Shown one piece after another: positions 1 to 64,000 of a stretch of 64,000 nucleotides of DNA. The DNA lies in the NCBI RefSeq assembly GCF_000828615.1, contig NZ_AP012273.1, forward strand, positions 744,001 to 808,000, read 5' to 3'. This stretch comes from Thiolapillus brandeum. Lineage in GTDB: Bacteria > Pseudomonadota > Gammaproteobacteria > Chromatiales > Chromatiaceae. Made by a program: the position numbers and the translations under genes. Every line of letters begins with the position of its first letter. Within the stretch, counting starts at the first letter, position 1. Under the pieces are notes generated by a model. It was not told the origin of the DNA, searched no databases, and saw only the letters and a list, made by a program, of their open reading frames with translations.

Positions 1-363
1 CTGCCGACGCTGGTAGTGGCTTCCACCGCTGTAAGAGCCACTACTACGGCTGAGCTGGCGATCAAGGCCGGAAACTGGGACGTGGAGTTTCACCAGGATC
101 ATGCCCTTTATGCCGCCTCGCCCTCTTCCATGCTCGAGTATATTCGGCAGCTGCCGGATCAGCATGGCAGCATCATGCTCGTGGGCCATGAACCCGTATG
201 GTCTGGATTGGTATCCGCTTTTACTGGTGCCAATGCGCGGGTGCCAACCGCTGCCATGGTGGGAATGCGCTTTTCAGCGGCGCGCTGGGTGGATGTAAGA
301 TTTGATGGAGGGGAGCTCTTGTGGTTGCTGAAACCCCGCCTGTTCGAATATTTTCCCCTATAG
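1..363 (+). CDS. sixA: SixA-like phosphohistidine phosphatase, 3' part
   Basis: The 5' end, with the expected RHG catalytic motif, lies outside the window; about 120 residues are present and end in TAG. The visible part opens with a stretch like the SixA pattern of small residues followed by R-A-x-T-T-A-E, and carries the second catalytic histidine in the GHEP motif (MLVGHEPVW, about residue 57 of the visible part). That is the layout of the short histidine-phosphatase branch, SixA. Family members remove phosphate from phosphohistidine, in E. coli from histidine phosphotransfer (HPt) domains, in the cytoplasm. The substrate here cannot be read from the sequence. The gene precedes trhP by 76 bases with no clear terminator between. 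Confidence 0.75.
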   Translation: MPTLVVASTAVRATTTAELAIKAGNWDVEFHQDHALYAASPSSMLEYIRQLPDQHGSIMLVGHEPVWSGLVSAFTGANARVPTAAMVGMRFSAARWVDVRFDGGELLWLLKPRLFEYFPL

Positions 364-439
364 GCGTACATAATCTGGCCAGGCAGGCCGGGCTGATTGT
401 TACAATGAGCTTTGTGTCCATCTTGCTATTCCCGTTTCT

Positions 440-1717
440 GTGAAAAAACCTGAACTGCTTTCACCTGCAGGCACTTTGCGCAATATGCGCTATGCCTTCA
501 CTTATGGCGCCGACGCCGTGTACGCCGGGATGCCCCGCTACAGCCTGCGGGTGCGCAACAATGATTTCCTGCATGACAACCTGGCAACGGGCATTGCCGA
601 AGCTCATGCACAGGGAAAACAGTTCTTTGTGGCGGCCAATACCATGCCTCACGGCGCCAAGCTTGATACCTTCATGGATGACATTCGTCCGGTGGTGGAG
701 ATGGGGCCCGACGCCTTCATCATGGCCGACCCCGGCCTGATCATGAAAGTGCGTGAAGCCTGGCCGGATCTGCCGGTACATCTATCGGTGCAGGCCAATA
801 CCATGAATGCCTGGAGCGTGGATTTCTGGAAAAGCATGGGGCTGACGCGGGTGATCCTGTCGCGGGAACTGTCACTGGATGAGATCGAGGTAATCCGCCA
901 GGCCTGCCCGGACATGGAGATCGAAGTGTTCGTTCACGGCGCTCTGTGCATCGCCTATTCCGGCCGTTGTCTGTTGTCCGGTTATTTCAACCACAGGGAT
1001 GCCAACCAGGGCACCTGCACCAATGCCTGCCGCTGGGAATACAGGATGAACGAGGCCCCCAGTGTCAATCTGGATGATGTGGGGCGCCATCCCAGGGCGG
1101 ATCAGGTGTACTACATCGAAGAACCCGACCGCCCGGGAGAGTTCATGCCCATCGAGGAAGATGAGCATGGCACCTACATCATGAACTCCCGGGATCTGCG
1201 TGCCGTGGAGCATGTGCAACGATTGGTGGAGATCGGCGTGGACTGCCTGAAGATAGAGGGGCGCACCAAGTCTCATTATTATACGGCTCAAGTGACCCGG
1301 ATCTACCGGAAAGCCATCGATGATGCCGTGGCCGGACGGCCTTTCGACGTGGCGCTGATGGGGGCGCTGGAAAGTCTGGCCAACCGGGGTTACACCGATG
1401 GTTTCTTCCAACGCCATGAAACTCATGAGTTGCAAAACTATCGCCAGGGGGCATCCCTGGCCAGCCGTTCACAATTTGTTGGTGAAATACTGGATCAGGC
1501 GGATGGTTGGGCGTTGGTAGAGGTCAAGAACCGGTTTTCCGTTGGGGATCGTATGTCGTTGATCAGCCCTCATGGCAATTCCGACTTTATTCTGGAAACC
1601 ATGACAGACCGGGAGGGCAAACCACTGGAGGTCGCTCCGGGCAGTGGCTGGCAGGTACGGATTCCTCTGCAGGAAAAGGCTTCGGCGTTCTCCCTGCTTA
1701 CCCGGGAACTGGGATGA
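440..1717 (+). CDS. trhP: tRNA 5-hydroxyuridine biosynthesis protein TrhP (peptidase U32 family)
   Basis: A 425-residue U32-family protein that matches E. coli YegQ/TrhP almost end to end, starting with KPELLSPAGTLRNMRYAF and including the cysteine-rich block with CxAYSGRCLLSGY and CTNACRWEY. TrhP works in prephenate-dependent 5-hydroxylation of U34 in tRNAs read as ho5U/cmo5U precursors; the conserved cysteines are thought to hold an iron-sulfur cluster. The start is GTG with no convincing Shine-Dalgarno sequence, but the family's N-terminus begins exactly here. It stands alone between the SixA-like gene and the cytochrome genes. Identity is from memory of the family sequence and is strong. 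Confidence 0.92.
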   Translation: MKKPELLSPAGTLRNMRYAFTYGADAVYAGMPRYSLRVRNNDFLHDNLATGIAEAHAQGKQFFVAANTMPHGAKLDTFMDDIRPVVEMGPDAFIMADPGLIMKVREAWPDLPVHLSVQANTMNAWSVDFWKSMGLTRVILSRELSLDEIEVIRQACPDMEIEVFVHGALCIAYSGRCLLSGYFNHRDANQGTCTNACRWEYRMNEAPSVNLDDVGRHPRADQVYYIEEPDRPGEFMPIEEDEHGTYIMNSRDLRAVEHVQRLVEIGVDCLKIEGRTKSHYYTAQVTRIYRKAIDDAVAGRPFDVALMGALESLANRGYTDGFFQRHETHELQNYRQGASLASRSQFVGEILDQADGWALVEVKNRFSVGDRMSLISPHGNSDFILETMTDREGKPLEVAPGSGWQVRIPLQEKASAFSLLTRELG

Positions 1718-1727
1718 TCCAGGGAGC

Positions 1728-1747
1728 CTCTGATCAAATCGTGAATC
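1728..1747 (+). repeat. Short dispersed repeat, copy A
   Basis: Twenty bases downstream of trhP (CTCTGATCAAATCGTGAATC) match 18 of 20 positions at 12069-12088 in the same orientation. Both copies are intergenic. The surrounding bases do not match, so this is either a degenerate end of a mobile element or a shared binding site. Confidence 0.4.
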
Positions 1748-1942
1748 CACATTTTGCGACTGGCAGGCCCGATAACCGCGTTGAAATTCCGGGCAACCGT
1801 CCCTGTGTTGCCCTGCCTCCTGCATTGGTTCTTATTATTTTTTCAGATGTTTAAGGAATATCAAGGACGTATTACCCGTAAAATACTATAAAGCCCATTG
1901 GAGAGAGGAGAAATTCCTGTTTCTTATTCGAGAGGGTGGATA

Positions 1943-3652
1943 GTGATATTTTCGAACGCATCAAAGCGGTTTTTCAACAGTCTATTGTGGGCGTGCCTGT
2001 TGTCTTCGTCATGGATTATGGCGGAAGAAGCTCCGGAGGCCATACCCACCGGTGGTGTGCAGCCGGGTATTTCCGAGTACAAGGATATCGGCAACCCGGG
2101 CAAGGTGGATAACCCGGTTACCAAGCTGGACAAGGACAAGCAGCGCAAATTCACTACCGACCACAGCAAGCTCAAGGAACTCCAGGGCCCATTCAACAGC
2201 GGGCCGGAAGTGACCAAGGCTTGTCTTGGGTGCCACAACCAGGCCGGTGACCAGTTTGTCAGGAACAAGCACTGGACCTGGAGCTACAAACATCCCGTCA
2301 CCGGGCAGCAGCTCGGCAAGGATTATCTGGTCAACAACTTCTGCACCAATGCCCGTGGCAACGAAGGCATGTGCGCCCAGTGCCATGCCGGCTATAACCG
2401 CACCAGTCCCGATTATGATCTCAGCAAGCAGGAGAATATCGATTGCCTGGTATGTCATGACGCTACCGGCAAGTACTACAAGACGCCTCCTACCAAGGGA
2501 AACAAGGCCTGTTCGGTCATGTTTGAGGGGCTCAAACCCATTGACTGGACGAATGTCGCTCAACATGTGCGGCTGCCGGCCAGAAGCAACTGCGGGGGAT
2601 GCCACTTTTTTGGTGGTGGCGGTGACAATGTAAAACACGGCGACCTGTCGTCGGTACTGTTCCATCCACCACGGGATGTGGACGTGCACATGTCCGAGCA
2701 GGGCGAGAACTTTGCCTGCATCATCTGCCATGTGGGTGAGGGGCATGAATGGGCCGGTAGCCGCTACAACATGATCGCCAAGGACGAGAAGGAACATGCA
2801 CTGCCCAAACCGGGCATGGAGCGGGAAACAGCCACCTGTGAAAGCTGCCATGGGGACAAGCCCCATCCTCTGAGTGTCAAGGGTTTGAAACTCAACGATC
2901 ATGTGGACAGGGTGGCCTGTGAAAGTTGCCACATCCCGGCCTTTGCCCGGGGCGGTGTCGCCACCAAGGTGGACTGGGACTGGCGTACGGCGGGGCGTCT
3001 GAGAAATGGTGAAGGCTATAAGGAGGAAGGCTACCAGCAGGGCAATGGCGAGTGGCGCCATACCTACAAGTCCATCAAGGGAAGCTTCAAGTACGACGAA
3101 AATGTAAAGCCCCTTTATCGCTGGTTCAATGGCGTGATGCGTTACACGACCATAGACACCAAATTTGATCCGAACAAGCCGGTCGAGATCAACTATTTCA
3201 GCGGCGATCCGGGCGACCCGGATTCCCGCATCTGGCCATTCAAGCGCATGCATACCATACAGCCCTATGACAAGGGCAACAACACACTGGTGTACATGCA
3301 TTTGTGGGGAAATGATGATGCGGCCTTCTGGGGGAATTATGATTTCGCCAAGGCCATAAAAGTGGGTATGGAAAAGAACGGCATACCCTACAGTGGCGAA
3401 TACGGCTTCATAGAAAGTTACTCCTACTGGCCCATCAATCACATGGTGGCACCCAAGGAAAAAGCCGTGGCTTGTGATGAGTGTCACTCCAAACAAGGGC
3501 GTCTCAAAGAGCTGAAGGGTTTCTACATGCCCGGTCGTGATGCTCCCAAATGGTTGGATATGCTCGGCCTGCTCATGATAGTGGGTTCTCTCGGGGGTGT
3601 GGCGGGCCATGGCCTGTTGCGTATATTGTTGGCCTGGAGGAGGAAGCACTGA
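1943..3652 (+). CDS. Octaheme c-type cytochrome, tetrathionate reductase (OTR) family, membrane anchored
   Basis: Eight CxxCH heme-attachment motifs are visible in order: CLGCH, CAQCH, CLVCH, CGGCH, CIICH, CESCH, CESCH, CDECH. An N-terminal hydrophobic segment ending near IMAEE looks like a Sec signal, so the protein should be periplasmic. A C-terminal hydrophobic helix (LGLLMIVGSLGGVAGHGLL) followed by RRKH should anchor it. OTR of Shewanella is soluble and reduces tetrathionate, nitrite and hydroxylamine in vitro; the physiological substrate here is unknown. I chose GTG at 1943, with AGAGGG six bases upstream, over a TTG at 1898 that would extend the signal. The stop overlaps the start of the cytochrome b gene by one base. 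Confidence 0.88.
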   Translation: MIFSNASKRFFNSLLWACLLSSSWIMAEEAPEAIPTGGVQPGISEYKDIGNPGKVDNPVTKLDKDKQRKFTTDHSKLKELQGPFNSGPEVTKACLGCHNQAGDQFVRNKHWTWSYKHPVTGQQLGKDYLVNNFCTNARGNEGMCAQCHAGYNRTSPDYDLSKQENIDCLVCHDATGKYYKTPPTKGNKACSVMFEGLKPIDWTNVAQHVRLPARSNCGGCHFFGGGGDNVKHGDLSSVLFHPPRDVDVHMSEQGENFACIICHVGEGHEWAGSRYNMIAKDEKEHALPKPGMERETATCESCHGDKPHPLSVKGLKLNDHVDRVACESCHIPAFARGGVATKVDWDWRTAGRLRNGEGYKEEGYQQGNGEWRHTYKSIKGSFKYDENVKPLYRWFNGVMRYTTIDTKFDPNKPVEINYFSGDPGDPDSRIWPFKRMHTIQPYDKGNNTLVYMHLWGNDDAAFWGNYDFAKAIKVGMEKNGIPYSGEYGFIESYSYWPINHMVAPKEKAVACDECHSKQGRLKELKGFYMPGRDAPKWLDMLGLLMIVGSLGGVAGHGLLRILLAWRRKH

Positions 3653-4305
3653 TGCCGGTTCGCAAGGTAAAAATTTTTGATGGTTTTGAACGGTTCTGGC
3701 ACTGGACTCAGATGGCGCTCATCTTCACGCTGTTGTTCACGGGCCTGCGCATTCATGGGGTACATGCCTGGTTGAACTTTGATCAGGCTGTGAATGTTCA
3801 CACTCTGGCAGCCCTGGGTTTGATGTTGTTGTGGGTATTTGCCATCTTCTGGCATCTGACTACGGGGGCCTGGCGTCAATACCTGCCCACCCTCAACGGC
3901 CTGTGGCCAGTGATGCGCTACTATGCCTGGGATATCTTCCAGGGCAAGCCCCATCCCTATCGCAAGCATCTGACGCGCAAGCACAATCCTCTGCAGGCCA
4001 TGACTTATGCAGCACTGAAACTGCTGCTGTTTCCCGCCATCTGGGTGTCGGGGCTGACCTATCTGTTCTATAACTACTGGCAACAGGGAGCCAGCAGTCC
4101 CTGGCTTTACTGGGTGGCCAATATTCATGTTCTTAGCGCCTACGCCATTCTCACTTTTGTGATCATTCATGTGTATATGCTCACTACGGGAAGCTCTTTC
4201 AGTCATCATGTGATGCCCATGATTACCGGCTATGATGAAGTAGAGCTGACGGAAGCCGAGCTGGCCTATCTTGAGCAGGACGAGCCCCAGCGTCTGAAGC
4301 GCTGA
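3652..4305 (+). CDS. Cytochrome b561/b6-type membrane subunit
   Basis: A 217-residue protein with four predicted membrane helices and histidines placed like a di-heme b-type cytochrome: FWHW near residue 18, a VHTLA histidine, FWHLTTG, and NIHVLSAY followed by IIHVYML. This is the family that carries electrons between the quinone pool and periplasmic partners, as in the b subunits of thiosulfate reductase and Ni-Fe hydrogenase. Its ATG overlaps the stop of the octaheme cytochrome gene (TGATG) and has GGAGGAGG upstream, so the two are translationally coupled. I infer that it passes electrons from quinol to the octaheme protein, or the reverse. The C-terminus is a cytoplasmic acidic tail. Confidence 0.85.
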   Translation: MPVRKVKIFDGFERFWHWTQMALIFTLLFTGLRIHGVHAWLNFDQAVNVHTLAALGLMLLWVFAIFWHLTTGAWRQYLPTLNGLWPVMRYYAWDIFQGKPHPYRKHLTRKHNPLQAMTYAALKLLLFPAIWVSGLTYLFYNYWQQGASSPWLYWVANIHVLSAYAILTFVIIHVYMLTTGSSFSHHVMPMITGYDEVELTEAELAYLEQDEPQRLKR

Positions 4306-4500
4306 TTGCTCCATAGGGGTCACCGTCCATAGGAAGTCCCGGCTTTGTGTTGTGCATGGCCGGGATTCCGGTAATGGTTCCCATTCCTTCGGCAAGTCCC
4401 AGTCTTCAGTAGTATTCAATGGTATTCTTCACTGTTATCCGATAGAAAAACCGGCGCGATCTGTAGCGTCGACAGAATGTAATTTCAGGAGCTGTAAATA

Positions 4501-7245
4501 ATGTCAAAAAAGATGGTGTTTTCATTCAAGGAAGGCGATGGAAAAAATAAACATCTGTTGGGAGGAAAGGGCGCGAATCTTTGTGAGATGACCCAGATCG
4601 GGCTGAATGTGCCACCGGGTTTCGTCATTTCCACCGAAGCCTGCCTTGCGTATCTGGATTCTGATACCGATGAACTGCCTGAAGGCGTCATGGATGAAGT
4701 GCATGAGCAGATGAAACAGGTCGAACAGGCTACGGGAAAAGGCTTTGGCGATGCCGAGAATCCCCTGCTGGTCTCTGTGCGTTCCGGTTCCGCCATGTCC
4801 ATGCCTGGCATGATGGATACCATTCTCAATCTGGGTCTGAATGCCCGGACACTCAAAGGCGAGATCAAGCAGACCGGTGATGAGCGTTTTGGCTATGATT
4901 CCTATCGTCGTTTTATCCAACTGTTCGGGAAAGTGGCGCTGGGTATTGCGGACGAACTATTTGACGAGGAGTTCAACAAGGTCAAGGAAAGCGCTCATGT
5001 TACCGAGGATGTCGGCCTGTCCGCAGACAACCTGCGGGATATCAGCGAACGCTTCCTGGCGGTAGTGGAGAAGGCAACCGGACGCCCCTTTCCGGAAGAT
5101 CCTTATGAACAGCTGGAAATTGCCGTCAAGGCCGTGTTCCGTTCCTGGATGGGCAAGCGGGCAGTGGATTACCGTCGCGAGTTCAATATCACGCCGGATA
5201 TGGCCAATGGCACGGCGGTGAATGTCTGCACCATGGTGTTCGGCAACCGTGGTGATGATTCCGCCACGGGCGTCGCCTTTACCCGCAACCCGGCGACGGG
5301 GGAGAACAAGCTGTACGGAGAATACCTGGTGAACGCCCAGGGTGAGGACGTGGTGGCGGGCATCCGCACCCCCAAACCCATCGATCGTCTGGCGGATGAA
5401 ATGCCCCAAATGGCGAAGGAAATCGAGGAACTGCGGCAGAAACTCGAAGCCCATTATCACGAGGTCCAGGATTTTGAGTTCACCATCGAACGCGGTGTGC
5501 TCTATTGCCTGCAGACCCGTAATGGCAAAATGAATGCTGCTGCCATGGTGCGTACCTCGGTAGAGATGGAGAAGGAAGGGTTGATCAGCCGTGACCAGGC
5601 CTTGCTGCGTATTGCGCCTGATGACCTGGAACAGATGCTCTATCCGCGCATCGATCCCAATGTCCGGGTGACGCCGCTGGCCCAGGGTCTGCCCGCTTCA
5701 CCGGGTGCGGCCAGCGGGCATGTGGTGTTCGATGCTGATCGGGCGGAAGCCGAAGCCAAGAAAGGCCGAACCGTAATTCTCATGCGGGAAGAAACCAAGC
5801 CCGAGGATATTCATGGCTTCTTCGCTTCCAAGGGCATTCTCACCAGCCGTGGTGGCAAGACGTCTCACGCGGCCGTGGTAGCACGCGGTATGGGCAAACC
5901 CTGTGTGGCCGGCGCCGAAGGCATCTCCGTGGACGTGCAACTGCGTGAAGCCTTTGTGGGGGATACGGTGATTCGTGAAGGTGATCTGGTTACCATCGAT
6001 GGCACCAGCGGCAAGGTGTACCTGGGGGCTGTGCCCACAGTGGAAGCGGATTTTTCCGCAGAGCTGAATATCCTGCTGGGCTGGGCGGACGAAGTGGCGC
6101 GCCTGAGCGTTATGGCCAATGCCGATACGGCCCTGGATGCGGATCGGGCGCTGAAATACGGCGCCAAGGGTATTGGCCTGTGCCGCACGGAGCGCATGTT
6201 CAACACGACGGATCGTCTGCCGGTGGTGATCGAAATGATCATGGCGGAAACCACCGAGCACCGTAAACATTCGCTGAACAAGCTGCTGCCCATGCAGCGT
6301 CAGGATTTCCAGGAACTGTTCGAAACCATGGCGCCCTATCCGGTGACCATTCGCCTGCTGGATCCGCCCATCCATGAGTTCCTGCCTTCGGAACAGCAAC
6401 TCAAGGATGACCTGGCGTATCTGCAGCAACTGCGTGACTCGGTACGAGGGCTGGAGGTGCTGTCGGGCACCATGTCCCTGTTGCAGACGGAGAATGAAGA
6501 ATTCTTCATGCCACAGATGGTGGAGTCCCGGCAGGTAGAGGAAGCCATCATCAAGAAGGAAACCATGCTCAAGAAGGTCAAGGCCTTGTATGAAACCAAC
6601 CCCATGCTGGGACACCGGGGTGTACGTCTGGGCATTACCTTCCCTGAAATCTACGAGATGCAGATTCGGGCCATTCTCGAAGCGGCCGTGGAATGTGACA
6701 AGAAAGGGCTGGAGATTCATCCCAAGATCAAGGTGCCCCAGGTCTGTACGGCGCAGGAACTGCTCTACGTCAAGGAAATCGTGGACCGGGTCAGCGCCGA
6801 ACTGGAAGAGGGGTTGGGGCACAAACTGGAGTTCCAGTTTGGCACCATGATCGAGGTGGTGCGCGCCTGCATGCGCGCAGACAGCCTGGCGAAACAGGCG
6901 AACTTCTTCTCCTTTGGCACCAACGACCTGACCCAGGCGACCTTCTCTTTCTCCCGGGAGGACGCCGAGAACAAGTTCCTGCCTTTGTACAATGAAAGAG
7001 GCATTTTGCAGAACAATCCTTTCGATGTGCTGGATGAAAAAGGCGTGGGAAAACTCATGGAACTGGCGGTGAAATGGGGCCGGGAGCGGCGGCCTGATCT
7101 GTTGGTGGGGATTTGCGGTGAGCATGGCGGCCACCCCCGGTCCATTCATTTCTGCCATCGTATCGGCCTGGATTATGTGTCCTGCTCTGCACCACGCATA
7201 CCCGTCGCCAGGCTGGCCGCGGCCCATGCCGCCCTGATGGAATAA
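4501..7245 (+). CDS. ppdK: Pyruvate, phosphate dikinase
   Basis: 914 residues, slightly longer than the roughly 875 of bacterial PPDK. It interconverts pyruvate, ATP and phosphate with PEP, AMP and pyrophosphate in the cytoplasm. Domain order is clear: N-terminal ATP-grasp nucleotide-binding domain, central swivelling domain with the phospho-accepting His456 in TSRGGKTSHAAVVARG, and C-terminal PEP/pyruvate TIM barrel with the CGEHGG motif (Cys872). The ATG is preceded by AGGAG at a normal distance. It stands alone between the cytochrome pair and a converging polyferredoxin gene that ends only seven bases away. PPDK supports gluconeogenic PEP formation or pyrophosphate-linked glycolysis; direction is not evident here. 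Confidence 0.96.
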   Translation: MSKKMVFSFKEGDGKNKHLLGGKGANLCEMTQIGLNVPPGFVISTEACLAYLDSDTDELPEGVMDEVHEQMKQVEQATGKGFGDAENPLLVSVRSGSAMSMPGMMDTILNLGLNARTLKGEIKQTGDERFGYDSYRRFIQLFGKVALGIADELFDEEFNKVKESAHVTEDVGLSADNLRDISERFLAVVEKATGRPFPEDPYEQLEIAVKAVFRSWMGKRAVDYRREFNITPDMANGTAVNVCTMVFGNRGDDSATGVAFTRNPATGENKLYGEYLVNAQGEDVVAGIRTPKPIDRLADEMPQMAKEIEELRQKLEAHYHEVQDFEFTIERGVLYCLQTRNGKMNAAAMVRTSVEMEKEGLISRDQALLRIAPDDLEQMLYPRIDPNVRVTPLAQGLPASPGAASGHVVFDADRAEAEAKKGRTVILMREETKPEDIHGFFASKGILTSRGGKTSHAAVVARGMGKPCVAGAEGISVDVQLREAFVGDTVIREGDLVTIDGTSGKVYLGAVPTVEADFSAELNILLGWADEVARLSVMANADTALDADRALKYGAKGIGLCRTERMFNTTDRLPVVIEMIMAETTEHRKHSLNKLLPMQRQDFQELFETMAPYPVTIRLLDPPIHEFLPSEQQLKDDLAYLQQLRDSVRGLEVLSGTMSLLQTENEEFFMPQMVESRQVEEAIIKKETMLKKVKALYETNPMLGHRGVRLGITFPEIYEMQIRAILEAAVECDKKGLEIHPKIKVPQVCTAQELLYVKEIVDRVSAELEEGLGHKLEFQFGTMIEVVRACMRADSLAKQANFFSFGTNDLTQATFSFSREDAENKFLPLYNERGILQNNPFDVLDEKGVGKLMELAVKWGRERRPDLLVGICGEHGGHPRSIHFCHRIGLDYVSCSAPRIPVARLAAAHAALME

Positions 7246-7252
7246 TAGGGGA

Positions 7253-8239
7253 TTAGCCCCTGGATGAATCCTTGGGGCCGCCTGAAATGGGCGGGAAGCA
7301 GTCTGTCGGGATTTCGGGTTTCAATCCGAAATCCCGCAGGGAGACATCCAGGGCGCATTGATCCTGGAGCATGTGCAGCAGGGGCGGACGCGGGTCGTTC
7401 TCATGCACTTTTTCGCAGGCCTCCACGCACTGCATGCACTGGGTGCAGGTAAACATCTTGCGCTTGATGCTGCGGGGTTTGAGACGCATGGGGCAGGCGT
7501 GTTCACAGGAGGCGTCACATTCGGCGCATTGGTTGGAGCGGCCCCGGTCGAAACCCACCACCAGGGCTTTCTTGTTGCCCATCCATACCAGGCTTTGGGC
7601 CAGTCCGATGACACAGCCGAAGCGGCAGAACAGGTGCCGGGCCAGAGTGAACTCGATGATGAACAGCAGGGTGCCAACACCGATGAACAGCGCCTGGTTG
7701 CGTGTCAGTTGAGCGTGAAACAGGTTGTAGTAGATTTCCCTGGGTGGCAACAGGTAGGTCAGCAGTACCACCGCCCAGACGAATGAAAATCCGACGATGA
7801 CCAGCCCGGTCACCCACCACCATTTTTTCTCCACATGAACATGGGTGCCGTCTGCCTGGTCTTCCGGCAGAGGGTCGCGATCCCAGAGGGACAGCTTCCC
7901 TGACGCCTTGCGCATGAAGTGGTTGATGGTCTCCACCACGGAAAAATGCGGGCATAGCCAGCCGCAGTACAGGCGTCCCCATTTCCAGGATACCCAGATG
8001 CCCAGGCTGATGATGATTCCCAGGGGAAGAAAGAAGCGCAGTCCCATGTTCAGGGCCATTTCCATGGCGCTGATGTCCCCGCTTTTGAAGGCGTCGATGC
8101 CCAAAGTCCAGGGGAAGGTCAGAAAATAGAAGTGGTTTTGCTCCAGGTCGAAGCGGAACAGATTGAAAATCGGGGCGAGAATGAACAACAGAAAAAAGCC
8201 AGTGCGCCAGGCCAGCCGTTGTCTCTGTATCTTGTTCAC
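7253..8239 (-). CDS. Membrane polyferredoxin, NapH/CcoG-like 4Fe-4S protein
   Basis: 328 residues with several membrane helices and cysteine motifs of the NapH/CcoG (RdxA) group: CGWLCPHFSVVE after the third helix, CRFGCVIG after a later helix, and a soluble part with two ferredoxin clusters (CAECDASCEHACPM and CTQCMQCVEACEKV). Such proteins move electrons across or along the membrane to copper or heme maturation, nitrate or nitrous oxide reduction systems. It lacks the C-terminal Ig-like domain of full CcoG. I chose the GTG at 8239, which has GGGAGA six bases upstream; the open frame continues 38 codons further but that part shows no conserved features. No partner gene is visible beside it, so its exact role is open. 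Confidence 0.72.
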   Translation of the reverse strand: MNKIQRQRLAWRTGFFLLFILAPIFNLFRFDLEQNHFYFLTFPWTLGIDAFKSGDISAMEMALNMGLRFFLPLGIIISLGIWVSWKWGRLYCGWLCPHFSVVETINHFMRKASGKLSLWDRDPLPEDQADGTHVHVEKKWWWVTGLVIVGFSFVWAVVLLTYLLPPREIYYNLFHAQLTRNQALFIGVGTLLFIIEFTLARHLFCRFGCVIGLAQSLVWMGNKKALVVGFDRGRSNQCAECDASCEHACPMRLKPRSIKRKMFTCTQCMQCVEACEKVHENDPRPPLLHMLQDQCALDVSLRDFGLKPEIPTDCFPPISGGPKDSSRG

Positions 8240-8316
8240 TGCGGTTCTCCCACTGCATCCGGGTTCTGCAAGATTTGCAGGCTTACTATGGCAGTAATCA
8301 TTCCGCGCGTGGCGAT

Positions 8317-9282
8317 TCAGTCGTGATTTGTTTGTGACATTTCTGTGACACATCCTTCCGGGCTGGCCAGCATGTAGCCCATGCCTGAAAGGGTGGTGAT
8401 TTCCAGTCCCGGGAGCTTCGGGCGCAGCCGGCGCATGAGTGAGCGCAGGGACGAGGCTCCCACGATGGTGTCCGGCCAGACATGTGCCTCTATGTCGGCG
8501 GTGGTGACCGGCTTGTTGAGATTGATAGCCAGAATTTCCAGTAACAGCAATTCCTTTCTGCTCAAAAGGACGGGTGTGTCATCCCGGCTCAGGCTGGCAG
8601 GAGAGCGGGAGAAGACATAGCCCCTGCCCAGGGAAATGGCTGAGGGCCTGGCGAGCACAATCCTGCGGTACTCCCTCAGTTCCTGTTCCGCATCCTGGCG
8701 CTGGCGGTTGTTCCGATAGGCCTGGATGAGATTGCCGCAGGTGACCAGGAAAGGATGCAGGGCCTCTGCAATTTCCTTGTCATAGCCGTTTTCCCGGTTG
8801 GCGATGCCCACCATGCCCAGCATTTTTCCACCTCCGTAGAAGGGCAGCCCCATAAAGGTTCTGAGGGGCGGATGTCCCTTTGGAAGTCCACCCCGGCGGG
8901 GATCGGTGGCGGGCTGGTTGGCGATCACCCGCTGGCCGGTCTTGAGCACACTGCCGTAGAGGGAGTCCAGTTTCGAGAAGATCATGCCCTTCTGCCGGTT
9001 TTCCTCGTAGAGCCTGCGGGTGTCGCTGTCCCAGGCGATGTTGGTGGTGGCATAGCATTTGACATAGGGATGGTTGTTGGCGTCATGGAACACCTCGCCG
9101 ATGAATCCGTACTCGCTGCTGGTGATCTCCAGCAGGGCTTCCAGCAATCCGTTGAACAGCACGTAGGGATTGGTTTCGCAGATGTAATGGGAAAGCACCG
9201 TGGTGATGAGTTCCAGCAGCTGCTTTTCCGGGATGACTGATGTGGACTTGTTCGTTTCCGTATCAGTAGGGACGGCTTTCAT
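8317..9282 (-). CDS. GAF-domain winged-helix transcriptional regulator
   Basis: 321 residues. The first half (about residues 25-185) has the GAF pattern, including GFIGEV, GLPFYGGGKMLGMVGIANR and an extended helix before the linker. The C-terminal part (about 215-310) is an OmpR/PhoB-type winged helix: SRKELLLLEILAIN, then VWPDTIVGASSLRSLMRRLR and SGMGYML. There is no receiver domain, so this is a one-component sensor-regulator rather than a classical response regulator. The ATG overlaps the stop of the YjbQ-like gene (ATGA), with GGAAG upstream; the two should be co-translated. The ligand and targets are not known. It is followed on the same strand by the polyferredoxin gene 77 bases away, which might be a target. 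Confidence 0.75.
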   Translation of the reverse strand: MKAVPTDTETNKSTSVIPEKQLLELITTVLSHYICETNPYVLFNGLLEALLEITSSEYGFIGEVFHDANNHPYVKCYATTNIAWDSDTRRLYEENRQKGMIFSKLDSLYGSVLKTGQRVIANQPATDPRRGGLPKGHPPLRTFMGLPFYGGGKMLGMVGIANRENGYDKEIAEALHPFLVTCGNLIQAYRNNRQRQDAEQELREYRRIVLARPSAISLGRGYVFSRSPASLSRDDTPVLLSRKELLLLEILAINLNKPVTTADIEAHVWPDTIVGASSLRSLMRRLRPKLPGLEITTLSGMGYMLASPEGCVTEMSQTNHD

Positions 9283-9689
9283 GTCCGGTCTTCCATGATG
9301 GTGCAAACGATATGGCGTTCCCGGCGCGGGCCGTCGAATTCGCAGAAAAAAATGTTCTGCCAGGTGGACAGCCCCAGTTTGCCATGGAACAGGGGAATGG
9401 TTTCCGAGGGGCCGACCAGGCCGGATTTGAGATGGGAATCCCCGTTGCCGTCCTGGGCGTCGTGCAGCCAGACGCCGCGGGGGATCATCTTGCGCAGCAG
9501 GTTTACTACGTCGGTCTGCACGCTGTCATCCCAGTTCTCCTGGATCATGATGGCGCCGGTGGCGCCCTGGGCATAGACATTCACCAGGCCGTTGTGGATG
9601 CCGCTGGCCTGTACCACCGCTTCCACCTGGGGGGTGATGTCCACCAGGGTCTCTCTCCTGCTGGTGCTGATAGTGATGATGTCACGCAT
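9279..9689 (-). CDS. YjbQ/UPF0047 family protein
   Basis: A 136-residue protein with the hallmark YjbQ features: GLVNVYAQGATGAIMIQEN, the motif HDAQDGNGDSHLKSGLVGPS, and the end WQNIFFCEFDGPRRERHI. The family forms a trimeric beta-barrel with conserved histidine, aspartate and glutamate residues; some members have weak thiamine-phosphate synthase activity, but the physiological role is unsettled. A TTG three codons upstream could also start translation; I prefer the ATG at 9689. Its stop overlaps the start of the GAF-type regulator, forming a two-gene unit. Confidence 0.85.
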   Translation of the reverse strand: MRDIITISTSRRETLVDITPQVEAVVQASGIHNGLVNVYAQGATGAIMIQENWDDSVQTDVVNLLRKMIPRGVWLHDAQDGNGDSHLKSGLVGPSETIPLFHGKLGLSTWQNIFFCEFDGPRRERHIVCTIMEDRT

Positions 9690-9847
9690 GATATCCAAGT
9701 TTCCCTGTGTTTTTCTTCGGTTGATTCCGGTTATTCTCCTGCCACGCTATTGGAGCAGCGATGAAATTCATCACAAAAATCAAGGGGCAGGAGTTTCAGC
9801 TTATCCGGAACAGTCATTTTCGCCACGACCTGGATCAAGCCATGGTG

Positions 9848-10513
9848 TCAGGTGCGATACTGTTCCGGACTATGGCGCCTGGATCGGGTTTTGTCAGGAA
9901 CAGGGACGCTGCGGAAGTCTCCCCTGTAGCGGTACAGCCTGCCCAGCCAGGGATGCTGAAGTTGAAAATCCATATGAAAATACTGGTGATTCAGGGCTTG
10001 TTCCACGATGGAGGTATGTCCCAACAGCCATTCCGGAAGGGGCAGCTTCAGGCCTCCCAGTCTGAGGATCAGGCATACCCCTTCATAATGCAGTCCGTCC
10101 GCGACCCGTAATTTCATCTTCAGCCCCATGAAAGGATTCACATATTCGATGATGGTATGGTCTCCGGCCGCTTCCCAGTGGCTGCTGAACTCCAGGATCC
10201 GGCCATTGGGGAGGTGAATGCAGCGCCGCCAGCCCTGGCTTGTTCCTTCCATGGTCTTGACCACTTGCGTGACCAGGCCCTTGCCCCGGCGGTTGAGCAA
10301 GGCTCCCAGCCGGAACAACAGGTTCAGATACGCCTGCATGAAAGGAGGATATTCGATATCCAGATATCCCAGATCCATATTGTCCTGGGCCTGGTGGTGT
10401 CGTTTCAGGGCAGGTGGCAGCCGTTGCCAGTCCTCGCCCAGAACTTGTTGCATGAGACCTGGATGCGTCATGCCAGGAGTCTGTCGGGTTTGACCGTTTG
10501 AAGCGAAAATCAT
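9848..10513 (-). CDS. DUF4166 domain protein
   Basis: About 221 residues resembling DUF4166: the opening LGEDWQRLPPALKRHH, a middle WRRCIHLPNGRILEFSSHWE, and a beta-rich C-terminal half ending with YRGDFRSVPVPD. DUF4166 often occurs fused to or beside NAD-dependent reductases and DoxX/DUF2269-type membrane proteins, as here; no activity is established. The start is uncertain: the first ATG (10513) has no good ribosome site, and internal ATGs at 10471 and 10453 are equally possible. A gap of 106 bases separates it from the DUF2269 gene upstream. Confidence 0.65.
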   Translation of the reverse strand: MIFASNGQTRQTPGMTHPGLMQQVLGEDWQRLPPALKRHHQAQDNMDLGYLDIEYPPFMQAYLNLLFRLGALLNRRGKGLVTQVVKTMEGTSQGWRRCIHLPNGRILEFSSHWEAAGDHTIIEYVNPFMGLKMKLRVADGLHYEGVCLILRLGGLKLPLPEWLLGHTSIVEQALNHQYFHMDFQLQHPWLGRLYRYRGDFRSVPVPDKTRSRRHSPEQYRT

Positions 10514-10619
10514 TGGGGGCGAATTAAATCAGTTTATTGAGCGAGGCGAATAGCAGGGCTATTTAACGAGTTCGATAAGCTGAGTTAATCGCCATCCAGG
10601 GATTTGCAGCCAAACAGCG

Positions 10620-11108
10620 TTAAATCCGACAGATTCCTAGGCCTGCATCAGGTTTGAAAACCATCAGGAATATGATGGCTGTCATACACACAAAGGCGGG
10701 CACACCCAGCCAGAACCAGTATCTGGCGTAAGACTGGTAGCGCTCCGGCAACCGTTGATCTGTAGCCAGGGCTGTCCGGGAAAGATCCCGCATGCGGATC
10801 TGAAGCCAGACCACGGGCAGCCAGCAGGCAGCGGCCAGGCCGTACAGGAACAGGCTGGCGGCTATCCAGGGGCTGTCCAGGGGCAGCCCCTGGATATGCA
10901 CCATACCCAATCCGGTGAGAGGCTGAAGGATGATGGCAGGAGTGGTGAAGAACCAGTCAGCCTGCACCACCAGGGTGTTGATGCGCACGATACCGGCCAG
11001 GTCATCGCTGCGGTCGCCCATCCATTTGTACCAGGCGCTGCCCAGGCCCGTACCGACCAGTATCACGAGACTCAACAAGTGCAGGTATTTGAGGAACAGG
11101 TAGCTCAC
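10620..11108 (-). CDS. DUF2269-family integral membrane protein
   Basis: 162 residues with four hydrophobic helices. The pattern YLHLLSLVILVGTGLGSAWY at the N-terminus and the RYWFWLGVPAFVCMTAIIFLM helix near the end fit DUF2269. Function is not known. Translation starts at a GTG that overlaps the stop of the SDR gene by four bases (GTGA), so it is coupled to the SDR gene. Confidence 0.7.
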   Translation of the reverse strand: MSYLFLKYLHLLSLVILVGTGLGSAWYKWMGDRSDDLAGIVRINTLVVQADWFFTTPAIILQPLTGLGMVHIQGLPLDSPWIAASLFLYGLAAACWLPVVWLQIRMRDLSRTALATDQRLPERYQSYARYWFWLGVPAFVCMTAIIFLMVFKPDAGLGICRI

Positions 11109-11938
11109 AGGGCATCCTCCGCCGGGCGCAGGGGATGCCCCAGAAAGCTCTCCAGCTTGCGGATGTCCGCAGTATTGCCCTGTTGCATCATGCGTAGGTT
11201 ATCGGGGTGCATGAGCGGCAGCAGGAAACGTCCCAGGTGGGCCATGCCGAGCATCAGGGAATAGGGCAGCGACAGAATTCGTGGCGCATTTCTGCCCTGG
11301 TGCTGGCGCAGAATGGTCAACCATTGTGCAAAGCTCATGGCATGTGGTCCGGCCAGATCCAGAGTCCGGCAGCTTTGGGTCTCCACTGAAAGGGCCTGAC
11401 TCACCGTCTCCAGAAGATCATCGATATGAACAGGTTGAATGCGCTGGCGACCGCCATCAGCCAGCATCAGCACGGGCAGTGCCGCCAGACGCTGGAAAAG
11501 GGCCAGACTGGCACTGCCTTGGCCGATGACCAGTGATGGGCGTAATATGAAGCCTGGCAGATTCAAATCCCTTAGGACATCATCTGCAGCCTTTTTACTG
11601 AGTTGATATGGCGTGAAGGCATGCTCATCGGCTCCCAGGGCGGAAATTTGTATCACTTTGGGCACCCCCAGTTGCGCCGCCGCCTGGAACAAGGCGGCAG
11701 GCGCCCGGTGATGCACGATCTCAAAACGGCTGTCTCCCTTCTCGACGATGATTCCGACGCTGTTGATCACGGTATCTTTATGCCTGGCCAGCGGCAGCCA
11801 GTCGGCGGACCGGGTCATATGCCCAAAGTCCACGCCATGGTGCCGGTCGGCGCAGTCGACTCGATGCCCCTGATCCTCCAGCATGCGGCGGATTTGTCCA
11901 CCGATGAAGCCGCTACAGCCGGTTAGTAGTATGTTCAC
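11105..11938 (-). CDS. Atypical SDR-family NAD(P)-binding protein
   Basis: 277 residues. The N-terminal glycine motif LLTGCSGFIGGQIRRML is an extended SDR Rossmann nucleotide site of the TGxxGxxG type. The usual YxxxK catalytic pair appears as YQLSKKAAD, and later parts (LRPSLVIGQGSASLALFQRL, PVHIDDLLETV) are like the NDUFA9/YbjT-like atypical SDRs. I chose GTG at 11938 because AGGAG sits six bases upstream; the frame is open for another 37 codons without conserved features. It heads a co-directional group with DUF2269 and DUF4166 genes and is probably a reductase or lipid/quinone-linked enzyme, but the substrate cannot be told. Confidence 0.7.
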   Translation of the reverse strand: MNILLTGCSGFIGGQIRRMLEDQGHRVDCADRHHGVDFGHMTRSADWLPLARHKDTVINSVGIIVEKGDSRFEIVHHRAPAALFQAAAQLGVPKVIQISALGADEHAFTPYQLSKKAADDVLRDLNLPGFILRPSLVIGQGSASLALFQRLAALPVLMLADGGRQRIQPVHIDDLLETVSQALSVETQSCRTLDLAGPHAMSFAQWLTILRQHQGRNAPRILSLPYSLMLGMAHLGRFLLPLMHPDNLRMMQQGNTADIRKLESFLGHPLRPAEDAL

Positions 11939-12068
11939 GAGTATCTCCTGTATGCCATTTGTTGGATGTTGATTGCAGTTTAGGCAAAGAGATGCCTGCT
12001 GGCCTTCGGAATGATCTTTCCGGAGTAAATACGGGTGCAGATTGATCAATCCGAAGAGGGTTGAGAAG

Positions 12069-12088
12069 CTCTGATCAAGTCGTGAACC
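12069..12088 (+). repeat. Short dispersed repeat, copy B
   Basis: CTCTGATCAAGTCGTGAACC, the second copy of the repeat at 1728-1747 (two transitions differ). It lies between the 3' end of the AraC-type gene and the SDR gene. Confidence 0.4.
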
Positions 12089-12135
12089 TGCAGTCAGCGC
12101 CCGGAATGTCGATTCTTTGTCTGCTTCGTCCAGAC

Positions 12136-13143
12136 TTAGTCAGAAGTTCTCTGGCGATGCAGTTCCCGGTATTTTCCAGGTGTCATGCCAGTGATCTCGC
12201 GGAAGGCATCATAGAATCCGGACTGGGAAGAAAAGCCCGCCTCCATGCCTACTGACAGGACTGACAGGGAAGGTTTGTCCAGGAGCAGTTTGCGCGCTTC
12301 GGCAACCCGTTGTTCCCGCAGATAGCGGGAAAAACCCAGGCCCAGGTGGACGTTGACCAGCTCCGAGAGTTGGTGCCGACTCAGATTCAGCCGGGCGGCC
12401 AGGCTGGCAAGATCGAGATCGGACTGGCGAAACAGTTTTTCCCGGGACATCAGCGTATCCAGTTCTTTCAACAGGGTTTCGCAGTCCACTTTTTCCAAAG
12501 TCGTGTGGGTGTAGGTTTCCCTGGCGGCATCGCCGACCTGGGCTGAAAGCTCCGGGGCAAACAACAGAGCGAGGGACAGCAACAGAAATGCCAGGCCTAT
12601 GGCGATGGTGTAGAGCATGAAAAACAACCGGGCATTGCTTTGGGGCAACACCAGCCCCAGCAGGGTGACCACCAGGGCGATGGCAAATATGCTGCCCAGC
12701 AGGGTCAGCTCACGGCGGAACCAGGGGCGTTGCCGACGCAGGGCATAGAGCTTGCCCGCCAACCATGCCAGATATGCTGCGCCTACCAAAAAGGACAGAG
12801 GCAGGGCCAGATGCAGGGGAACGAATACCGCTGCCGTCACAGGCAGAAAATGCAATGCCGGGAAGACTGTCAGCCGCTCTCTCTTTCCCAGAAGAATGGG
12901 GCGGCTGTACAAATAGAAGCAGGGGGCCACGCTGAACAACAATGCCCTGTACAGGGAACTGTCCAACAGGGCCTCGTGGTGTTGCAGGTACAGGAAATGA
13001 AATCCCTGCAGCCCGGCCAGGGACAGAATCAGGGCCATGCCTGCCAGGCGTGCGCTGCCGACACTCCCACGCCAAAGGGGAACCCCCATGGGAAAGATGG
13101 CAAACACCGAAAATCCGGCAAAAAGGATGGCCAGGTCTTGCAT
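12136..13143 (-). CDS. AraC-family regulator with membrane-spanning N-terminus
   Basis: 335 residues. The first 210 residues hold about seven hydrophobic helices with little soluble sequence between them. The C-terminal 100 residues are an AraC/XylS DNA-binding domain with two helix-turn-helix units: LASLAARLNLSRHQLSELVN and LSVLSVGMEAGFSSQSGFYD, ending in GMTPGKYRELH. This architecture is a membrane-bound one-component regulator; the signal it senses is unknown. A perfect 9-base inverted repeat sits directly upstream (13157-13184) and GAGGAA serves as ribosome site. It is divergent from the Ser/Thr kinase gene across about 230 bases. Confidence 0.8.
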   Translation of the reverse strand: MQDLAILFAGFSVFAIFPMGVPLWRGSVGSARLAGMALILSLAGLQGFHFLYLQHHEALLDSSLYRALLFSVAPCFYLYSRPILLGKRERLTVFPALHFLPVTAAVFVPLHLALPLSFLVGAAYLAWLAGKLYALRRQRPWFRRELTLLGSIFAIALVVTLLGLVLPQSNARLFFMLYTIAIGLAFLLLSLALLFAPELSAQVGDAARETYTHTTLEKVDCETLLKELDTLMSREKLFRQSDLDLASLAARLNLSRHQLSELVNVHLGLGFSRYLREQRVAEARKLLLDKPSLSVLSVGMEAGFSSQSGFYDAFREITGMTPGKYRELHRQRTSD

Positions 13144-13156
13144 TTTCTTAGGTTCC

Positions 13157-13184
13157 TCAACCTGAGTTCGGGAATTCAGGTTGA
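13157..13184 (-). promoter_or_regulatory. Inverted repeat just upstream of the AraC-type gene
   Basis: TCAACCTGA and its exact complement are separated by ten bases. The repeat ends 14 bases before the start codon, so its inner arm borders the ribosome site. It could be an operator bound by the regulator itself, or an RNA hairpin limiting translation. Confidence 0.4.
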
Positions 13185-13371
13185 ATAGTAACAGGACAGT
13201 CCGATTCTACTGGTCGGTACTGAAGTGGTCATAGGGGTTCCTGTGTACTTCGGTTTTTTCCTATCCTGAAGTTTTCATCTATACTTTCCTCGGTTTTCAA
13301 GGGGGTTCTATGGAATTTTCCATGGGCTGATGGCTCATGACCAAACTGACATGGTGGAAGGCAATACTAAT

Positions 13372-15987
13372 ATGGAGTTTCCTGGTTACAAGATGATACG
13401 CCAGTTGGGAGAAGGAGGGCAGGCCAGGGTGTATCTTGCAAAACAATTGTCTTTCAATCGCAATGTAGCGATAAAGATACTGGATCGTGCTTCTTCGGCA
13501 GAAGAAGTCTATGTAGAAAGCTTCCTTCAGGAAGCCCGCATGGTGGCCGGGCTTAGTCATCCACACATCATTCCTGTCTATGATTTTGGGAATATCGATG
13601 GGCATCTCTATCTGGTGATGGAATATTGTGTCGGTGGTGACCTGAAAGCCCTGATGAAATCCGGCATGGTTGCCGATGAAGTATTCAAGATCATGGCGGA
13701 AATTGCTTCGGCCCTGGCCTTTTCCCATGACCGGGGAGTTTTTCACCTGGATATCAAACCCGAGAACATTATGTTCCGTCAGGATAACTCCGCTGTGTTG
13801 ATGGATTTTGGTATCGCCCAGAACAGGGGTGGAAAAAGTATGCGGCAGGAGCTGGGAAAGATTCTTGGAACACCTTCCTATATGAGTCCTGAGCAGTTGC
13901 TTTCAGAAGAAACCGATGGGCGTGCGGATGTCTATGCCCTGGGCATTGTGTTCTATGAAATGCTCACGGGACAACTTCCCTACCAGGCCGATGATATCGT
14001 TCAATTGGCTAAAAAACACGCATTCAGTCCCATACCCAAACTGCCTGCGCAGTTTGGCAAGTATCAGCTGATCTTTGAAAAACTGGTGGCCAAGGATCCG
14101 GCTGACAGGTACCAGACAGCTCTTGAAGTCGCAAAGATTTTTCAGAACATTACCAATGGTGTAGATGATCCGGAAGTGCTGAGCGGCGCCACTGCGGTGC
14201 CTTATGTTGCCTCGGCGAAAGACGCAGGCATTTCCCAGGATATAGCTGAGGTGGAGGATGCGGATTTTCTGCACGACCTGCATCCACTGTTGGACAAAGA
14301 TTGGGAGCAGCGTCTGAGCGCACTTTTCCAGGAGCTTAGCGAGAGTAAGCGGGAATACATCTACGAGCGGATATTGGTGCCGAAAGGCATTGTTCTGGAC
14401 GCCAGCAAGACCAACTTCGTTTATATGCAGGTTGATGGCGTAGACAATATTGCCCGGCAGCTTACGTTCAATGCATTGAAGATGCTTTGCGCGAAACTGC
14501 AGAGAGTGAAAAAGGATCTGGAATCCATGCAGGACGTAATGGCGATTGCAGACATTATGGAAAGCAGTCTCAGTCAGATTGCTGCATTTGACTGCCAGGA
14601 CAACATGGAACTTCAGATGCAGAAGATCCAGTTGCGTAATGCCTGGGTGAATGACCTCATACAGTATGCTGATTCCAAGCATTTTGATATTCCCGACAAT
14701 CAAAGAGATCTGAACAATGATGTGGTCAAGACCTACATGCTGGACGTGTTCCTCAGGCACCAGGTCCTGGGCTATCGTTTCCGTACTTATTCGGTTGAAA
14801 AACTGAAAGAACATGAGGATGCCTTTCTGCGGGATACAGTAGCCAGGGAGGCCCGCGTCCGTCAGTGTGAGCTGGTAGTCACGGGCAAGTATTTGTTCAT
14901 GATAGGCACAGTCAAAGATGTTTCTCAGAATCAGTTTTCCATTCGCCGTTTCCTTTCGGAAGAATCGGTAATGAATGGCGAGTACATATTCTTCAATGCA
15001 GTCGCCATTCCCCTGGAGGAATTGGATTCAAAGCAGGTAGTGGAAAAATGTGAATGGAGCATCTCACGAATATTCACCCTGGAGCGGCAGCTGAGTGCGA
15101 GCATATTGGATATCGTCAAGGATATGAAGCGGGCGCAACAGGATATATTGGCGCCTTTGTTGCAGAAAGATGTCAAGGCAGACGGAACAGACCTGGAAAG
15201 CAGCATTGAAAACCGTTTGATCACATATGAAAAAGAACTGACTTTAAATGTTTTGGGTAAGTTGGCTTCAGGCGTGAGAATGTTGGCCAAGACCCCTGAT
15301 GATATGGAGTATCTGTTCATCAATGCCAGGAAGCTACTCACGGGAATGGCGGCAGATGTGCGCAGTTTCCACATGAAGCCCGCGTTGTCCTGGAGTCAGG
15401 CTGCCGAAGAGATGGAGCTGAAAATCATTGCCTATCTGCACCTGATGGAAAAACGCTATGCCTCACTTTTTGTGCCGGGCCAACCGAAGGATGATGATGG
15501 GTTGATGGATTCCAAACAGTGCATCCAGGAATTCAAGGATCTCATTGCGGACAGTCAGATCAAACTCAAAGCATCACGGGAAAAGCTCAAACAGGCCCAG
15601 GAACGCCAATCCAAACAGGAACAGAGCAGCATGTACCGCGTGCTGTCTGGTTTCAAGGATATGCTCAGCAAGCCGGTTGTTCCGGAGCAGATAGAATTTG
15701 AGATTGAAACCGTTAAGAAGGAATGTCTGGTGGGCATTATCAAAATCAGTAAACGCCACACCCAGATTGTTGTCCATCTGGAATTTGAAGGCCTGGTGGA
15801 ATTTGATGAAAGCAAGCGTCACTATGCCTTGCCAGCAGGGGAAATGGGCTTGTCACGGCTTCCCATACTGATTCTGCTTTATGAGGATGCCAGTATTCTC
15901 AACATGGATTCAGTGCTGAATAGGCTGAACTATGATGTGCTGCGACGATTCCCGTCGAATGCTACCGTCGCACGCGCCAGCGACTGA
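13372..15987 (+). CDS. Ser/Thr protein kinase with large uncharacterised C-terminal region
   Basis: 871 residues. Residues 5-265 form a Hanks-type kinase: glycine loop GEGGQARV, catalytic Lys35 in VAIK, catalytic loop HLDIKPEN (Asp127), DFG at 145, and SPEQ in place of APE. The catalytic loop has Leu where RD kinases have Arg, so it is a non-RD kinase, usually not activated by loop phosphorylation. Residues about 300-780 are mostly helical and charged, with no domain I recognise; the last 110 residues look beta-rich. No membrane helix is visible, so it is likely cytosolic. I prefer the ATG at 13372, since MEFPGY is typical for this kinase group; an ATG at 13330 would add 14 residues. No cognate phosphatase or FHA gene lies nearby. 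Confidence 0.8.
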   Translation: MEFPGYKMIRQLGEGGQARVYLAKQLSFNRNVAIKILDRASSAEEVYVESFLQEARMVAGLSHPHIIPVYDFGNIDGHLYLVMEYCVGGDLKALMKSGMVADEVFKIMAEIASALAFSHDRGVFHLDIKPENIMFRQDNSAVLMDFGIAQNRGGKSMRQELGKILGTPSYMSPEQLLSEETDGRADVYALGIVFYEMLTGQLPYQADDIVQLAKKHAFSPIPKLPAQFGKYQLIFEKLVAKDPADRYQTALEVAKIFQNITNGVDDPEVLSGATAVPYVASAKDAGISQDIAEVEDADFLHDLHPLLDKDWEQRLSALFQELSESKREYIYERILVPKGIVLDASKTNFVYMQVDGVDNIARQLTFNALKMLCAKLQRVKKDLESMQDVMAIADIMESSLSQIAAFDCQDNMELQMQKIQLRNAWVNDLIQYADSKHFDIPDNQRDLNNDVVKTYMLDVFLRHQVLGYRFRTYSVEKLKEHEDAFLRDTVAREARVRQCELVVTGKYLFMIGTVKDVSQNQFSIRRFLSEESVMNGEYIFFNAVAIPLEELDSKQVVEKCEWSISRIFTLERQLSASILDIVKDMKRAQQDILAPLLQKDVKADGTDLESSIENRLITYEKELTLNVLGKLASGVRMLAKTPDDMEYLFINARKLLTGMAADVRSFHMKPALSWSQAAEEMELKIIAYLHLMEKRYASLFVPGQPKDDDGLMDSKQCIQEFKDLIADSQIKLKASREKLKQAQERQSKQEQSSMYRVLSGFKDMLSKPVVPEQIEFEIETVKKECLVGIIKISKRHTQIVVHLEFEGLVEFDESKRHYALPAGEMGLSRLPILILLYEDASILNMDSVLNRLNYDVLRRFPSNATVARASD

Positions 15988-16100
15988 TGGATTCTTCTTG
16001 CTCCGACAGCGATATTATTTTCTTCTCAATTAGAGAAATAACAATCCTGATCGTTGCTCGTCCCTGAATCCATTCCTGCTCAGGGGGTAAGACGCTGGTT

Positions 16101-16122
16101 GCTGAATCGGTTATAATTCAGC
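16101..16122 (+). promoter_or_regulatory. Inverted repeat over a TATAAT box upstream of hisB
   Basis: GCTGAAT and its complement ATTCAGC flank eight bases; the sequence TATAAT (16112-16117) lies in the right half. It looks like a -10 box overlapped by an operator, but no good -35 box lies 16-18 bases upstream, so the promoter call is tentative. Confidence 0.25.
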
Positions 16123-16258
16123 CCTTGATATTCCAGCCTCCAAAGGGATGCCTGGGAATACTTTATGATTGGCTTATAAATACACAAGTTATTGTAATTT
16201 ATTCAGTTATCGAAAATATACAGCAGCTCGGTGCAATTTCCGGGCGAGGAGACCGGTC

Positions 16259-16849
16259 ATGACCCGTAGCGCCAGTATAGCGCGCAATACCCTGGAAACG
16301 CAGATTTCAGTGACTCTGAATCTGGATGGCCAGGGCAATGGCAAATTCGATACCGGTGTGCCCTTTCTGGAGCACATGCTCGATCAGGTGGCCCGTCATG
16401 GCCTCATCGACCTGGATATCTCAGCGAAAGGGGATCTGCACATCGATGCCCATCATACGGTGGAGGATCTGGGTATCACTCTGGGTCAGGCTTTTTCCAG
16501 GGCAGTGGGAGACAAGAAGGGTATCCGCCGCTACGGCCATGCTTATGTGCCCCTGGACGAAGCGCTTTCCCGGGTAGTCATCGACCTGTCCGGCCGCCCC
16601 GGCCTGGAGATGCCGGTTGATTTTCGCCGTTCCATGATCGGTGATTTCGATGTGGATCTGTTTCACGAATTCTTTCAGGGCTTTGTCAATCATGCTCTGC
16701 TGACCCTGCATATCGACTGCATCCGTGGCAGCAATGCCCATCATATTGCCGAGACCATCTTCAAGGCCTTTGGCCGCGCCCTGCGCATGGCTCTGGAACA
16801 GGATTCCCGCCTGGCGGGCGCCATTCCTTCCACCAAAGGCAGTCTGTGA
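16259..16849 (+). CDS. hisB: Imidazoleglycerol-phosphate dehydratase
   Basis: 196 residues, the monofunctional size, with no phosphatase domain. It dehydrates imidazole glycerol phosphate to imidazole acetol phosphate in histidine synthesis. The two manganese-binding histidine motifs are present: DAHHTVED and [17 protein letters not shown]. The other core stretches, [11 protein letters not shown]-like (here [13 protein letters not shown]) and [10 protein letters not shown], are intact. I chose ATG at 16259 because GAGGAGA lies upstream; the frame is open further upstream without homology. It heads the his run and overlaps hisH by one base. Confidence 0.96.
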
Positions 16850-17493
16850 TGGAACAGAAGATCGCGGTGCTGGACTATGGCATGGGAAATTTGCGCTCCG
16901 TGTCCAAAGCCCTGGAACATGTGGCGCCTGATGCCGAAGTCAGGGTTACCGATGACCATGAATGGATTCGGGCGGCGGACCGGGTGGTGTTTCCGGGGCA
17001 GGGCGCGGCGCGGGACTGCATGGCCGCTATCGGTCAGCACCACCTCAACCGTGAAGTGCGTGAAGCTATGAAGAGCAAGCCGTTCCTGGGCATCTGCATG
17101 GGGCTGCAGGTGCTTCTGACCTTCAGTGAGGAAAACGCGGGTACCGAATTGCTGGGAATATTCCCGGGACAGGTCATGCGCTTTGCTGCGGACATGCCCG
17201 GGGACAATGGCATGCCTTTGAAGATTCCCCACATGGGATGGAGCCGGGTGCGTCAGTCACATTCCCATCCTCTTTGGGAAGGCATCGCGGATGAAGCACG
17301 TTTTTATTTCGTACATAGCTATCATGTGGTACCCGAAGACAGTAGCCTGGTGGCCGCCACCACGGACTATGGCATCGAATTTGTCAGCGCCATCAGCAGT
17401 GGCAATCTTTTTGCCGTGCAATTTCACCCGGAAAAGAGCGCGGATGCCGGCCTGCGGCTGCTGAAGAATTTTGTAAACTGGAAACCTGAATAA
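16849..17493 (+). CDS. hisH: Imidazole glycerol phosphate synthase, glutaminase subunit
   Basis: 214 residues of a class I glutamine amidotransferase that supplies ammonia to HisF. The catalytic triad is visible: Cys83 in GICMGLQ, His193 and Glu195 in FHPEKS. The N-terminal [10 protein letters not shown] is typical. The ATG overlaps the hisB stop by one base, and the stop overlaps the hisA start by one base, so the synthase subunits are made from the same coupled message. Confidence 0.96.
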
Positions 17494-18230
17494 TGTTACT
17501 GATTCCCGCAATAGACTTGAAAGACGGCCAGTGCGTGCGACTGAAGCAGGGCCGCATGGAAGACGATACCGTGTTTTCCGATCAGCCCGTGGACGTGGCA
17601 GGGCGCTGGGTGGAAGCCGGCGCCCGGCGCCTGCACCTGGTGGACCTCAACGGCGCTTTTGCCGGAGAACCCGTGAATGGCGATGCCATTCGTGCCATCG
17701 CGGCAAAGTATCCTGACCTGCCCATACAGGTGGGTGGAGGCATTCGCGATGAAGCCACCATAGAAGCCTATCTGAAAGCCGGGGTGAGTTACTGCATCAT
17801 CGGCACCCAGGCCGTGAAAGATCCTGATTTCGTGGCCCGGGCCTGTCAGGGGTTCCCCGGCCACATCATCGTGGGACTGGACGCAAAGGATGGCATGGTG
17901 GCCATCAACGGCTGGGCAGAAGTCACCGACCAGGAGGTCACGGAACTGGCCAGGCGCTTTGAAAACGACGGTGTGTCCGCCATCGTCTATACAGACATTG
18001 GCCGGGACGGCATGATGACCGGCTGCAATGTCGAAGCAACAGCCAGCCTGGCCAATGCCATCAATATCCCGGTCGTCGCCTCCGGTGGCATCACCAATCT
18101 GCGGGACATCGAAGCGCTGTGCCAGGCCAAAACCAGCAATATCATGGGCGCCATCACCGGAAGGGCCATCTACGAAGGCACCCTGGATTTTGCCGAGGGT
18201 CAGAAGCTGGCCGACGAGCTGAGCTGCTGA
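17493..18230 (+). CDS. hisA: ProFAR isomerase
   Basis: 245-residue (beta/alpha)8 barrel that isomerises the aminoimidazole carboxamide ribotide ProFAR to PRFAR. The N-terminal [14 protein letters not shown] carries the catalytic Asp, and the phosphate-binding loops [13 protein letters not shown] and VVASGGITN are clear. The second catalytic Asp lies in TDIGRDGMM. It sits one base into the hisH stop and two bases before hisF. Confidence 0.97.
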
Positions 18231-18231
18231 C

Positions 18232-18993
18232 ATGGGCTTGGCGAAACGCATCATTCCCTGCCTGGACGTGGACAACGGCCGCGTGGTCAAGGGTGTGCAG
18301 TTCGTGGATATCCGTGATGCCGGCGACCCCGTGGAAGTGGCCCGGCGCTACAATGAGGAAGGCGCCGACGAAATCACCTTCCTGGATATCACCGCCAGTT
18401 CCGATAATCGCGAAACCATTGTCCACGTAGTAGAACAGGTGGCCTCCGAGGTTTTCATTCCTCTCACAGTGGGCGGTGGTATCCGTACCGTGGACGATGT
18501 GCGCCGCATGCTTCTGGCCGGAGCCGACAAGGTGGCCATCAATACCGCCGCCGTCTTCAATCCGGAGTTCGTCAAGGAAGCGGCGGACAGTATTGGCTCC
18601 CAGGCCATCGTAGTGGCCATCGACGCCAAATCCGTCGGTGAAGGAAAATGGGAGATCTTCACCCATGGTGGGCGCAAACCCACGGGTATCGATGCCATCG
18701 ACTGGGCGCGGAGAATGACGGACTATGGCGCCGGAGAGATTCTGCTCACGAGCATGGATCGCGATGGCACCAGGATTGGTTTCGACAACGCGCTCACCCG
18801 TGCCGTTGCCGAGGCTGTGACTATCCCGGTGATTGCCTCTGGCGGTGTGGGCAACCTTCAGCACCTGGTGGATGGGGTGAAGCAGGGTGGCGCAGATGCC
18901 GTGCTGGCTGCGTCCATTTTTCATTTTGCCGAATACAGTATCGGCGAAGCCAAGCGTTTCATGGCGGATCAGGGCGTGGAGGTGCGCTTGTGA
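18232..18993 (+). CDS. hisF: Imidazole glycerol phosphate synthase, cyclase subunit
   Basis: 253-residue barrel that condenses PRFAR with HisH-derived ammonia to yield imidazole glycerol phosphate and AICAR. Catalytic Asp is in [14 protein letters not shown], the other in TSMDRDGT; phosphate loops [10 protein letters not shown] and VIASGGVGN are present. Its TGA overlaps the GTG of hisE by four bases. In many relatives hisI follows here; it does not in this window. Confidence 0.97.
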
Positions 18994-19310
18994 GCGATAC
19001 TTTGAGCCAGCTCGCCCAGGTGCTGGAGGCGCGTAAAGGTGCTTCTCCGGACAGCTCCTATGTCGCCAGCCTCTACCACAAGGGACTGGATGCCATTTTG
19101 AAGAAAATCGGCGAGGAAGCCACGGAAACCGTGATGGCGGCCAAGGATGGTGACAAGGACAAGATCATTTATGAAACCGCGGATCTGTGGTTTCACAGTA
19201 TGGTGTTGCTGGCCCAGCAAGGACTGGGGCCGGACGATGTATTGAAAGAACTGGAACGCCGCTTTGGCCTTTCCGGCCTGGAAGAAAAAGCCAGCCGCAA
19301 GGTGGATTAG
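18990..19310 (+). CDS. hisE: Phosphoribosyl-ATP pyrophosphatase
   Basis: 106 residues of the all-alpha MazG-like fold that hydrolyses PR-ATP to PR-AMP, the second step of histidine synthesis. Typical sequence: [20 protein letters not shown] followed by [13 protein letters not shown] and [14 protein letters not shown], with acidic metal ligands in EExxE and the second ExxD. It starts with GTG that overlaps the hisF stop. It is the stand-alone form, not fused to HisI. Confidence 0.95.
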
Positions 19311-19394
19311 GGTATTATTTGCCAGGGTCTTGTAGCGTTGTCCGTCCAAACGCCGGGCAAAAAGCGTATTTACTATTGAATCTGGAGTAGAAAC

Positions 19395-19637
19395 ATGGGT
19401 TTAGGTGGAATCAGTATCTGGCAGCTGTTGATCGTCCTGGTCATCGTGCTGTTGTTGTTCGGCACCAAGCGTCTGCGCAACATGGGCTCTGATCTTGGCA
19501 CGGCTTTCAAGGGGTTCAAGAAAGCCGTGAGCGATGGTGAGAAGGAAGTCGATGAAAAGAAGCTGGCGGATGCCAACAAACAGGACAGTGTTATCGAGGG
19601 TGAAGCTACCCGGGAAAAGGACAAGACCGACGCCTGA
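19395..19637 (+). CDS. tatA: Sec-independent translocase subunit TatA
   Basis: 80 residues: one N-terminal membrane helix ([15 protein letters not shown]), then the hinge-type [14 protein letters not shown] and an amphipathic helix with [10 protein letters not shown], ending in a charged tail. This is the pore-forming subunit of the twin-arginine route that exports folded proteins, including many iron-sulfur and molybdenum enzymes. It is followed by tatB and tatC with short gaps or overlaps. Confidence 0.96.
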
Positions 19638-19652
19638 CAGGCGTGATTTCCC

Positions 19653-20012
19653 ATGTTTGATATCGGTTTCTTCGAATTGCTGCTGATCGCGGTAGTGGCT
19701 CTGCTGGTTATCGGCCCCGAGCGGCTGCCCACAGTGGCCCGAACTGCTGGTATGTGGATCGGGAGGGGGCGGCGTATGCTCATGTCGGTGAAGGCGGATA
19801 TTGAAAAGGAACTCAAGGCCGAAGAACTCAAGCGGGTGCTGGAGGAGCAGGCCAGATCCACGGGTATGCATGAAATACTCGATGATACGCGAAGCGCTCT
19901 GAACGATGTCAGGCAGGAAACCGAATCAGTGGCCAAGAGTGCAGAAAAAGTAGCGCAGGACGAAACCTCCGGGGAACCCGTCTCTCAAGGGGAAAGAATC
20001 GACAAACCATGA
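19653..20012 (+). CDS. tatB: Sec-independent translocase subunit TatB
   Basis: 119 residues beginning MFDIGFFELLLIAVVALLVIGPERLP, the TatB signature with the conserved Glu in the helix and the GPERLP hinge. A long amphipathic helix and charged tail follow. TatB forms the substrate receptor with TatC. Its TGA overlaps the tatC ATG (ATGA). Confidence 0.95.
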   Translation: MFDIGFFELLLIAVVALLVIGPERLPTVARTAGMWIGRGRRMLMSVKADIEKELKAEELKRVLEEQARSTGMHEILDDTRSALNDVRQETESVAKSAEKVAQDETSGEPVSQGERIDKP

Positions 20013-21142
20013 GCAACGCAGCCACTACCGACGCTGAACTGCCGTTCATGTCACATCTGTTGGAACTGCGAGACCGCCTGTTGCGCGCAGTACTGGTGGT
20101 GCTGGTGGTTTTTCTGGCGCTGTTTCCTTTCGGCAACGATATCTATCATTTCATTGCGGAGCCCCTGATGGCAGTGATGCCGGACGGCACTTCCATGATT
20201 GCCACCAAGGTAGCGTCGCCGTTTCTCACCCCCTTCAAACTCAGTTTGATTGCCGCAGTATTTGTCAGCATGCCTTATCTGCTCTACCAGCTGTGGGGCT
20301 TCGTGGCGCCAGGACTGTATGCACACGAAAAACGCATGGCCATGCCGCTGCTGGCTTCCAGTGTGGTGTTGTTCTACCTGGGTGCGGCTTTTGCTTACTA
20401 CGTGGTTTTCCCCCTGGTATTCCGGTTCTTCACCAGTGTTACCCCTGAAGGCGTGGCGGTAATGACGGATATTTCCGAGTACCTGGATTTCGTTCTGACC
20501 CTGTTTTTTGCCTTCGGCCTGGCGTTTGAAATCCCCATCGCCACCATCCTGCTGGTATGGATGGGCATGACCACGCCGGAAAAACTCGCCCGCAAACGGC
20601 CCTATGTGGTGGTTGGCGTGTTTGTGATCGGCATGTTGCTGACGCCGCCGGACATCATCTCCCAGACCCTTCTGGCTCTGCCCATGTGGGTGTTGTTCGA
20701 AGCCGGGATCATCTTTTCCCGTTTCTTCGTTCGTGAGCAGGAGGACGATGAAAATGAGTCTGAAGATGAAGTGGATGGGGAAGCTGGCGTCGCAGCCGCT
20801 GCAACCCCTGCCGGGGCCAGTGTCGCGACTCCGCCTGTGCATACCCAGGCGGAAGAAAGCGACTTCCAGCCTTTGAGCGACGCGGAAATGGAGGCTGAAC
20901 TGGATCGTCTGGAAGCTGAAATGGATGCAGAGCATTCTGCAGAAAACGATTCTGAAGAAGAAACAGCATCCGCCGAAAAGGAGGGGGATTCCGTGGATCG
21001 AAAACTGGTTCGGGTCAACCAACTGCGTGATGCCATGGACTTCGATGCCGCGCGCAAGCTGCTCTATGAAGTGCTGGTGGAAGGGAATGAGAACCAGGTG
21101 CTGGTGGCGAGAAACATTCTCTCCCAGCTGGATGATGAATAG
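20009..21142 (+). CDS. tatC: Twin-arginine translocase TatC with long C-terminal extension
   Basis: 377 residues, against about 250 for the family. Residues 1-240 are a normal six-helix TatC (FMSHLLELRDRLLRA at the N-terminus, LYAHEKRM, FAFGLAFEIP, then RPYVVVGVFVIGMLLTPPD). Residues about 241-377 are an added acidic, Ala/Pro/Glu-rich linker plus a terminal helical unit of about 40 residues (LRDAMDFDAARKLLYEVL then EGNENQVLVARNILSQL) that looks like the C-terminal helical unit of FimV. The last eight bases overlap the next gene. The extension must face the cytoplasm. Function of the extension is unknown. Confidence 0.93.
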   Translation: MSNAATTDAELPFMSHLLELRDRLLRAVLVVLVVFLALFPFGNDIYHFIAEPLMAVMPDGTSMIATKVASPFLTPFKLSLIAAVFVSMPYLLYQLWGFVAPGLYAHEKRMAMPLLASSVVLFYLGAAFAYYVVFPLVFRFFTSVTPEGVAVMTDISEYLDFVLTLFFAFGLAFEIPIATILLVWMGMTTPEKLARKRPYVVVGVFVIGMLLTPPDIISQTLLALPMWVLFEAGIIFSRFFVREQEDDENESEDEVDGEAGVAAAATPAGASVATPPVHTQAEESDFQPLSDAEMEAELDRLEAEMDAEHSAENDSEEETASAEKEGDSVDRKLVRVNQLRDAMDFDAARKLLYEVLVEGNENQVLVARNILSQLDDE

Positions 21143-22970
21143 AGCCGCAGTTTTTTTGCTCATGATCGTCTGGGTAAGCGCCCAGGCCCTGGAAAACCGC
21201 CTCGCAGACAACCCTTCTCCCTATCTCGCCATGCACGGCCATGATCCTGTGGCCTGGCAGGAGTGGAATGCCGAAACCCTGGATCTGGCAAAAAAGGAAG
21301 GCAAACTGCTGTTTATCTCCAGCGGTTATTTTGCCTGTCACTGGTGCCATGTCATGCAACGGGAGAGCTACAGCAATCCTGTTATCGCTGAACTGCTCAA
21401 CAAGTACTTTATCCCGGTCAAGGTGGACAGGGAACTGAATCCCGCCCTGGATGAGCACCTCATCGATTTCGTACAGCGCACCCAGGGGCGGGCGGGCTGG
21501 CCCCTGAATGTGTTTCTGACCCCGGAAGGCTATCCCCTGGTGGGCATGACCTATGTGTCCCCGGAAAAATTCCGCACACTTCTGAATCGTCTACAGAAAA
21601 TGTGGCAGGCGGAACGCCCTCAAGCCACGCGCCTGGCGAAGCAGGCCCTGGAGGCTCTGGTGGCAACACGCCAGGGAAAAGCCGGAGATGAGCTGATATC
21701 CCGCCAGGAATTGCAGCAGAAGTTCCTCGAATCCGCCATGGACATTGCTGACGATATTGCCGGGGGCTTTGGACAGCAAAACCGCTTTCCCATGACGCCC
21801 CAGCTTTCCGCCCTGCTGGAAATCCAGGCTCGGCACCCGGAGGAGAATCTGGCGCATTTTCTGCGCCTGACCCTGGATCAGATGGCCTCCCGGGGAATGC
21901 GTGATCATCTTGGCGGCGGTTTCTTCCGCTACACCATGGATCCGGGCTGGCGCAGGCCGCACTATGAAAAAATGCTCTACACACAGGCGCTTCTGGCCAG
22001 GTTGTACCTGCGCGCTGCGGAAGTGTTCAAGGAGCCTCGCTACGCAGCTGTTGCCCGTGACACTCTGGATTTTACCCTGCGCGAGATGTGTGCGGGCAGT
22101 GCCTGTGTGGCCAGCTTTTCCGCTGTGGATGGTGGAGGTGTGGAAGGTGGCTATTACCTGTGGAAAGAGGCCGAGCTGAAACAACTGCTCAAAGGGCAGT
22201 TGTGGCCCCTGGCGCGGGATCACTGGCAGCTGAAAGGTTTCGACAACAACCCCGAAGGAGTGCTGCCCATGCAGGGCGCTTCTGTAGAGGAACTTGCCAG
22301 GGCTCACCATCTGCCGGAGGCCGAAGTCCGTGATCTCCTGGAAAAGGCGAGACGGATACTGCTGGAGGTGCGCCGCAAGCGCAGCCTGCCCGTGGACAGT
22401 AAGCGCCTGGCTGGCTGGAACGGTCTGATGCTTGGCGCCCTGTCCCAGGCCGCAAGGCAGGAAGGGCAAGGGGATTATCGGAATGCCGCCGAGGGACTGC
22501 GCCGCTACATTGTGAAAAAGCTTTGGAATGGCCGACAGTTGTGTCGTGCGGTTCACCAGGGTAAACCAGTGGGGCAGGCTTCCCTGGCAGATTATGCCTA
22601 TGTCGCCGAAGGACTGAGGCAGTTCGCTTTGGTCACAGGGCGGGATGAGGAGACCGGACTGATGGAAACCCTGTTGAAGTCCGCCTGGCGGGATTTTCAT
22701 ACGCCAAAAGGCTGGATCAGCAGTTCCAGCGCCTTGTTGCCTGGCATGCCTTCCGTGCCGGTACAGGAAGACGGTGCCCTGCCATCGGCATCCGCCATTG
22801 TTTTGAGGCTGTCCCTGCTGTCGCAGGATGCCGGTCTGCTTGAGGAAGCCAGGGGGCTGGTACCCGCCAGCTGGCTGGCGGTGCAGGATGCCCCTTTCTG
22901 GTACGCCACCACGGTAAGTGTGCTGCTGTTCTCCCGTAACCCGCCCGCTGCCGCCGGACTATCTCTCTGA
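21135..22970 (+). CDS. Secreted DUF255 (YyaL/SPATA20-like) thioredoxin-fold protein
   Basis: 611 residues. An N-terminal hydrophobic signal (MNRAAVFLLMIVWVSAQA) is followed by the DUF255 thioredoxin-fold domain: NPSPYLAMHGHDPVAWQEW, then CHWCHVM with Cys68 and Cys71, and TQGRAGWPLNVFLTPEG. The rest is an alpha/alpha toroid like that of glycosidases and N-acylglucosamine epimerases (GGGFFRYTMDPGWRRPHYEKML, KRLAGWNGLML). YyaL family members are generally cytosolic; the signal suggests periplasmic location. Its start lies inside the last codons of tatC. Role unknown. Confidence 0.82.
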   Translation: MNRAAVFLLMIVWVSAQALENRLADNPSPYLAMHGHDPVAWQEWNAETLDLAKKEGKLLFISSGYFACHWCHVMQRESYSNPVIAELLNKYFIPVKVDRELNPALDEHLIDFVQRTQGRAGWPLNVFLTPEGYPLVGMTYVSPEKFRTLLNRLQKMWQAERPQATRLAKQALEALVATRQGKAGDELISRQELQQKFLESAMDIADDIAGGFGQQNRFPMTPQLSALLEIQARHPEENLAHFLRLTLDQMASRGMRDHLGGGFFRYTMDPGWRRPHYEKMLYTQALLARLYLRAAEVFKEPRYAAVARDTLDFTLREMCAGSACVASFSAVDGGGVEGGYYLWKEAELKQLLKGQLWPLARDHWQLKGFDNNPEGVLPMQGASVEELARAHHLPEAEVRDLLEKARRILLEVRRKRSLPVDSKRLAGWNGLMLGALSQAARQEGQGDYRNAAEGLRRYIVKKLWNGRQLCRAVHQGKPVGQASLADYAYVAEGLRQFALVTGRDEETGLMETLLKSAWRDFHTPKGWISSSSALLPGMPSVPVQEDGALPSASAIVLRLSLLSQDAGLLEEARGLVPASWLAVQDAPFWYATTVSVLLFSRNPPAAAGLSL

Positions 22971-23016
22971 TTGGAAAGCCTGCATTCTCTGCTGGATTCA
23001 GGAATTCAGGTCTGAC

Positions 23017-24711
23017 TCAAGGAGATGGATTCAGGCGTGGCAGCAGGTGATCGTCGGTTGCAGGCCGGCAGTTACGGAAACGAATGGGGAATAGCCGGGG
23101 TTTGATCTGACGCTTGAAGTCGGCTTTCCATTGTTTGAAGGATTCCAGTTTCTGTCCGCCGTAAACTGCGCTTTCCAGTTTGGCCATCAACACCTGTACC
23201 TGACGGGGATGGGCGGCGGGATGACAGGCGATGATACTGCTGCCTAGATACTGAAGATCTGCGTGACGGCGGACCCCCAGATGCTTGGCCGCGAGTATTT
23301 GCAGGGCAGATACCCAGGTAGCGGGATCTTCTTCCTTTTCCAGGGCGCGCAGGCAATACCAGAGTTTCCATGAAACCGGCAGATTCCGGGCTATCCAGGT
23401 GCGCAGGCGGTGAGCATGTCGCCGGGGAGAAACGCGACGCCCCAGTGCCGCCAGAGGTTGATAGAGTTCGCCCAGCAGTTTCCGGCTGTGATCAGAGATC
23501 CAGACGGTGATGGAATTGCGGCCGGAGCCGAACAATACCTTGAGCCAGGCAATCAGCATGAGCATCACGACCAGTACCAGGGGAATCCAGAACCACAAAC
23601 TGGCGCCTTCGGGCAGACTGAAACCGTCGCGGCTGTCTGCGTCGGGGTTGGGCGCTCCCATAACCGATATTTGACGAATGGGCAAAGTGGTGCTGGCGGC
23701 CTGGCCGGTACGCAGGTTCCACCATTGCAGTGAAATGGTGGGCAGGCTCAGAGTGCCACCCCAGCGCGGCACCAGGGTGAAGTTTTCAGTGCGGCTGCCC
23801 AAAAGATCCAGGCCATCCGCCGATATTTTGCCGCTGGTACTGACCTCTCCCGGGTAGATGTAGAAATCCTTGCTGTGCAGTTGAGAGGCGATTCCCGGCA
23901 GCTGGGTGCCCACAGCACCTACCGCAGTGGTGGTGATGGCCATTTCCAGGGGTTCGCCGGCCTTCAGGTCGTGTGTTTCCGGAAAGCGGGCTTCAAGGCG
24001 GAGGTTGTACAGGGGCAGCCAGGGTTGGACGCCGGGTTGCGCAGGCTGCACATACAGGGTGGTGCCGTGATCAGCGGTGATGTTGAATTCTGTTCCATCA
24101 GTGTATTTGCCAATAACCGTGATACCGGGAAGGTAGATCTCGCCTTCCTTGAGAGGAATCAGCAAATAGGTGTATTCGGTGACCAGGTTGGATTGTCCCG
24201 GCCCGGCATTGCTGAAGGTCACGGGTTTGCCCAGTTGGCGGAATACCGCATCCATGGATTCGGTGGGGCGGGGCGTGGCTTCCTTCAGGTTGCCGCTGCT
24301 TTTGATACGCACCCGGTAGATCAGGTTCTGCTGCACCACCGGGCGGCGCTCACTGACACTGGTTTCTATACCGGGTGCTTGCTGTTTCGGTGCGGGCAGG
24401 GGTGACGGAGCCGGGTAATTGCCCGAGGAAGGTGCTGGCGTGGGGGGATAGCGATACTGGTAACGGTACTGGCGGCTCCAGTGATTCTGGATGGGGGGGG
24501 TGCCGGAATAAGAGGTGGATGGAGTAGGGCGATAGTGGGGCTGCTCAGGCCAACCGGGTGCGGGTTGTGTGGCACCGGGCTGGGTGGCGGGCTTCACATA
24601 ATAAGGGGGATAGTAACCTGGTGTCGCCGGAGCAGAAAGCAGCCCTGTCCAGGGAAAGAGGCTGAGAAGGCCAATGGCAAAAAACTTACGCAGTAATCTG
24701 AAACAGTACAT
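23017..24711 (-). CDS. BatD-like protein with Pro/Tyr-rich N-terminal region
   Basis: About 564 residues. A signal-like hydrophobic start (FFAIGLLSLFPWTGLLSA) leads to a Pro/Tyr/Gln-rich stretch of about 95 residues; then beta-sandwich repeats of the BatD (oxygen tolerance) type, with LIYRVRIKSSGNLKE, TEYTYLLIPLKEGEIYLPGI and RWGGTLSLPTISLQWWN. A membrane helix (FWIPLVLVVMLMLIAWLKVL) precedes a basic cytoplasmic C-terminus of about 160 residues. BatD works with MoxR ATPase and BatA/BatB, none of which lies in the window. It converges with the DUF255 gene. The start at 24711 is chosen from the signal sequence. Confidence 0.65.
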   Translation of the reverse strand: MYCFRLLRKFFAIGLLSLFPWTGLLSAPATPGYYPPYYVKPATQPGATQPAPGWPEQPHYRPTPSTSYSGTPPIQNHWSRQYRYQYRYPPTPAPSSGNYPAPSPLPAPKQQAPGIETSVSERRPVVQQNLIYRVRIKSSGNLKEATPRPTESMDAVFRQLGKPVTFSNAGPGQSNLVTEYTYLLIPLKEGEIYLPGITVIGKYTDGTEFNITADHGTTLYVQPAQPGVQPWLPLYNLRLEARFPETHDLKAGEPLEMAITTTAVGAVGTQLPGIASQLHSKDFYIYPGEVSTSGKISADGLDLLGSRTENFTLVPRWGGTLSLPTISLQWWNLRTGQAASTTLPIRQISVMGAPNPDADSRDGFSLPEGASLWFWIPLVLVVMLMLIAWLKVLFGSGRNSITVWISDHSRKLLGELYQPLAALGRRVSPRRHAHRLRTWIARNLPVSWKLWYCLRALEKEEDPATWVSALQILAAKHLGVRRHADLQYLGSSIIACHPAAHPRQVQVLMAKLESAVYGGQKLESFKQWKADFKRQIKPRLFPIRFRNCRPATDDHLLPRLNPSP

Positions 24712-24787
24712 TCTTTCGATAGTAGTCTTCCCGGAGAATGCCCGCAAGAGGCGGGCACACAGTGAGGTGCCATTTTTCGAGATTGTG

Positions 24788-24793
24788 TATAAT
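24788..24793 (+). promoter_or_regulatory. Candidate -10 box for tRNA-Leu
   Basis: A perfect TATAAT lies 39 bases before the tRNA, followed by a G+C-rich stretch (GCCGGG), the typical discriminator of stringently controlled stable-RNA promoters. No close match to TTGACA lies at 16-18 bases upstream. Confidence 0.45.
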
Positions 24794-24831
24794 GCCGGGT
24801 TCACCGGGATGGCGGCATGCCGCTTTTCCGA

Positions 24832-24916
<85 letters not shown>

Positions 24917-25052
24917 GATTTGCAAGGCCGGGCAGCCCGTGGGTGGCCGTTTCGGCACGCGGCGCTTTCCATGCCGCAAACTGGCGGGTGCTTTGCCCAT
25001 GCAAGGCGCCCATTCACCAAAACAGACAGACTACTGTCGGAGAAAGTTTCAA

Positions 25053-26357
25053 ATGCAAGTATCTGTTGAATCGGGCGAAGGCCTGGTAAAACGTTTGCTG
25101 GTCAATTTGCCCGCGGACAAGGTTAATGAACTGGTCGACGCCAAGCTTAAAGAGGCGGCGCGCACGGTGCGCATGGATGGTTTTCGTCCTGGCAAGGTGC
25201 CCCTGCGAGTCGTCAAACAGCGTTATGGCGAGCAGGTTCGGCAGGATGCTTATGGCGAGTTGATCCAGTCCAGCTTCTACGAAGCCGCAACCCAGGAAAA
25301 TCTTCGCCCTGTGGGTGAGCCCAGCATCGAGCTGCGCGAAGATGATGCGGATGGCGGCCTGGCCTATACCGCCTCTTTCGAGGTCATGCCGGAACTGGCC
25401 CTGAGTGATCTGTCCTCCCTGGAGATCAAGCGTCCCGTGACTGAAGTCACCGATGCGGATGTGGACAGAATGATCGAAAAGTTGCGTGAACAGCGCACCG
25501 AGTGGATCGATGTCGATCGTGGCGCCCAGGACGGGGATCGTGTGACCATGGACTTCACGGGCATCATGGATGGAGAGGCTTTCGAAGGCGGCAGCGCTGA
25601 GGACATTCCTCTGGTGCTGGGTTCCGGCACCATGATTCCCGGCTTCGAGGATGGCCTGGTTGGTGTCAAGGCCGGCGACAGGAAAACCCTGGAGCTGAAA
25701 TTCCCTGAAGACTACCGCGTAGAAAACCTGGCGGGCAAGGATGTAAGCTTCGAAGTTGAGGTCAAGGCCGTGGCCGAACCCAAGCTTCCCGAGGTGGACG
25801 AAGCGTTTATCAAGGCTCTGGGTGTCGAAGAGGGCACGGAAGAGGCCCTGCGCAAGGAGATTCGTGAGAATATGGATCGTGAAGTGCGCCAAAAAGTGAA
25901 AACACGTACCAAGGAAGCCGTTATGGATGCCCTGCTGGCCGCCAATGAGTTTGATGTACCGGGCGCCATAGTTTCCCAGGAAGCCGAGGCTCTGAAGAAG
26001 CAGACTCAGCAGGATATGGCCCAGGCAGGCCAGCAAAGCAGCCTGGATCTGCCCGCCAGTGTTTTCGAGCCCCAGGCCGAACGCCGTGTGAAGCTGGGAT
26101 TGATGGTCAATGAGCTGATTCGTGCCAATGAGATCGATGTGGATCAGGCCCGGGTGGATGAAGCGATCGCTGAACAGGCGGCAACCTTTGAAGATCCCCA
26201 GGAAATCATCAACTGGTACCAGGAAAATCCTCAGGCCCGCTCCTCTGTGGAGAATGTGGTGATGGAAGACCAGGTAGTGGACCTTATTCTGGAAAAAGCA
26301 AAGGTCGAGGACGAGACGCTGTCTTTCGATGAGTTGCTGAACAACAATCAGGGATAA
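25053..26357 (+). CDS. tig: Trigger factor
   Basis: 434 residues. The ribosome-binding N-terminal domain has the signature [16 protein letters not shown]; the peptidyl-prolyl isomerase domain (about residues 150-245) has [20 protein letters not shown] and PGFEDGLVG; the C-terminal helical domain follows. It is the ribosome-associated chaperone of nascent chains. The ATG at 25053 follows GGAG; a longer frame upstream overlaps the tRNA and is not coding. It stands at the head of tig-clpP-clpX-lon. Confidence 0.97.
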
Positions 26358-26413
26358 TCCCGGTGTTACCGCCTGGTGGCGGAAGGGTTTTCCAACAGGT
26401 AGAGAGAGGAATC

Positions 26414-27046
26414 ATGCGCGACGAATACAAGAACGGCTTTTCTGATCCCATAAATCTGGGACTGGTGCCCATGGTCGTGGAGCAGACAGCGCGTGGAGAG
26501 CGGGCTTTCGATATCTATTCGCGCCTGCTCAAGGAGCGCGTCATCTTCTGTGTGGGGCCTGTGGAAGATCACATGGCGAATCTCATCGTGGCACAGCTTT
26601 TGTTCCTCGAGTCTGAGAATCCGGACAAGGATATTCACCTGTATATCAATTCCCCCGGTGGTTCTGTCACCGCTGGCATGGCCATTTATGACACCATGCA
26701 GTTCGTGCGACCTTCCGTGAGCACCATGTGCATCGGTCAGGCGGCCAGCATGGGGGCGGTATTGCTGGCGGGTGGCGCCAAGGGCAAGCGTTTCTGTCTG
26801 CCCAATTCCCGGGTGATGATCCATCAGCCCCTGGGGGGGTTCCAGGGGCAGGCTTCAGATATCGAGATCCATGCCCGGGAAATCCTGCTGATCCGCGAAC
26901 GTTTGAACAAAATTCTGGCGGATCACAGTGGTCAGTCACTGGAGCGCATTGCCGAAGATACGGAGCGTGACAATTTCATGAGCGCAGAAGAATCCCGGGA
27001 ATACGGTTTGGTTGATGAAGTGCTGGGGGTTCGCAACAACGATTGA
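26414..27046 (+). CDS. clpP: ATP-dependent Clp protease proteolytic subunit
   Basis: 210 residues. The serine protease triad is seen as Ser112 in [13 protein letters not shown], His137 in VMIHQPLGG, and the Asp later in the sequence. The N-terminal propeptide region MRDEYKNGF is short as usual. ClpP forms the 14-mer chamber that pairs with ClpX. The ATG has AGAGAGAGGA upstream. A strong terminator follows, so clpX also has its own promoter. Confidence 0.97.
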
Positions 27047-27082
27047 ACAGCAGGTAAACCCCGGGTTTTACCGGAATTCGGG

Positions 27083-27120
27083 AAAACCGGTTATTTCCCT
27101 GTGAGATAGCCGGTTTTTTT
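27083..27120 (+). terminator. Rho-independent terminator after clpP
   Basis: Nine-base stem ACCGGTTAT with ATAGCCGGT (one T.G wobble), extended by AAA/TTT, loop of 11 bases, then a run of seven T. It should end the tig-clpP message. Confidence 0.88.
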
Positions 27121-27154
27121 GTGCGCCCGGGCAACATACACGCTATTTTCGGGG

Positions 27155-27182
27155 TTGCTATCCTTCGCTCATGGGATATCAT
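27155..27182 (+). promoter_or_regulatory. Candidate sigma-70 promoter for clpX
   Basis: TTGCTA and TATCAT are separated by 16 bases, 52 bases before the clpX ATG and directly after the clpP terminator, where a promoter is needed. Confidence 0.5.
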
Positions 27183-27233
27183 TGAATATGACATTCCCTG
27201 CGGCAGGAAAACGAGGTTTCTAAGGAATACAGC

Positions 27234-28523
27234 ATGAGTGAGAATAACGACGGTAAAGGTGACGACGGCAAACTGTTGTATTGTTCTTTCTGCGGAAAGA
27301 GCCAGCACGAGGTCAAGAAACTGATTGCGGGGCCTTCCGTTTTCGTATGTGATGAATGTGTTGAGCTGTGTAATGACATCATCCGTGAGGAAATGGAAGA
27401 AAATGCCGAGACCCCTGATCAAAAGCTGCCCACCCCTCATGAGATCAAGGAAGGTCTGGACAACTATGTGATCAGTCAGAATCAGGCCAAGCGAGTTCTC
27501 TCGGTGGCCGTGTACAACCATTACAAACGCATGGGGGCTTCCACGGCCAAGGATGAAGTGGAAATCGCCAAATCCAATGTACTGCTCATCGGCCCCACGG
27601 GTTCAGGAAAGACCCTGCTGGCCGAGACTCTGGCGCGCATGCTCAACGTGCCTTTTACCATTGCCGACGCCACCACCCTCACCGAAGCGGGTTACGTGGG
27701 CGAGGATGTGGAAAACATCATCCAGAAGTTGTTGCAGAAGTGTGACTACGACGTGGAAAAAGCCCAGACCGGCATTGTTTATATCGATGAGATCGACAAG
27801 ATCTCGCGCAAGTCGGACAACCCTTCCATTACCCGCGATGTTTCCGGGGAAGGGGTGCAGCAGGCGCTGCTCAAGCTGATTGAAGGCACTATTGCCTCGA
27901 TTCCGCCCCAGGGTGGACGCAAGCATCCCCAGCAGGAGTTTCTGCAGGTGGATACCAGCAAGATCCTGTTCATCGTCGGCGGTGCCTTCGCCGGACTGGA
28001 CAAGGTGGTGCAACGCCGATCCGAAAAGGGTGGCATCGGCTTTTCCGCAGATATCCGCACCAAGGACGAAAGCCGCAGCATTGGTGAACTGTTGCGTGAC
28101 GTGGAGCCGGAGGATCTGGTCAGCTATGGCCTGATTCCGGAATTCGTGGGGCGTCTGCCGGTAGTGGCTACCCTGGAAGAACTGGACGAAGATGCCCTGG
28201 TGAAAATCCTCACGCTGCCCAAGAATGCCCTGGTCAAGCAATACCAACGTCTCTTCGATATGGAAGGCGCCGAGCTGGAGATTCGCGAAGATGCCCTGCG
28301 AGCCATTGCCCGCAAGGCCATGGAGCGCAAGACGGGTGCCCGGGGTTTGCGTACCATTCTCGAACACGTACTGCTGGACATCATGTACGACCTGCCCTCC
28401 ATGGAGAATGTGAGCAAGGTCGTCGTCGATCAGGCAGTGATCGAAGGTGAGACTTCCCCTTATATTATGTATGAAGGCGACGCCGAGGGTTCGCGACCGC
28501 GGGCAGCGGCGAGTACCGACTGA
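27234..28523 (+). CDS. clpX: Clp protease ATP-binding subunit ClpX
   Basis: 429 residues of an AAA+ unfoldase. The N-terminal zinc-binding domain has [14 protein letters not shown] and [10 protein letters not shown]; the Walker A motif GPTGSGKT starts at residue 120; Walker B is IVYIDEIDK; the IGF-type ClpP-binding loop reads KGGIGFSAD. It delivers tagged proteins to ClpP. Preceded by its own promoter candidate and followed by a terminator. Confidence 0.97.
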
Positions 28524-28531
28524 AATCTCCC

Positions 28532-28566
28532 ATCAAACCGGTGATAGCGCCGGTTTGATTGTTTTG
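28532..28566 (+). terminator. Rho-independent terminator after clpX
   Basis: A perfect ten-base stem ATCAAACCGG / CCGGTTTGAT with an eight-base loop, followed by TGTTTTG. It separates clpX from lon. Confidence 0.85.
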
Positions 28567-28570
28567 AGCA

Positions 28571-28599
28571 CTTGAAAAATGCGCGTGTCGTCCGCATGT
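28571..28599 (+). promoter_or_regulatory. Heat-shock (sigma-32) promoter for lon
   Basis: CTTGAAA is followed 14 bases later by CCGCATGT. The sigma-32 consensus is CTTGAAA-N13-15-CCCCATNT; this matches all of the -35 and most of the -10. It lies directly after the clpX terminator and about 96 bases before the lon ATG. Confidence 0.7.
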
Positions 28600-28694
28600 G
28601 TTCAAAAAAGTATATTTCACCCATTCCCGGGTACCACAGATTCCAAGCAGCGCTTTCCCATGATGGCCCTGCCGTTCTTCAAGAGGAAACCAAT

Positions 28695-31139
28695 ATGGGT
28701 CATGAGAAAGGATCCGACGATATTCCTGAAATCAGCACCATGATCCCCGTGCTGCCCCTGCGGGACGTGGTGGTCTACCCCCACATGGTCATACCGCTGT
28801 TCGTGGGCCGGGAGAAATCCATCAAGGCTCTGGATGCCACCATGCAGGACAACAAGCAGATACTGCTGGTCGCCCAGAAAAGCGCCGATGTGGATGATCC
28901 TGCGGTGAAGGATTTGTATGGGGTGGGCACCCTGGCCAGCATCCTGCAACTGCTCAAACTCCCTGATGGCACGGTGAAGGTGCTGGTGGAAGGCAGCAGC
29001 CGCAGTGAGATAAAGGAAATCACCGAAAAGGACGGTTACTACGTCGCCCGGACCCGCAAGCTGGCGGATGAGATAGAGTTGCCTGAGCAGGAGATGGAAG
29101 TACTCATGCGCACGGCCAGCAGCTTGTTCGAGCAATACGTCAAGCTCAACAAGAAAGTGCCGCCGGAAGTGCTGACCTCTCTGGCCAGTATTGATGAACC
29201 GGCACGCCTGGCTGACACCATGGCGGCGCACATGTCCCTGAAACTGGACGAGAAGCAGCAGGTTCTGGAAATGCAGGGCGTACGTGACCGCCTGGAACAC
29301 CTGATGGCCCTCATGGAGGGTGAAAACGACGTGCTGCAGATGGAAAAGCGCATTCGTGGCCGGGTCAAGAAACAGATGGAGAAGAATCAGCGCGAGTACT
29401 ACCTGAATGAGCAGATGAAGGCCATTCAGAAGGAACTTGGCGAGCTGGATGATGTGCCCAATGAGTTCGAGGAGCTGGCGGATAAGATTGAAAAGGCGGG
29501 CATGAGCAAGGAGGCCAAAGCCAAGGCGGAAGCCGAGTTGAACAAGCTCAAACTTATGTCTCCCATGTCAGCCGAAGCAACAGTGGTGCGTAATTACATC
29601 GATGCCCTGGTCAATGTGCCCTGGAAGAAACGTAGTCGGGTGCGCAATGACATCGCCAAGGCGGAAGCCGTGCTGGAAGCCGATCATTACGGTCTGGAGA
29701 AGGTCAAGGAACGCATCCTGGAATATCTGGCTGTGCAGCAGCGGGTGCGCAAACTCAAAGGCCCCATTCTGTGTCTGGTGGGTCCTCCCGGCGTGGGCAA
29801 GACCTCCCTGGGCCAGTCCATCGCCCGGGCCACCAACCGAAAGTTCGTGCGCATGGCCCTGGGCGGCGTGCGTGACGAGGCGGAAATTCGCGGCCACCGC
29901 CGTACCTATATCGGCGCCATGCCAGGAAAAATCGTTCAGAATCTGACCAAGGTTGGCGTGCGTAATCCCCTGTTCCTGCTCGATGAGATCGACAAGATGG
30001 CCCAGGATTTTCGCGGCGACCCGGCCTCGGCCCTGCTGGAAGTCCTGGATCCTGAGCAGAACCACACCTTCCAGGATCATTATCTGGAAGTGGATTTCGA
30101 TTTGTCCGAGATCATGTTCGTGGCCACGGCCAACTCCCTGAATGTGCCCGCAGCCCTTCTGGATCGCATGGAAGTCATTCGCCTGTCCGGTTATACGGAA
30201 GATGAGAAGGTGAATATCGCCGAACGCTATCTGATTCCCAAGCAGATGGAGAACAATGGTCTGAAGAAAGAGGAGCTGGCGATTCGCGAAGCTGCGGTGC
30301 GCGATATCGTGCGCTACTACACCCGGGAGGCCGGTGTGCGCAGCCTGGAACGGGAGATCGCCAAGATCTGCCGCAAGGTGGTAAAAGAAATTCTCCTGGG
30401 CGAGGTGAAGGGCAAAAAGGTCATTGTTACGCCGAAGAAACTGGAGCATTACCTGGGCGTGCAGCGTTTCCGCTATGGCAAGGCCGAGGAGCGTGACCAG
30501 GTCGGTCAGGTCACTGGTCTGGCCTGGACAGAGGTGGGGGGTGAACTGCTTACCATTGAAGCCGCCATCATGCCGGGTAAGGGACGTCTGACCTATACCG
30601 GCCAGTTGGGTGACGTGATGAAGGAATCCATACAGGCGGCCATGACTGTTGTGCGCAGCCGTGCGGACGTGTTGGGGCTGGACAAGGATTTTCACCAGCA
30701 GCACGATATTCATGTGCATGTGCCTGAAGGTGCGACACCCAAGGATGGCCCCAGTGCGGGTATCGGTATGTGTACGGCTCTGGTGTCCGCCCTGACGCAG
30801 ATTCCCGTGCGTGCAGATGTGGCCATGACGGGAGAAATAACCCTGCGCGGTGAAGTGCTGCCCATAGGTGGCCTCAAGGAAAAATTGCTGGCAGCTTCTC
30901 GCGGGGGCATCAAGACGGTACTGATTCCCGAGGAGAATGAAAGGGATCTGAAGGAGATACCCAGGAATATTACCAGCACTCTGGATATCCGCCCGGTGAA
31001 ATGGGTGGATGAGGTACTGGAACTCGCCTTGACCCGCCAGCCCACGCCAGGTGAAAAAACCAAACCGGCGGTTACTGCATCTGGTGCCAAGGCTTCCGCC
31101 GGTAAAAAGCCCAGGCGCAAACGGCTGACCACTCATTGA
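28695..31139 (+). CDS. lon: ATP-dependent protease Lon
   Basis: 814 residues. The N-terminal substrate-binding domain begins [20 protein letters not shown]; the AAA+ module has Walker A GPPGVGKT from residue 363; the protease domain has Ser687 in the motif [10 protein letters not shown] and the Lys in [10 protein letters not shown]. Lon degrades misfolded and regulatory proteins in the cytoplasm. The start follows AAGAGGAAA; the frame is open to 28572 but that part overlaps the promoter. Expression by heat shock is suggested by the promoter upstream. Confidence 0.97.
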
Positions 31140-31254
31140 GCGGCAGCCAGGGTGGTTTTAAGGCGGGCAGGCTTTGTTGCTACTGCCTGCGAAGTCCTGG
31201 TCGTGACCCGGAGTGACCGAATATACGATTATTACCGACCAAAACCGTTTTTCC

Positions 31255-31284
31255 TTGACAGTTTTCATGCTGGCTTGGTATAAA
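31255..31284 (+). promoter_or_regulatory. Sigma-70 promoter for hupB and the following tRNAs
   Basis: TTGACA and TATAAA are 18 bases apart, about 110 bases before the hupB ATG. It is the best sigma-70 match in the window and probably also drives tRNA-Val and tRNA-Asp. Confidence 0.75.
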
Positions 31285-31394
31285 ACGCACGCTTTGCAGG
31301 ACCCTGGATATCTGCCGGTTTTTTCTCGAACTACAGGATATACTCTGTTCCGCATTACTCTTCACACAATACGTTCCATTGGGGGCAAATCAGG

Positions 31395-31667
31395 ATGAAC
31401 AAGAAAGAATTGGCTGAATCCATGGCAGACGCCGCAGACATCTCGCAGGCCGCCGCAGCCCGTGCCTTGGACGGCATGATAGCAGCCGTTACCAAAGCGC
31501 TGCAGGAAGGCGACACCGTGTCCATTATCGGCTTCGGCAGTTTCCTCGTTCGAGACCGTGCCGCACGTACTGGACGCAATCCCAAGACCGGTGAAGCCAT
31601 TGAAATCAAGGCTTCAAAATCCCCGGCATTTAAAGCTGGTAAAGCACTAAAAGATGCAGTAAACTAG
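31395..31667 (+). CDS. hupB: DNA-binding protein HU, beta type
   Basis: 90 residues, the normal size of HU. It starts [21 protein letters not shown] and has the DNA-binding arm [22 protein letters not shown] and the end [15 protein letters not shown] bends and compacts DNA. Its position after lon and before ppiD is the usual gammaproteobacterial order. The stop is only 12 bases from tRNA-Val, with no terminator between them. Confidence 0.96.
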
Positions 31668-31679
31668 CGCGCCTCAATC

Positions 31680-31755
31680 GGGTGCTTAGCTCAGCTGGGA
31701 GAGCATCGCCCTTACAAGGCGAGGGTCGGGGGTTCGATCCCCTCAGCACCCACCA
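31680..31755 (+). tRNA. tRNA-Val (anticodon UAC)
   Basis: Seventy-six bases with encoded CCA. GGGTGCT pairs with the acceptor end AGCACCC; the anticodon loop CTTACAA gives UAC; TTCGATC T loop. It starts 12 bases after the hupB stop. Confidence 0.97.
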
Positions 31756-31763
31756 AGCAATTT

Positions 31764-31840
31764 GGAGTGGTAGTTCAGTTGGTTAGAATACCGGCCTGTC
31801 ACGCCGGGGGTCGCGGGTTCGAGTCCCGTCCACTCCGCCA
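31764..31840 (+). tRNA. tRNA-Asp (anticodon GUC)
   Basis: Seventy-seven bases with encoded CCA. GGAGTGG pairs with CCACTCC; the anticodon loop CTGTCAC gives GUC; TTCGAGT T loop. It is separated from tRNA-Val by eight bases. Confidence 0.97.
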
Positions 31841-31851
31841 TTAATTGAACG

Positions 31852-31885
31852 AACGGGGTATCATAGCTGGTACCCCGTTTTTTTT
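31852..31885 (+). terminator. Rho-independent terminator after the hupB-tRNA unit
   Basis: Nine-base stem AACGGGGTA / TACCCCGTT, ten-base loop, then an unbroken T run. It ends 25 bases before the ppiD start codon. Confidence 0.88.
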
Positions 31886-31910
31886 GGTTTGAACTGGAAA
31901 ACTAACAATC

Positions 31911-33824
31911 ATGCTGCTGGCAATTAGAGAAAAGGCCCAAGGCTGGTTTGCCTGGCTTATCGTCGGATTCATCACCATCCCTTTCGCCCTGTGGGGCATT
32001 CAGAGTTACCTGGGGGTCAGTAGTGATCCCGCAGCCGCCAATGTCGATGGCAAGGAAATCACTCAGCGTCAGGTTGAACAAGGCGTACGTGACTTCCGTA
32101 ACCGGTTGCGCAACCAGTTGGGAAAAGCTTACCGTCCCGAGTTGTTCAAGGATGAGATGCTGCGCAAGCAGGTGATGGAACAGTTGATCAATGATGCGGT
32201 GCTTTCGCAAACCGCTGAAGACTGGAAACTGCGCATTAGCGACAATTTCGTACGCCAGTACATACAGTCCATTCCCAGTTTCCAGACCAATGGGAAATTC
32301 AATGTACAGGCCTACAATACCCTGATTCGCAACCAGGGTATGAGTCAGCGCAGTTTTGAAGAGGAGGTGCGCGGCGATCTGGTCATGGAACAAATGCGCT
32401 ATGGCATTTCCGATTCCGCTTTTGCCACGGACAAAGAGGTCAATGACAGTATCCGCCTCAAGGATCAGGAACGGGAGCTGGCATACCTGACCGTATCAGG
32501 GCGCAAGCTTGCCGGTGACTATGCCCCCACCGAAGAAGAACTCGATGCGTACTATAAGGAGCATGTAAAAAAATACATGGTGCCGGAGCGGGTCAAGCTG
32601 GAATACCTGTTGTTGTCCCCTGAAGTGCTGGGCGCCGACATGGAGGTTACCGAAGAGAAACTGCGCGAGTACTATAGCCAGCACCAGGACGAGTTTCAGG
32701 CCCCTGAGGAACGCAAACTGCGCCATATTCTCATCAAGCTCGATGAGAATGCCGACCAGGCAGCCGTGGATGCGGCCAAGGCCAAGGCGGATGATCTGGA
32801 GGCACGTCTGGCCAAGAGTGAGAAATTCGAGGATCTGGCCAAGGAGTTTTCTGATGACCCCGGTTCCAGGGAGCAGGGGGGTGACCTGGGTTGGATCAGC
32901 CCCGGACTCATGGCCAAGGCTTTCGAGGAAGCGGCCTACAAACTGAAAAAAGGCGAGGTCAGCCAGCCCGTGCGCACGCCTTTTGGTTTTCACATCATTC
33001 AGGTCGTGGATATCCGCAATCCGGATCATGGTGGCTTTGAGTCCCGGCGCGCCGATATCGAAGCTGCCTGGCGCCGTAAACAGGCCGAGCAGGTACTGTT
33101 CGACAAGTCGGAACAGCTTGCCGACCTGAGCTACGAATCTCCGGACAGCTTGGTGCCAGCGGCTGAAACCCTGGGGCTGAAAGTCCAGGAATCTGGCTGG
33201 ATAGACCGGCGGGGCGGCAAGGGTGACCTGGCCTCACCCAAAGTCGTAGCTGCCGCCTTCAGTGATGATGTACTCAATGAAGGCAACAACAGTGAGTTGA
33301 TCGAACTGGAAGGCGACAAGGTGTTGGTGTTGCGTGTCATCGAACATGAGGCCGAGCATCCCCAGACATTTGAAGAAGTGAAGGACAAGGTGGCTGCCGC
33401 CCTGAAACGCGACAAGGGAAAAAAACTGGCCAAAGAAAAGGGTGAAGCACTGTTGGCTTCCCTGAAAGCCGGTGACAAAACCCTTGAGCAAATCGCCGGT
33501 GATGGCGCAGGGGAATTGAAGTCCGGCATCAGGATCAAGCGCCAATCCACGGCGCTGCCTCAGGCCGTGCGGGAAAAGGCCTTTGGCCTGTCACGACCCA
33601 AAGAGGGAAGCCCTTCCTTTGGTGGTGTGGAGCTGGGCAATGGAGACTATGCTCTGTTGGCCCTGACCGGGGTAACCGATGGCGATCCTTCCAAACTGGA
33701 TGATGCGGCACGCAAGACCACCAAGCAGGAACTGGCCAGGGCCAAAGGCCAGCAGCAGTTCAATATCCTGGGCCGCTACCTGCGCGAAAGAGCCGATGTG
33801 GAGATTTCCACCAAGGACAAGTAA
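31911..33824 (+). CDS. ppiD: Peptidyl-prolyl isomerase PpiD
   Basis: 637 residues, anchored by an N-terminal helix (WFAWLIVGFITIPFALWG) with the bulk in the periplasm. A SurA/PpiD-type N-terminal domain (about residues 40-190) is followed by a parvulin (PpiC) domain, about 265-360, with RKLRHILIKLDEN, FSDDPGSREQGGDLGWI and TPFGFHIIQV. PpiD helps newly exported proteins leave the Sec translocon. Its usual neighbour hupB lies upstream beyond two tRNAs. No space for a promoter exists between the tRNA terminator and its start, so it probably depends on read-through or on a promoter inside the upstream region. Confidence 0.93.
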   Translation: MLLAIREKAQGWFAWLIVGFITIPFALWGIQSYLGVSSDPAAANVDGKEITQRQVEQGVRDFRNRLRNQLGKAYRPELFKDEMLRKQVMEQLINDAVLSQTAEDWKLRISDNFVRQYIQSIPSFQTNGKFNVQAYNTLIRNQGMSQRSFEEEVRGDLVMEQMRYGISDSAFATDKEVNDSIRLKDQERELAYLTVSGRKLAGDYAPTEEELDAYYKEHVKKYMVPERVKLEYLLLSPEVLGADMEVTEEKLREYYSQHQDEFQAPEERKLRHILIKLDENADQAAVDAAKAKADDLEARLAKSEKFEDLAKEFSDDPGSREQGGDLGWISPGLMAKAFEEAAYKLKKGEVSQPVRTPFGFHIIQVVDIRNPDHGGFESRRADIEAAWRRKQAEQVLFDKSEQLADLSYESPDSLVPAAETLGLKVQESGWIDRRGGKGDLASPKVVAAAFSDDVLNEGNNSELIELEGDKVLVLRVIEHEAEHPQTFEEVKDKVAAALKRDKGKKLAKEKGEALLASLKAGDKTLEQIAGDGAGELKSGIRIKRQSTALPQAVREKAFGLSRPKEGSPSFGGVELGNGDYALLALTGVTDGDPSKLDDAARKTTKQELARAKGQQQFNILGRYLRERADVEISTKDK

Positions 33825-33844
33825 TCCTTCCATGGATTATTATT

Positions 33845-34120
33845 AACCCAGCGACCAAATATGTCGCCCTCAGTGCTTCAAACAGGGCGCGTATCAAGGC
33901 GCGGCTTGCAGGCAATGGCAAGCCCTTGTCAAAAGCCGCAACACCGATACGTGCTCTGTTTGAAGCACCTAACAAATTGAAAATAAAAAGGAAGGCTGCC
34001 CTGTCTGCGCGGGTGGACTGCGTTATCAACACTTGCTGTAGAGTGGCTACAGCGGCGCGTTGATGCCTTGCCACCCGCGCAGACAGGGCGGCTGAGGACG
34101 ATATATTTGGTTGCCGGGTT
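33845..34120. repeat. Nested palindromic element (outer stem enclosing two hairpins)
   Basis: A 276-base region after ppiD. Outer arms 33845-33873 and 34092-34120 (29 bases) are complementary at 25 positions. Inside are two long hairpins: A, 33873-33895 with 33946-33968 (23 bases, two mismatches), with an inner GCGGCTT/AAGCCGC pair; and B, 33995-34016 with 34071-34092 (22 bases, one mismatch), which encloses GCTGTAG/CTACAGC. Five of the seven arm mismatches are G.T pairs when read as plus-strand RNA. No open frame of note occurs. It could be a MITE-like element or a structured RNA; it is not a standard terminator. Confidence 0.7.
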
Positions 34121-34123
34121 GAT

Positions 34124-34136
34124 ATGTTTTGACCTG
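34124..34136 (+). repeat. IS1111-group subterminal inverted repeat, transposase-distal end
   Basis: ATGTTTTGACCTG, perfectly complementary to 35840-35852. Confidence 0.75.
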
Positions 34137-34552
34137 TCAACCCCTGGCTAATACTGCCCCGAGGGCTTATCCACGCTTTGTCCACGGCGTAGCAACCTTT
34201 GGCTTATTGCGCAGCGGTGGGCAAAGGGTGGATAAGCCCATGCTCGATCTATCTGTCAGTCTCGTGGTGTATTGTTCAAGCACCTTGGCTCAGGGTCCAT
34301 CCAGCAGATTGCGACGGTGGATCATGCTGATATGCGTGGATTGGTTACCACCTGACTTCACTGCGTCGCAGAGCTGGCCTTTCTCTAATGTCAGGGATCA
34401 TCGACCGGGAATGCTCGCTTGAGGTTATCCCGTCATGGCCGATGCCGTTATAACCCGGACAAGGGTTCTCCACACCGGCCAGATAGACCCTGAGTCAAGG
34501 TGCCTGTCGTTCCTCCTCCCTATGGTAGCAGTCGTATCGTGCGGCACACGGC
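34137..34552 (-). ncRNA. Noncoding end of the IS, candidate bridge/seek RNA region
   Basis: About 415 bases between the transposase stop and the distal repeat hold no plausible gene. In IS1111-group elements the guide (bridge or seek) RNA is encoded downstream of the transposase, exactly here. A strong hairpin is present: 34163-34185 pairs with 34217-34239 (23 bases, two mismatches). The boundaries of the RNA and its guide loops cannot be set from one copy. Confidence 0.4.
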
Positions 34553-35760
34553 TTATCCAGCCGCCGATCCACTCTTGACCATCAGGCGGGGCATCTCCTG
34601 CCGTACGATGTCCCAGATGAAGCCGACCAATTCCCGGGCAATCGCGACACACACCAACTTGACGTTCTTGCCGGCCTGCGTGAGCTGACGATAGCGACCG
34701 CAGAGACGCTTCTGGGCCCGCCAGGCGATCGCCTTGGCCCGTTCTGGTGCCGCCTTGGCCTTTCGTTGAGATGCATCGTCTGGCGCGCCGGAAAGCGGTA
34801 GCTCCAGGCACACTCCACCAGCATCCGGCGCGCATGACCGTTGCCGGTCAGGGTGATCGCGCCCTGACGTCGCCGGCCGCCACTGCTATGCTCGCTCGGC
34901 ACCAGTCCCAGGTAGGCCATCAGCTGTTTCGGGGAATCGAAACGGCTGATATCGCCCAACTCCGCCAGCAGGACGGTAGCGGCCAACTTGTCGACCCCCC
35001 GCAGGGCCACCAGGGCGTCCACCACCGGGGCCAATGACCAGCCCGGTAAGGCTTGCATCAGCTGCTCGGTCAGGTCGGTGACCCGCCGGGTCGCCGCCTT
35101 GACTGCATCGATGTATTCCTGCAGCACAATCTGCAGCCAGGGCTGCTCAAATTGGATCGATTCCAGCCAGTTGAAATGCGCCTGGGTCCAGCGCTTCTTG
35201 CCCCGGGGCCAGTGGTGGCCGTGACGCAACACAAAAGCATTAAGCTGCTGACGCGCCTTGCGCTCCTGGCTCTTCATGTCGTCCCGGGCCCGGGTCAGAT
35301 CCCGCATGGCCTCCTGCTCAGCATCCGGTACCCACACTGCTGTCAGCTCACCGGCCCGTAACAGCCGCGCCAACTTCAGTGCATCCCGCCGATCGGTCTT
35401 GATCCGCTCACCAGCCTTCCTCGGAATCAGTGAGGGGGCCACGACCTGGCAGTCATGACCCGCCCCCACCAGGCGGCGATACAGCCCGTAGCCGCAGGGC
35501 CCTGCTTCATAGCAGAATTGCAGCACCTGACCATCAAACTCGACACTCAGGCGATTCAGCCATTTTTCCACCTTTCGGCCTTCATGGGCAATTTCACCCC
35601 GGTAGACCGGTTCTTCCCGGCCCGGTAACGCGATAGCCACCGCAATGGTGTCTTTGTGAACATCCAACCCGATGTAGGCCGCGTAGCTGCCTGCATCCGC
35701 CGTGTTCACCTGCGCCGCTTTTGTCTGTTTATCAATGGCTTTTGCGATAGACTCTTTCAT
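34553..35760 (-). pseudogene. IS110-family transposase, frameshifted
   Basis: The reading frame begins MKESIAKAIDKQTK and carries the RuvC-like DEDD residues (YIGLDVHKDT with D33, YEAGPCGYG with E85, KTDRRDALKL with D123 and D126) and the later serine region GLVPSEHSSGGRRRQG. Near residue 331 (about 34768-34770) the family sequence jumps to another frame: HL is followed by the QRKAKAAPERAKAIAWRAQK continuation in the -1 frame, which runs to 34553. A single-base deletion explains this; the original frame ends in unrelated sequence at 34582. The element is probably inactive by itself. The upstream region has GGAGGACAGG before the ATG. Confidence 0.85.
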
Positions 35761-35839
35761 GACCTGTCCTCCTCAATGTGGCTCTGTGTCGGGAGTGTAT
35801 TTCCCAACCCCAGCATAATCCACGTTCGTTGAGGTTGGG

Positions 35840-35852
35840 CAGGTCAAAACAT
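35840..35852 (-). repeat. IS1111-group subterminal inverted repeat, transposase-proximal end
   Basis: CAGGTCAAAACAT, perfectly complementary to 34124-34136, about 80 bases upstream of the transposase start. Confidence 0.75.
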
Positions 35853-35862
35853 CATGTCTAAT

Positions 35863-35891
35863 AAAAAGGGCGCCATGAAGGCGCCCTTTTT
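35863..35891 (-). terminator. Rho-independent terminator of fabI
   Basis: Perfect 12-base stem AAAAAGGGCGCC / GGCGCCCTTTTT with a five-base loop (ATGAA). The symmetric A and T runs let it work in both directions. It lies 16 bases downstream of the fabI stop. Confidence 0.9.
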
Positions 35892-35907
35892 AGTGGCCGT
35901 TTTGTTT

Positions 35908-36678
35908 TCAGCCTACGATGTGGTAACCGGAATCCACATAGAGCACATCCCCGGTGATTCCCGATGCCAGGTCAGAGCAAAGGAAAGCCGTGGCATTGCC
36001 TACTTCGTCGATGGTCACGTTGCGCTGCAATGGGGTCTTTTTCTCGGCTTCCGCCAGCATGGAGCGGAAATTATTGATGCCGGATGCTGCCAGGGTGCGT
36101 ATGGGGCCGGCTGAAACCGCATTGACGCGAATGCCGTCAGGTCCCATGGAATCAGCCAGGTAACGGGTGGTGGCTTCCAAAGCTGCTTTGGCGACCCCCA
36201 TGACGTTGTAGTTGGGTACCGTGCGCACCGCGCCCAGGTAGGTCATGGTCACCAGAGCGGCATTGCGGCCTTCCATCATGGATTTGCCTGCTTTCGCCAG
36301 TGCCGCAAAGCTGTAGGCGCTGATATCATGGGTGGTGAGAAAGCCTTCGCGGGTCACCGCGTCCACAAAACTGCCTTCCAGTTGGTCTCTGGGAGCAAAG
36401 CCAATGGAATGCACCAGCCCGTCCAGCCCATCCCAGCGCTCGCCAAGGGCGGAGAACAGGGCCTGGATGTCGTCGTCACTGCTCACGTCCAGCGGCAGGC
36501 AGATGTCTGAATCGAACTCCCTGGCAAATTTTTCCACCCGACCCTGCAGTTTTTCATTCTGGTAGGTGAACGCCAGTTCTGCCCCTTCGCGGTGCATGGC
36601 CCTGGCTACGCCATAAGCGATGGAACGATTGCTGGCAACACCGGTAATGAGTATTTTCTTGTCCTGGAGAAAGCCCAT
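35908..36678 (-). CDS. fabI: Enoyl-ACP reductase FabI
   Basis: 256 residues of an SDR-fold enzyme that reduces trans-2-enoyl-ACP with NADH in the last step of each fatty acid elongation cycle. The start [20 protein letters not shown] is typical. The catalytic pattern Y-x6-K is in [14 protein letters not shown], and the second tyrosine is in MTYLGAVR. The ATG at 36678 follows AAGG; a start five codons upstream is less likely. Monocistronic, with a strong terminator. Confidence 0.97.
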
Positions 36679-36917
36679 TTCGTACCTTTTCATTTAGTGG
36701 TTTGAAGGGGGCATTGTACAAAAGCCTGCCGATTTCTACTATCAGCGGGAAAACGCCGAATCCGTACCGGAATGCCCTATCTTCGATAAAGCATGACTTT
36801 TCGTTGCCGGCTTGGTTAAATACACGGCTACAGGGAAGCAAAAACGCCAGCCTGGATAAATGGCAAATAAAGGACATTTACTCCACTCAAGAAGCTTCCG
36901 GACGGACTTGATATCCG

Positions 36918-38009
36918 ATGATTATCGTTTTTGCAGCTGCTGTTGCCGTGACCATCGGCTTGATAGTGGTCACGGCTCCCCTGGCGTGCCGTATAGGCTT
37001 GCTCGACCAACCTGGTGGACGAAAGCATCACCGGGATGCCACGCCGCTGGTTGGCGGAATTGCCATTTTCTGTTCCTTCATGCTGGTGGTGTTGACGCTT
37101 GATTCTCCCCTGTCCCATTGGCGGTCTTTCTTTCTCGCCAGTGCACTGGTTTTCATTATCGGGCTGCTGGATGATTTCAGGGAAACACCACCCTCGATGC
37201 GTTTCGTCGCCCAGGCGGGGGCTGCACTGATCATCGTGTTATGGGGCGATGTGCGACTGGACACCCTGGGTTTCCTGTTTGGAGAAGAGAAGGCGGTAAC
37301 GCTGGGTTGGCTGGCTATTCCCTTCAGCATTTTCTGCGTGGTAGGAGTGATCAACGCCACCAACATGATCGATGGCCTGGATGGGCTTTCAGGGGGGCTG
37401 CTACTGATCTTCTTTGCCACCCTGCTCCTGGTGAGTATTCAGGCCGGGCTGATACAGGACAGCCTGGTTCTGGCCATCATATGCGGATGCCTGGTGGGGT
37501 TTCTCCTGTTCAATTTTCCTTTTCGTAATGGCCATCCTGCATCCGTATTCCTCGGAGATTCGGGGGCACTGTTTCTTGGATTGACCACAGCCTGGTTCCT
37601 GGTGCGCTTCTCCCAGGAGCCCCTGAGCCAGCTGCGTCCGATTACAGCGGTCTGGCTGCTCGGGCTGCCCATCATGGATACCGTGGCGATTATGGTGCGG
37701 CGGGTACGGCGGGGGCGTTCGCCCTTTGCGCCGGATCGCGAGCATTTACACCACATTCTGCTTCTGGCAGGTTACCCGGTCAAAACTACGGTGCTCATCA
37801 TTCTGGGAATCAGCCTGGTGTTTACCTTTGTCGGCCTTGGCGGTGAATGGCTTCATGTGCCCGAGGTGTACATGTTCTATGGATTCCTGCTGCTGTTTGG
37901 GCTCTATTCCTATGCGATGAACCGTGCCTGGAAGCTGATGAAAGCCTTACGCAGGATGCATGGGCATGCAGCACGCTGTCATGAAAAGGAAGAGGGCGCT
38001 CATGTTTGA
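36918..38009 (+). CDS. wecA: WecA/MraY-family undecaprenyl-phosphate sugar-1-phosphate transferase
   Basis: 363 residues with about ten membrane helices. The family signatures are clear: LDQPGGRKHHRDATPLVGG near the N-terminus, IGLLDDFRETPPS (DD motif), INATNMIDGLDGLSGG, FLGDSGALFLG, and the cytoplasmic REHLHHILLLAG-type histidine motif. It links GlcNAc-1-P (or a similar sugar) to undecaprenyl phosphate, the first lipid-linked step of O-antigen or exopolysaccharide. The stop overlaps the phosphatase start by eight bases. It opens the surface glycan locus. Confidence 0.9.
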   Translation: MIIVFAAAVAVTIGLIVVTAPLACRIGLLDQPGGRKHHRDATPLVGGIAIFCSFMLVVLTLDSPLSHWRSFFLASALVFIIGLLDDFRETPPSMRFVAQAGAALIIVLWGDVRLDTLGFLFGEEKAVTLGWLAIPFSIFCVVGVINATNMIDGLDGLSGGLLLIFFATLLLVSIQAGLIQDSLVLAIICGCLVGFLLFNFPFRNGHPASVFLGDSGALFLGLTTAWFLVRFSQEPLSQLRPITAVWLLGLPIMDTVAIMVRRVRRGRSPFAPDREHLHHILLLAGYPVKTTVLIILGISLVFTFVGLGGEWLHVPEVYMFYGFLLLFGLYSYAMNRAWKLMKALRRMHGHAARCHEKEEGAHV

Positions 38010-38823
38010 CGTGCATTGCCACATGCTGCCGGCGATGGATGACGGGGCCAGGCATGTGGAAATGGCGCTGGCCATGGCGCGCATGGCCGTGGACGATGGC
38101 ATCACCCACCTGGCCTGTACGCCACATATCTATCCGGGACTTTTTGAAAATGATGCCCAAGGCATTGCGAAGGCTGTGGACACTTTTGCACAGCTGCTGC
38201 AGGAGCAGGATATCCCCCTGCAGCTGGCCCATGGTGCGGATATACAGGTGGTTCCGGAATTGCTGCCCAGGTTGCGCACGGGGGTGTTTCCCACCATCAA
38301 CGGTTCACGTTATTTCCTGTTCGAACCCCCCCATCATGTACCCTTGATGAATTTTTCCCGTTTCGTGTCGGATGTTCTGAGCGCCGGTCTTGTGCCGGTT
38401 ATCACTCACCCGGAGCGGCTGACTTGGTTGGGTGAGCATTACGAGGAGTTTCTCGGCGCGGCGTGCAAGGGGGCCTGGATACAGCTCACAGCCGGCAGTC
38501 TTACGGGACGCTTTGGCAGCGCTCCCCGGTACTGGGCGGAAAAAATGCTGGATGATGGTGTGGTGCACCTGTTGGCCACCGATGCCCACAACACTCGAAG
38601 CCGACCGCCCCTGCTTGCGGAAGGGGAGGCCGCAGCGGCCCGGGTTCTGGGCAGGGAAGAGGCCCGGCTGCTGGTGTATAATCGTCCTGGTGCCATCTGG
38701 AAGAACGAGGATCCGGTACAAGTGCCTTTGCCACCGGCACTTTCAGATGGCTTTCGCGGGAAAAACAAAAAAAGACCCAAAAAAACCGGCTTGTTGAATC
38801 GCTTGCTGAGGCGCCGCGGTTGA
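38002..38823 (+). CDS. CpsB/YwqE-type PHP-family tyrosine phosphatase
   Basis: 273 residues. Metal ligands of the PHP fold: FDVHCHMLPAMDDGARH at the N-terminus, HLACTPHIYPG, HPERL, and HLLATDAHNTRSRPP near the end. Such manganese-dependent phosphatases remove phosphate from the bacterial tyrosine kinases that control chain length and export. The presence of a Wzc-like autokinase two genes downstream supports this role. The ATG at 38002 has AAGAGG upstream. The C-terminal 40 residues are very basic. Confidence 0.82.
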   Translation: MFDVHCHMLPAMDDGARHVEMALAMARMAVDDGITHLACTPHIYPGLFENDAQGIAKAVDTFAQLLQEQDIPLQLAHGADIQVVPELLPRLRTGVFPTINGSRYFLFEPPHHVPLMNFSRFVSDVLSAGLVPVITHPERLTWLGEHYEEFLGAACKGAWIQLTAGSLTGRFGSAPRYWAEKMLDDGVVHLLATDAHNTRSRPPLLAEGEAAAARVLGREEARLLVYNRPGAIWKNEDPVQVPLPPALSDGFRGKNKKRPKKTGLLNRLLRRRG

Positions 38824-38905
38824 TGACCATGCCCGTCATGCGCGATCCCTGGGGGTTACATGATAAAATGTCCCGTCGTCTGAATAGCTTGCAAGAGAAT
38901 CTGAT

Positions 38906-39652
38906 TTGAAGTCGTCCACCCTGATTATCATGCTGATGACACTGCTGTTGCCGCTCGCCGCTGGCGCCGAGGGGGTGCTCGATGATTTGTCCCCGGGATA
39001 TGCATCTTCCTCCACATCTGCTGACGAGGTGCCTGCGGACGAACCCATCCGTGATTTTTCAGTGGCCAAGGGGCCGGGGCCGGGTGATGAGCAATCCTAC
39101 GAATACCGCATTGGGCCCCTGGACCTCATCGAGGTGGAGGTTTTTCAGGCGCAGGAATTGAGTCGCGAAACCCGGGTGAACACTGAAGGTTATGCATCCC
39201 TGCCGTTGATCGGTCCCGTCAAGGTGGCGGGCCTGACCGCCCGGGAAGCCGAACGGGCCATTGAGCGGGTATTGAAGGAAAAATACCTTCAGGATCCCCA
39301 TGTCACGGTATTCATCAAGGAATATGAAAGTCAGAAAATCACTGTGGAAGGCTGGGTCAAGAACCCGGGGGTGTTCCCGCTGAGAGGAAAAACCACTTTT
39401 CTGCAGGCCATTGCCAACGCAAAAGGTATGGACAGGCTGGCGGACTTCGATGAAGTGGCTATTTTCCGCACCCAGGGGGGGAAGACAACAGGGTATGTCC
39501 TGTCCTATCGCAAGGTGCGTGCCGGAGAACAGGCTGATCCGGTACTGCATAGCGGCGACATCATCGTGGTCAATCGCAGCGGCAGCAAGGCTGCCTGGAA
39601 ACTGTTCTCCGAAACCCTCACCAGTTTTGTTGGCTGGTCGGTGTTGTTCTGA
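38906..39652 (+). CDS. Outer-membrane polysaccharide export (OPX) protein, short type
   Basis: 248 residues with an N-terminal signal (TLIIMLMTLLLPLAAGAEG). There is no clear lipobox. The export domain begins YRIGPLDLIEVEVFQAQEL and includes RVNTEGYASLPLIGPVKVAG; a SLBB-type domain follows (ITVEGWVKNPGVFPLRGKTT, LLQAIANAKG-like). It is smaller than Wza (about 380) and lacks a C-terminal amphipathic helix. It starts at TTG with AAGAGA upstream. Its stop overlaps the kinase ATG. It should form or gate the outer-membrane export path together with the kinase. Confidence 0.87.
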   Translation: MKSSTLIIMLMTLLLPLAAGAEGVLDDLSPGYASSSTSADEVPADEPIRDFSVAKGPGPGDEQSYEYRIGPLDLIEVEVFQAQELSRETRVNTEGYASLPLIGPVKVAGLTAREAERAIERVLKEKYLQDPHVTVFIKEYESQKITVEGWVKNPGVFPLRGKTTFLQAIANAKGMDRLADFDEVAIFRTQGGKTTGYVLSYRKVRAGEQADPVLHSGDIIVVNRSGSKAAWKLFSETLTSFVGWSVLF

Positions 39653-41940
39653 TGCGTTCTCCCATGAAACCAGAACAGAATTCCCCGTCTTCCAAATCTT
39701 CTCTGGCACTCTCGGAAGAACGGCGGGAAATGTCCCTTTACGACCGGCTTCAGGTGGGGGGCCTGGACGAGGATGATGAGGGTGGTCTCAATATAAAGGA
39801 ATACTGGGCGGTTATCGTTCGTCACAAGTTCACCATTATTCTTTTTGTCATCATCGCGCTGGTCGCCGCCGCAATTTCGACTTCCCTGCAGACGCCTATC
39901 TATCGCAGCAGCGTGAAACTACAGATTGATCGGGAAGCCACACGGGTAGTGAATTTTGAGGGCGTCACTCCCAGAGAGGCGGCCTACAGCTACGACTTCT
40001 ATGAAACCCAGTACCAGTTGCTCAAGAGTCGCGGGCTGGCAAAGCGGGTCGTTGAACAATTGGGGCTCGAATCTTCCGACCAGTTCAAGGCCAAGGAAAA
40101 GCCTTCGTTTTTCCATGAGCTGAAGCGCTTCTTTTCTTCAGTGCCAGCGGCAGACACTTCCAAAGACAGTACCCACAGTGAGAGCAGCACCAAGGGCCTT
40201 GAAAGTCTGCTCCTGGCCAATCTCAGTGTAACGCCGGTAAAGAACTCGCGCCTGGTGGTGGTCAGTTATGACAGCCCCAACCCGGAGCTTGCCGCACGCG
40301 TGGTCAATGCCCTGGCCAAGAGCTTTATCGACACAACCATGGAGCGGCGCTTCGAGAACTCATCCTACGCCAAGGAGTTTCTTTCTGACCGCATCAAGCA
40401 GGTGCGCGCCAACCTGGAGGAGTCTGAGCGCAAGCTGGTGGAGTACGCCAGCCAGCGGGAAATCGTGGATCTGGAATCCAAGCAGAGCATTCTGATGCAG
40501 AAGCTGGAGGCACTGAACAGCCGGTTGACGGAGGTCGAGGCGGATCGCATCAAGGCCGAATCCAGTTACCAGGAGATGCAAAGCAGCGGCGCACAAGGCT
40601 TCGACAGCGTGTCGGATAGCGAAGTCATTACCACTTACAAGGAAAAACTCGCGGATCTCGAAGCCCAGTACCAGGACAAGCTGAACATCTATAAGCCGGG
40701 CTACCCGGCAATGAAGCGTCTCCAGGACCAGATCAGCGGGCTGAAACGCAAAATCAGGCAGGAGACCTCGGATATCCAGGCCTCGGTGAAATCCCGTTAC
40801 CAGGCGGCGGTGCGTGAACAAGCCATGTTGCAATCACGCATGGCGGATGTGAAAGGACAGATTCTGGAGTTGCAGCGCAAGAGTACCGATTACCAGGCCC
40901 TCAAGCGGGACGTGGAAACCAACCGGGAGTTGTACAACGGCCTGCTGCAACGCATCAAGGAAGTGGGTGTTGCTGCCGGCGTGGGCAGCAACAATATCTC
41001 CATCATCGACAAGGGTGAAGTGCCGGGTGCCGCTTACAAGCCCAACCTGAAAAGAAACCTGCAGATCGCCCTGATTGTCGGCTTGCTGGGCGGAATCGGC
41101 CTGGCTTTCCTGTTCGAACATCTGGATGACACCATCAAGTCTTCGGCAGACGTGGAAAAAATCACCGGATTGCCCGTGATTGGGGTAGTACCGGAGGTTC
41201 GCCTGGGGGATGAATCCGAATCCCTTGCGCTCAAGGCTTACGCCGAGCCCAAATCCGCCATTGCCGAGGCCTATCGCTCCTGTCGTACCGCCCTTTCGTT
41301 TTCATCCGAATCCGGCACGCCCAGGATACTTCATATTGCCAGTTCCATTGCCGGGGAAGGCAAAACCACTTCTGCCATCAGCCTGGCGCTCACCTATGTG
41401 CAGGCCGGTTTAAACGTGCTGCTGGTGGATTGTGACCTGCGCAACCCCTCCCTGCACAACGAGCTGGCACTTTCCAATGAACTGGGCCTGACCAACTATC
41501 TTGTGGGGGGATATAAACCCAGCGAAATCATACAGACGGGTGTGGTGGGCGGCTTGTACGTCATGACCAGCGGTCCACTGCCCCCCAACCCGGCAGAACT
41601 TCTGGGCAGCGGAAAAATGGAATCATTCCTGCAAATCGCGTCAGAGAAATTTGATGTGGTGATTCTCGATGGGCCGCCAGTGCTGGGTCTGGCCGATGCC
41701 CTGATACTGGCGAATATGGCCAACGCGAGCATTATGGTCGTGGATGCGGGGGTCACCCGTAACGACATGTTGAAAGGCTCGGTGCAACGGTTGCGGCAAG
41801 CCCATGCCCATGTTCTTGGCGCCTTGTTGGTGAAGTACGGCCAGGGACGCAGCGGCTACGGCTATGATTACCAGTATCACTACAACTATTACAGTTATGA
41901 TGCCGAGGATGCGGAAGAGCATCCTAAACTGGCTTCCTGA
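39652..41940 (+). CDS. Wzz/BY-kinase fusion, polysaccharide co-polymerase and tyrosine autokinase
   Basis: 762 residues. An N-terminal Wzz domain with a membrane helix (HKFTIILFVIIALVAAAIS), a long coiled coil (about residues 230-430), a second helix (ALIVGLLGGIGLAFLFE), then a cytoplasmic BY-kinase: Walker A with Lys571 in AGEGKTT, Walker A' VLLVDCDLRNPS, Walker B VVILDGPPVLG. The tail has nine tyrosines in about 28 residues (YGYDYQYHYNYYSY), the autophosphorylation cluster. It controls polymer length and export in concert with the OPX protein and the phosphatase encoded upstream. Confidence 0.92.
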   Translation: MRSPMKPEQNSPSSKSSLALSEERREMSLYDRLQVGGLDEDDEGGLNIKEYWAVIVRHKFTIILFVIIALVAAAISTSLQTPIYRSSVKLQIDREATRVVNFEGVTPREAAYSYDFYETQYQLLKSRGLAKRVVEQLGLESSDQFKAKEKPSFFHELKRFFSSVPAADTSKDSTHSESSTKGLESLLLANLSVTPVKNSRLVVVSYDSPNPELAARVVNALAKSFIDTTMERRFENSSYAKEFLSDRIKQVRANLEESERKLVEYASQREIVDLESKQSILMQKLEALNSRLTEVEADRIKAESSYQEMQSSGAQGFDSVSDSEVITTYKEKLADLEAQYQDKLNIYKPGYPAMKRLQDQISGLKRKIRQETSDIQASVKSRYQAAVREQAMLQSRMADVKGQILELQRKSTDYQALKRDVETNRELYNGLLQRIKEVGVAAGVGSNNISIIDKGEVPGAAYKPNLKRNLQIALIVGLLGGIGLAFLFEHLDDTIKSSADVEKITGLPVIGVVPEVRLGDESESLALKAYAEPKSAIAEAYRSCRTALSFSSESGTPRILHIASSIAGEGKTTSAISLALTYVQAGLNVLLVDCDLRNPSLHNELALSNELGLTNYLVGGYKPSEIIQTGVVGGLYVMTSGPLPPNPAELLGSGKMESFLQIASEKFDVVILDGPPVLGLADALILANMANASIMVVDAGVTRNDMLKGSVQRLRQAHAHVLGALLVKYGQGRSGYGYDYQYHYNYYSYDAEDAEEHPKLAS

Positions 41941-41957
41941 ATACGACACCATCGGCC

Positions 41958-43463
41958 ATGGATCATGAACTGGAAGACTTCTACGCGAAGTTGCTCCATT
42001 TGCAGGGGCGGGGAAGAGGAGCCCCCATTTTGGGCATGCTGGATATCCCTCCCGATTTTTCAGATTTTCTCAATTCCCTGGTACGTCCCGAAGAGCGCCT
42101 GGCCGGGCTGGCCGGACGCCTGGGTGTGAGCGTTTCTGAACTGACGGAGGCTGCCTACAGCTTTATCCGGCAGCAATGGTTTGCGCCAGGCAACGATCAT
42201 TACCAGGTACTGGGTCTGTCTTCATGCGCCACTGAAAAAGAAATACGCCAAAGATACAGGCTGCTCATTGGGTTGTTCCACCCCGACCGGGTTACCCGGT
42301 CGGAGCCCTGGGTGGAGCAGGCGGTGCGGATGATCAATACCGCCTATACTGATCTGAAGCGGCCAGACAGGCGCCGCAATTATGATGCCGGCCTGCGGCG
42401 TCAGACAGAGAAGACAGCTCCCGGACAGCCGCTGCGGCCTTCCCAGCCTGTGAACCCCTCGCGTCCCAGGCCGGATGTTTCAGTGCGACCTGCCGATGCC
42501 GTGTATCGTGTTGCTCTCTTGCAGCGGCATCCCCGAGCCTTTGTCTGGGGGAGCATAATTGCCGCGCTGTTGCTGATGATGATGCTGATGGTTATGGGAA
42601 CCCGAAACACCGCCAACCTGACCATGGCGGGTGATACCACTTCCCGGGGCAGGGCCGGGGACAGGGTGCCGGTTAACCCCCTGGTTCCAGAGGTAGAGCT
42701 GCTGGCCCTGCAAAAGACCTCTGCTGCGGGTTCGCGGGAGGCAAGCCCCGTGGTAGTGGCGGAGCAGAGCCCGGTAGAAGCAGTGGCCCAGGCCGAGTCG
42801 GTCGCACCTCCCCCCAGGAAGGTATCGGCCCCTGCAGCGACAAAAAAAACAGTCATCGAAAGCGCGGCTGATAAACCCGTGGTTGGTGTCAGACAGACGC
42901 AGGCACCGGTGCCTCAAAAGACACCGGAGACACCTCCGGTGCTGGCTCGGGAAGTGAGAACCACCCGGCAAGCGGCTACGCCGCAGAAGACCGTTTCGGC
43001 AATGGGATTCGATGGTGGGGCCTCTCCTGCCGCGGTGGCGATGTCCTTGCAGACTGAACCTCGCAATGCCCGTCTGTCTCTCAGTAACAGGACCGGTGTC
43101 ATGCAGCCGGAAACCGTGCTCATGCAATATGTGAATGCCTATGAGAATGGTAGTTTGGAGAGCCTTCTGCGCCTGTTCACCCTGGATGGCCGAAGCAATG
43201 GCCGTCGTGGGCGAAAGCAGATCGGCGAGGATTACCAGCGCCTGTTCGATGCCACGGAAACCAGGGAAATCCACCTCAAGCAGGTCAGGATAATACCCAG
43301 GGGATCGGGTTATGAAGCCTGGGCTCAAGTGGAAGCGCAGACAGTATCCGGTAAGGGTGAACCGCCGTCCGGTTACTCGGGGGAAATGGTGTTCGAGCTT
43401 GTCCCCAAGGGCAAACGCCTGTACATAACCCGCCTGACACATAACGTTCGGGCAGTGGAGTGA
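41958..43463 (+). CDS. J-domain protein with membrane helix and NTF2-like C-terminus
   Basis: 501 residues. Residues about 72-135 form a J domain (DHYQVLGLSSCATEKEIRQR, HPD at 108-110, INTAYTDLKRPDRRRNYD). A single membrane helix (GSIIAALLLMMMLMVMG) lies near 200-215, followed by an Ala/Pro/Val-rich linker of about 170 residues and a C-terminal domain (from about 385) with PETVLMQYVNAYENGSLESL and LFTLDGRSNGRRGRKQIGED that fits the NTF2-like/SnoaL fold. Thus an N-terminal cytosolic co-chaperone is tethered to a probably periplasmic domain. No DnaK gene lies beside it. It lies within the export module; a role in recruiting Hsp70 to it is an inference. Confidence 0.75.
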   Translation: MDHELEDFYAKLLHLQGRGRGAPILGMLDIPPDFSDFLNSLVRPEERLAGLAGRLGVSVSELTEAAYSFIRQQWFAPGNDHYQVLGLSSCATEKEIRQRYRLLIGLFHPDRVTRSEPWVEQAVRMINTAYTDLKRPDRRRNYDAGLRRQTEKTAPGQPLRPSQPVNPSRPRPDVSVRPADAVYRVALLQRHPRAFVWGSIIAALLLMMMLMVMGTRNTANLTMAGDTTSRGRAGDRVPVNPLVPEVELLALQKTSAAGSREASPVVVAEQSPVEAVAQAESVAPPPRKVSAPAATKKTVIESAADKPVVGVRQTQAPVPQKTPETPPVLAREVRTTRQAATPQKTVSAMGFDGGASPAAVAMSLQTEPRNARLSLSNRTGVMQPETVLMQYVNAYENGSLESLLRLFTLDGRSNGRRGRKQIGEDYQRLFDATETREIHLKQVRIIPRGSGYEAWAQVEAQTVSGKGEPPSGYSGEMVFELVPKGKRLYITRLTHNVRAVE

Positions 43464-43465
43464 GA

Positions 43466-44716
43466 ATGTCAAAAAAGAAACGACTCGTTTTTTCCCTGCT
43501 GCTGATGGCCATGGGCCTGTTACTGGCCTGGCGGATCCTGGTTGTTGGTCTGGGGGATCATTTTGCGCGCAAGGCGCAGCTGGGCGACAAGGAGGCAGTG
43601 GATAGTGCGCTGATGTGGAACAGCAACAATCCCAAGGCGCTTTTTCTCAAAGGCTATTATCTCAGGGATAAAGATCCCAAGTCGGCGATGGAATTGCTGC
43701 GACAGGCGATTGTTCTCAATCCGGGAGATGGCCCGGCCATGCAATCCCTGGCGTGGCTGCTGTTGAAACAACAACAGCCGGAGCAGGCCGACGGCATGAT
43801 GCTATTGGCGGTTGAGCGGATGCCGGCGAGCAAGACCATACACCTCCAGGCAGCAGAATACTGGTTGAGCCGGGGAAAGATCGATCGGGCGGTGGAAAAC
43901 TGGGCTACAGCGCTTGAACTGGACAGTAAACTGGGTGCCCGTATCTATCCCATGTTGGCGCGTCTGGCGGAAAATCCTGCCACACTTGGGGTTCTGAAAA
44001 AACTGCTGCAGGCGCCACCTCCCTGGTGGGATGATTTTTTTGAATACCTGGCGACCAATACACGCAAGCTGGAAACCCTGGTCAATGTTGCCACCCTGCG
44101 CCATGCCACGGAAAAGCCCCTGTCCGGGAGAGAACGCGAGTTACTGGTCGAAAGGTTGCAGAAGGAAGCACAGTGGCCTGAAGCCTACCTGGTGTGGATC
44201 AATGGTCTGACACCTGAACAGCATCGTTACCTGGGCAGTGTGTTCGATGGTGGCTTTGAAATTCCACCGGGGAAAGGTGGATTTTTCTGGCAGTTCCCGG
44301 AAAACAATGCCTGGCTCATTCGGCGCAAACATACTTACGGGAGCGAGGGTGAGAAGAGTCTGCATATCCTCTATAAGGGCAGCAATACGCCGGTAAAGCA
44401 GGTCTATCAATATCTTCTACTCGGCAAGGGTGAGTACCTGCTGCAACTGCGTTTTCGCGTGGATCGTCTGCGTATTGCCTCCGGCCTGCACTGGGTGGTC
44501 CGTTGCGCAGGGGGAGAGGAGCGGATCCTGGGAAGCACCACGCCTCTGGTGGGGGCCAGTGACTGGGATCTGCAGCAACTGCATTTCAAAGTGCCCAATA
44601 CCCGGGACTGTCGTGGACAATTGCTGCGCCTGGAAATCAGTGATGCCCAGGGGGATTCGCAGAGCGTGGAAGGTGAAGTCTGGTTTGATCGATTCTCCAT
44701 AAGAAAGCTGCCTTGA
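43466..44716 (+). CDS. Membrane-anchored TPR protein of the glycan locus
   Basis: 416 residues. An N-terminal anchor (LVFSLLLMAMGLLLAWRILVVG) precedes about four tetratricopeptide repeats (residues 30-160: ALFLKGYYLRDKDPKSAMEL, AMQSLAWLLLKQQQPEQADG, HLQAAEYWLSRGKIDRAVEN). The C-terminal 170 residues form a beta-rich, jelly-roll-like part (FEIPPGKGGFFWQFPENN, YLLLGKGEYLLQLRFRVD, EGEVWFDRFSIRKL) like a carbohydrate-binding module. ATG at 43466 has GGAG five bases upstream. I do not recognise a named family; a scaffold for the polymerising complex is plausible. Confidence 0.68.
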   Translation: MSKKKRLVFSLLLMAMGLLLAWRILVVGLGDHFARKAQLGDKEAVDSALMWNSNNPKALFLKGYYLRDKDPKSAMELLRQAIVLNPGDGPAMQSLAWLLLKQQQPEQADGMMLLAVERMPASKTIHLQAAEYWLSRGKIDRAVENWATALELDSKLGARIYPMLARLAENPATLGVLKKLLQAPPPWWDDFFEYLATNTRKLETLVNVATLRHATEKPLSGRERELLVERLQKEAQWPEAYLVWINGLTPEQHRYLGSVFDGGFEIPPGKGGFFWQFPENNAWLIRRKHTYGSEGEKSLHILYKGSNTPVKQVYQYLLLGKGEYLLQLRFRVDRLRIASGLHWVVRCAGGEERILGSTTPLVGASDWDLQQLHFKVPNTRDCRGQLLRLEISDAQGDSQSVEGEVWFDRFSIRKLP

Positions 44717-44892
44717 AGGGGGTTTCGGATACGCAAGACCATGAAACAAAAGACAGAAAAATGTTAGGATACATTCGTGACTCAAAGGCTTCCGATTTGC
44801 CCGGAAATCTTTGAAATGGGGATATTATTTCAGGCCCAGCCGAACCGATCCGGAGTTGCAGCAGAGTCCGGGAATAGACAGACTCGCCTTAC

Positions 44893-45816
44893 ATGGCCAT
44901 GTCAGAAACAATTATGCAGAAATTCTTATCTCTATCATTTTGTCTGCAGTTGCTGCTGTCATTCCCGGTGCTGGCTGAGGAAACAGCAGACACCAACGCC
45001 GTGTTGTCCGAAGTCGAAGGCGAAGTGCTGCTTTTCCAGGGAGACCGATACCTTCCGGTGCAGGCCGGCCAGCGCCTCAAGGACGGGGACCGCCTGATGA
45101 TCATGGAGAAGTCGAAGGCCCATGTGGTTTTCGACAATGATTGTGAGCAGACCTGGGAAGGCGCCAAGATCGTGGATGTGAACCAGGAGAGCTGCTCTGG
45201 TGTAGCCGCCTTGTGGGTTCCCTGTCTGGGCGTGGCCGGGGGTGCGGCGGATGATGAAGAGATTGTCCTGACTCAACTGGTTGGTTCGGCCCTGGTGCGG
45301 CGCAATGGCCAGAACCTGGTGGCGAAAGAAGGGCAGGTGTTGGAAGAAGGTGACGAACTCAAGCTGGATGGGGAAGCGGAGATCAGCTACGAGGGGGCCT
45401 GTGTGACCAGTCACAATGGCAAGATCACGGTAAAGATCAGCCGGGGCAACTGTCCCATAGCCGAGTTGCGCAAGGTGGAGGGCAAGGTACTGGTCAATCA
45501 GGGCACGGGTTTTGTTGCTGCGGGGGAAGGCTACAAGCTCAAGGATGGCTGGAAAGTCGAAGTAGCCGAGCAGGCACATACAGACATCATCTATTACAAT
45601 GGTTGCGATGAATCCTGGGACGGCCATGAAATCGTTGCCGTGGATGCGGACAAATGTCCATTGGGCGCAGCGGTGCCCATGGCCTGCACCCCGGCGGTAT
45701 TCGGCAACATGACCCTGGGTGATACAGGTGTTTTCGTCGGGAGTGGTATTCTGATCGGGGTATCCCCCAAACCCGATGACCAACCGCCGGTTCCTCCCCC
45801 ACCCATAAGCCCTTGA
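44893..45816 (+). CDS. Secreted FecR-like protein with three repeats
   Basis: 307 residues with an N-terminal signal (FLSLSFCLQLLLSFPVLAEE). Three units of about 75-85 residues follow, each like a FecR domain (VEGEVLLFQGDRYLPVQAG, LKDGDRL...; LVGSALVRRNGQNLV; VEGKVLVNQGTGFVAAGEGY). In each unit two cysteines are separated by exactly 16 residues, suggesting one disulfide per unit. The C-terminus has a hydrophobic stretch (MTLGDTGVFVGSGILIGV) and ends PPVPPPPISP. The start could also be one of two downstream ATGs. The product should be periplasmic or surface associated. No known enzyme motif is present. Confidence 0.7.
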   Translation: MAMSETIMQKFLSLSFCLQLLLSFPVLAEETADTNAVLSEVEGEVLLFQGDRYLPVQAGQRLKDGDRLMIMEKSKAHVVFDNDCEQTWEGAKIVDVNQESCSGVAALWVPCLGVAGGAADDEEIVLTQLVGSALVRRNGQNLVAKEGQVLEEGDELKLDGEAEISYEGACVTSHNGKITVKISRGNCPIAELRKVEGKVLVNQGTGFVAAGEGYKLKDGWKVEVAEQAHTDIIYYNGCDESWDGHEIVAVDADKCPLGAAVPMACTPAVFGNMTLGDTGVFVGSGILIGVSPKPDDQPPVPPPPISP

Positions 45817-45821
45817 GCATC

Positions 45822-47303
45822 ATGAAACAGAATTCATTCCGCGAAAACAGCATCTTCTGGTTGCTGGTTTTCATGTTCTGCTTTGCGCCCCTGTTCAGGG
45901 CAGGTAATCTGCCATTGCCCCTGATGGTGCTGGAACTGGCCGCACTGATTGTGCTGCTCAAGCTGTTCCTGCAGCCGGAGCGCATGGCGCCCGTGAAAAC
46001 CGGCCATCTGGCCATGGTTGCGGTGATTTTCCTGTTGCCGGTGCTGGCACTCGTCGCTTTGCCCGTGGATACTCTGCAATCTCTGCCGGGCAGGGCGTTC
46101 CTGGGGGACTTGTACCGGTTGCTTGGTCTTGCTCCGGGGCAGTCCTGGCACAGTATCAGCCTGGTTCCCAATGACACCGAAGCGGCCCTATGGGCGCTGC
46201 TGCCGCCATTGGCTGTTTTCATGGCCGTGACGATTCTGCCTCGTAACCGGGTCATGAAGCTGGTCTATCTCATGCTGGCCATGGCGGTATTCCAGTCCGT
46301 ACTCAGCCTGATGCAGTTTGGCGGTGGGATAAAGGCGCTGTACATCCCCAATGAGTACGACGCTCATCTGGCTGCCGGTACCTATCTGAATAAAGATCAT
46401 CTGGCGGGTTTTCTCGAAATGGTGTTTCCTGTGACGCTGGCATTGCTGGCTGCAACTGTGGGACAGCATCGTTTTGATGGAGGACATGGCTCTCGCTGGC
46501 GCAAGCGCCTGAGCTTCTTCAATACCCTGAAAGGGCACCAGGCCATGCTCTACGCAGTGGCGGGTATTCTGGTGTTGCTGGCGCTGGTATTCACCCGTTC
46601 CCGGGCGGGCATTGCCCTGACCATGATGGGTCTGTTCCTGGTGCTGATCACCTTTGCCCGCCGCCTGGGGGGAAGAAACGTGTACGGCACCTACGGCACC
46701 CTGTTGGCGGTGATCCTGGTGCTGACTGCGGAGATCGGTCTTGCCCCCATTCTGGACAGGTTTTCCCAGGATCCCATGGAAGACATGCGTTGGGAGATAT
46801 ACCAGAGTTCCCTGACCGGCGCCCTGGACAATTTTCCCTTGGGCAGTGGCCCCGGTACCTATCCCGATATCTATCCACGTTACCAGCCTCACGACCTCGA
46901 TGCCTTTGTAAACCATGCTCACAGCGATTATCTCGAGTGGATTTTCGATGGAGGCATTGTTGCGCTGTTGCTGATTCTTGTGGGGTTGACCATATACGCC
47001 CGGGGATGGTCCAGGGTATGGATAAAAGGGCGCTGGCGAAACTTTCGTTATGTGCAGGCAGGCGCCGGCATTGGCCTGTTCCTGCTGATATTGCATTCGC
47101 TGCTGGATTTCAACCTGCACAAGCCGGCCAATGCCATCTGGTTTGCATTCCTGCTGGCAGTCTTTTTACGCGAAAACCATGAAGAACAGGAAATCAAGGC
47201 AAAGGCCCATAAACGGGTGCGCACCAAGCGCATGAGCGAGCCTGTTTTGCCCATGCCTGTGGTGCGGAAGCCCCGCAACGATGTGCCAATGAAAGACTGG
47301 TAA
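45822..47303 (+). CDS. O-antigen ligase/polymerase family protein (Wzy/WaaL)
   Basis: 493 residues with about 12 membrane helices. The periplasmic loop contains the ligase-type motif FPLGSGPGTYPDIYPRYQ and FVNHAHSDYLEWIFDGG, with the conserved histidine; FTRSRAGIALTMMG and GTYLNKDHLAGFLEM are other family landmarks. Such proteins polymerise or ligate undecaprenyl-linked oligosaccharides. No Wzx in the window, so whether it is Wzy or WaaL cannot be fixed. I start at the ATG nine bases after a TTG. Confidence 0.82.
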   Translation: MKQNSFRENSIFWLLVFMFCFAPLFRAGNLPLPLMVLELAALIVLLKLFLQPERMAPVKTGHLAMVAVIFLLPVLALVALPVDTLQSLPGRAFLGDLYRLLGLAPGQSWHSISLVPNDTEAALWALLPPLAVFMAVTILPRNRVMKLVYLMLAMAVFQSVLSLMQFGGGIKALYIPNEYDAHLAAGTYLNKDHLAGFLEMVFPVTLALLAATVGQHRFDGGHGSRWRKRLSFFNTLKGHQAMLYAVAGILVLLALVFTRSRAGIALTMMGLFLVLITFARRLGGRNVYGTYGTLLAVILVLTAEIGLAPILDRFSQDPMEDMRWEIYQSSLTGALDNFPLGSGPGTYPDIYPRYQPHDLDAFVNHAHSDYLEWIFDGGIVALLLILVGLTIYARGWSRVWIKGRWRNFRYVQAGAGIGLFLLILHSLLDFNLHKPANAIWFAFLLAVFLRENHEEQEIKAKAHKRVRTKRMSEPVLPMPVVRKPRNDVPMKDW

Positions 47304-47335
47304 TTTCCCCCTGAGATACGAAGACTGGAAGGTTC

Positions 47336-48670
47336 ATGAAAATTACGATATTTGGTACCGGCTATGTCGGCCTGGTAACCGGGGCCTGCCTGGCGGAAGT
47401 GGGCAACGACATTCTTTGCGTGGACATCGATGAGGGGAAGATCGAGGCCCTGAAGCAGGGCATCATTCCCATCTACGAACCGGATCTCGACGCCCTGGTG
47501 GCGCGCAACCTGGCAGCCGGGCGTTTGTCCTTCAGTACAGACGCGCGGGAAGGCGTGGAACATGGCCTGCTGCAATTCATTGCCGTGGGCACCCCGCCGG
47601 ATGAAGATGGCTCTGCCGACCTGCAGCACGTTTTGGTAGTGGCCGAGACCATTGCCGAACACATGAACGACTACCGGGTCATCGTGGACAAGTCCACGGT
47701 GCCCGTGGGCACCGCAGACAAGGTCAGGGAAACCATGGCTGGCGTGCTGGCCGAGCGGGGTGTGGACATGGATTTCGACGTGGTATCCAACCCGGAGTTT
47801 CTCAAGGAAGGCGCTGCGGTGGGCGATTTCATGAAGCCGGACCGCATCATTATCGGCACCGACAACGCGCGTGCTGCGGAGTTGCTGCACCAGCTGTACG
47901 CGCCGTTCAATCGCAATCATGACCGGGTCATCGCCATGGATATCCGTTCTGCCGAGCTGACCAAGTATGCCGCCAATGCCATGCTGGCCACCAAGATCAG
48001 CTTTATGAATGAACTGGCCAACCTGGCCGAAAAGCTGGGGGCAGACATCGAGCAGGTACGACACGGTATTGGCGCGGACAGCCGCATCGGTTATGCCTTC
48101 ATCTATCCCGGCTGCGGTTACGGAGGCTCCTGTTTTCCCAAGGATGTTTCCGCCCTGGAACACACCGCGAATCAAGTGGGCTATCAGGCCCAGCTGCTGG
48201 AAGCGGTGGAAGCCGTCAACAGGCGCCAGAAACAGGTGCTGTGTCAGAAGATCCACGCGCATTTTGAGGGTGATCTGGCGGGCAGGCGTATTGCTCTTTG
48301 GGGGCTGGCCTTCAAACCCAATACCGATGATATGCGCGACGCGCCCAGCCGGGTGCTCATGGAATACCTGTGGGAAGCCGGGGCGGAGGTGGTTGCTTTC
48401 GATCCCGCGGCCATGGATGAAGCCGGACGCATTTACGGTGAACGGGAAGATCTGGTGCTGGTGAACACGCCGGAAGCCGCCGTGCAGGGTGCCGATGCCC
48501 TGGCTGTGGTGACGGAATGGAACATCTTCCGCAGCCCGGATTTCCATGCGTTGCGCAAGGCCCTGAAGTCACCCGTGATATTCGATGGGCGTAATATCTA
48601 TGATCCCGCACAACTCAGGACGGATGGCTTTACCTATTACGGTATTGGCCGCAACCAGGAGAACCTGTAG
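47336..48670 (+). CDS. ugd: UDP-glucose 6-dehydrogenase
   Basis: 444 residues. The NAD-binding start [19 protein letters not shown] and the catalytic Cys266 in YGGSCFPKD are present, with [21 protein letters not shown] and LADFMKPD-like (here [13 protein letters not shown]) between. It oxidises UDP-glucose to UDP-glucuronic acid in two NAD steps. The next gene is the matching 4-epimerase, so this locus makes UDP-galacturonic acid as well. GGAAGG lies just upstream. Confidence 0.95.
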
Positions 48671-48675
48671 CAGAC

Positions 48676-49680
48676 ATGAAAGTACTCATTACCGGCGCGG
48701 CCGGATTTATTGGCAACGCACTGGCGATACGTCTCCTTGATCGCGGTGATCAGGTCGTCGGCATCGACAACCTCAATGATTATTATGAAGTGTCCCTGAA
48801 ACAGGCGCGCCTGAAGCGGGTGGATGACAACCCCCATTTCGAATTCCGCGAGCTGGATATCGCCAACCGGGAAGGCATGGGTGAACTGTTCGCCGATCAT
48901 TCCTTCGATGCAGTGGTCAACCTGGCGGCTCAGGCCGGGGTGCGCTATTCCCTGGAAAATCCCGATGCCTATGTGGACGCCAACCTGGTGGGGTTCGGCA
49001 ATATTCTCGAAGGCTGCCGCCATGGTGATGTGCAGCACTTGGTGTTTGCCTCGTCCAGTTCCGTGTACGGCGCCAACACACGGCTGCCGTTTTCCGAGCA
49101 TGACAACGTGGACCACCCCGTGTCCCTGTACGCCGCCACCAAGAAGGCCAGTGAACTCATGGCCCACAGCTATGCTCACCTCTACGGCCTGCCCTGTACC
49201 GGGCTGCGCTTTTTCACTGTGTACGGTCCCTGGGGCAGGCCGGACATGGCGTATTTCAGCTTCACGCGCAGGATACTGGCCGGTGAGCCCATCCCCGTAT
49301 TCAATGAAGGACGCATGAAACGTGATTTCACCTACATCGACGATATCGTGGAAGGCGTGGTGCGGGTTATCGACAAGCCGCCCCAGGGGGATCCCGACTG
49401 GAACGGTGATGATCCCGATCCGGCCACCAGCTACGCACCCTACCGGATCTTCAATATCGGCAACAACAATACGGTCCAGCTCCTGGATTTCATCCAGGTG
49501 CTGGAAGACCACCTGGGCGTCAAGGCGCAGATGGACATGCTGCCCATGCAGAATGGTGATGTAACAGCCACTTATGCCAATGTGGATGCCCTACGCGAGG
49601 CGGTGGGTTTCCGGCCCTCGACCAGTGTGGAGGAAGGACTGGGCAAATTCGTGGACTGGTACCGGTCTTTCTACCGATAG
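48676..49680 (+). CDS. UDP-glucuronate 4-epimerase (extended SDR)
   Basis: 334 residues. Nucleotide site LITGAAGFIGNALAIRLLDRG, NDYYEVSLKQARL, catalytic Ser in FASSSSVYGAN, Tyr/Lys in SLYAATKKASE, and FFTVYGPWGRPDMAYFSFTR, which is typical for UDP-glucuronate 4-epimerases. Product is UDP-galacturonic acid. It lies five bases after ugd. Confidence 0.9.
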   Translation: MKVLITGAAGFIGNALAIRLLDRGDQVVGIDNLNDYYEVSLKQARLKRVDDNPHFEFRELDIANREGMGELFADHSFDAVVNLAAQAGVRYSLENPDAYVDANLVGFGNILEGCRHGDVQHLVFASSSSVYGANTRLPFSEHDNVDHPVSLYAATKKASELMAHSYAHLYGLPCTGLRFFTVYGPWGRPDMAYFSFTRRILAGEPIPVFNEGRMKRDFTYIDDIVEGVVRVIDKPPQGDPDWNGDDPDPATSYAPYRIFNIGNNNTVQLLDFIQVLEDHLGVKAQMDMLPMQNGDVTATYANVDALREAVGFRPSTSVEEGLGKFVDWYRSFYR

Positions 49681-49696
49681 GCTCCGGGCATCCCCC

Positions 49697-51454
49697 ATGA
49701 AGCGTTACCTTCACGAAATCTACTACCTGCTGGGAGAGGATCGTTCCAGGCTGCCGCGCATGGTGCTGCTGTTCCTCGCCCTGTCCGTACTGGATCTCGC
49801 CAGCCTGGGGCTGATTGCGCCCTATGTTTCCCTCATTCTCGATCCCGGCTCACTGGATGGCCTGCTGGCGAAAGCTGTCGATGCCGCCGGATTGCCGCGG
49901 GAGCAGGAGACGCTGCTGGTTATCCTCGGTGTGATACTGGTGGGGATTTTCCTGGTGAAGGCCGTGGCTTCCATCCTGATAAACCGGAACATCATCCGTT
50001 TCGGCTTCAACCAGCAAACCCGGTTGCGGTCTTATCTGATGAAGGCCTATCAGAATATGCCTTACGAGCAGTATTTGGGGCGTAACAGCTCTGAATATAT
50101 TCACAGTATCCAGCAGTTGACCAATCAGTACGCAAATGGTGTTGTCATGCCTTTGTTGCGTATGTCCAGTGATGGTGTGGTGGCGCTGGTTATCATCGGT
50201 TTTTTGGCCTGGTCCAATTTTCTGGCACTGGTGATCATGGTCGCACTTTTTGGCATCGTGGCCTTTGCCTATGACCGGATGTATCGAAAGGAGTTGGGCA
50301 CCCTGGGGCGTGATGCCAATGATGCACTGACCAAAATAGTGCGGGGCGTGAATGAGGGAATAGAAGGCTTAAAGGAAACCCGTATTCTGGGTAATGAAAA
50401 GTATTTTTATGACATGGTGCGTGAAGGCGCGGAAGACTATGCAAGGAGTGCTATTCGCAGCCAGGTCATATCCACCGCTCCCCGTTATCTGCTCGAACTG
50501 CTGTTGATCAGTTTTATTGTCCTGCTCGTTGTGCTGACCTTGATGGTCAATGGCAATCTGCAGGAACTGGCGCCTTTGCTCGCGCTGTTTGGCGTGGCGG
50601 CATTGCGCCTGCTGCCCATGATCAGCCTGTTTTCCAATGGATTGCTGCAGCTGCGTTTTAACCGGAAGCCGGTATCCCAGCTCTACGAAGACTTGCAGCA
50701 GGCAAGTGCTGCTTCCGCGAAGCCATGGATGGAATCCGACGATGTTCCGGAAGATAGTTTTGAATCATTGGCATTGGACACTGTGAGCTTCAGCTACTCG
50801 AACATGGAGGCGCATGCGCTAAAAGATGTCAGTATTGATATTCACGCTGGGGAGGCAATTGGATTCATTGGCACTTCGGGCAGCGGAAAGACGACACTTG
50901 TGGATGTCCTTCTGGGATTGTTGACGCCTGATAAGGGTGTAATCCGTTATAACGGTCATCTGCTTACAGATTACATGGCATCCTGGCGTCGGCATGTGGC
51001 TTACCTTCCCCAGCAGGTATTCCTGATAGATGCCAGCGTCAAAAACAATGTGGCGCTTGGTGTGAAAGATGAAGACATAGATCAGCAACGACTGCAGGAA
51101 GCCCTGCGGCAGGCCAGATTGCTTGAACTGGTGGATCAATTGCCACTCGGTGTCGAAACTCTGGTTGGAGAGCGGGGTGTGCGCCTGTCGGGAGGACAGC
51201 GACAGCGAATAGCCCTGGCCCGGGCTTTCTATCATGGGCGTGGAGTGTTGGTGATGGATGAAGCCACGAGCGCGCTCGATGCCGAGACGGAACGTGAGAT
51301 AGTGGATGAAATCAAGAGATTGAAAGGCACCAAGACCATGATCATCGTGGCACATCGCTGGACCACAGTGCAGCATTGTGATCGCATCTACAGGCTGGAA
51401 CGGGGCAGTGTTGTGGCTTCCGGTACTCCCGAGGAAATGCTGCGGGTTTCCTGA
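49697..51454 (+). CDS. ABC transporter, PglK/MsbA-type flippase
   Basis: 585 residues: six-helix membrane half (about residues 20-300) fused to an ABC ATPase with Walker A GTSGSGKTT, signature LSGGQRQR, and Walker B VLVMDEATSALD. The N-terminal part, with YYLLGEDRSRLPRMVLLFLA, resembles PglK, the lipid-linked oligosaccharide flippase of Campylobacter N-glycosylation. Its position amid glycan genes and the absence of a Wzx flippase support a role in moving the undecaprenyl-linked unit across the inner membrane. Confidence 0.82.
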   Translation: MKRYLHEIYYLLGEDRSRLPRMVLLFLALSVLDLASLGLIAPYVSLILDPGSLDGLLAKAVDAAGLPREQETLLVILGVILVGIFLVKAVASILINRNIIRFGFNQQTRLRSYLMKAYQNMPYEQYLGRNSSEYIHSIQQLTNQYANGVVMPLLRMSSDGVVALVIIGFLAWSNFLALVIMVALFGIVAFAYDRMYRKELGTLGRDANDALTKIVRGVNEGIEGLKETRILGNEKYFYDMVREGAEDYARSAIRSQVISTAPRYLLELLLISFIVLLVVLTLMVNGNLQELAPLLALFGVAALRLLPMISLFSNGLLQLRFNRKPVSQLYEDLQQASAASAKPWMESDDVPEDSFESLALDTVSFSYSNMEAHALKDVSIDIHAGEAIGFIGTSGSGKTTLVDVLLGLLTPDKGVIRYNGHLLTDYMASWRRHVAYLPQQVFLIDASVKNNVALGVKDEDIDQQRLQEALRQARLLELVDQLPLGVETLVGERGVRLSGGQRQRIALARAFYHGRGVLVMDEATSALDAETEREIVDEIKRLKGTKTMIIVAHRWTTVQHCDRIYRLERGSVVASGTPEEMLRVS

Positions 51455-51476
51455 ATAATGTTGAAGGCAACAGGTA

Positions 51477-52481
51477 ATGAGAAACAAGAAAATACTGGTT
51501 ACAGGCGCCGATGGTTTTATTGGCTCACATCTCGTCGAGTCCCTGGTGAGGGCAGGTCATGATGTGCGGGCCTTCGTGCTTTACAACTCCTTCAATAGCT
51601 GGGGATGGCTGGACCAGTGCTCTGCGGATGTGGCCGGTCACTTCGAAGTGTTTGCAGGCGATATACGCGACCCAAACGGTGTGCGCACGGCCATGAAAGG
51701 ATGTGATGGCGTGTTGCATCTTGCGGCTCTGATTGCCATACCTTTTTCCTACCATTCACCGGATACTTACGTCGATACCAATATCAAGGGTACGCTGAAC
51801 GTGGTGCAGGCTGCACGTGATCTGGAAGTGGCAAGGGTGGTACAGACCTCCACCAGTGAAGTTTATGGTACGGCACGCTACGTGCCTATTGACGAGGCGC
51901 ATCCCCTGCAGGGGCAATCACCTTATTCCGCCAGCAAGATCGGCGCAGATCAGATTGCCATGTCATTCCACAGCGCTTTTGACACTCCTGTTGTTTTGCT
52001 CAGGCCGTTCAATACCTACGGTCCGCGACAGTCTGCGCGAGCCGTTATTCCTACAATCATCACCCAAATTGCCAATGGGCAGCGACGCATCAAACTGGGT
52101 TCCCTGTATCCCACGCGGGATTTCAGTTACGTGGAGGATACCGCAAGAGGCTTCATGGCGGCGCTGGAAGCGCCCAAGGCCATAGGTGAGGTGATCAATA
52201 TCGGCAGCGGCTTTGAGATCAACATTGGCGATACTGCCAGGGCAATCGCTGAAGAGATGGGCGTGGAAATAGAGATTGTCACTGATGATCAGCGCCTGCG
52301 CCCGGAGAAAAGCGAGGTGGAGCGCCTGTGGGCGGATAACAGCAGGGCTGCACAACTGCTGGGCTGGACACCTGCCTATGGCGGCAGGGAAGGATTTGGC
52401 CGTGGACTTGGTGAAACCATTGCCTGGTTTGAGGATAAGGAAAACCTCCGACAGTACAAGAGCCACCTGTACAATATTTGA
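51477..52481 (+). CDS. legB: LegB-type UDP-sugar 4,6-dehydratase
   Basis: 334-residue extended SDR: VTGADGFIGSHLVESLVRAG, then FVLYNSFNSWGWLDQ, HLAALIAIPFSYHSPDTYVD, catalytic TSTSEVYGTA and Tyr/Lys in PYSASKIGADQIA. These stretches are the hallmark of LegB, the enzyme that dehydrates UDP-GlcNAc or GDP-GlcNAc in the legionaminic acid pathway. It opens the nonulosonic acid unit, followed five bases later by legC. Confidence 0.9.
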   Translation: MRNKKILVTGADGFIGSHLVESLVRAGHDVRAFVLYNSFNSWGWLDQCSADVAGHFEVFAGDIRDPNGVRTAMKGCDGVLHLAALIAIPFSYHSPDTYVDTNIKGTLNVVQAARDLEVARVVQTSTSEVYGTARYVPIDEAHPLQGQSPYSASKIGADQIAMSFHSAFDTPVVLLRPFNTYGPRQSARAVIPTIITQIANGQRRIKLGSLYPTRDFSYVEDTARGFMAALEAPKAIGEVINIGSGFEINIGDTARAIAEEMGVEIEIVTDDQRLRPEKSEVERLWADNSRAAQLLGWTPAYGGREGFGRGLGETIAWFEDKENLRQYKSHLYNI

Positions 52482-52485
52482 TTCC

Positions 52486-53667
52486 ATGAGTAATGACGGA
52501 AATAATCTGGCGGCTGCAATCGTTACCACCATTCGTGATGTTGTGGGCGAGGGTGACAAAGTGCTGCACGAGCCTGTTTTCCGGGGCAACGAATGGGCCT
52601 GTCTGAAAGAATGCCTGGATTCCGGCTATGTATCTTCCGTCGGTGAATTCGTCAGCCGTTTTGAAGAAGCCTTGCAGGACTACACCGGCGCAGCCCATGC
52701 CATTGCCGTGGTAAATGGTACCGAAGCTTTGCACATGGCATTGTTGCTAGCCGGGGTGGAGCCAAATGATGAAGTGCTGGTGCCGGCACTGAGCTTCATT
52801 GCCACGGCAAATGCTGTCACTTATTGTGGCGCCGTTCCCCATTTCGTGGATAGTGAAGGGGAGAGCCTGGGCATAGATGCTGAGAAGCTGCGTGATTATC
52901 TTGCCTCTATCGCCAGACAGCAGAATGGTATTTGTTTGAACCGCCACACCGGGAGAGTGATAAGGGCTCTGGTTCCCATGCATGTGTTTGGTCACATGTG
53001 CGATATGGACGCCTTGCTGGCCGTGGCGGAGGAATATGGTTTGGTTGTGGTGGAGGATGCCGCCGAGGCGTTGGGCAGTTTTCGTGACGGCAGCCACGCT
53101 GGCACCAGGGGACTGTTCGGAATACTCAGTTTCAATGGCAACAAGATACTCACAACGGGGGGTGGCGGCGCCATTCTTACCAATAATGCAACCTTGGCCA
53201 CCAAGGCCAGGCACCTGACTACCACGGCAAAGCTGCCGCATCCCTGGCGTTATCGTCATGATGCGGTGGGCTACAATTGCCGTATGCCCAATATCAATGC
53301 GGCTTTGGGCTACGCCCAATTGGAACAGCTCCCCGTTTTTGTAGAGAACAAACGTAAATTGTTTGCGCGCTACCACGACGCCTTTTCTTCCATGCCTGAT
53401 GTGAAGATCTTGCAGGAGCCGGCGGGTTGCCACAGCAATTACTGGCTGCAAACCCTGATGCTGGCCCCAGACCAGGCCGGGCAACAGGAAACGCTGCTGG
53501 AGTATGCCCAAGACCAGGGACTCAAGCTGCGTCCCGCCTGGGAATTGCTTAATCATCAGACACCATATAGCGATATGCCCTCCATGCCGACGGATGTGGC
53601 TGAAGCACTTCAGCAAAGGCTGATCAATCTTCCCAGCGGCGCAGATTTGGGAGGGGATCATGTCTGA
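52486..53667 (+). CDS. legC: LegC-type aminotransferase
   Basis: 393 residues of the DegT/DnrJ/EryC1/StrS family. PLP Lys220 is in SFNGNKILTTGGGG; the PLP-ring Asp lies in VVVEDAAEALGS. It aminates the 4-keto sugar made by LegB. LegC-type N-terminus: DKVLHEPVFRGNEWACLKEC. I chose ATG at 52486, right after the legB stop; the open frame extends farther upstream within legB but is not homologous. Overlaps the acyltransferase gene by eight bases. Confidence 0.9.
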   Translation: MSNDGNNLAAAIVTTIRDVVGEGDKVLHEPVFRGNEWACLKECLDSGYVSSVGEFVSRFEEALQDYTGAAHAIAVVNGTEALHMALLLAGVEPNDEVLVPALSFIATANAVTYCGAVPHFVDSEGESLGIDAEKLRDYLASIARQQNGICLNRHTGRVIRALVPMHVFGHMCDMDALLAVAEEYGLVVVEDAAEALGSFRDGSHAGTRGLFGILSFNGNKILTTGGGGAILTNNATLATKARHLTTTAKLPHPWRYRHDAVGYNCRMPNINAALGYAQLEQLPVFVENKRKLFARYHDAFSSMPDVKILQEPAGCHSNYWLQTLMLAPDQAGQQETLLEYAQDQGLKLRPAWELLNHQTPYSDMPSMPTDVAEALQQRLINLPSGADLGGDHV

Positions 53668-54286
53668 GAGTGGCCTGATATTGTTGGGGGCGGGCGGTCA
53701 TGCACGGGCCTGCATTGACGTTATAGAGCAAGTGCCGGGTTTTAAACTTGGTGGGCTGGTGGGCGAAGCCGGGGAAGTGGGAAGGAAAGTACTGGATTAC
53801 CCCGTGCTTGCCACGGATGCAGATTTGCCTGTGCTGCGTCAGCAGTATGAGTGTGCCCTGGTGGCGGTGGGCCAGATTCACACAGCCAAGTTGCGCCGGC
53901 AACTTTTCAGCCGGGCGGAAGCCGCAGGTTTTCATTTGCCGGTAATCATTTCTCCCCATGCCTGGGTGTCACGGCACGCAAGCTTGGCTGAGGGAACCAT
54001 CGTCATGCACGGTGCCATTGTCAATGCCGGCGCCAGTATCGGTCGTAACTGCATTATCAACAGCCATGCCCTGGTGGAGCACGACGCACAGGTGGCGGAT
54101 CATTGCCATATTTCCACTGCAGCGGTTCTCAATGGTGGAGTGACGGTTGAGCAGGGTTGTTTCGTCGGTAGCGGCAGCATAGTCAGGGAAGGTGTTCGGC
54201 TGGGAGAAAATAGCCTGGTTGGCATGGGCGCGATGATTCGTCATGATCTGGCAGCCGGTGACCGGGTCCCGGGGGGGCGAAAGTGA
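53660..54286 (+). CDS. NeuD/PglD-like sugar O/N-acyltransferase
   Basis: 208 residues. A Rossmann-like N-terminal part (LILLGAGGHARACIDVIE) binds the sugar nucleotide, and the second half is a left-handed beta helix (hexapeptide repeats such as HASLAEGTIVMHGAIVNAGA, CIINSHALVEHD). PglD and NeuD have the same layout, with a catalytic His in HALVEHD. Placed between legC and legI it fits the N-acetyltransferase step (LegH) of legionaminic acid synthesis. NeuD-type O-acetylation is the alternative. Its TGA overlaps the GTG of legI. Confidence 0.83.
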   Translation: MSESGLILLGAGGHARACIDVIEQVPGFKLGGLVGEAGEVGRKVLDYPVLATDADLPVLRQQYECALVAVGQIHTAKLRRQLFSRAEAAGFHLPVIISPHAWVSRHASLAEGTIVMHGAIVNAGASIGRNCIINSHALVEHDAQVADHCHISTAAVLNGGVTVEQGCFVGSGSIVREGVRLGENSLVGMGAMIRHDLAAGDRVPGGRK

Positions 54287-55287
54287 GTAAGACACTGATC
54301 ATTGCCGAAGCCGGTGTCAACCATAACGGTTCTCTGGAAACCGCCCTGGCCCTGGTGGATGCTGCTGCGGCAGCGGGGGCGGATGTGGTCAAGTTCCAGA
54401 CCTTCCAAGCGCAACACCTGGTTACTGCCACCGCGCCGAAAGCGGCTTACCAGGAACAGGATGGGCAGGGGGAGAAAAGCCAGTACCAGATGCTAGGCAA
54501 GCTTGAACTGAGCCGGGAAATGCACCTGGTGTTGGGTAAACGATGCAAGGAGCAAGGTGTCGCCTTCAATTCCACGGCTTTCGATACGGAGAGCATGGAT
54601 ATGCTGGTATCCATGGGAATGGACTTTATCAAGATTCCCTCGGGTGAGATCACCAATTATCCCTACTTGTGCCACGCCGCCCAGCAGGGCTTGCCCATAC
54701 TGCTTTCCACGGGTATGTCGAACATGGAAGACATACGCCAGGCCCTGGCCGTATTGGAGGACAATGGCATGGACAGGCAGCAGATTACCCTGCTGCACTG
54801 CCACACGGATTACCCCACCCGTATGGAAGATGTAAACCTTAGGGCCATGACCAGCATGTACTCGGCCTTCGGTATGCCGGTGGGGTATTCCGATCATACC
54901 CTGGGACTGGAAGTGCCCATTGCAGCAGTAGCTCTCGGCGCGGTAGTCATCGAAAAACACTTCACCCTGGGCCGGGATATGCCGGGGCCGGATCACGCCG
55001 CCAGTCTGGAGCCGGAAGAGTTGCGCCAGATGGTGCAGGCCATCCGTAACATAGAAATGGCCCTTGGTGATGGTGTCAAGCAACCAACGGCACGTGAACA
55101 GGCTATGCAAGCAGTGGCGCGCCGCTCTATTGTCGCTGCCTGTCCCATCCGCGCCGGTGAGCCCTTCACTGAATATAATCTTGCCGCCAAGCGACCTGGA
55201 ACTGGTATCTCACCCATGTACTGGAAAGAATTGATGGGTAAGCCCGCCAAGCGGGACTATGATGCTGATGAGATTATAGAACCATGA
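54283..55287 (+). CDS. legI: LegI/NeuB-type nonulosonic acid synthase
   Basis: 334 residues. The NeuB barrel starts IIAEAGVNHNGSLETALALVD with KFQTFQAQHLVT; metal and substrate residues are in FIKIPSGEITNYPYL, GMSNMEDI and HCHTDYPT; a C-terminal antifreeze-like SAF domain (CPIRAGEPFTEYNLAAKRPG) caps the active site. It condenses the hexose with PEP to form legionaminic (or related) acid. Starts at GTG overlapping the previous stop. Confidence 0.92.
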   Translation: MSKTLIIAEAGVNHNGSLETALALVDAAAAAGADVVKFQTFQAQHLVTATAPKAAYQEQDGQGEKSQYQMLGKLELSREMHLVLGKRCKEQGVAFNSTAFDTESMDMLVSMGMDFIKIPSGEITNYPYLCHAAQQGLPILLSTGMSNMEDIRQALAVLEDNGMDRQQITLLHCHTDYPTRMEDVNLRAMTSMYSAFGMPVGYSDHTLGLEVPIAAVALGAVVIEKHFTLGRDMPGPDHAASLEPEELRQMVQAIRNIEMALGDGVKQPTAREQAMQAVARRSIVAACPIRAGEPFTEYNLAAKRPGTGISPMYWKELMGKPAKRDYDADEIIEP

Positions 55288-56468
55288 GCAGGAAGGTCTG
55301 TGTACTTACCAGTACCCGGGCAGACTATGGCCTGTTGCGCTGGTTGATGAAAGAAGTCTCCTCCTCGCTGCGCCTGGAACTGCAAGTCATTGCAGCGGGC
55401 ATGCACTTATCTGAAAAATATGGTCAGACTTGGCATGAGATAGAAGACGATGGCTTTAACATCGATGAAAGGGTTTCCATGGATCTCGAGGAAGATTCTC
55501 CGCTTGCCGTATCCAGAGCCATGGGGCAGGCGCTGATCGGTTTTGCTGGTGCCCTGGACAAGCTACAACCCGATATTCTGATGCTGCTGGGCGACCGGTT
55601 TGAAATATTGGCCGCCGCTTCCGCTGCGCTGTTGGCGGGTATTCCTGTCGGGCATATTCATGGCGGAGAAGTCACAGAGGGGGCCATGGACGAATCTTTG
55701 CGCCATGCCATCACCAAGATGTCGCAGCTGCATTTTGTTGCTGCCCGATCCTACCAGCGTCGCGTACTACAAATGGGAGAAATCCCGGAGCAGGTGTACC
55801 TGGTGGGTGGCCTTGGCGTTGATGCCATCCAGCGCCAGCCGTTGTTGAAAAGATCTGAGTTGGAAAAAAGCCTGGGGCATGCTCTGGGAAAATCCAACCT
55901 GCTGGTGACCTGGCATCCTGAAACCCTGCTGGATTCCGCTGCCGGATCCGGATCCCTGGACGCTTTGCTGGCGGTGCTCGAAGAACAAAAGAATACGCAC
56001 ATTATCATTACGCTGCCCAATGCCGATCCTGGTAATAACTTGATTCGGCAGCGTATGGAAGACTTTGCGGCGTCTCACGAACACGTGTTTGCCCATGCTT
56101 CCCTGGGACAATTGCGCTACCTGTCCCTGTTGAAGATCGCCGATGCCGTGCTGGGGAATTCCTCCAGTGGCCTGCTGGAAGCGCCCACGCTGGGCACACC
56201 GACGGTTAATATCGGCGACCGTCAACGAGGCCGGTTAAGAGCAGACAGCGTCATCGATTGCAAAGGCTACCGTCAGGATATTCGCGCGGCTCTGGACAAA
56301 GCCATGTCTCCCGCTTTCCAGGAAATGGCAGCGAATGTCGAAAATCCCTATGGTCGGGGTGGTGCTGCCAGCCGTATTGTTGAGATACTGGAATCCCTGT
56401 CCCTGGATGGGCTGCTCCTCAAACCCTTCAACGACCTTTCTTTCGAGATGCCGGAGACAAGCCGATGA
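55284..56468 (+). CDS. legG: LegG/NeuC-type UDP-sugar 2-epimerase (hydrolysing)
   Basis: 394 residues in the NeuC family: VLTSTRADYGLLRWLMKEV at the N-terminus, GDRFEILAAASAALLAGIP, GHIHGGEVTEGAMDESLRHA, and the C-terminal GNSSSGLLEAPTLGTPTVNIG. It epimerises and hydrolyses the UDP-linked bacillosamine derivative, giving the free sugar used by LegI. The ATG overlaps the legI stop (ATGA). Confidence 0.92.
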   Translation: MSRKVCVLTSTRADYGLLRWLMKEVSSSLRLELQVIAAGMHLSEKYGQTWHEIEDDGFNIDERVSMDLEEDSPLAVSRAMGQALIGFAGALDKLQPDILMLLGDRFEILAAASAALLAGIPVGHIHGGEVTEGAMDESLRHAITKMSQLHFVAARSYQRRVLQMGEIPEQVYLVGGLGVDAIQRQPLLKRSELEKSLGHALGKSNLLVTWHPETLLDSAAGSGSLDALLAVLEEQKNTHIIITLPNADPGNNLIRQRMEDFAASHEHVFAHASLGQLRYLSLLKIADAVLGNSSSGLLEAPTLGTPTVNIGDRQRGRLRADSVIDCKGYRQDIRAALDKAMSPAFQEMAANVENPYGRGGAASRIVEILESLSLDGLLLKPFNDLSFEMPETSR

Positions 56469-57523
56469 CCACGACTGCTTCCTGGAAGAATACACTGCTT
56501 GGCCAGGATGCCAGCCTCAGGGAGGCTATAGAAAATCTCGACCACAGCGGCCTGCAGATCGTGCTGGTGGTGGATGCCCAAGGCCTATTGCAGGGTACTG
56601 TCACTGATGGCGATATACGCCGGGGCCTGCTGCGCGGACTCACCCTGGAAAACTCCATAAACGAGATTATTCACCGGGATGCCTTTGTGGTGCCGCCTGA
56701 TATGGACAGGAAAACTGTGCTGGCCCTGATGCAGGCAAACGAGATCCGGCAACTGCCCATCGTGGATGAACAACGCCGGGTTTTGGGTTTGCATCTTTGG
56801 AATAAACTGGCCGCGCCTGCCCCCCGACACAATACCATGGTCATCATGGCCGGAGGCCAGGGAAGTCGGCTTCGGCCTCATACAGAGAACTGCCCCAAGC
56901 CGCTGCTGCCAGTGGCGGGCAAGCCGATGCTGGAACACATCATCCTGCGGGCCAAAGAAGATGGCTTTCGTCGTTTTGTGCTGGCGCTACATTATCTGGG
57001 ACATATGGTGGTGGATCATTTCGGCAATGGAGAGGCCCTGGATGTGGAGATCAGCTACATCCGTGAACCCGCTCCCATGGGCACGGCTGGTGCCTTGGGC
57101 TTGCTCGATCCTCTGCCCGGCGAGGCCCTGGTGGTCACAAACGGGGATGTCCTCACGGATATCAGTTATGGTGACCTGCTGGATTTTCACCGGCATCACG
57201 GGGCAGCAGCCACCATGGCCGTGCGCAGTCACGAGTGGCAGAACCCTTTCGGCGTGGTCAACACCCAGGGTGTGGAAATCGTCTCCATCGATGAAAAACC
57301 CGTTTACCGCAGCCATATCAACGCGGGCATCTATGTGCTGGAGCCTGATCTGCTCATGAGCCTGAAAGGGAAAGGGCGCATGGACATGCCAGAACTGTTT
57401 ATCGAACAGCGGCAGCAGGGCCAGCGGGTGCTGGCCTACCCCATGCACGAACCCTGGCTGGATGTGGGGCGTGAACAGGACTTGCTGCGTGCACGGGATG
57501 AACGGGGAGAAGGCAAGTCGTGA
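56465..57523 (+). CDS. PtmE-like CBS-domain nucleotidyltransferase
   Basis: 352 residues. Residues 1-115 contain two CBS motifs (IVLVVDAQGLLQGTVTDGDI, RQLPIVDEQRRVLGL). The remaining part is an NTP-transferase: MAGGQGSRLRPHTENCPKPL, KPMLEHII, and INAGIYVLEPDLL. PtmE of Campylobacter, which makes GDP-glucosamine for legionaminic acid, has this CBS plus guanylyltransferase layout. The place between legG and legF supports the same job. Its stop overlaps the start of legF. Confidence 0.85.
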   Translation: MTTTASWKNTLLGQDASLREAIENLDHSGLQIVLVVDAQGLLQGTVTDGDIRRGLLRGLTLENSINEIIHRDAFVVPPDMDRKTVLALMQANEIRQLPIVDEQRRVLGLHLWNKLAAPAPRHNTMVIMAGGQGSRLRPHTENCPKPLLPVAGKPMLEHIILRAKEDGFRRFVLALHYLGHMVVDHFGNGEALDVEISYIREPAPMGTAGALGLLDPLPGEALVVTNGDVLTDISYGDLLDFHRHHGAAATMAVRSHEWQNPFGVVNTQGVEIVSIDEKPVYRSHINAGIYVLEPDLLMSLKGKGRMDMPELFIEQRQQGQRVLAYPMHEPWLDVGREQDLLRARDERGEGKS

Positions 57524-58245
57524 ATGAAAAAGCCGCCCTCGGTTCAAAAAAAATCATTGCCATCATTCCCGCGCGTGCCGGTAGCAAGCGGTTGCCTGGC
57601 AAGAACATGCTTGACCTTGGGGGCAAGCCGCTGGTGCAGTGGAGCATGGATGCGGCATTGGAATCAGGCGTATTTCAGGAAGTCTATGTCAGTAGTGATG
57701 AACCCGCCATACTGGATCTGGCCAGGCGGTTGGGTACGGTGGCGGTAAAGCGGCCGGCGGCCCTGGCCACGGATCAGGCATCCCTGGTCGAGGTGGTAAA
57801 ACATGTACTGGAACAGGTTCAGGAAAAAGCCGCCCTGCCGGATGCCTTCATGCTGTTGCAGCCCACCTCTCCCCTACGCACCGCGGACGATATTCGTCAG
57901 GCTGCGCGCCTGTGGCGGGATACCCGTGCGCCGGCGGTGATCTCGGTTTGCGAGGCGCATCATTCGCCGCTTTGGTGCGGTATCCTGGATGAGGATGGTG
58001 GCATGGATGAATTCATTGCCGCAGTAAACAACAGGCGGAGCCAGGAGTTACCGCAGTATCACTGCCTGAACGGAGCCATCTACCTGCTGGATAGCAGAGT
58101 GTTTCTCGCCCGGAACAGCTTCCTCCCTGACGGAGCCAGGGCTTACCTGATGCCACGGGAACGTTCTGTCGATGTTGATACGAGTATAGACCACTTGTTT
58201 GCAAATTTTCTGATTAAACATCATACGCCCAATAATCTACCGTGA
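57520..58245 (+). CDS. legF: CMP-nonulosonic acid synthetase (LegF/NeuA)
   Basis: 241 residues of the acylneuraminate cytidylyltransferase family: IAIIPARAGSKRLPGKNMLDLGGKP-type start (motif ARAGSKRLPGKN), YVSSDEPAILDLA, QPTSPLRTADDIRQA, and the C-terminal DVDTSIDHLFAN. It activates the nonulosonic acid with CTP for transfer. GTG start overlaps the PtmE-like stop. It closes the core pathway unit. Confidence 0.93.
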   Translation: MNEKAALGSKKIIAIIPARAGSKRLPGKNMLDLGGKPLVQWSMDAALESGVFQEVYVSSDEPAILDLARRLGTVAVKRPAALATDQASLVEVVKHVLEQVQEKAALPDAFMLLQPTSPLRTADDIRQAARLWRDTRAPAVISVCEAHHSPLWCGILDEDGGMDEFIAAVNNRRSQELPQYHCLNGAIYLLDSRVFLARNSFLPDGARAYLMPRERSVDVDTSIDHLFANFLIKHHTPNNLP

Positions 58246-58454
58246 CCGAGGCTGTGCAATGGAAAACATGCGTCACGAGTGGTGCGCAGATGGATATCAA
58301 CCTACTCCCTTTCCCGCAAGGAAGGATCGAACGGCCTGTTCTAGGTGGCCAGAGCGAGAGCCAGGGGGTATCGCAACATGTGAACGTCTATTGCTATGTT
58401 CTACATGATCGCCAGTCTGTCATGTTCCATTCTAAAGTATATGTGAAACGTTGA
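58242..58454 (+). CDS. Small hypothetical frame after legF
   Basis: A 70-codon frame starts at a GTG that overlaps the legF stop (GTGA) and ends just before the AT-rich glycosyltransferase gene. The predicted sequence has no signal, helix or recognisable domain. The coupled start, as for its upstream neighbours, argues for translation; the lack of features argues for a gene remnant at the edge of an acquired segment. Confidence 0.25.
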   Translation: MTEAVQWKTCVTSGAQMDINLLPFPQGRIERPVLGGQSESQGVSQHVNVYCYVLHDRQSVMFHSKVYVKR

Positions 58455-58460
58455 AGGGCT

Positions 58461-59288
58461 GTGAAGTATATGAAAATATTTGGGTTGCTATTAGTTAAAA
58501 ATGAAGATGATATTGTTGAAGAGGTTATTGCCGATGCTCTTAAGTGGGCGGACAAAATATTTGTAGTAGATAACTGTAGTAATGATAATACTTGGGATAT
58601 TATTAAAAAATTGGCGTCAGACAGAGTGGTAGTATGGGGTAGAATATATACTAATTTTCAAGAAGGTCTTAGGTCTATTGTCTGGGAAAGTATACGACAT
58701 GAAGCAAATGAAGGAGATTGGTGGTGTTTTATGGATGCGGACGAATTTTATTATGACAATCCGCGACAATTTTTATCGGATATACCGGATAGATATGGAG
58801 TGGTCGCAACAAATACTATAGAGTTTGTCCCATTGCAATCGCAAGAAAGATTATTTGAATCTATAAGTGGTTTTGATAAAGAAATCTTTGAAAGATATAT
58901 GCCGCTTAATTGGTCAGAAAGTAGATTCTTTAAGTCAACAAATAAATTAAAATATAATGGTTTAACATCAAGATTGCCATTTGCTACTCGTGCTATGTAT
59001 ATTGATAGAATAAAAGTGTTTCACTATCCTCTACGATCGGCAAAGCAAATACAAAAAAGATTAGATACAAGAAGAAATGCGGTCGAGAATGGTTTTAATG
59101 GTTGGGGTCATGCTGTACAGGATAAATGGCAAGAAAAATTGTATCGAGATGATGATACAAAATTAAAATCATTGAAAGATGATGGATTGCAGTGGGGTAG
59201 TTGCGCTGTAAACTTTAATATAAATAGTATGAATTTTATAATCAGGAGATGGGTGAAATCAATAATGTACTATTTTCGGTTGCTATGA
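58461..59288 (+). CDS. Glycosyltransferase family 2 protein, AT-rich
   Basis: 275 residues with the GT-A start FGLLLVKNEDDIVEEVI, VVDNCSNDNTWDI and a DxD-type metal motif in CFMDADEFYY, followed by a basic C-terminal region. The gene is markedly AT-rich, with many AAA, ATA and TTA codons, unlike all genes upstream, which suggests recent acquisition. It probably adds one sugar of the repeat unit; donor and acceptor cannot be told. Confidence 0.8.
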   Translation: MKYMKIFGLLLVKNEDDIVEEVIADALKWADKIFVVDNCSNDNTWDIIKKLASDRVVVWGRIYTNFQEGLRSIVWESIRHEANEGDWWCFMDADEFYYDNPRQFLSDIPDRYGVVATNTIEFVPLQSQERLFESISGFDKEIFERYMPLNWSESRFFKSTNKLKYNGLTSRLPFATRAMYIDRIKVFHYPLRSAKQIQKRLDTRRNAVENGFNGWGHAVQDKWQEKLYRDDDTKLKSLKDDGLQWGSCAVNFNINSMNFIIRRWVKSIMYYFRLL

Positions 59289-59360
59289 AAGAGAATGGCG
59301 GATTCAACTTTCTTCTGGCTAGAGTTAGGGGAAATTTAGCGATAAATCAGAGTTTTCTTA

Positions 59361-60401
59361 ATGGGTTTGACAAAAAATATCGGCTTTGCCATAACGGAGT
59401 ATCAGCAGATAGTGCTTGGGGCTGTTTGCAGGCAGGAGAAGCTGCGTTTTGAATGCATTTTTGTGAGGGAGAATATTCGTCTGAATCCGGCTTTATGCCA
59501 GAGCGCGGATACTGTGGTTACTCTTCGGGATATACCATATTCATGGCGCTCTTTGCCCGAATATAAAAGAGAATATGAAGATGTAGTAAGACCGCATTTC
59601 ATTGGTGGAAATGAATACCTATTGTTTGCTCACAGTATCGAGCATCCGTTGATAAAATTGGCCGTTAAGACGCTGCCTTCTATTTGTGTGGAGCTGATTG
59701 AAGAAGGTGTTGGCTCGTATGTGTCCTGGGGAAGAGGATTTAGTAACGGCGATATTCGTACCCGCATGTCTGTATTTATGATAGCCACGGGATTGCTTCT
59801 GTACGGCGGTTATGGACGCATTCCCACTCAGCGGCTTAAAGGAGGGTGGTCGCTGTATCCCAACTGTTTTCCGGACTACCCCGTGGAATCCCGGCATATT
59901 CGTAAAGAGATTTTTCGGGAAACACTGGAAGGCTTTGCCCCGCCGGGTGAAAGAATCATGTTTCCGAAAAACAGTGTCGTGTTTATTCAGCAGCCCTATG
60001 TGGAAATGGGAATACTGGATGAAGCTACATATATTGCCATACATGAGCAGGCGATGGCGAGCTTGAAAAGGATTTCCGAACAGGAGAATGAGGTAATCTG
60101 GATGCTGCATCCACGCACTCATTGTGAGGAGGAGAAACAGAGACTTTCGAAAATGACCATCGATTCTACAAACATAAAGGTCTTACAGCCATCTCAAGGT
60201 ATCGAGCAAGTGGCATTGAGTAATAAGGGTAATGAGATTGTCTATCTGTCTTTTGGCTCCAGTGCCCTTTATACGTTGAGCTTGTTGATAGACAAGCCGG
60301 ACCGCTTGTTTCAGCTGGAAAATATGGTCCTCAAGAAACTTCTTCCTGTTCAACAGGAAGTTAACAGGTTTTATAGAGAACTTGGAGTACCGTTGCTGTG
60401 A
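59361..60401 (+). CDS. Sialyltransferase-like (polysialyltransferase-type, GT-B) protein
   Basis: 346 residues. Three marks of bacterial sialyltransferases are in the right order and spacing: the D/E-D/E-G motif as E114-E115-G116 in ELIEEGVGSYVSW, the HP motif as His250-Pro251 in WMLHPRTH, and the serine pair S300-S301 in SFGSSALYTL. These are shared by GT38, GT52 and GT80 enzymes, which use CMP-sialic acid. It follows a CMP-legionaminic acid pathway, so transfer of that sugar is the natural guess. Base composition is intermediate between its AT-rich neighbour and the rest. The start is the first ATG after a 72-base gap. Confidence 0.72.
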   Translation: MGLTKNIGFAITEYQQIVLGAVCRQEKLRFECIFVRENIRLNPALCQSADTVVTLRDIPYSWRSLPEYKREYEDVVRPHFIGGNEYLLFAHSIEHPLIKLAVKTLPSICVELIEEGVGSYVSWGRGFSNGDIRTRMSVFMIATGLLLYGGYGRIPTQRLKGGWSLYPNCFPDYPVESRHIRKEIFRETLEGFAPPGERIMFPKNSVVFIQQPYVEMGILDEATYIAIHEQAMASLKRISEQENEVIWMLHPRTHCEEEKQRLSKMTIDSTNIKVLQPSQGIEQVALSNKGNEIVYLSFGSSALYTLSLLIDKPDRLFQLENMVLKKLLPVQQEVNRFYRELGVPLL

Positions 60402-60682
60402 CGGATAAAACGAAAACCAAAAACTTCCAAATCACACTGTTTACTGTAGTTCCTGATTCTCCCCCGGGTGTTGTCGAAACACAGGAACTCCAGGCCTGTT
60501 TTGCGGAAAGACTTGAAGGTGTCTTGCGCCGATTGGTTGGAAAGATGGGGTGGCAGGCAGTCAGACTGGCGGGCAACTTGCCGCCGGAGTTCGGGGGTAC
60601 GAAGAACAGGCGTGCGGCCATTGCAGGTGCCCTTGTCCGGGCGCCTGGACATTCCCTGCTGACCCGGGCAGCAGTGAGATAG
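60398..60682 (+). CDS. Small hypothetical frame after the sialyltransferase-like gene
   Basis: A 94-codon frame starts at a GTG that overlaps the previous stop (GTGA) and ends five bases before the next gene. The sequence is basic at the C-terminus (TKNRRAAIAGALVRAPGHSL) with no domain I know. It could be a small real protein or the remains of a larger gene. Confidence 0.3.
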   Translation: MTDKTKTKNFQITLFTVVPDSPPGVVETQELQACFAERLEGVLRRLVGKMGWQAVRLAGNLPPEFGGTKNRRAAIAGALVRAPGHSLLTRAAVR

Positions 60683-60686
60683 GTTG

Positions 60687-61652
60687 ATGTCTCATCCCCA
60701 AGTGACCGTGGTAGTGCCCCTTTATAACAAGGAACAGACTATCGTTCGTTGCATAGACTCCGTGCTTTCCCAAAGCCATGAGGATTTCGAGTTGCTGGTT
60801 ATTGATGATGGCTCCACGGATGGTGGTGCAGATCGGGTGAAGAACATGCTTGATACCCGTATTCAATTGCATCGACAGACGAATGCGGGCCCATCAAGCG
60901 CCAGGAACAAGGGGTTGGATCTTGCTCGCGGGGATTTCGTGGCCTTTCTCGATGCGGATGATGAATGGCGTCCCCGTCACCTCGAATTTCTGCTTCAGGG
61001 TTTCCACCTGTTCCCAGGCGCGGTGTTGGTGTGCAATGACCTGGTGGAAGCAAGGGGTGGCAAGCTGTCCCAAGGCGCGCGCCAGTTCGATCTGCCAACA
61101 GCGGAAGCTAGCCTTGAGGGCGAGGATTACCATCTGCTGCAAGACTACCTGCAAACCCTGGCGGACGGCCATTTTATCCTGTCCGGCAGCAGCGTGATGC
61201 TCAGAACTCACATCGTACGAGATGCCAGCCTGTGGTTTCTCAGTGAGGCCGAACCGGCGGAAGACGTGAACTATTGGATTCGTTTGTCCGGTATTGGCCC
61301 TTTTGTCTATTGTAGCTACCAGGGAGCGGTCTATCATCGGGATGATCCCGATAGCATCATGAATCGCCTGAATCGAATGGCCGCTCCGGTGCCACCGTTT
61401 CTTGAGTCGGTGGAAGTGGGTAGCCTGTCCGGTGAACAGCAGCACCAGCTACGGCGGTTCCTCAGTCGGGAGTATTTGAAAAAGGCCTATCAGAACCGCG
61501 GAAAGCCCGGTACCGGGCAAGAGTATCGCCTGTCCGGCCAGGCGGGGATATCTCCGGGAATGATGGTCCGCCTTGCCTATGTGGTGATCCGTTATGTCCC
61601 CGAATGGCTGTTTCAGCCGGCGCTGAGCCTGCGCAGGAGTTTGCGCCGGTGA
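60687..61652 (+). CDS. Glycosyltransferase family 2 protein
   Basis: 321 residues: VTVVVPLYNKEQTIVRCIDS, VIDDGSTDGGADRV, and the metal motif FLDADDEW, all standard for GT2. Its C-terminal 90 residues are basic and may touch the membrane (MVRLAYVVIRYVPEWLF). Donor and acceptor unknown. The ATG follows a TTG by one codon. Its TGA overlaps the next GTG. Confidence 0.87.
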   Translation: MSHPQVTVVVPLYNKEQTIVRCIDSVLSQSHEDFELLVIDDGSTDGGADRVKNMLDTRIQLHRQTNAGPSSARNKGLDLARGDFVAFLDADDEWRPRHLEFLLQGFHLFPGAVLVCNDLVEARGGKLSQGARQFDLPTAEASLEGEDYHLLQDYLQTLADGHFILSGSSVMLRTHIVRDASLWFLSEAEPAEDVNYWIRLSGIGPFVYCSYQGAVYHRDDPDSIMNRLNRMAAPVPPFLESVEVGSLSGEQQHQLRRFLSREYLKKAYQNRGKPGTGQEYRLSGQAGISPGMMVRLAYVVIRYVPEWLFQPALSLRRSLRR

Positions 61653-62734
61653 ACCGGGGTACAGGGGTGGCTATCTATTCTCCCTCGGCAGGGATATGGG
61701 GAGGCGGGCAGATCTATATTGAACAGCTCTGCAATTACCTCAACGCTCGTGACATTCCCGCCTGGGTATATTCCAGCGAACCGGAAACCTTTGCCTGTCC
61801 TGCCCGTTCCATGCGGCCAGCTCGAGCCCGCAGGGATCGGCTGGTTCACGCCATGGGGTTGGCGAGTGAGTGGAAGCGCCAGTGTATTGGCCAGGTGGTG
61901 CTCAACGACCTGGCCTCCCTGTGGCTGGCGCCACTGTTCCGACTCCAGGGATTGCGGGTGATCTCCCTGTTGCATTTATACCTGCAGCCGCGCTCACACA
62001 ATCCCCTGGGGCATGGCCGGCTGGAATATTTTCTGCTGCGCCGCTCGGCGCCTTTTTGTCATCATATTTTCAGTGTCAACCGGGATAATGTCGCCGTGCT
62101 GGGCGAAAGGGTGCGCTTTGTCGGCAACTTTGTTCCACAGTGGTTTTTTCCGCAGCCGGGAGAGGCCCGGCCGGAAAAGACCCACGATTTCCTGTTCGTC
62201 GGGCGTTTTGCCCGTCAAAAGAATTTGCCGTTGTTCCTGCGCCTTCTGAAAAATCTCAGGGATACCCGGGGACGGCGCTGCACAGCCCTGTTGCTGGGGG
62301 AGGGCGAGGAATGGGAAAGTATCCAGCGGCTTGTAAAGGAATGGGGCCTGCAGGGACAGGTCGACTTCTCGCCCTGGGTATCTCGTGAAAATCTGCCGCA
62401 CTGTTACGACCGGGGCCGCTGTTTTGTCATCAGCAGCCTGCATGAGGGTTTTGCCACCACGCTTCTCGAAGCCCATGCCAGAGGCGTGCCCGCGCTGGTT
62501 ACGCGCTCCTCGGGCTTTTGCGCGGAGTTTGTCGAGGAATACGGCCAGCCCACGGGCAGGGTGTTCGTACCGGAAGACGTTCATGATGAAGAGTTTCTGA
62601 AAGCAGTGGAGCGGCTGCTGGATCGATCCCCGGATCTAGTCGGTGCCTGCATGGACAAGGCGCGACTGTTCGATGAAGACCGGGTGCTGGGTCCTATTGC
62701 CGAGTGCCTGCGTTACACCAGTGGGACGGTCTGA
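61649..62734 (+). CDS. Glycosyltransferase family 4 protein
   Basis: 361 residues. GT-B fold with the N-terminal YSPSAGIWGGGQIYIEQL, the C-terminal VGRFARQKNLPLFLRLL and the E-x7-E motif in HEGFATTLLEAHARG. A GTG at 61649 overlapping the preceding stop is the most likely start. Retaining transferase acting on an undecaprenyl-linked sugar; the sugar cannot be named. Confidence 0.86.
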   Translation: MNRGTGVAIYSPSAGIWGGGQIYIEQLCNYLNARDIPAWVYSSEPETFACPARSMRPARARRDRLVHAMGLASEWKRQCIGQVVLNDLASLWLAPLFRLQGLRVISLLHLYLQPRSHNPLGHGRLEYFLLRRSAPFCHHIFSVNRDNVAVLGERVRFVGNFVPQWFFPQPGEARPEKTHDFLFVGRFARQKNLPLFLRLLKNLRDTRGRRCTALLLGEGEEWESIQRLVKEWGLQGQVDFSPWVSRENLPHCYDRGRCFVISSLHEGFATTLLEAHARGVPALVTRSSGFCAEFVEEYGQPTGRVFVPEDVHDEEFLKAVERLLDRSPDLVGACMDKARLFDEDRVLGPIAECLRYTSGTV

Positions 62735-63787
62735 ATGAAACACGCTGTACATCTGATTCCCGCAGACGGCATTGGTGGCGTGGAAGTGGCTGCCCGGGCT
62801 TTGCAGGCAGTCCGTCCCGACCGCTGCCATGTGTCGGTCCTGTTCGTGGCGGGTGGCCCGGCACAGACGGATTCCACTGCCAAATACCTTTCACCGGCGC
62901 TGTCGGTCAATAATCCCCTGGCCTGGTGGCGGGCCTTACGCTACCTGTGGCGGCAGAAACCCGAAGTGCTGGTCTGTTCCCTTTGGCGTACAGTCCCTGT
63001 GGGACTGCTGATAAAACTGTTGCGGCCAAAGACCCGGTTGGTGTTCTTTTTGCACCTGTCCTCACATGCACACTTTGTAGACAAGCTACTGGATCTTCCC
63101 ATGCTGTTGGTGGCGGACGTTGTCTGGGCAGACAGTCAGGCCACGCTTGCTGCCCGCATGGGACGGCATAAAAAACCGGCGCGGGTGATTTCATTCATCA
63201 CCCATGCTGTTGAGCCCCCACCGAAAACCTGCCGCCTCGGGCCCCGGTTTGTTTTCTGGGGTCGGCTGAACCGGCAAAAGGGTCTGGATCGGGCCATTGG
63301 CCTGGTGGCTGCATTGGCTTCCCTGGATGTTGATGCCCGGTTCGAGATCTGGGGTCCGGATGATGGCGAAAAAAATGCCCTGGAACAGCAGGCGCAGCAA
63401 GCCGGATTGAAAGACCGGGTTGTTTTCAAAGGTGTAACGAGCCGTGAGGCCCTTCCAGCCTTGGCTGCCTCTCACTGTTTTTATCTGCAGCTCAGCCGCA
63501 CCGAGGGCATGGCAATGTCGGTCGTGGAGGCCATGCAACTGGGCCTGGTGCCGGTAGTGACCCCGGTGGGGGAAATGGCCCGGTATTGCCGTGACAATGA
63601 GAATGCAGTGGTGGTGAATGATGTCGAACACCCGGCTGCCTGCGCCAGGCAACTCCTGGCCTTGTTACAGGATGAGAATCACTACTTGCGTTTGAGCCGC
63701 AACGCGCGAAAAACCTGGGAGAAGCATCCCCTGTACCAGGATGATTTCTGTGCCGCCCTGGAGGAACTCATGGAGCACCGGGGCTGA
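62735..63787 (+). CDS. Glycosyltransferase family 4 protein
   Basis: 350 residues with VHLIPADGIGGVEVAARAL at the N-terminus, FVFWGRLNRQKGLDRAIGL, and the E-x7-E motif RTEGMAMSVVEAMQLG. Starts directly after the previous stop; its own stop overlaps the ATG of the amidotransferase gene by one base. Substrate unknown. Confidence 0.87.
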   Translation: MKHAVHLIPADGIGGVEVAARALQAVRPDRCHVSVLFVAGGPAQTDSTAKYLSPALSVNNPLAWWRALRYLWRQKPEVLVCSLWRTVPVGLLIKLLRPKTRLVFFLHLSSHAHFVDKLLDLPMLLVADVVWADSQATLAARMGRHKKPARVISFITHAVEPPPKTCRLGPRFVFWGRLNRQKGLDRAIGLVAALASLDVDARFEIWGPDDGEKNALEQQAQQAGLKDRVVFKGVTSREALPALAASHCFYLQLSRTEGMAMSVVEAMQLGLVPVVTPVGEMARYCRDNENAVVVNDVEHPAACARQLLALLQDENHYLRLSRNARKTWEKHPLYQDDFCAALEELMEHRG

Positions 63788-64000
63788 TGTGCGGCATCAC
63801 AGGATGGCTGGCGTCGGATATGCCGGGTGAGCTGGACCAGGTCATTCATGCCATGACCGATGCACTGGCCCATCGCGGCCCCGATGATAAGGGTGTCTGG
63901 TTCAATCCTGAACAGGGTGTCGCCCTGGGGCACCGGCGGTTGGCTGTGGTGGATCTTTCTCCCACCGGCCATCAGCCCATGCCATCCGCCTCGGGCCGCT
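63787..64000 (+). CDS. Asparagine synthase-like glutamine amidotransferase, 5' part
   Basis: The first 71 residues are present; the gene runs off the window. Cys2 in MCGITGWL is the class II glutaminase nucleophile, followed by MTDALAHRGPDDKGVW and GHRRLAVVDLSPTGHQPM, which are typical of AsnB. In polysaccharide loci such proteins (WbpS type) often amidate uronic acids instead of aspartate; the uronic acid genes upstream favour this. The synthase domain is not visible. Confidence 0.85.
   Translation, partial: MCGITGWLASDMPGELDQVIHAMTDALAHRGPDDKGVWFNPEQGVALGHRRLAVVDLSPTGHQPMPSASGR

Follow-up and report, generated by a model that had tools for sequence, protein, structure and literature searches.

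We consider it likely that the gene at positions 59361 to 60401 of the window (the whole stretch of 64,000 nucleotides analysed here, from Thiolapillus brandeum) encodes an inverting CMP-legionaminic acid transferase of the Pfam family PF07388, which adds legionaminic acid (Leg) to the repeat of a surface polysaccharide. The fold, donor, acceptor, linkage and mechanism of this enzyme, as well as the transfer of single residues rather than a polymer, are those that we infer. The original prediction had proposed a legionaminic acid transferase; the transferase function is likely right in view of the family match and the motifs, while for legionaminic acid as the donor it is the gene context that speaks. 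The gene is a good, fairly ordinary candidate for an enzyme type with few proven examples. Proven legionaminic acid transferases are scarce, and a compact PF07388 protein encoded next to a Leg pathway offers a ready test case that could serve in making Leg glycans, where sialyltransferases are described as substitutes (PMC11356810). No publication joining legionaminic acid with PF07388 (A-2_8-polyST) was found in a literature search, by which we do not claim that the enzyme is unreported; literature on Sedimenticola exopolysaccharide held nothing relevant among the matches listed.

Seven pathway genes lie upstream of the candidate, and the annotated genes of the region are the following.

51477..52481, + strand: LegB, NAD-dependent 4,6-dehydratase (TIGR04180, 525 bits; cut-off 475)
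52486..53667, + strand: LegC aminotransferase (TIGR04181, 514.6 bits; cut-off 420; scanned from the longer ORF 52276-53667, with the start set at 52486)
53660..54286, + strand: LegH-type N-acetyltransferase of the NeuD/PglB family (TIGR03570, 192 bits; cut-off 160.8)
54283..55287, + strand: LegI, NeuB-type nonulosonic acid synthase (TIGR03569, 493 bits; cut-off 399.65)
55284..56468, + strand: LegG, NeuC-type 2-epimerase (TIGR03568, 453.6 bits; cut-off 235.9)
56465..57523, + strand: sugar-1-phosphate nucleotidylyltransferase with CBS domains, which we take to be of the PtmE type (PF00483 and PF00571 over cut-off)
57520..58245, + strand: LegF-type CMP-nonulosonic acid synthetase (PF02348, 95.6 bits; cut-off 22.6)
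58461..59288, + strand: GT2-family glycosyltransferase between the CMP-synthetase and the candidate (PF13704 and PF00535 over cut-off)
59361..60401, + strand: candidate CMP-legionaminic acid glycosyltransferase of the PF07388 family, 346 aa (reading frame, PF07388 match, and a 44% identical homologue next to the corresponding pathway in L018, a Sedimenticola metagenome-assembled genome)
60684..61652, + strand: GT2-family glycosyltransferase (PF00535), counterpart of L018 5958-6920 (67% identity)

The neighbouring genes had been predicted to make a CMP-activated sialic acid-like sugar, and this is borne out by five of them (LegB, LegC, LegH, LegI and LegG), which pass their NCBIfam cut-offs, together with the PF02348 cytidylyltransferase. 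For the PtmE-type gene, none of the best 25 of 68 NCBIfam matches is over cut-off. The best NCBIfam match of the LegF-type synthetase is PseF (145 bits, under the cut-off of 205.7), and the models matched by the synthase and the epimerase carry the names of Neu5Ac or UDP-GlcNAc. These three matches would fit an enzyme of the same class with another donor, namely Neu5Ac, a pseudaminic acid or Kdo taken from its CMP form, with Leg handled by a different enzyme. We regard such a donor as unlikely: the genome holds a single NeuB-family gene, and it sits in the cluster with LegB and LegC.

The candidate had been placed directly downstream of the pathway, but the GT2 gene at 58461-59288 separates it from the CMP-sugar synthetase at 57520-58245. 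The G+C content of this GT2 gene is 0.331 (0.254 at third positions), against about 55% in the surrounding locus, and the gene is absent from the corresponding place in L018; it therefore looks like a later, recent insertion in the window genome. Its position nearer to the CMP-synthetase raises the possibility that the GT2 protein is the Leg transferase and that the candidate does something else, which is very improbable given its absence from that place in L018 and a base composition that marks it as a separate arrival. GT2 enzymes, moreover, use nucleoside-diphosphate sugars. The Bacillus subtilis GT2 protein SpsA is described as dispensable for Leg transfer (PMC7439481).

The wider locus includes genes for PF00953, CpsB/CapC, Wzz-like and Wzy_C proteins, an ABC transporter, GT4 glycosyltransferases, an asparagine-synthase-type amidotransferase and an EpsG-type protein, and its product is therefore probably a mixed surface polysaccharide. 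Downstream of the window, the same polysaccharide locus contains IS110-type and IS66-type transposase genes (L137, 7854-10825).

The reading frame of the candidate is intact, with 346 codons from the ATG at 59361 to a stop ending at 60401. The protein matches PF07388 (A-2_8-polyST, alpha-2,8-polysialyltransferase) with an E-value of 1.6e-13 and 51.3 bits, the gathering cut-off being 23.3, and the match spans profile positions 82-308 of 316. The L018 homologue also exceeds this cut-off (3.3e-8, 33.9 bits). As yardsticks, NeuS of E. coli UTI89 and the solved Mannheimia SiaD (MhPST) match the family at 2.7e-44 and 1.6e-38, respectively. No NCBIfam model was over its cut-off for the candidate, a PHROGs search gave nothing significant, and PF07922 (GT52) was absent from the Pfam matches at E up to 1. 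The description of the protein as otherwise distant from known families thus gives way to a match over a curated cut-off, and no non-sialyltransferase profile, which would have counted against the assignment, appeared over cut-off in Pfam or NCBIfam.

In pairwise comparison the candidate is nevertheless distant from the characterized members. The blastp alignment with NeuS has an E-value of 0.076 over 14 residues, only LIEEGxGxY being similar, and hhalign aligned 48 columns with a probability of 6.7%. A search of the PDB with the candidate or a two-sequence profile gave no meaningful match to solved relatives, and MhPST was not matched at E up to 10 by the candidate alone, by the 2-member profile or by a 13-member profile (A5). 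The A5 profile and alignment comprise the candidate, the L018 homologue and 11 of the 21 PF07388 frames of our genome surveys, which were hand-picked mainly for carrying the motifs, the other 10 frames being omitted. With this profile, GT80 sialyltransferases were found in the PDB (best whole-sequence E 3e-5), which the candidate protein alone did not match; the match runs through the catalytic DDG and the HP-to-SS stretches, neither of which reaches significance by itself (E 3.1 and 0.15). The candidate is the sole gene of its genome matching A5. NeuS is, we assume, a GT38 enzyme. Since the direct similarity to NeuS is weak and MhPST was not matched, the best reading of the sequence would file the candidate in PF07388 and not demonstrably in GT38, the family in which MhPST is classed (PMC5517516).

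The EEG (residues 114-116), HP (250-251) and SS (300-301) motifs occur in order at exactly the residues originally reported; a second HP at residues 95-96 is not the motif. The predicted functional sites of the protein are given below.

59700..59708, + strand: EEG motif, residues 114-116, with E115 as the predicted catalytic base (alignment with NeuS LIEEGTGTY, NeuS-MhPST alignment, and PmST1 YDDG under the family profile)
60102..60104, + strand: M248 in place of the Lys/Arg of (K/R)XHP (alignment with NeuS and PF07388 survey members)
60108..60113, + strand: HP motif, residues 250-251, with H250 as the predicted CMP phosphate ligand, equivalent to MhPST H291 (alignments)
60204..60206, + strand: E282, predicted ribose-binding glutamate, equivalent to MhPST E323 (the same in all 13 members of the alignment A5, and opposite a glutamate in NeuS)
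60258..60263, + strand: SS motif, residues 300-301, with predicted phosphate binding, equivalent to MhPST S339 and T340 (alignments)

When the candidate was aligned with NeuS and 12 relatives, Q16, E114, E115, H250, E282, S300 and S301 fell on NeuS residues which, through the NeuS-MhPST alignment, correspond to Q44, E152, E153, H291, E323, S339 and T340 of MhPST. The motifs [DE][DE]G, HP and S[ST] stand at equivalent positions throughout this set of hand-picked members, apart from one (L040) that aligns ADG at the first of them; the [DE][DE]G tripeptide is present in 12 of the 21 PF07388 survey frames. In MhPST, E153 is described as the catalytic base, H291, S339 and T340 as binding the CMP phosphate and E323 as binding the ribose, and D141 of PmST1 as the counterpart of E153 (PMC5517516). 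By sequence alignment, the motifs of the candidate thus coincide with active-site residues, as the original prediction presupposed. HP and SS are also common to CMP-Kdo transferases (PMC12887879), which would suit a donor other than Leg, but the EEG base is kept in both the candidate and its homologue, as in the inverting polysialyltransferase (PMC5517516).

The ordered EEG-HP-SS pattern, with broad spacing windows, arose in 0.35% of 20,000 shuffles of the candidate protein, and the looser [DE][DE]G-HP-S[ST] pattern in 0.95% of 20,000. Among 527 frames of 250-450 aa, listed mechanically in all six frames (some of them non-genes) from 52 fetched regions, the loose pattern was borne by 18: 10 PF07388 matches, the L018 homologue and 7 others. 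One of these others (L107:2814-4118), which adjoins another Leg cluster, has an N-acetyl sugar amidotransferase as its PDB match (E 1.3e-141). The motifs by themselves are of moderate specificity only. Because 18 of the 527 frames carry the loose pattern, one of them an amidotransferase, the motifs alone would not carry the claim, and we rejected them as sole evidence.

The basic residue of the (K/R)XHP motif, described for CMP-sugar transferases (PMC12887879), is Lys in NeuS and in the 11 aligned PF07388 survey members, and in 20 of the 21 survey frames overall, but Met248 in the candidate and Ala in L018. Together with a G+C content of 45%, where the pathway genes have 54-58%, this loss could point to an inactive or decaying gene. 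We find decay barely credible, since the reading frame is intact and EEG, HP and SS are retained in the candidate and the L018 homologue, two species, at 44% identity; the Kdo transferase KrkA is likewise described as having Ser in place of the Lys/Arg (PMC12887879).

MhPST R259, which has been linked to the binding of the sugar chain or the donor (PMC5517516), is Lys in NeuS and corresponds to P212 of the candidate, in a stretch where the alignment is weak; the position of MhPST K293 is occupied by Arg. The proline bears on whether the candidate could be a polymerase that makes a legionaminic acid homopolymer, as NeuS does with Neu5Ac. NeuS, a polysialyltransferase, does belong to PF07388, and the layout of the E. 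coli UTI89 locus (NulO genes, a DUF6716 putative glycosyltransferase and NeuS) resembles that of the window. A homopolymer is nevertheless quite improbable: besides the proline, several other glycosyltransferases and the Wzy_C and EpsG-type proteins of the locus suggest a mixed repeat unit, and a genome-wide search for PF05159 (KpsS/KpsC-type) gave no match.

An AlphaFold2 model of the candidate, built from two sequences only, is of low confidence (mean pLDDT 47.8, pTM 0.43). Foldseek found no match to it in the PDB below an E-value of 0.001. The first two rows were CMP-Kdo transferases (E 0.018 and 0.019), and MhPST was absent from the best 50 rows listed. After re-alignment of the low-confidence model with VIA-align, the polysialyltransferase structure 5wc6 came first (Z 10.0, 205 residues, rmsd 7.7) and 5wcn second (Z 9.9, rmsd 8.4), followed by the CMP-Kdo transferase KrkA in third and fourth place (Z 8.7) and by unrelated proteins at Z 8.2 and 8.1. 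The place of KrkA next to the top is a further point for another donor. The ranking of this low-confidence model agrees with the profile result and is no proof of it. The protein had been called sialyltransferase-like, which is upheld by the PF07388 match, by motifs on known catalytic and donor-binding residues and by the leading polysialyltransferase and CMP-Kdo transferase structures for the low-confidence model. In the suggested comparison with sialyltransferase families, GT38 structures rank first for that model and the family profile matches GT80; PF07922 of GT52 gave no match and MhPST none by sequence.

In L018, the homologue lies at 4052-5095, its start overlapping the stop of LegF (3348-4055) by four bases. 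The contig begins at LegI, and its order is LegI, LegG, PtmE, LegF, the homologue, GT25 and GT2. The GT25-family gene right after the homologue occupies 5007-5897; flanking glycosyltransferases vary between relatives. A search of relatives recovered a close relative of the candidate in 1 of 54 other genomes, and a search of the class in none of 368. The genome bearing the homologue (G008) is placed in the same genus as the window genome, and by eye its protein is the same as that of L018; the window genome, that of a marine bacterium, would accordingly stand in or near Sedimenticola. A scan of genome contigs, resting on two peptide patterns, confirmed one locus among 104 pattern matches, and no relatives were found among viral contigs and plasmids. 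A third genome (L003/L026) closely repeats the arrangement of the window: the CMP-synthetase gene and the PF07388 gene overlap at the end of the former, LegB (70%) and LegC (54%) are nearby, and homologues of PtmE, LegH and LegI are present as well.

In total, and counting the window genome each time, PF07388 was matched in 14 of 369 genomes of the class (10 over cut-off) and in 9 of 398 genomes of the phylum (8 over cut-off), with one genome (G284) in both surveys. Of the 20 PF07388 regions sampled from genomes other than our own, some of them shortened by contig ends, 9 contain a NeuB homologue and 11 do not, against none of 20 control regions taken around GT4 genes (Fisher p 0.0012). With PF07388 matches over cut-off only, the proportions are 6 of 15 and 0 of 20 (p 0.003). 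The controls were drawn from the best-scoring GT4 matches, and the test is a rough one. Two PF07388 genes (L040 and L042) lie near NeuB homologues of 33-37% identity and LegB/LegC homologues of 25-34%, which can be read as a sign of other nonulosonic acids and hence in favour of another donor. The PF07388 match at L042 (8919-10025), near a NulO cluster, holds one TAG and one TAA stop.

LegB was over cut-off in 11 of 229 class genomes besides our own, and only 2 of these 12 LegB genomes (the window genome and G106) have a PF07388 match, the other 10 being absent from a class match list that does not name every genome searched; PF07388 is therefore not the usual partner of Leg clusters. The A5 profile found nothing below an E-value of 0.5 near the Leg clusters in those 10 genomes or near one sub-threshold LegB locus (L106-L116), some of these regions being short. 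Ten neighbour genes chosen from 7 of these 11 Leg regions matched no sialyltransferase family in Pfam; two matched PF13524 (glycosyltransferase-like), three oxidoreductase domains, three other domains and two no family. In two other Leg clusters, related genes that have no Pfam match follow PtmE (L107 2814-4118 and L110 3086-4270), and a HisF-like gene (PF00977) lies alongside the former. The amidotransferase match and the HisF-like neighbour in L107 suggest that amidino-legionaminic acid may be made in that genome.

As for the preferred reading, a CMP-Leg transferase of PF07388, the candidate would be a cytoplasmic, metal-independent, inverting glycosyltransferase of the GT-B type. Its donor would be CMP-activated legionaminic acid, or an acylated form, supplied by the seven upstream pathway genes, and Leg would be added to a surface polysaccharide repeat while this is being extended, probably linked to a lipid. 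If the enzyme works like the solved polysialyltransferase, E115 may deprotonate the acceptor hydroxyl, with the CMP phosphate bound by H250 and S300/S301 and the ribose by E282. A more tentative idea, to which we give somewhat less than even weight, is that the two homologous proteins form a PF07388 branch dedicated to CMP-Leg, in which nucleotide recognition was rebuilt, the (K/R)XHP lysine that recognises cytosine was replaced, and the activity shifted from polysialic acid to isolated Leg residues within a mixed polysaccharide.

Among known systems, the GT38 polysialyltransferases (NeuS and MhPST, PDB 5wc6/5wcn) share with the candidate the order of catalytic residues, including a glutamine (Q16 here, aligned through NeuS with MhPST Q44), and supply the best re-aligned structures for the low-confidence model. 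The candidate differs from them in having no detectable similarity to MhPST, in the replacement of R259/Lys by Pro and of K293 by Arg, in its predicted donor, Leg, and in a product that is probably no homopolymer. Compared with PF07388 as a whole, it matches over cut-off and has the residues that never vary in the 13-member alignment (HP, the Glu at the ribose site and the Gly within EEG), EEG and SS being common in kind, but it departs in the lost Lys before XHP and in the lack of pairwise similarity to NeuS beyond LIEEGxGxY. The likeness to the GT80 enzyme of Pasteurella (PmST1/PM0188) appears with the 13-member profile, through DDG and HP-to-SS, but not with the candidate alone.

Maf proteins presumably fall in PF01973, and a genome-wide search for PF01973 (MptE/Maf-type) gave no match in the window genome, the positive control being matched only in archaea. 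This sets the candidate apart from Maf4 of Campylobacter jejuni, a putative legionaminyltransferase that glycosylates flagellin and is a proposed user of CMP-Leg (PMC9298399). SpsB of B. subtilis resembles the candidate by description, with DEG and HP motifs and a place by the Leg genes, yet it is described as dispensable for Leg transfer (PMC7439481); by this precedent, motifs and a Leg neighbourhood can mislead. The evidence for the candidate exceeds motifs and neighbourhood, since it includes a match to a curated profile and an overlapping arrangement of the gene in a second species.
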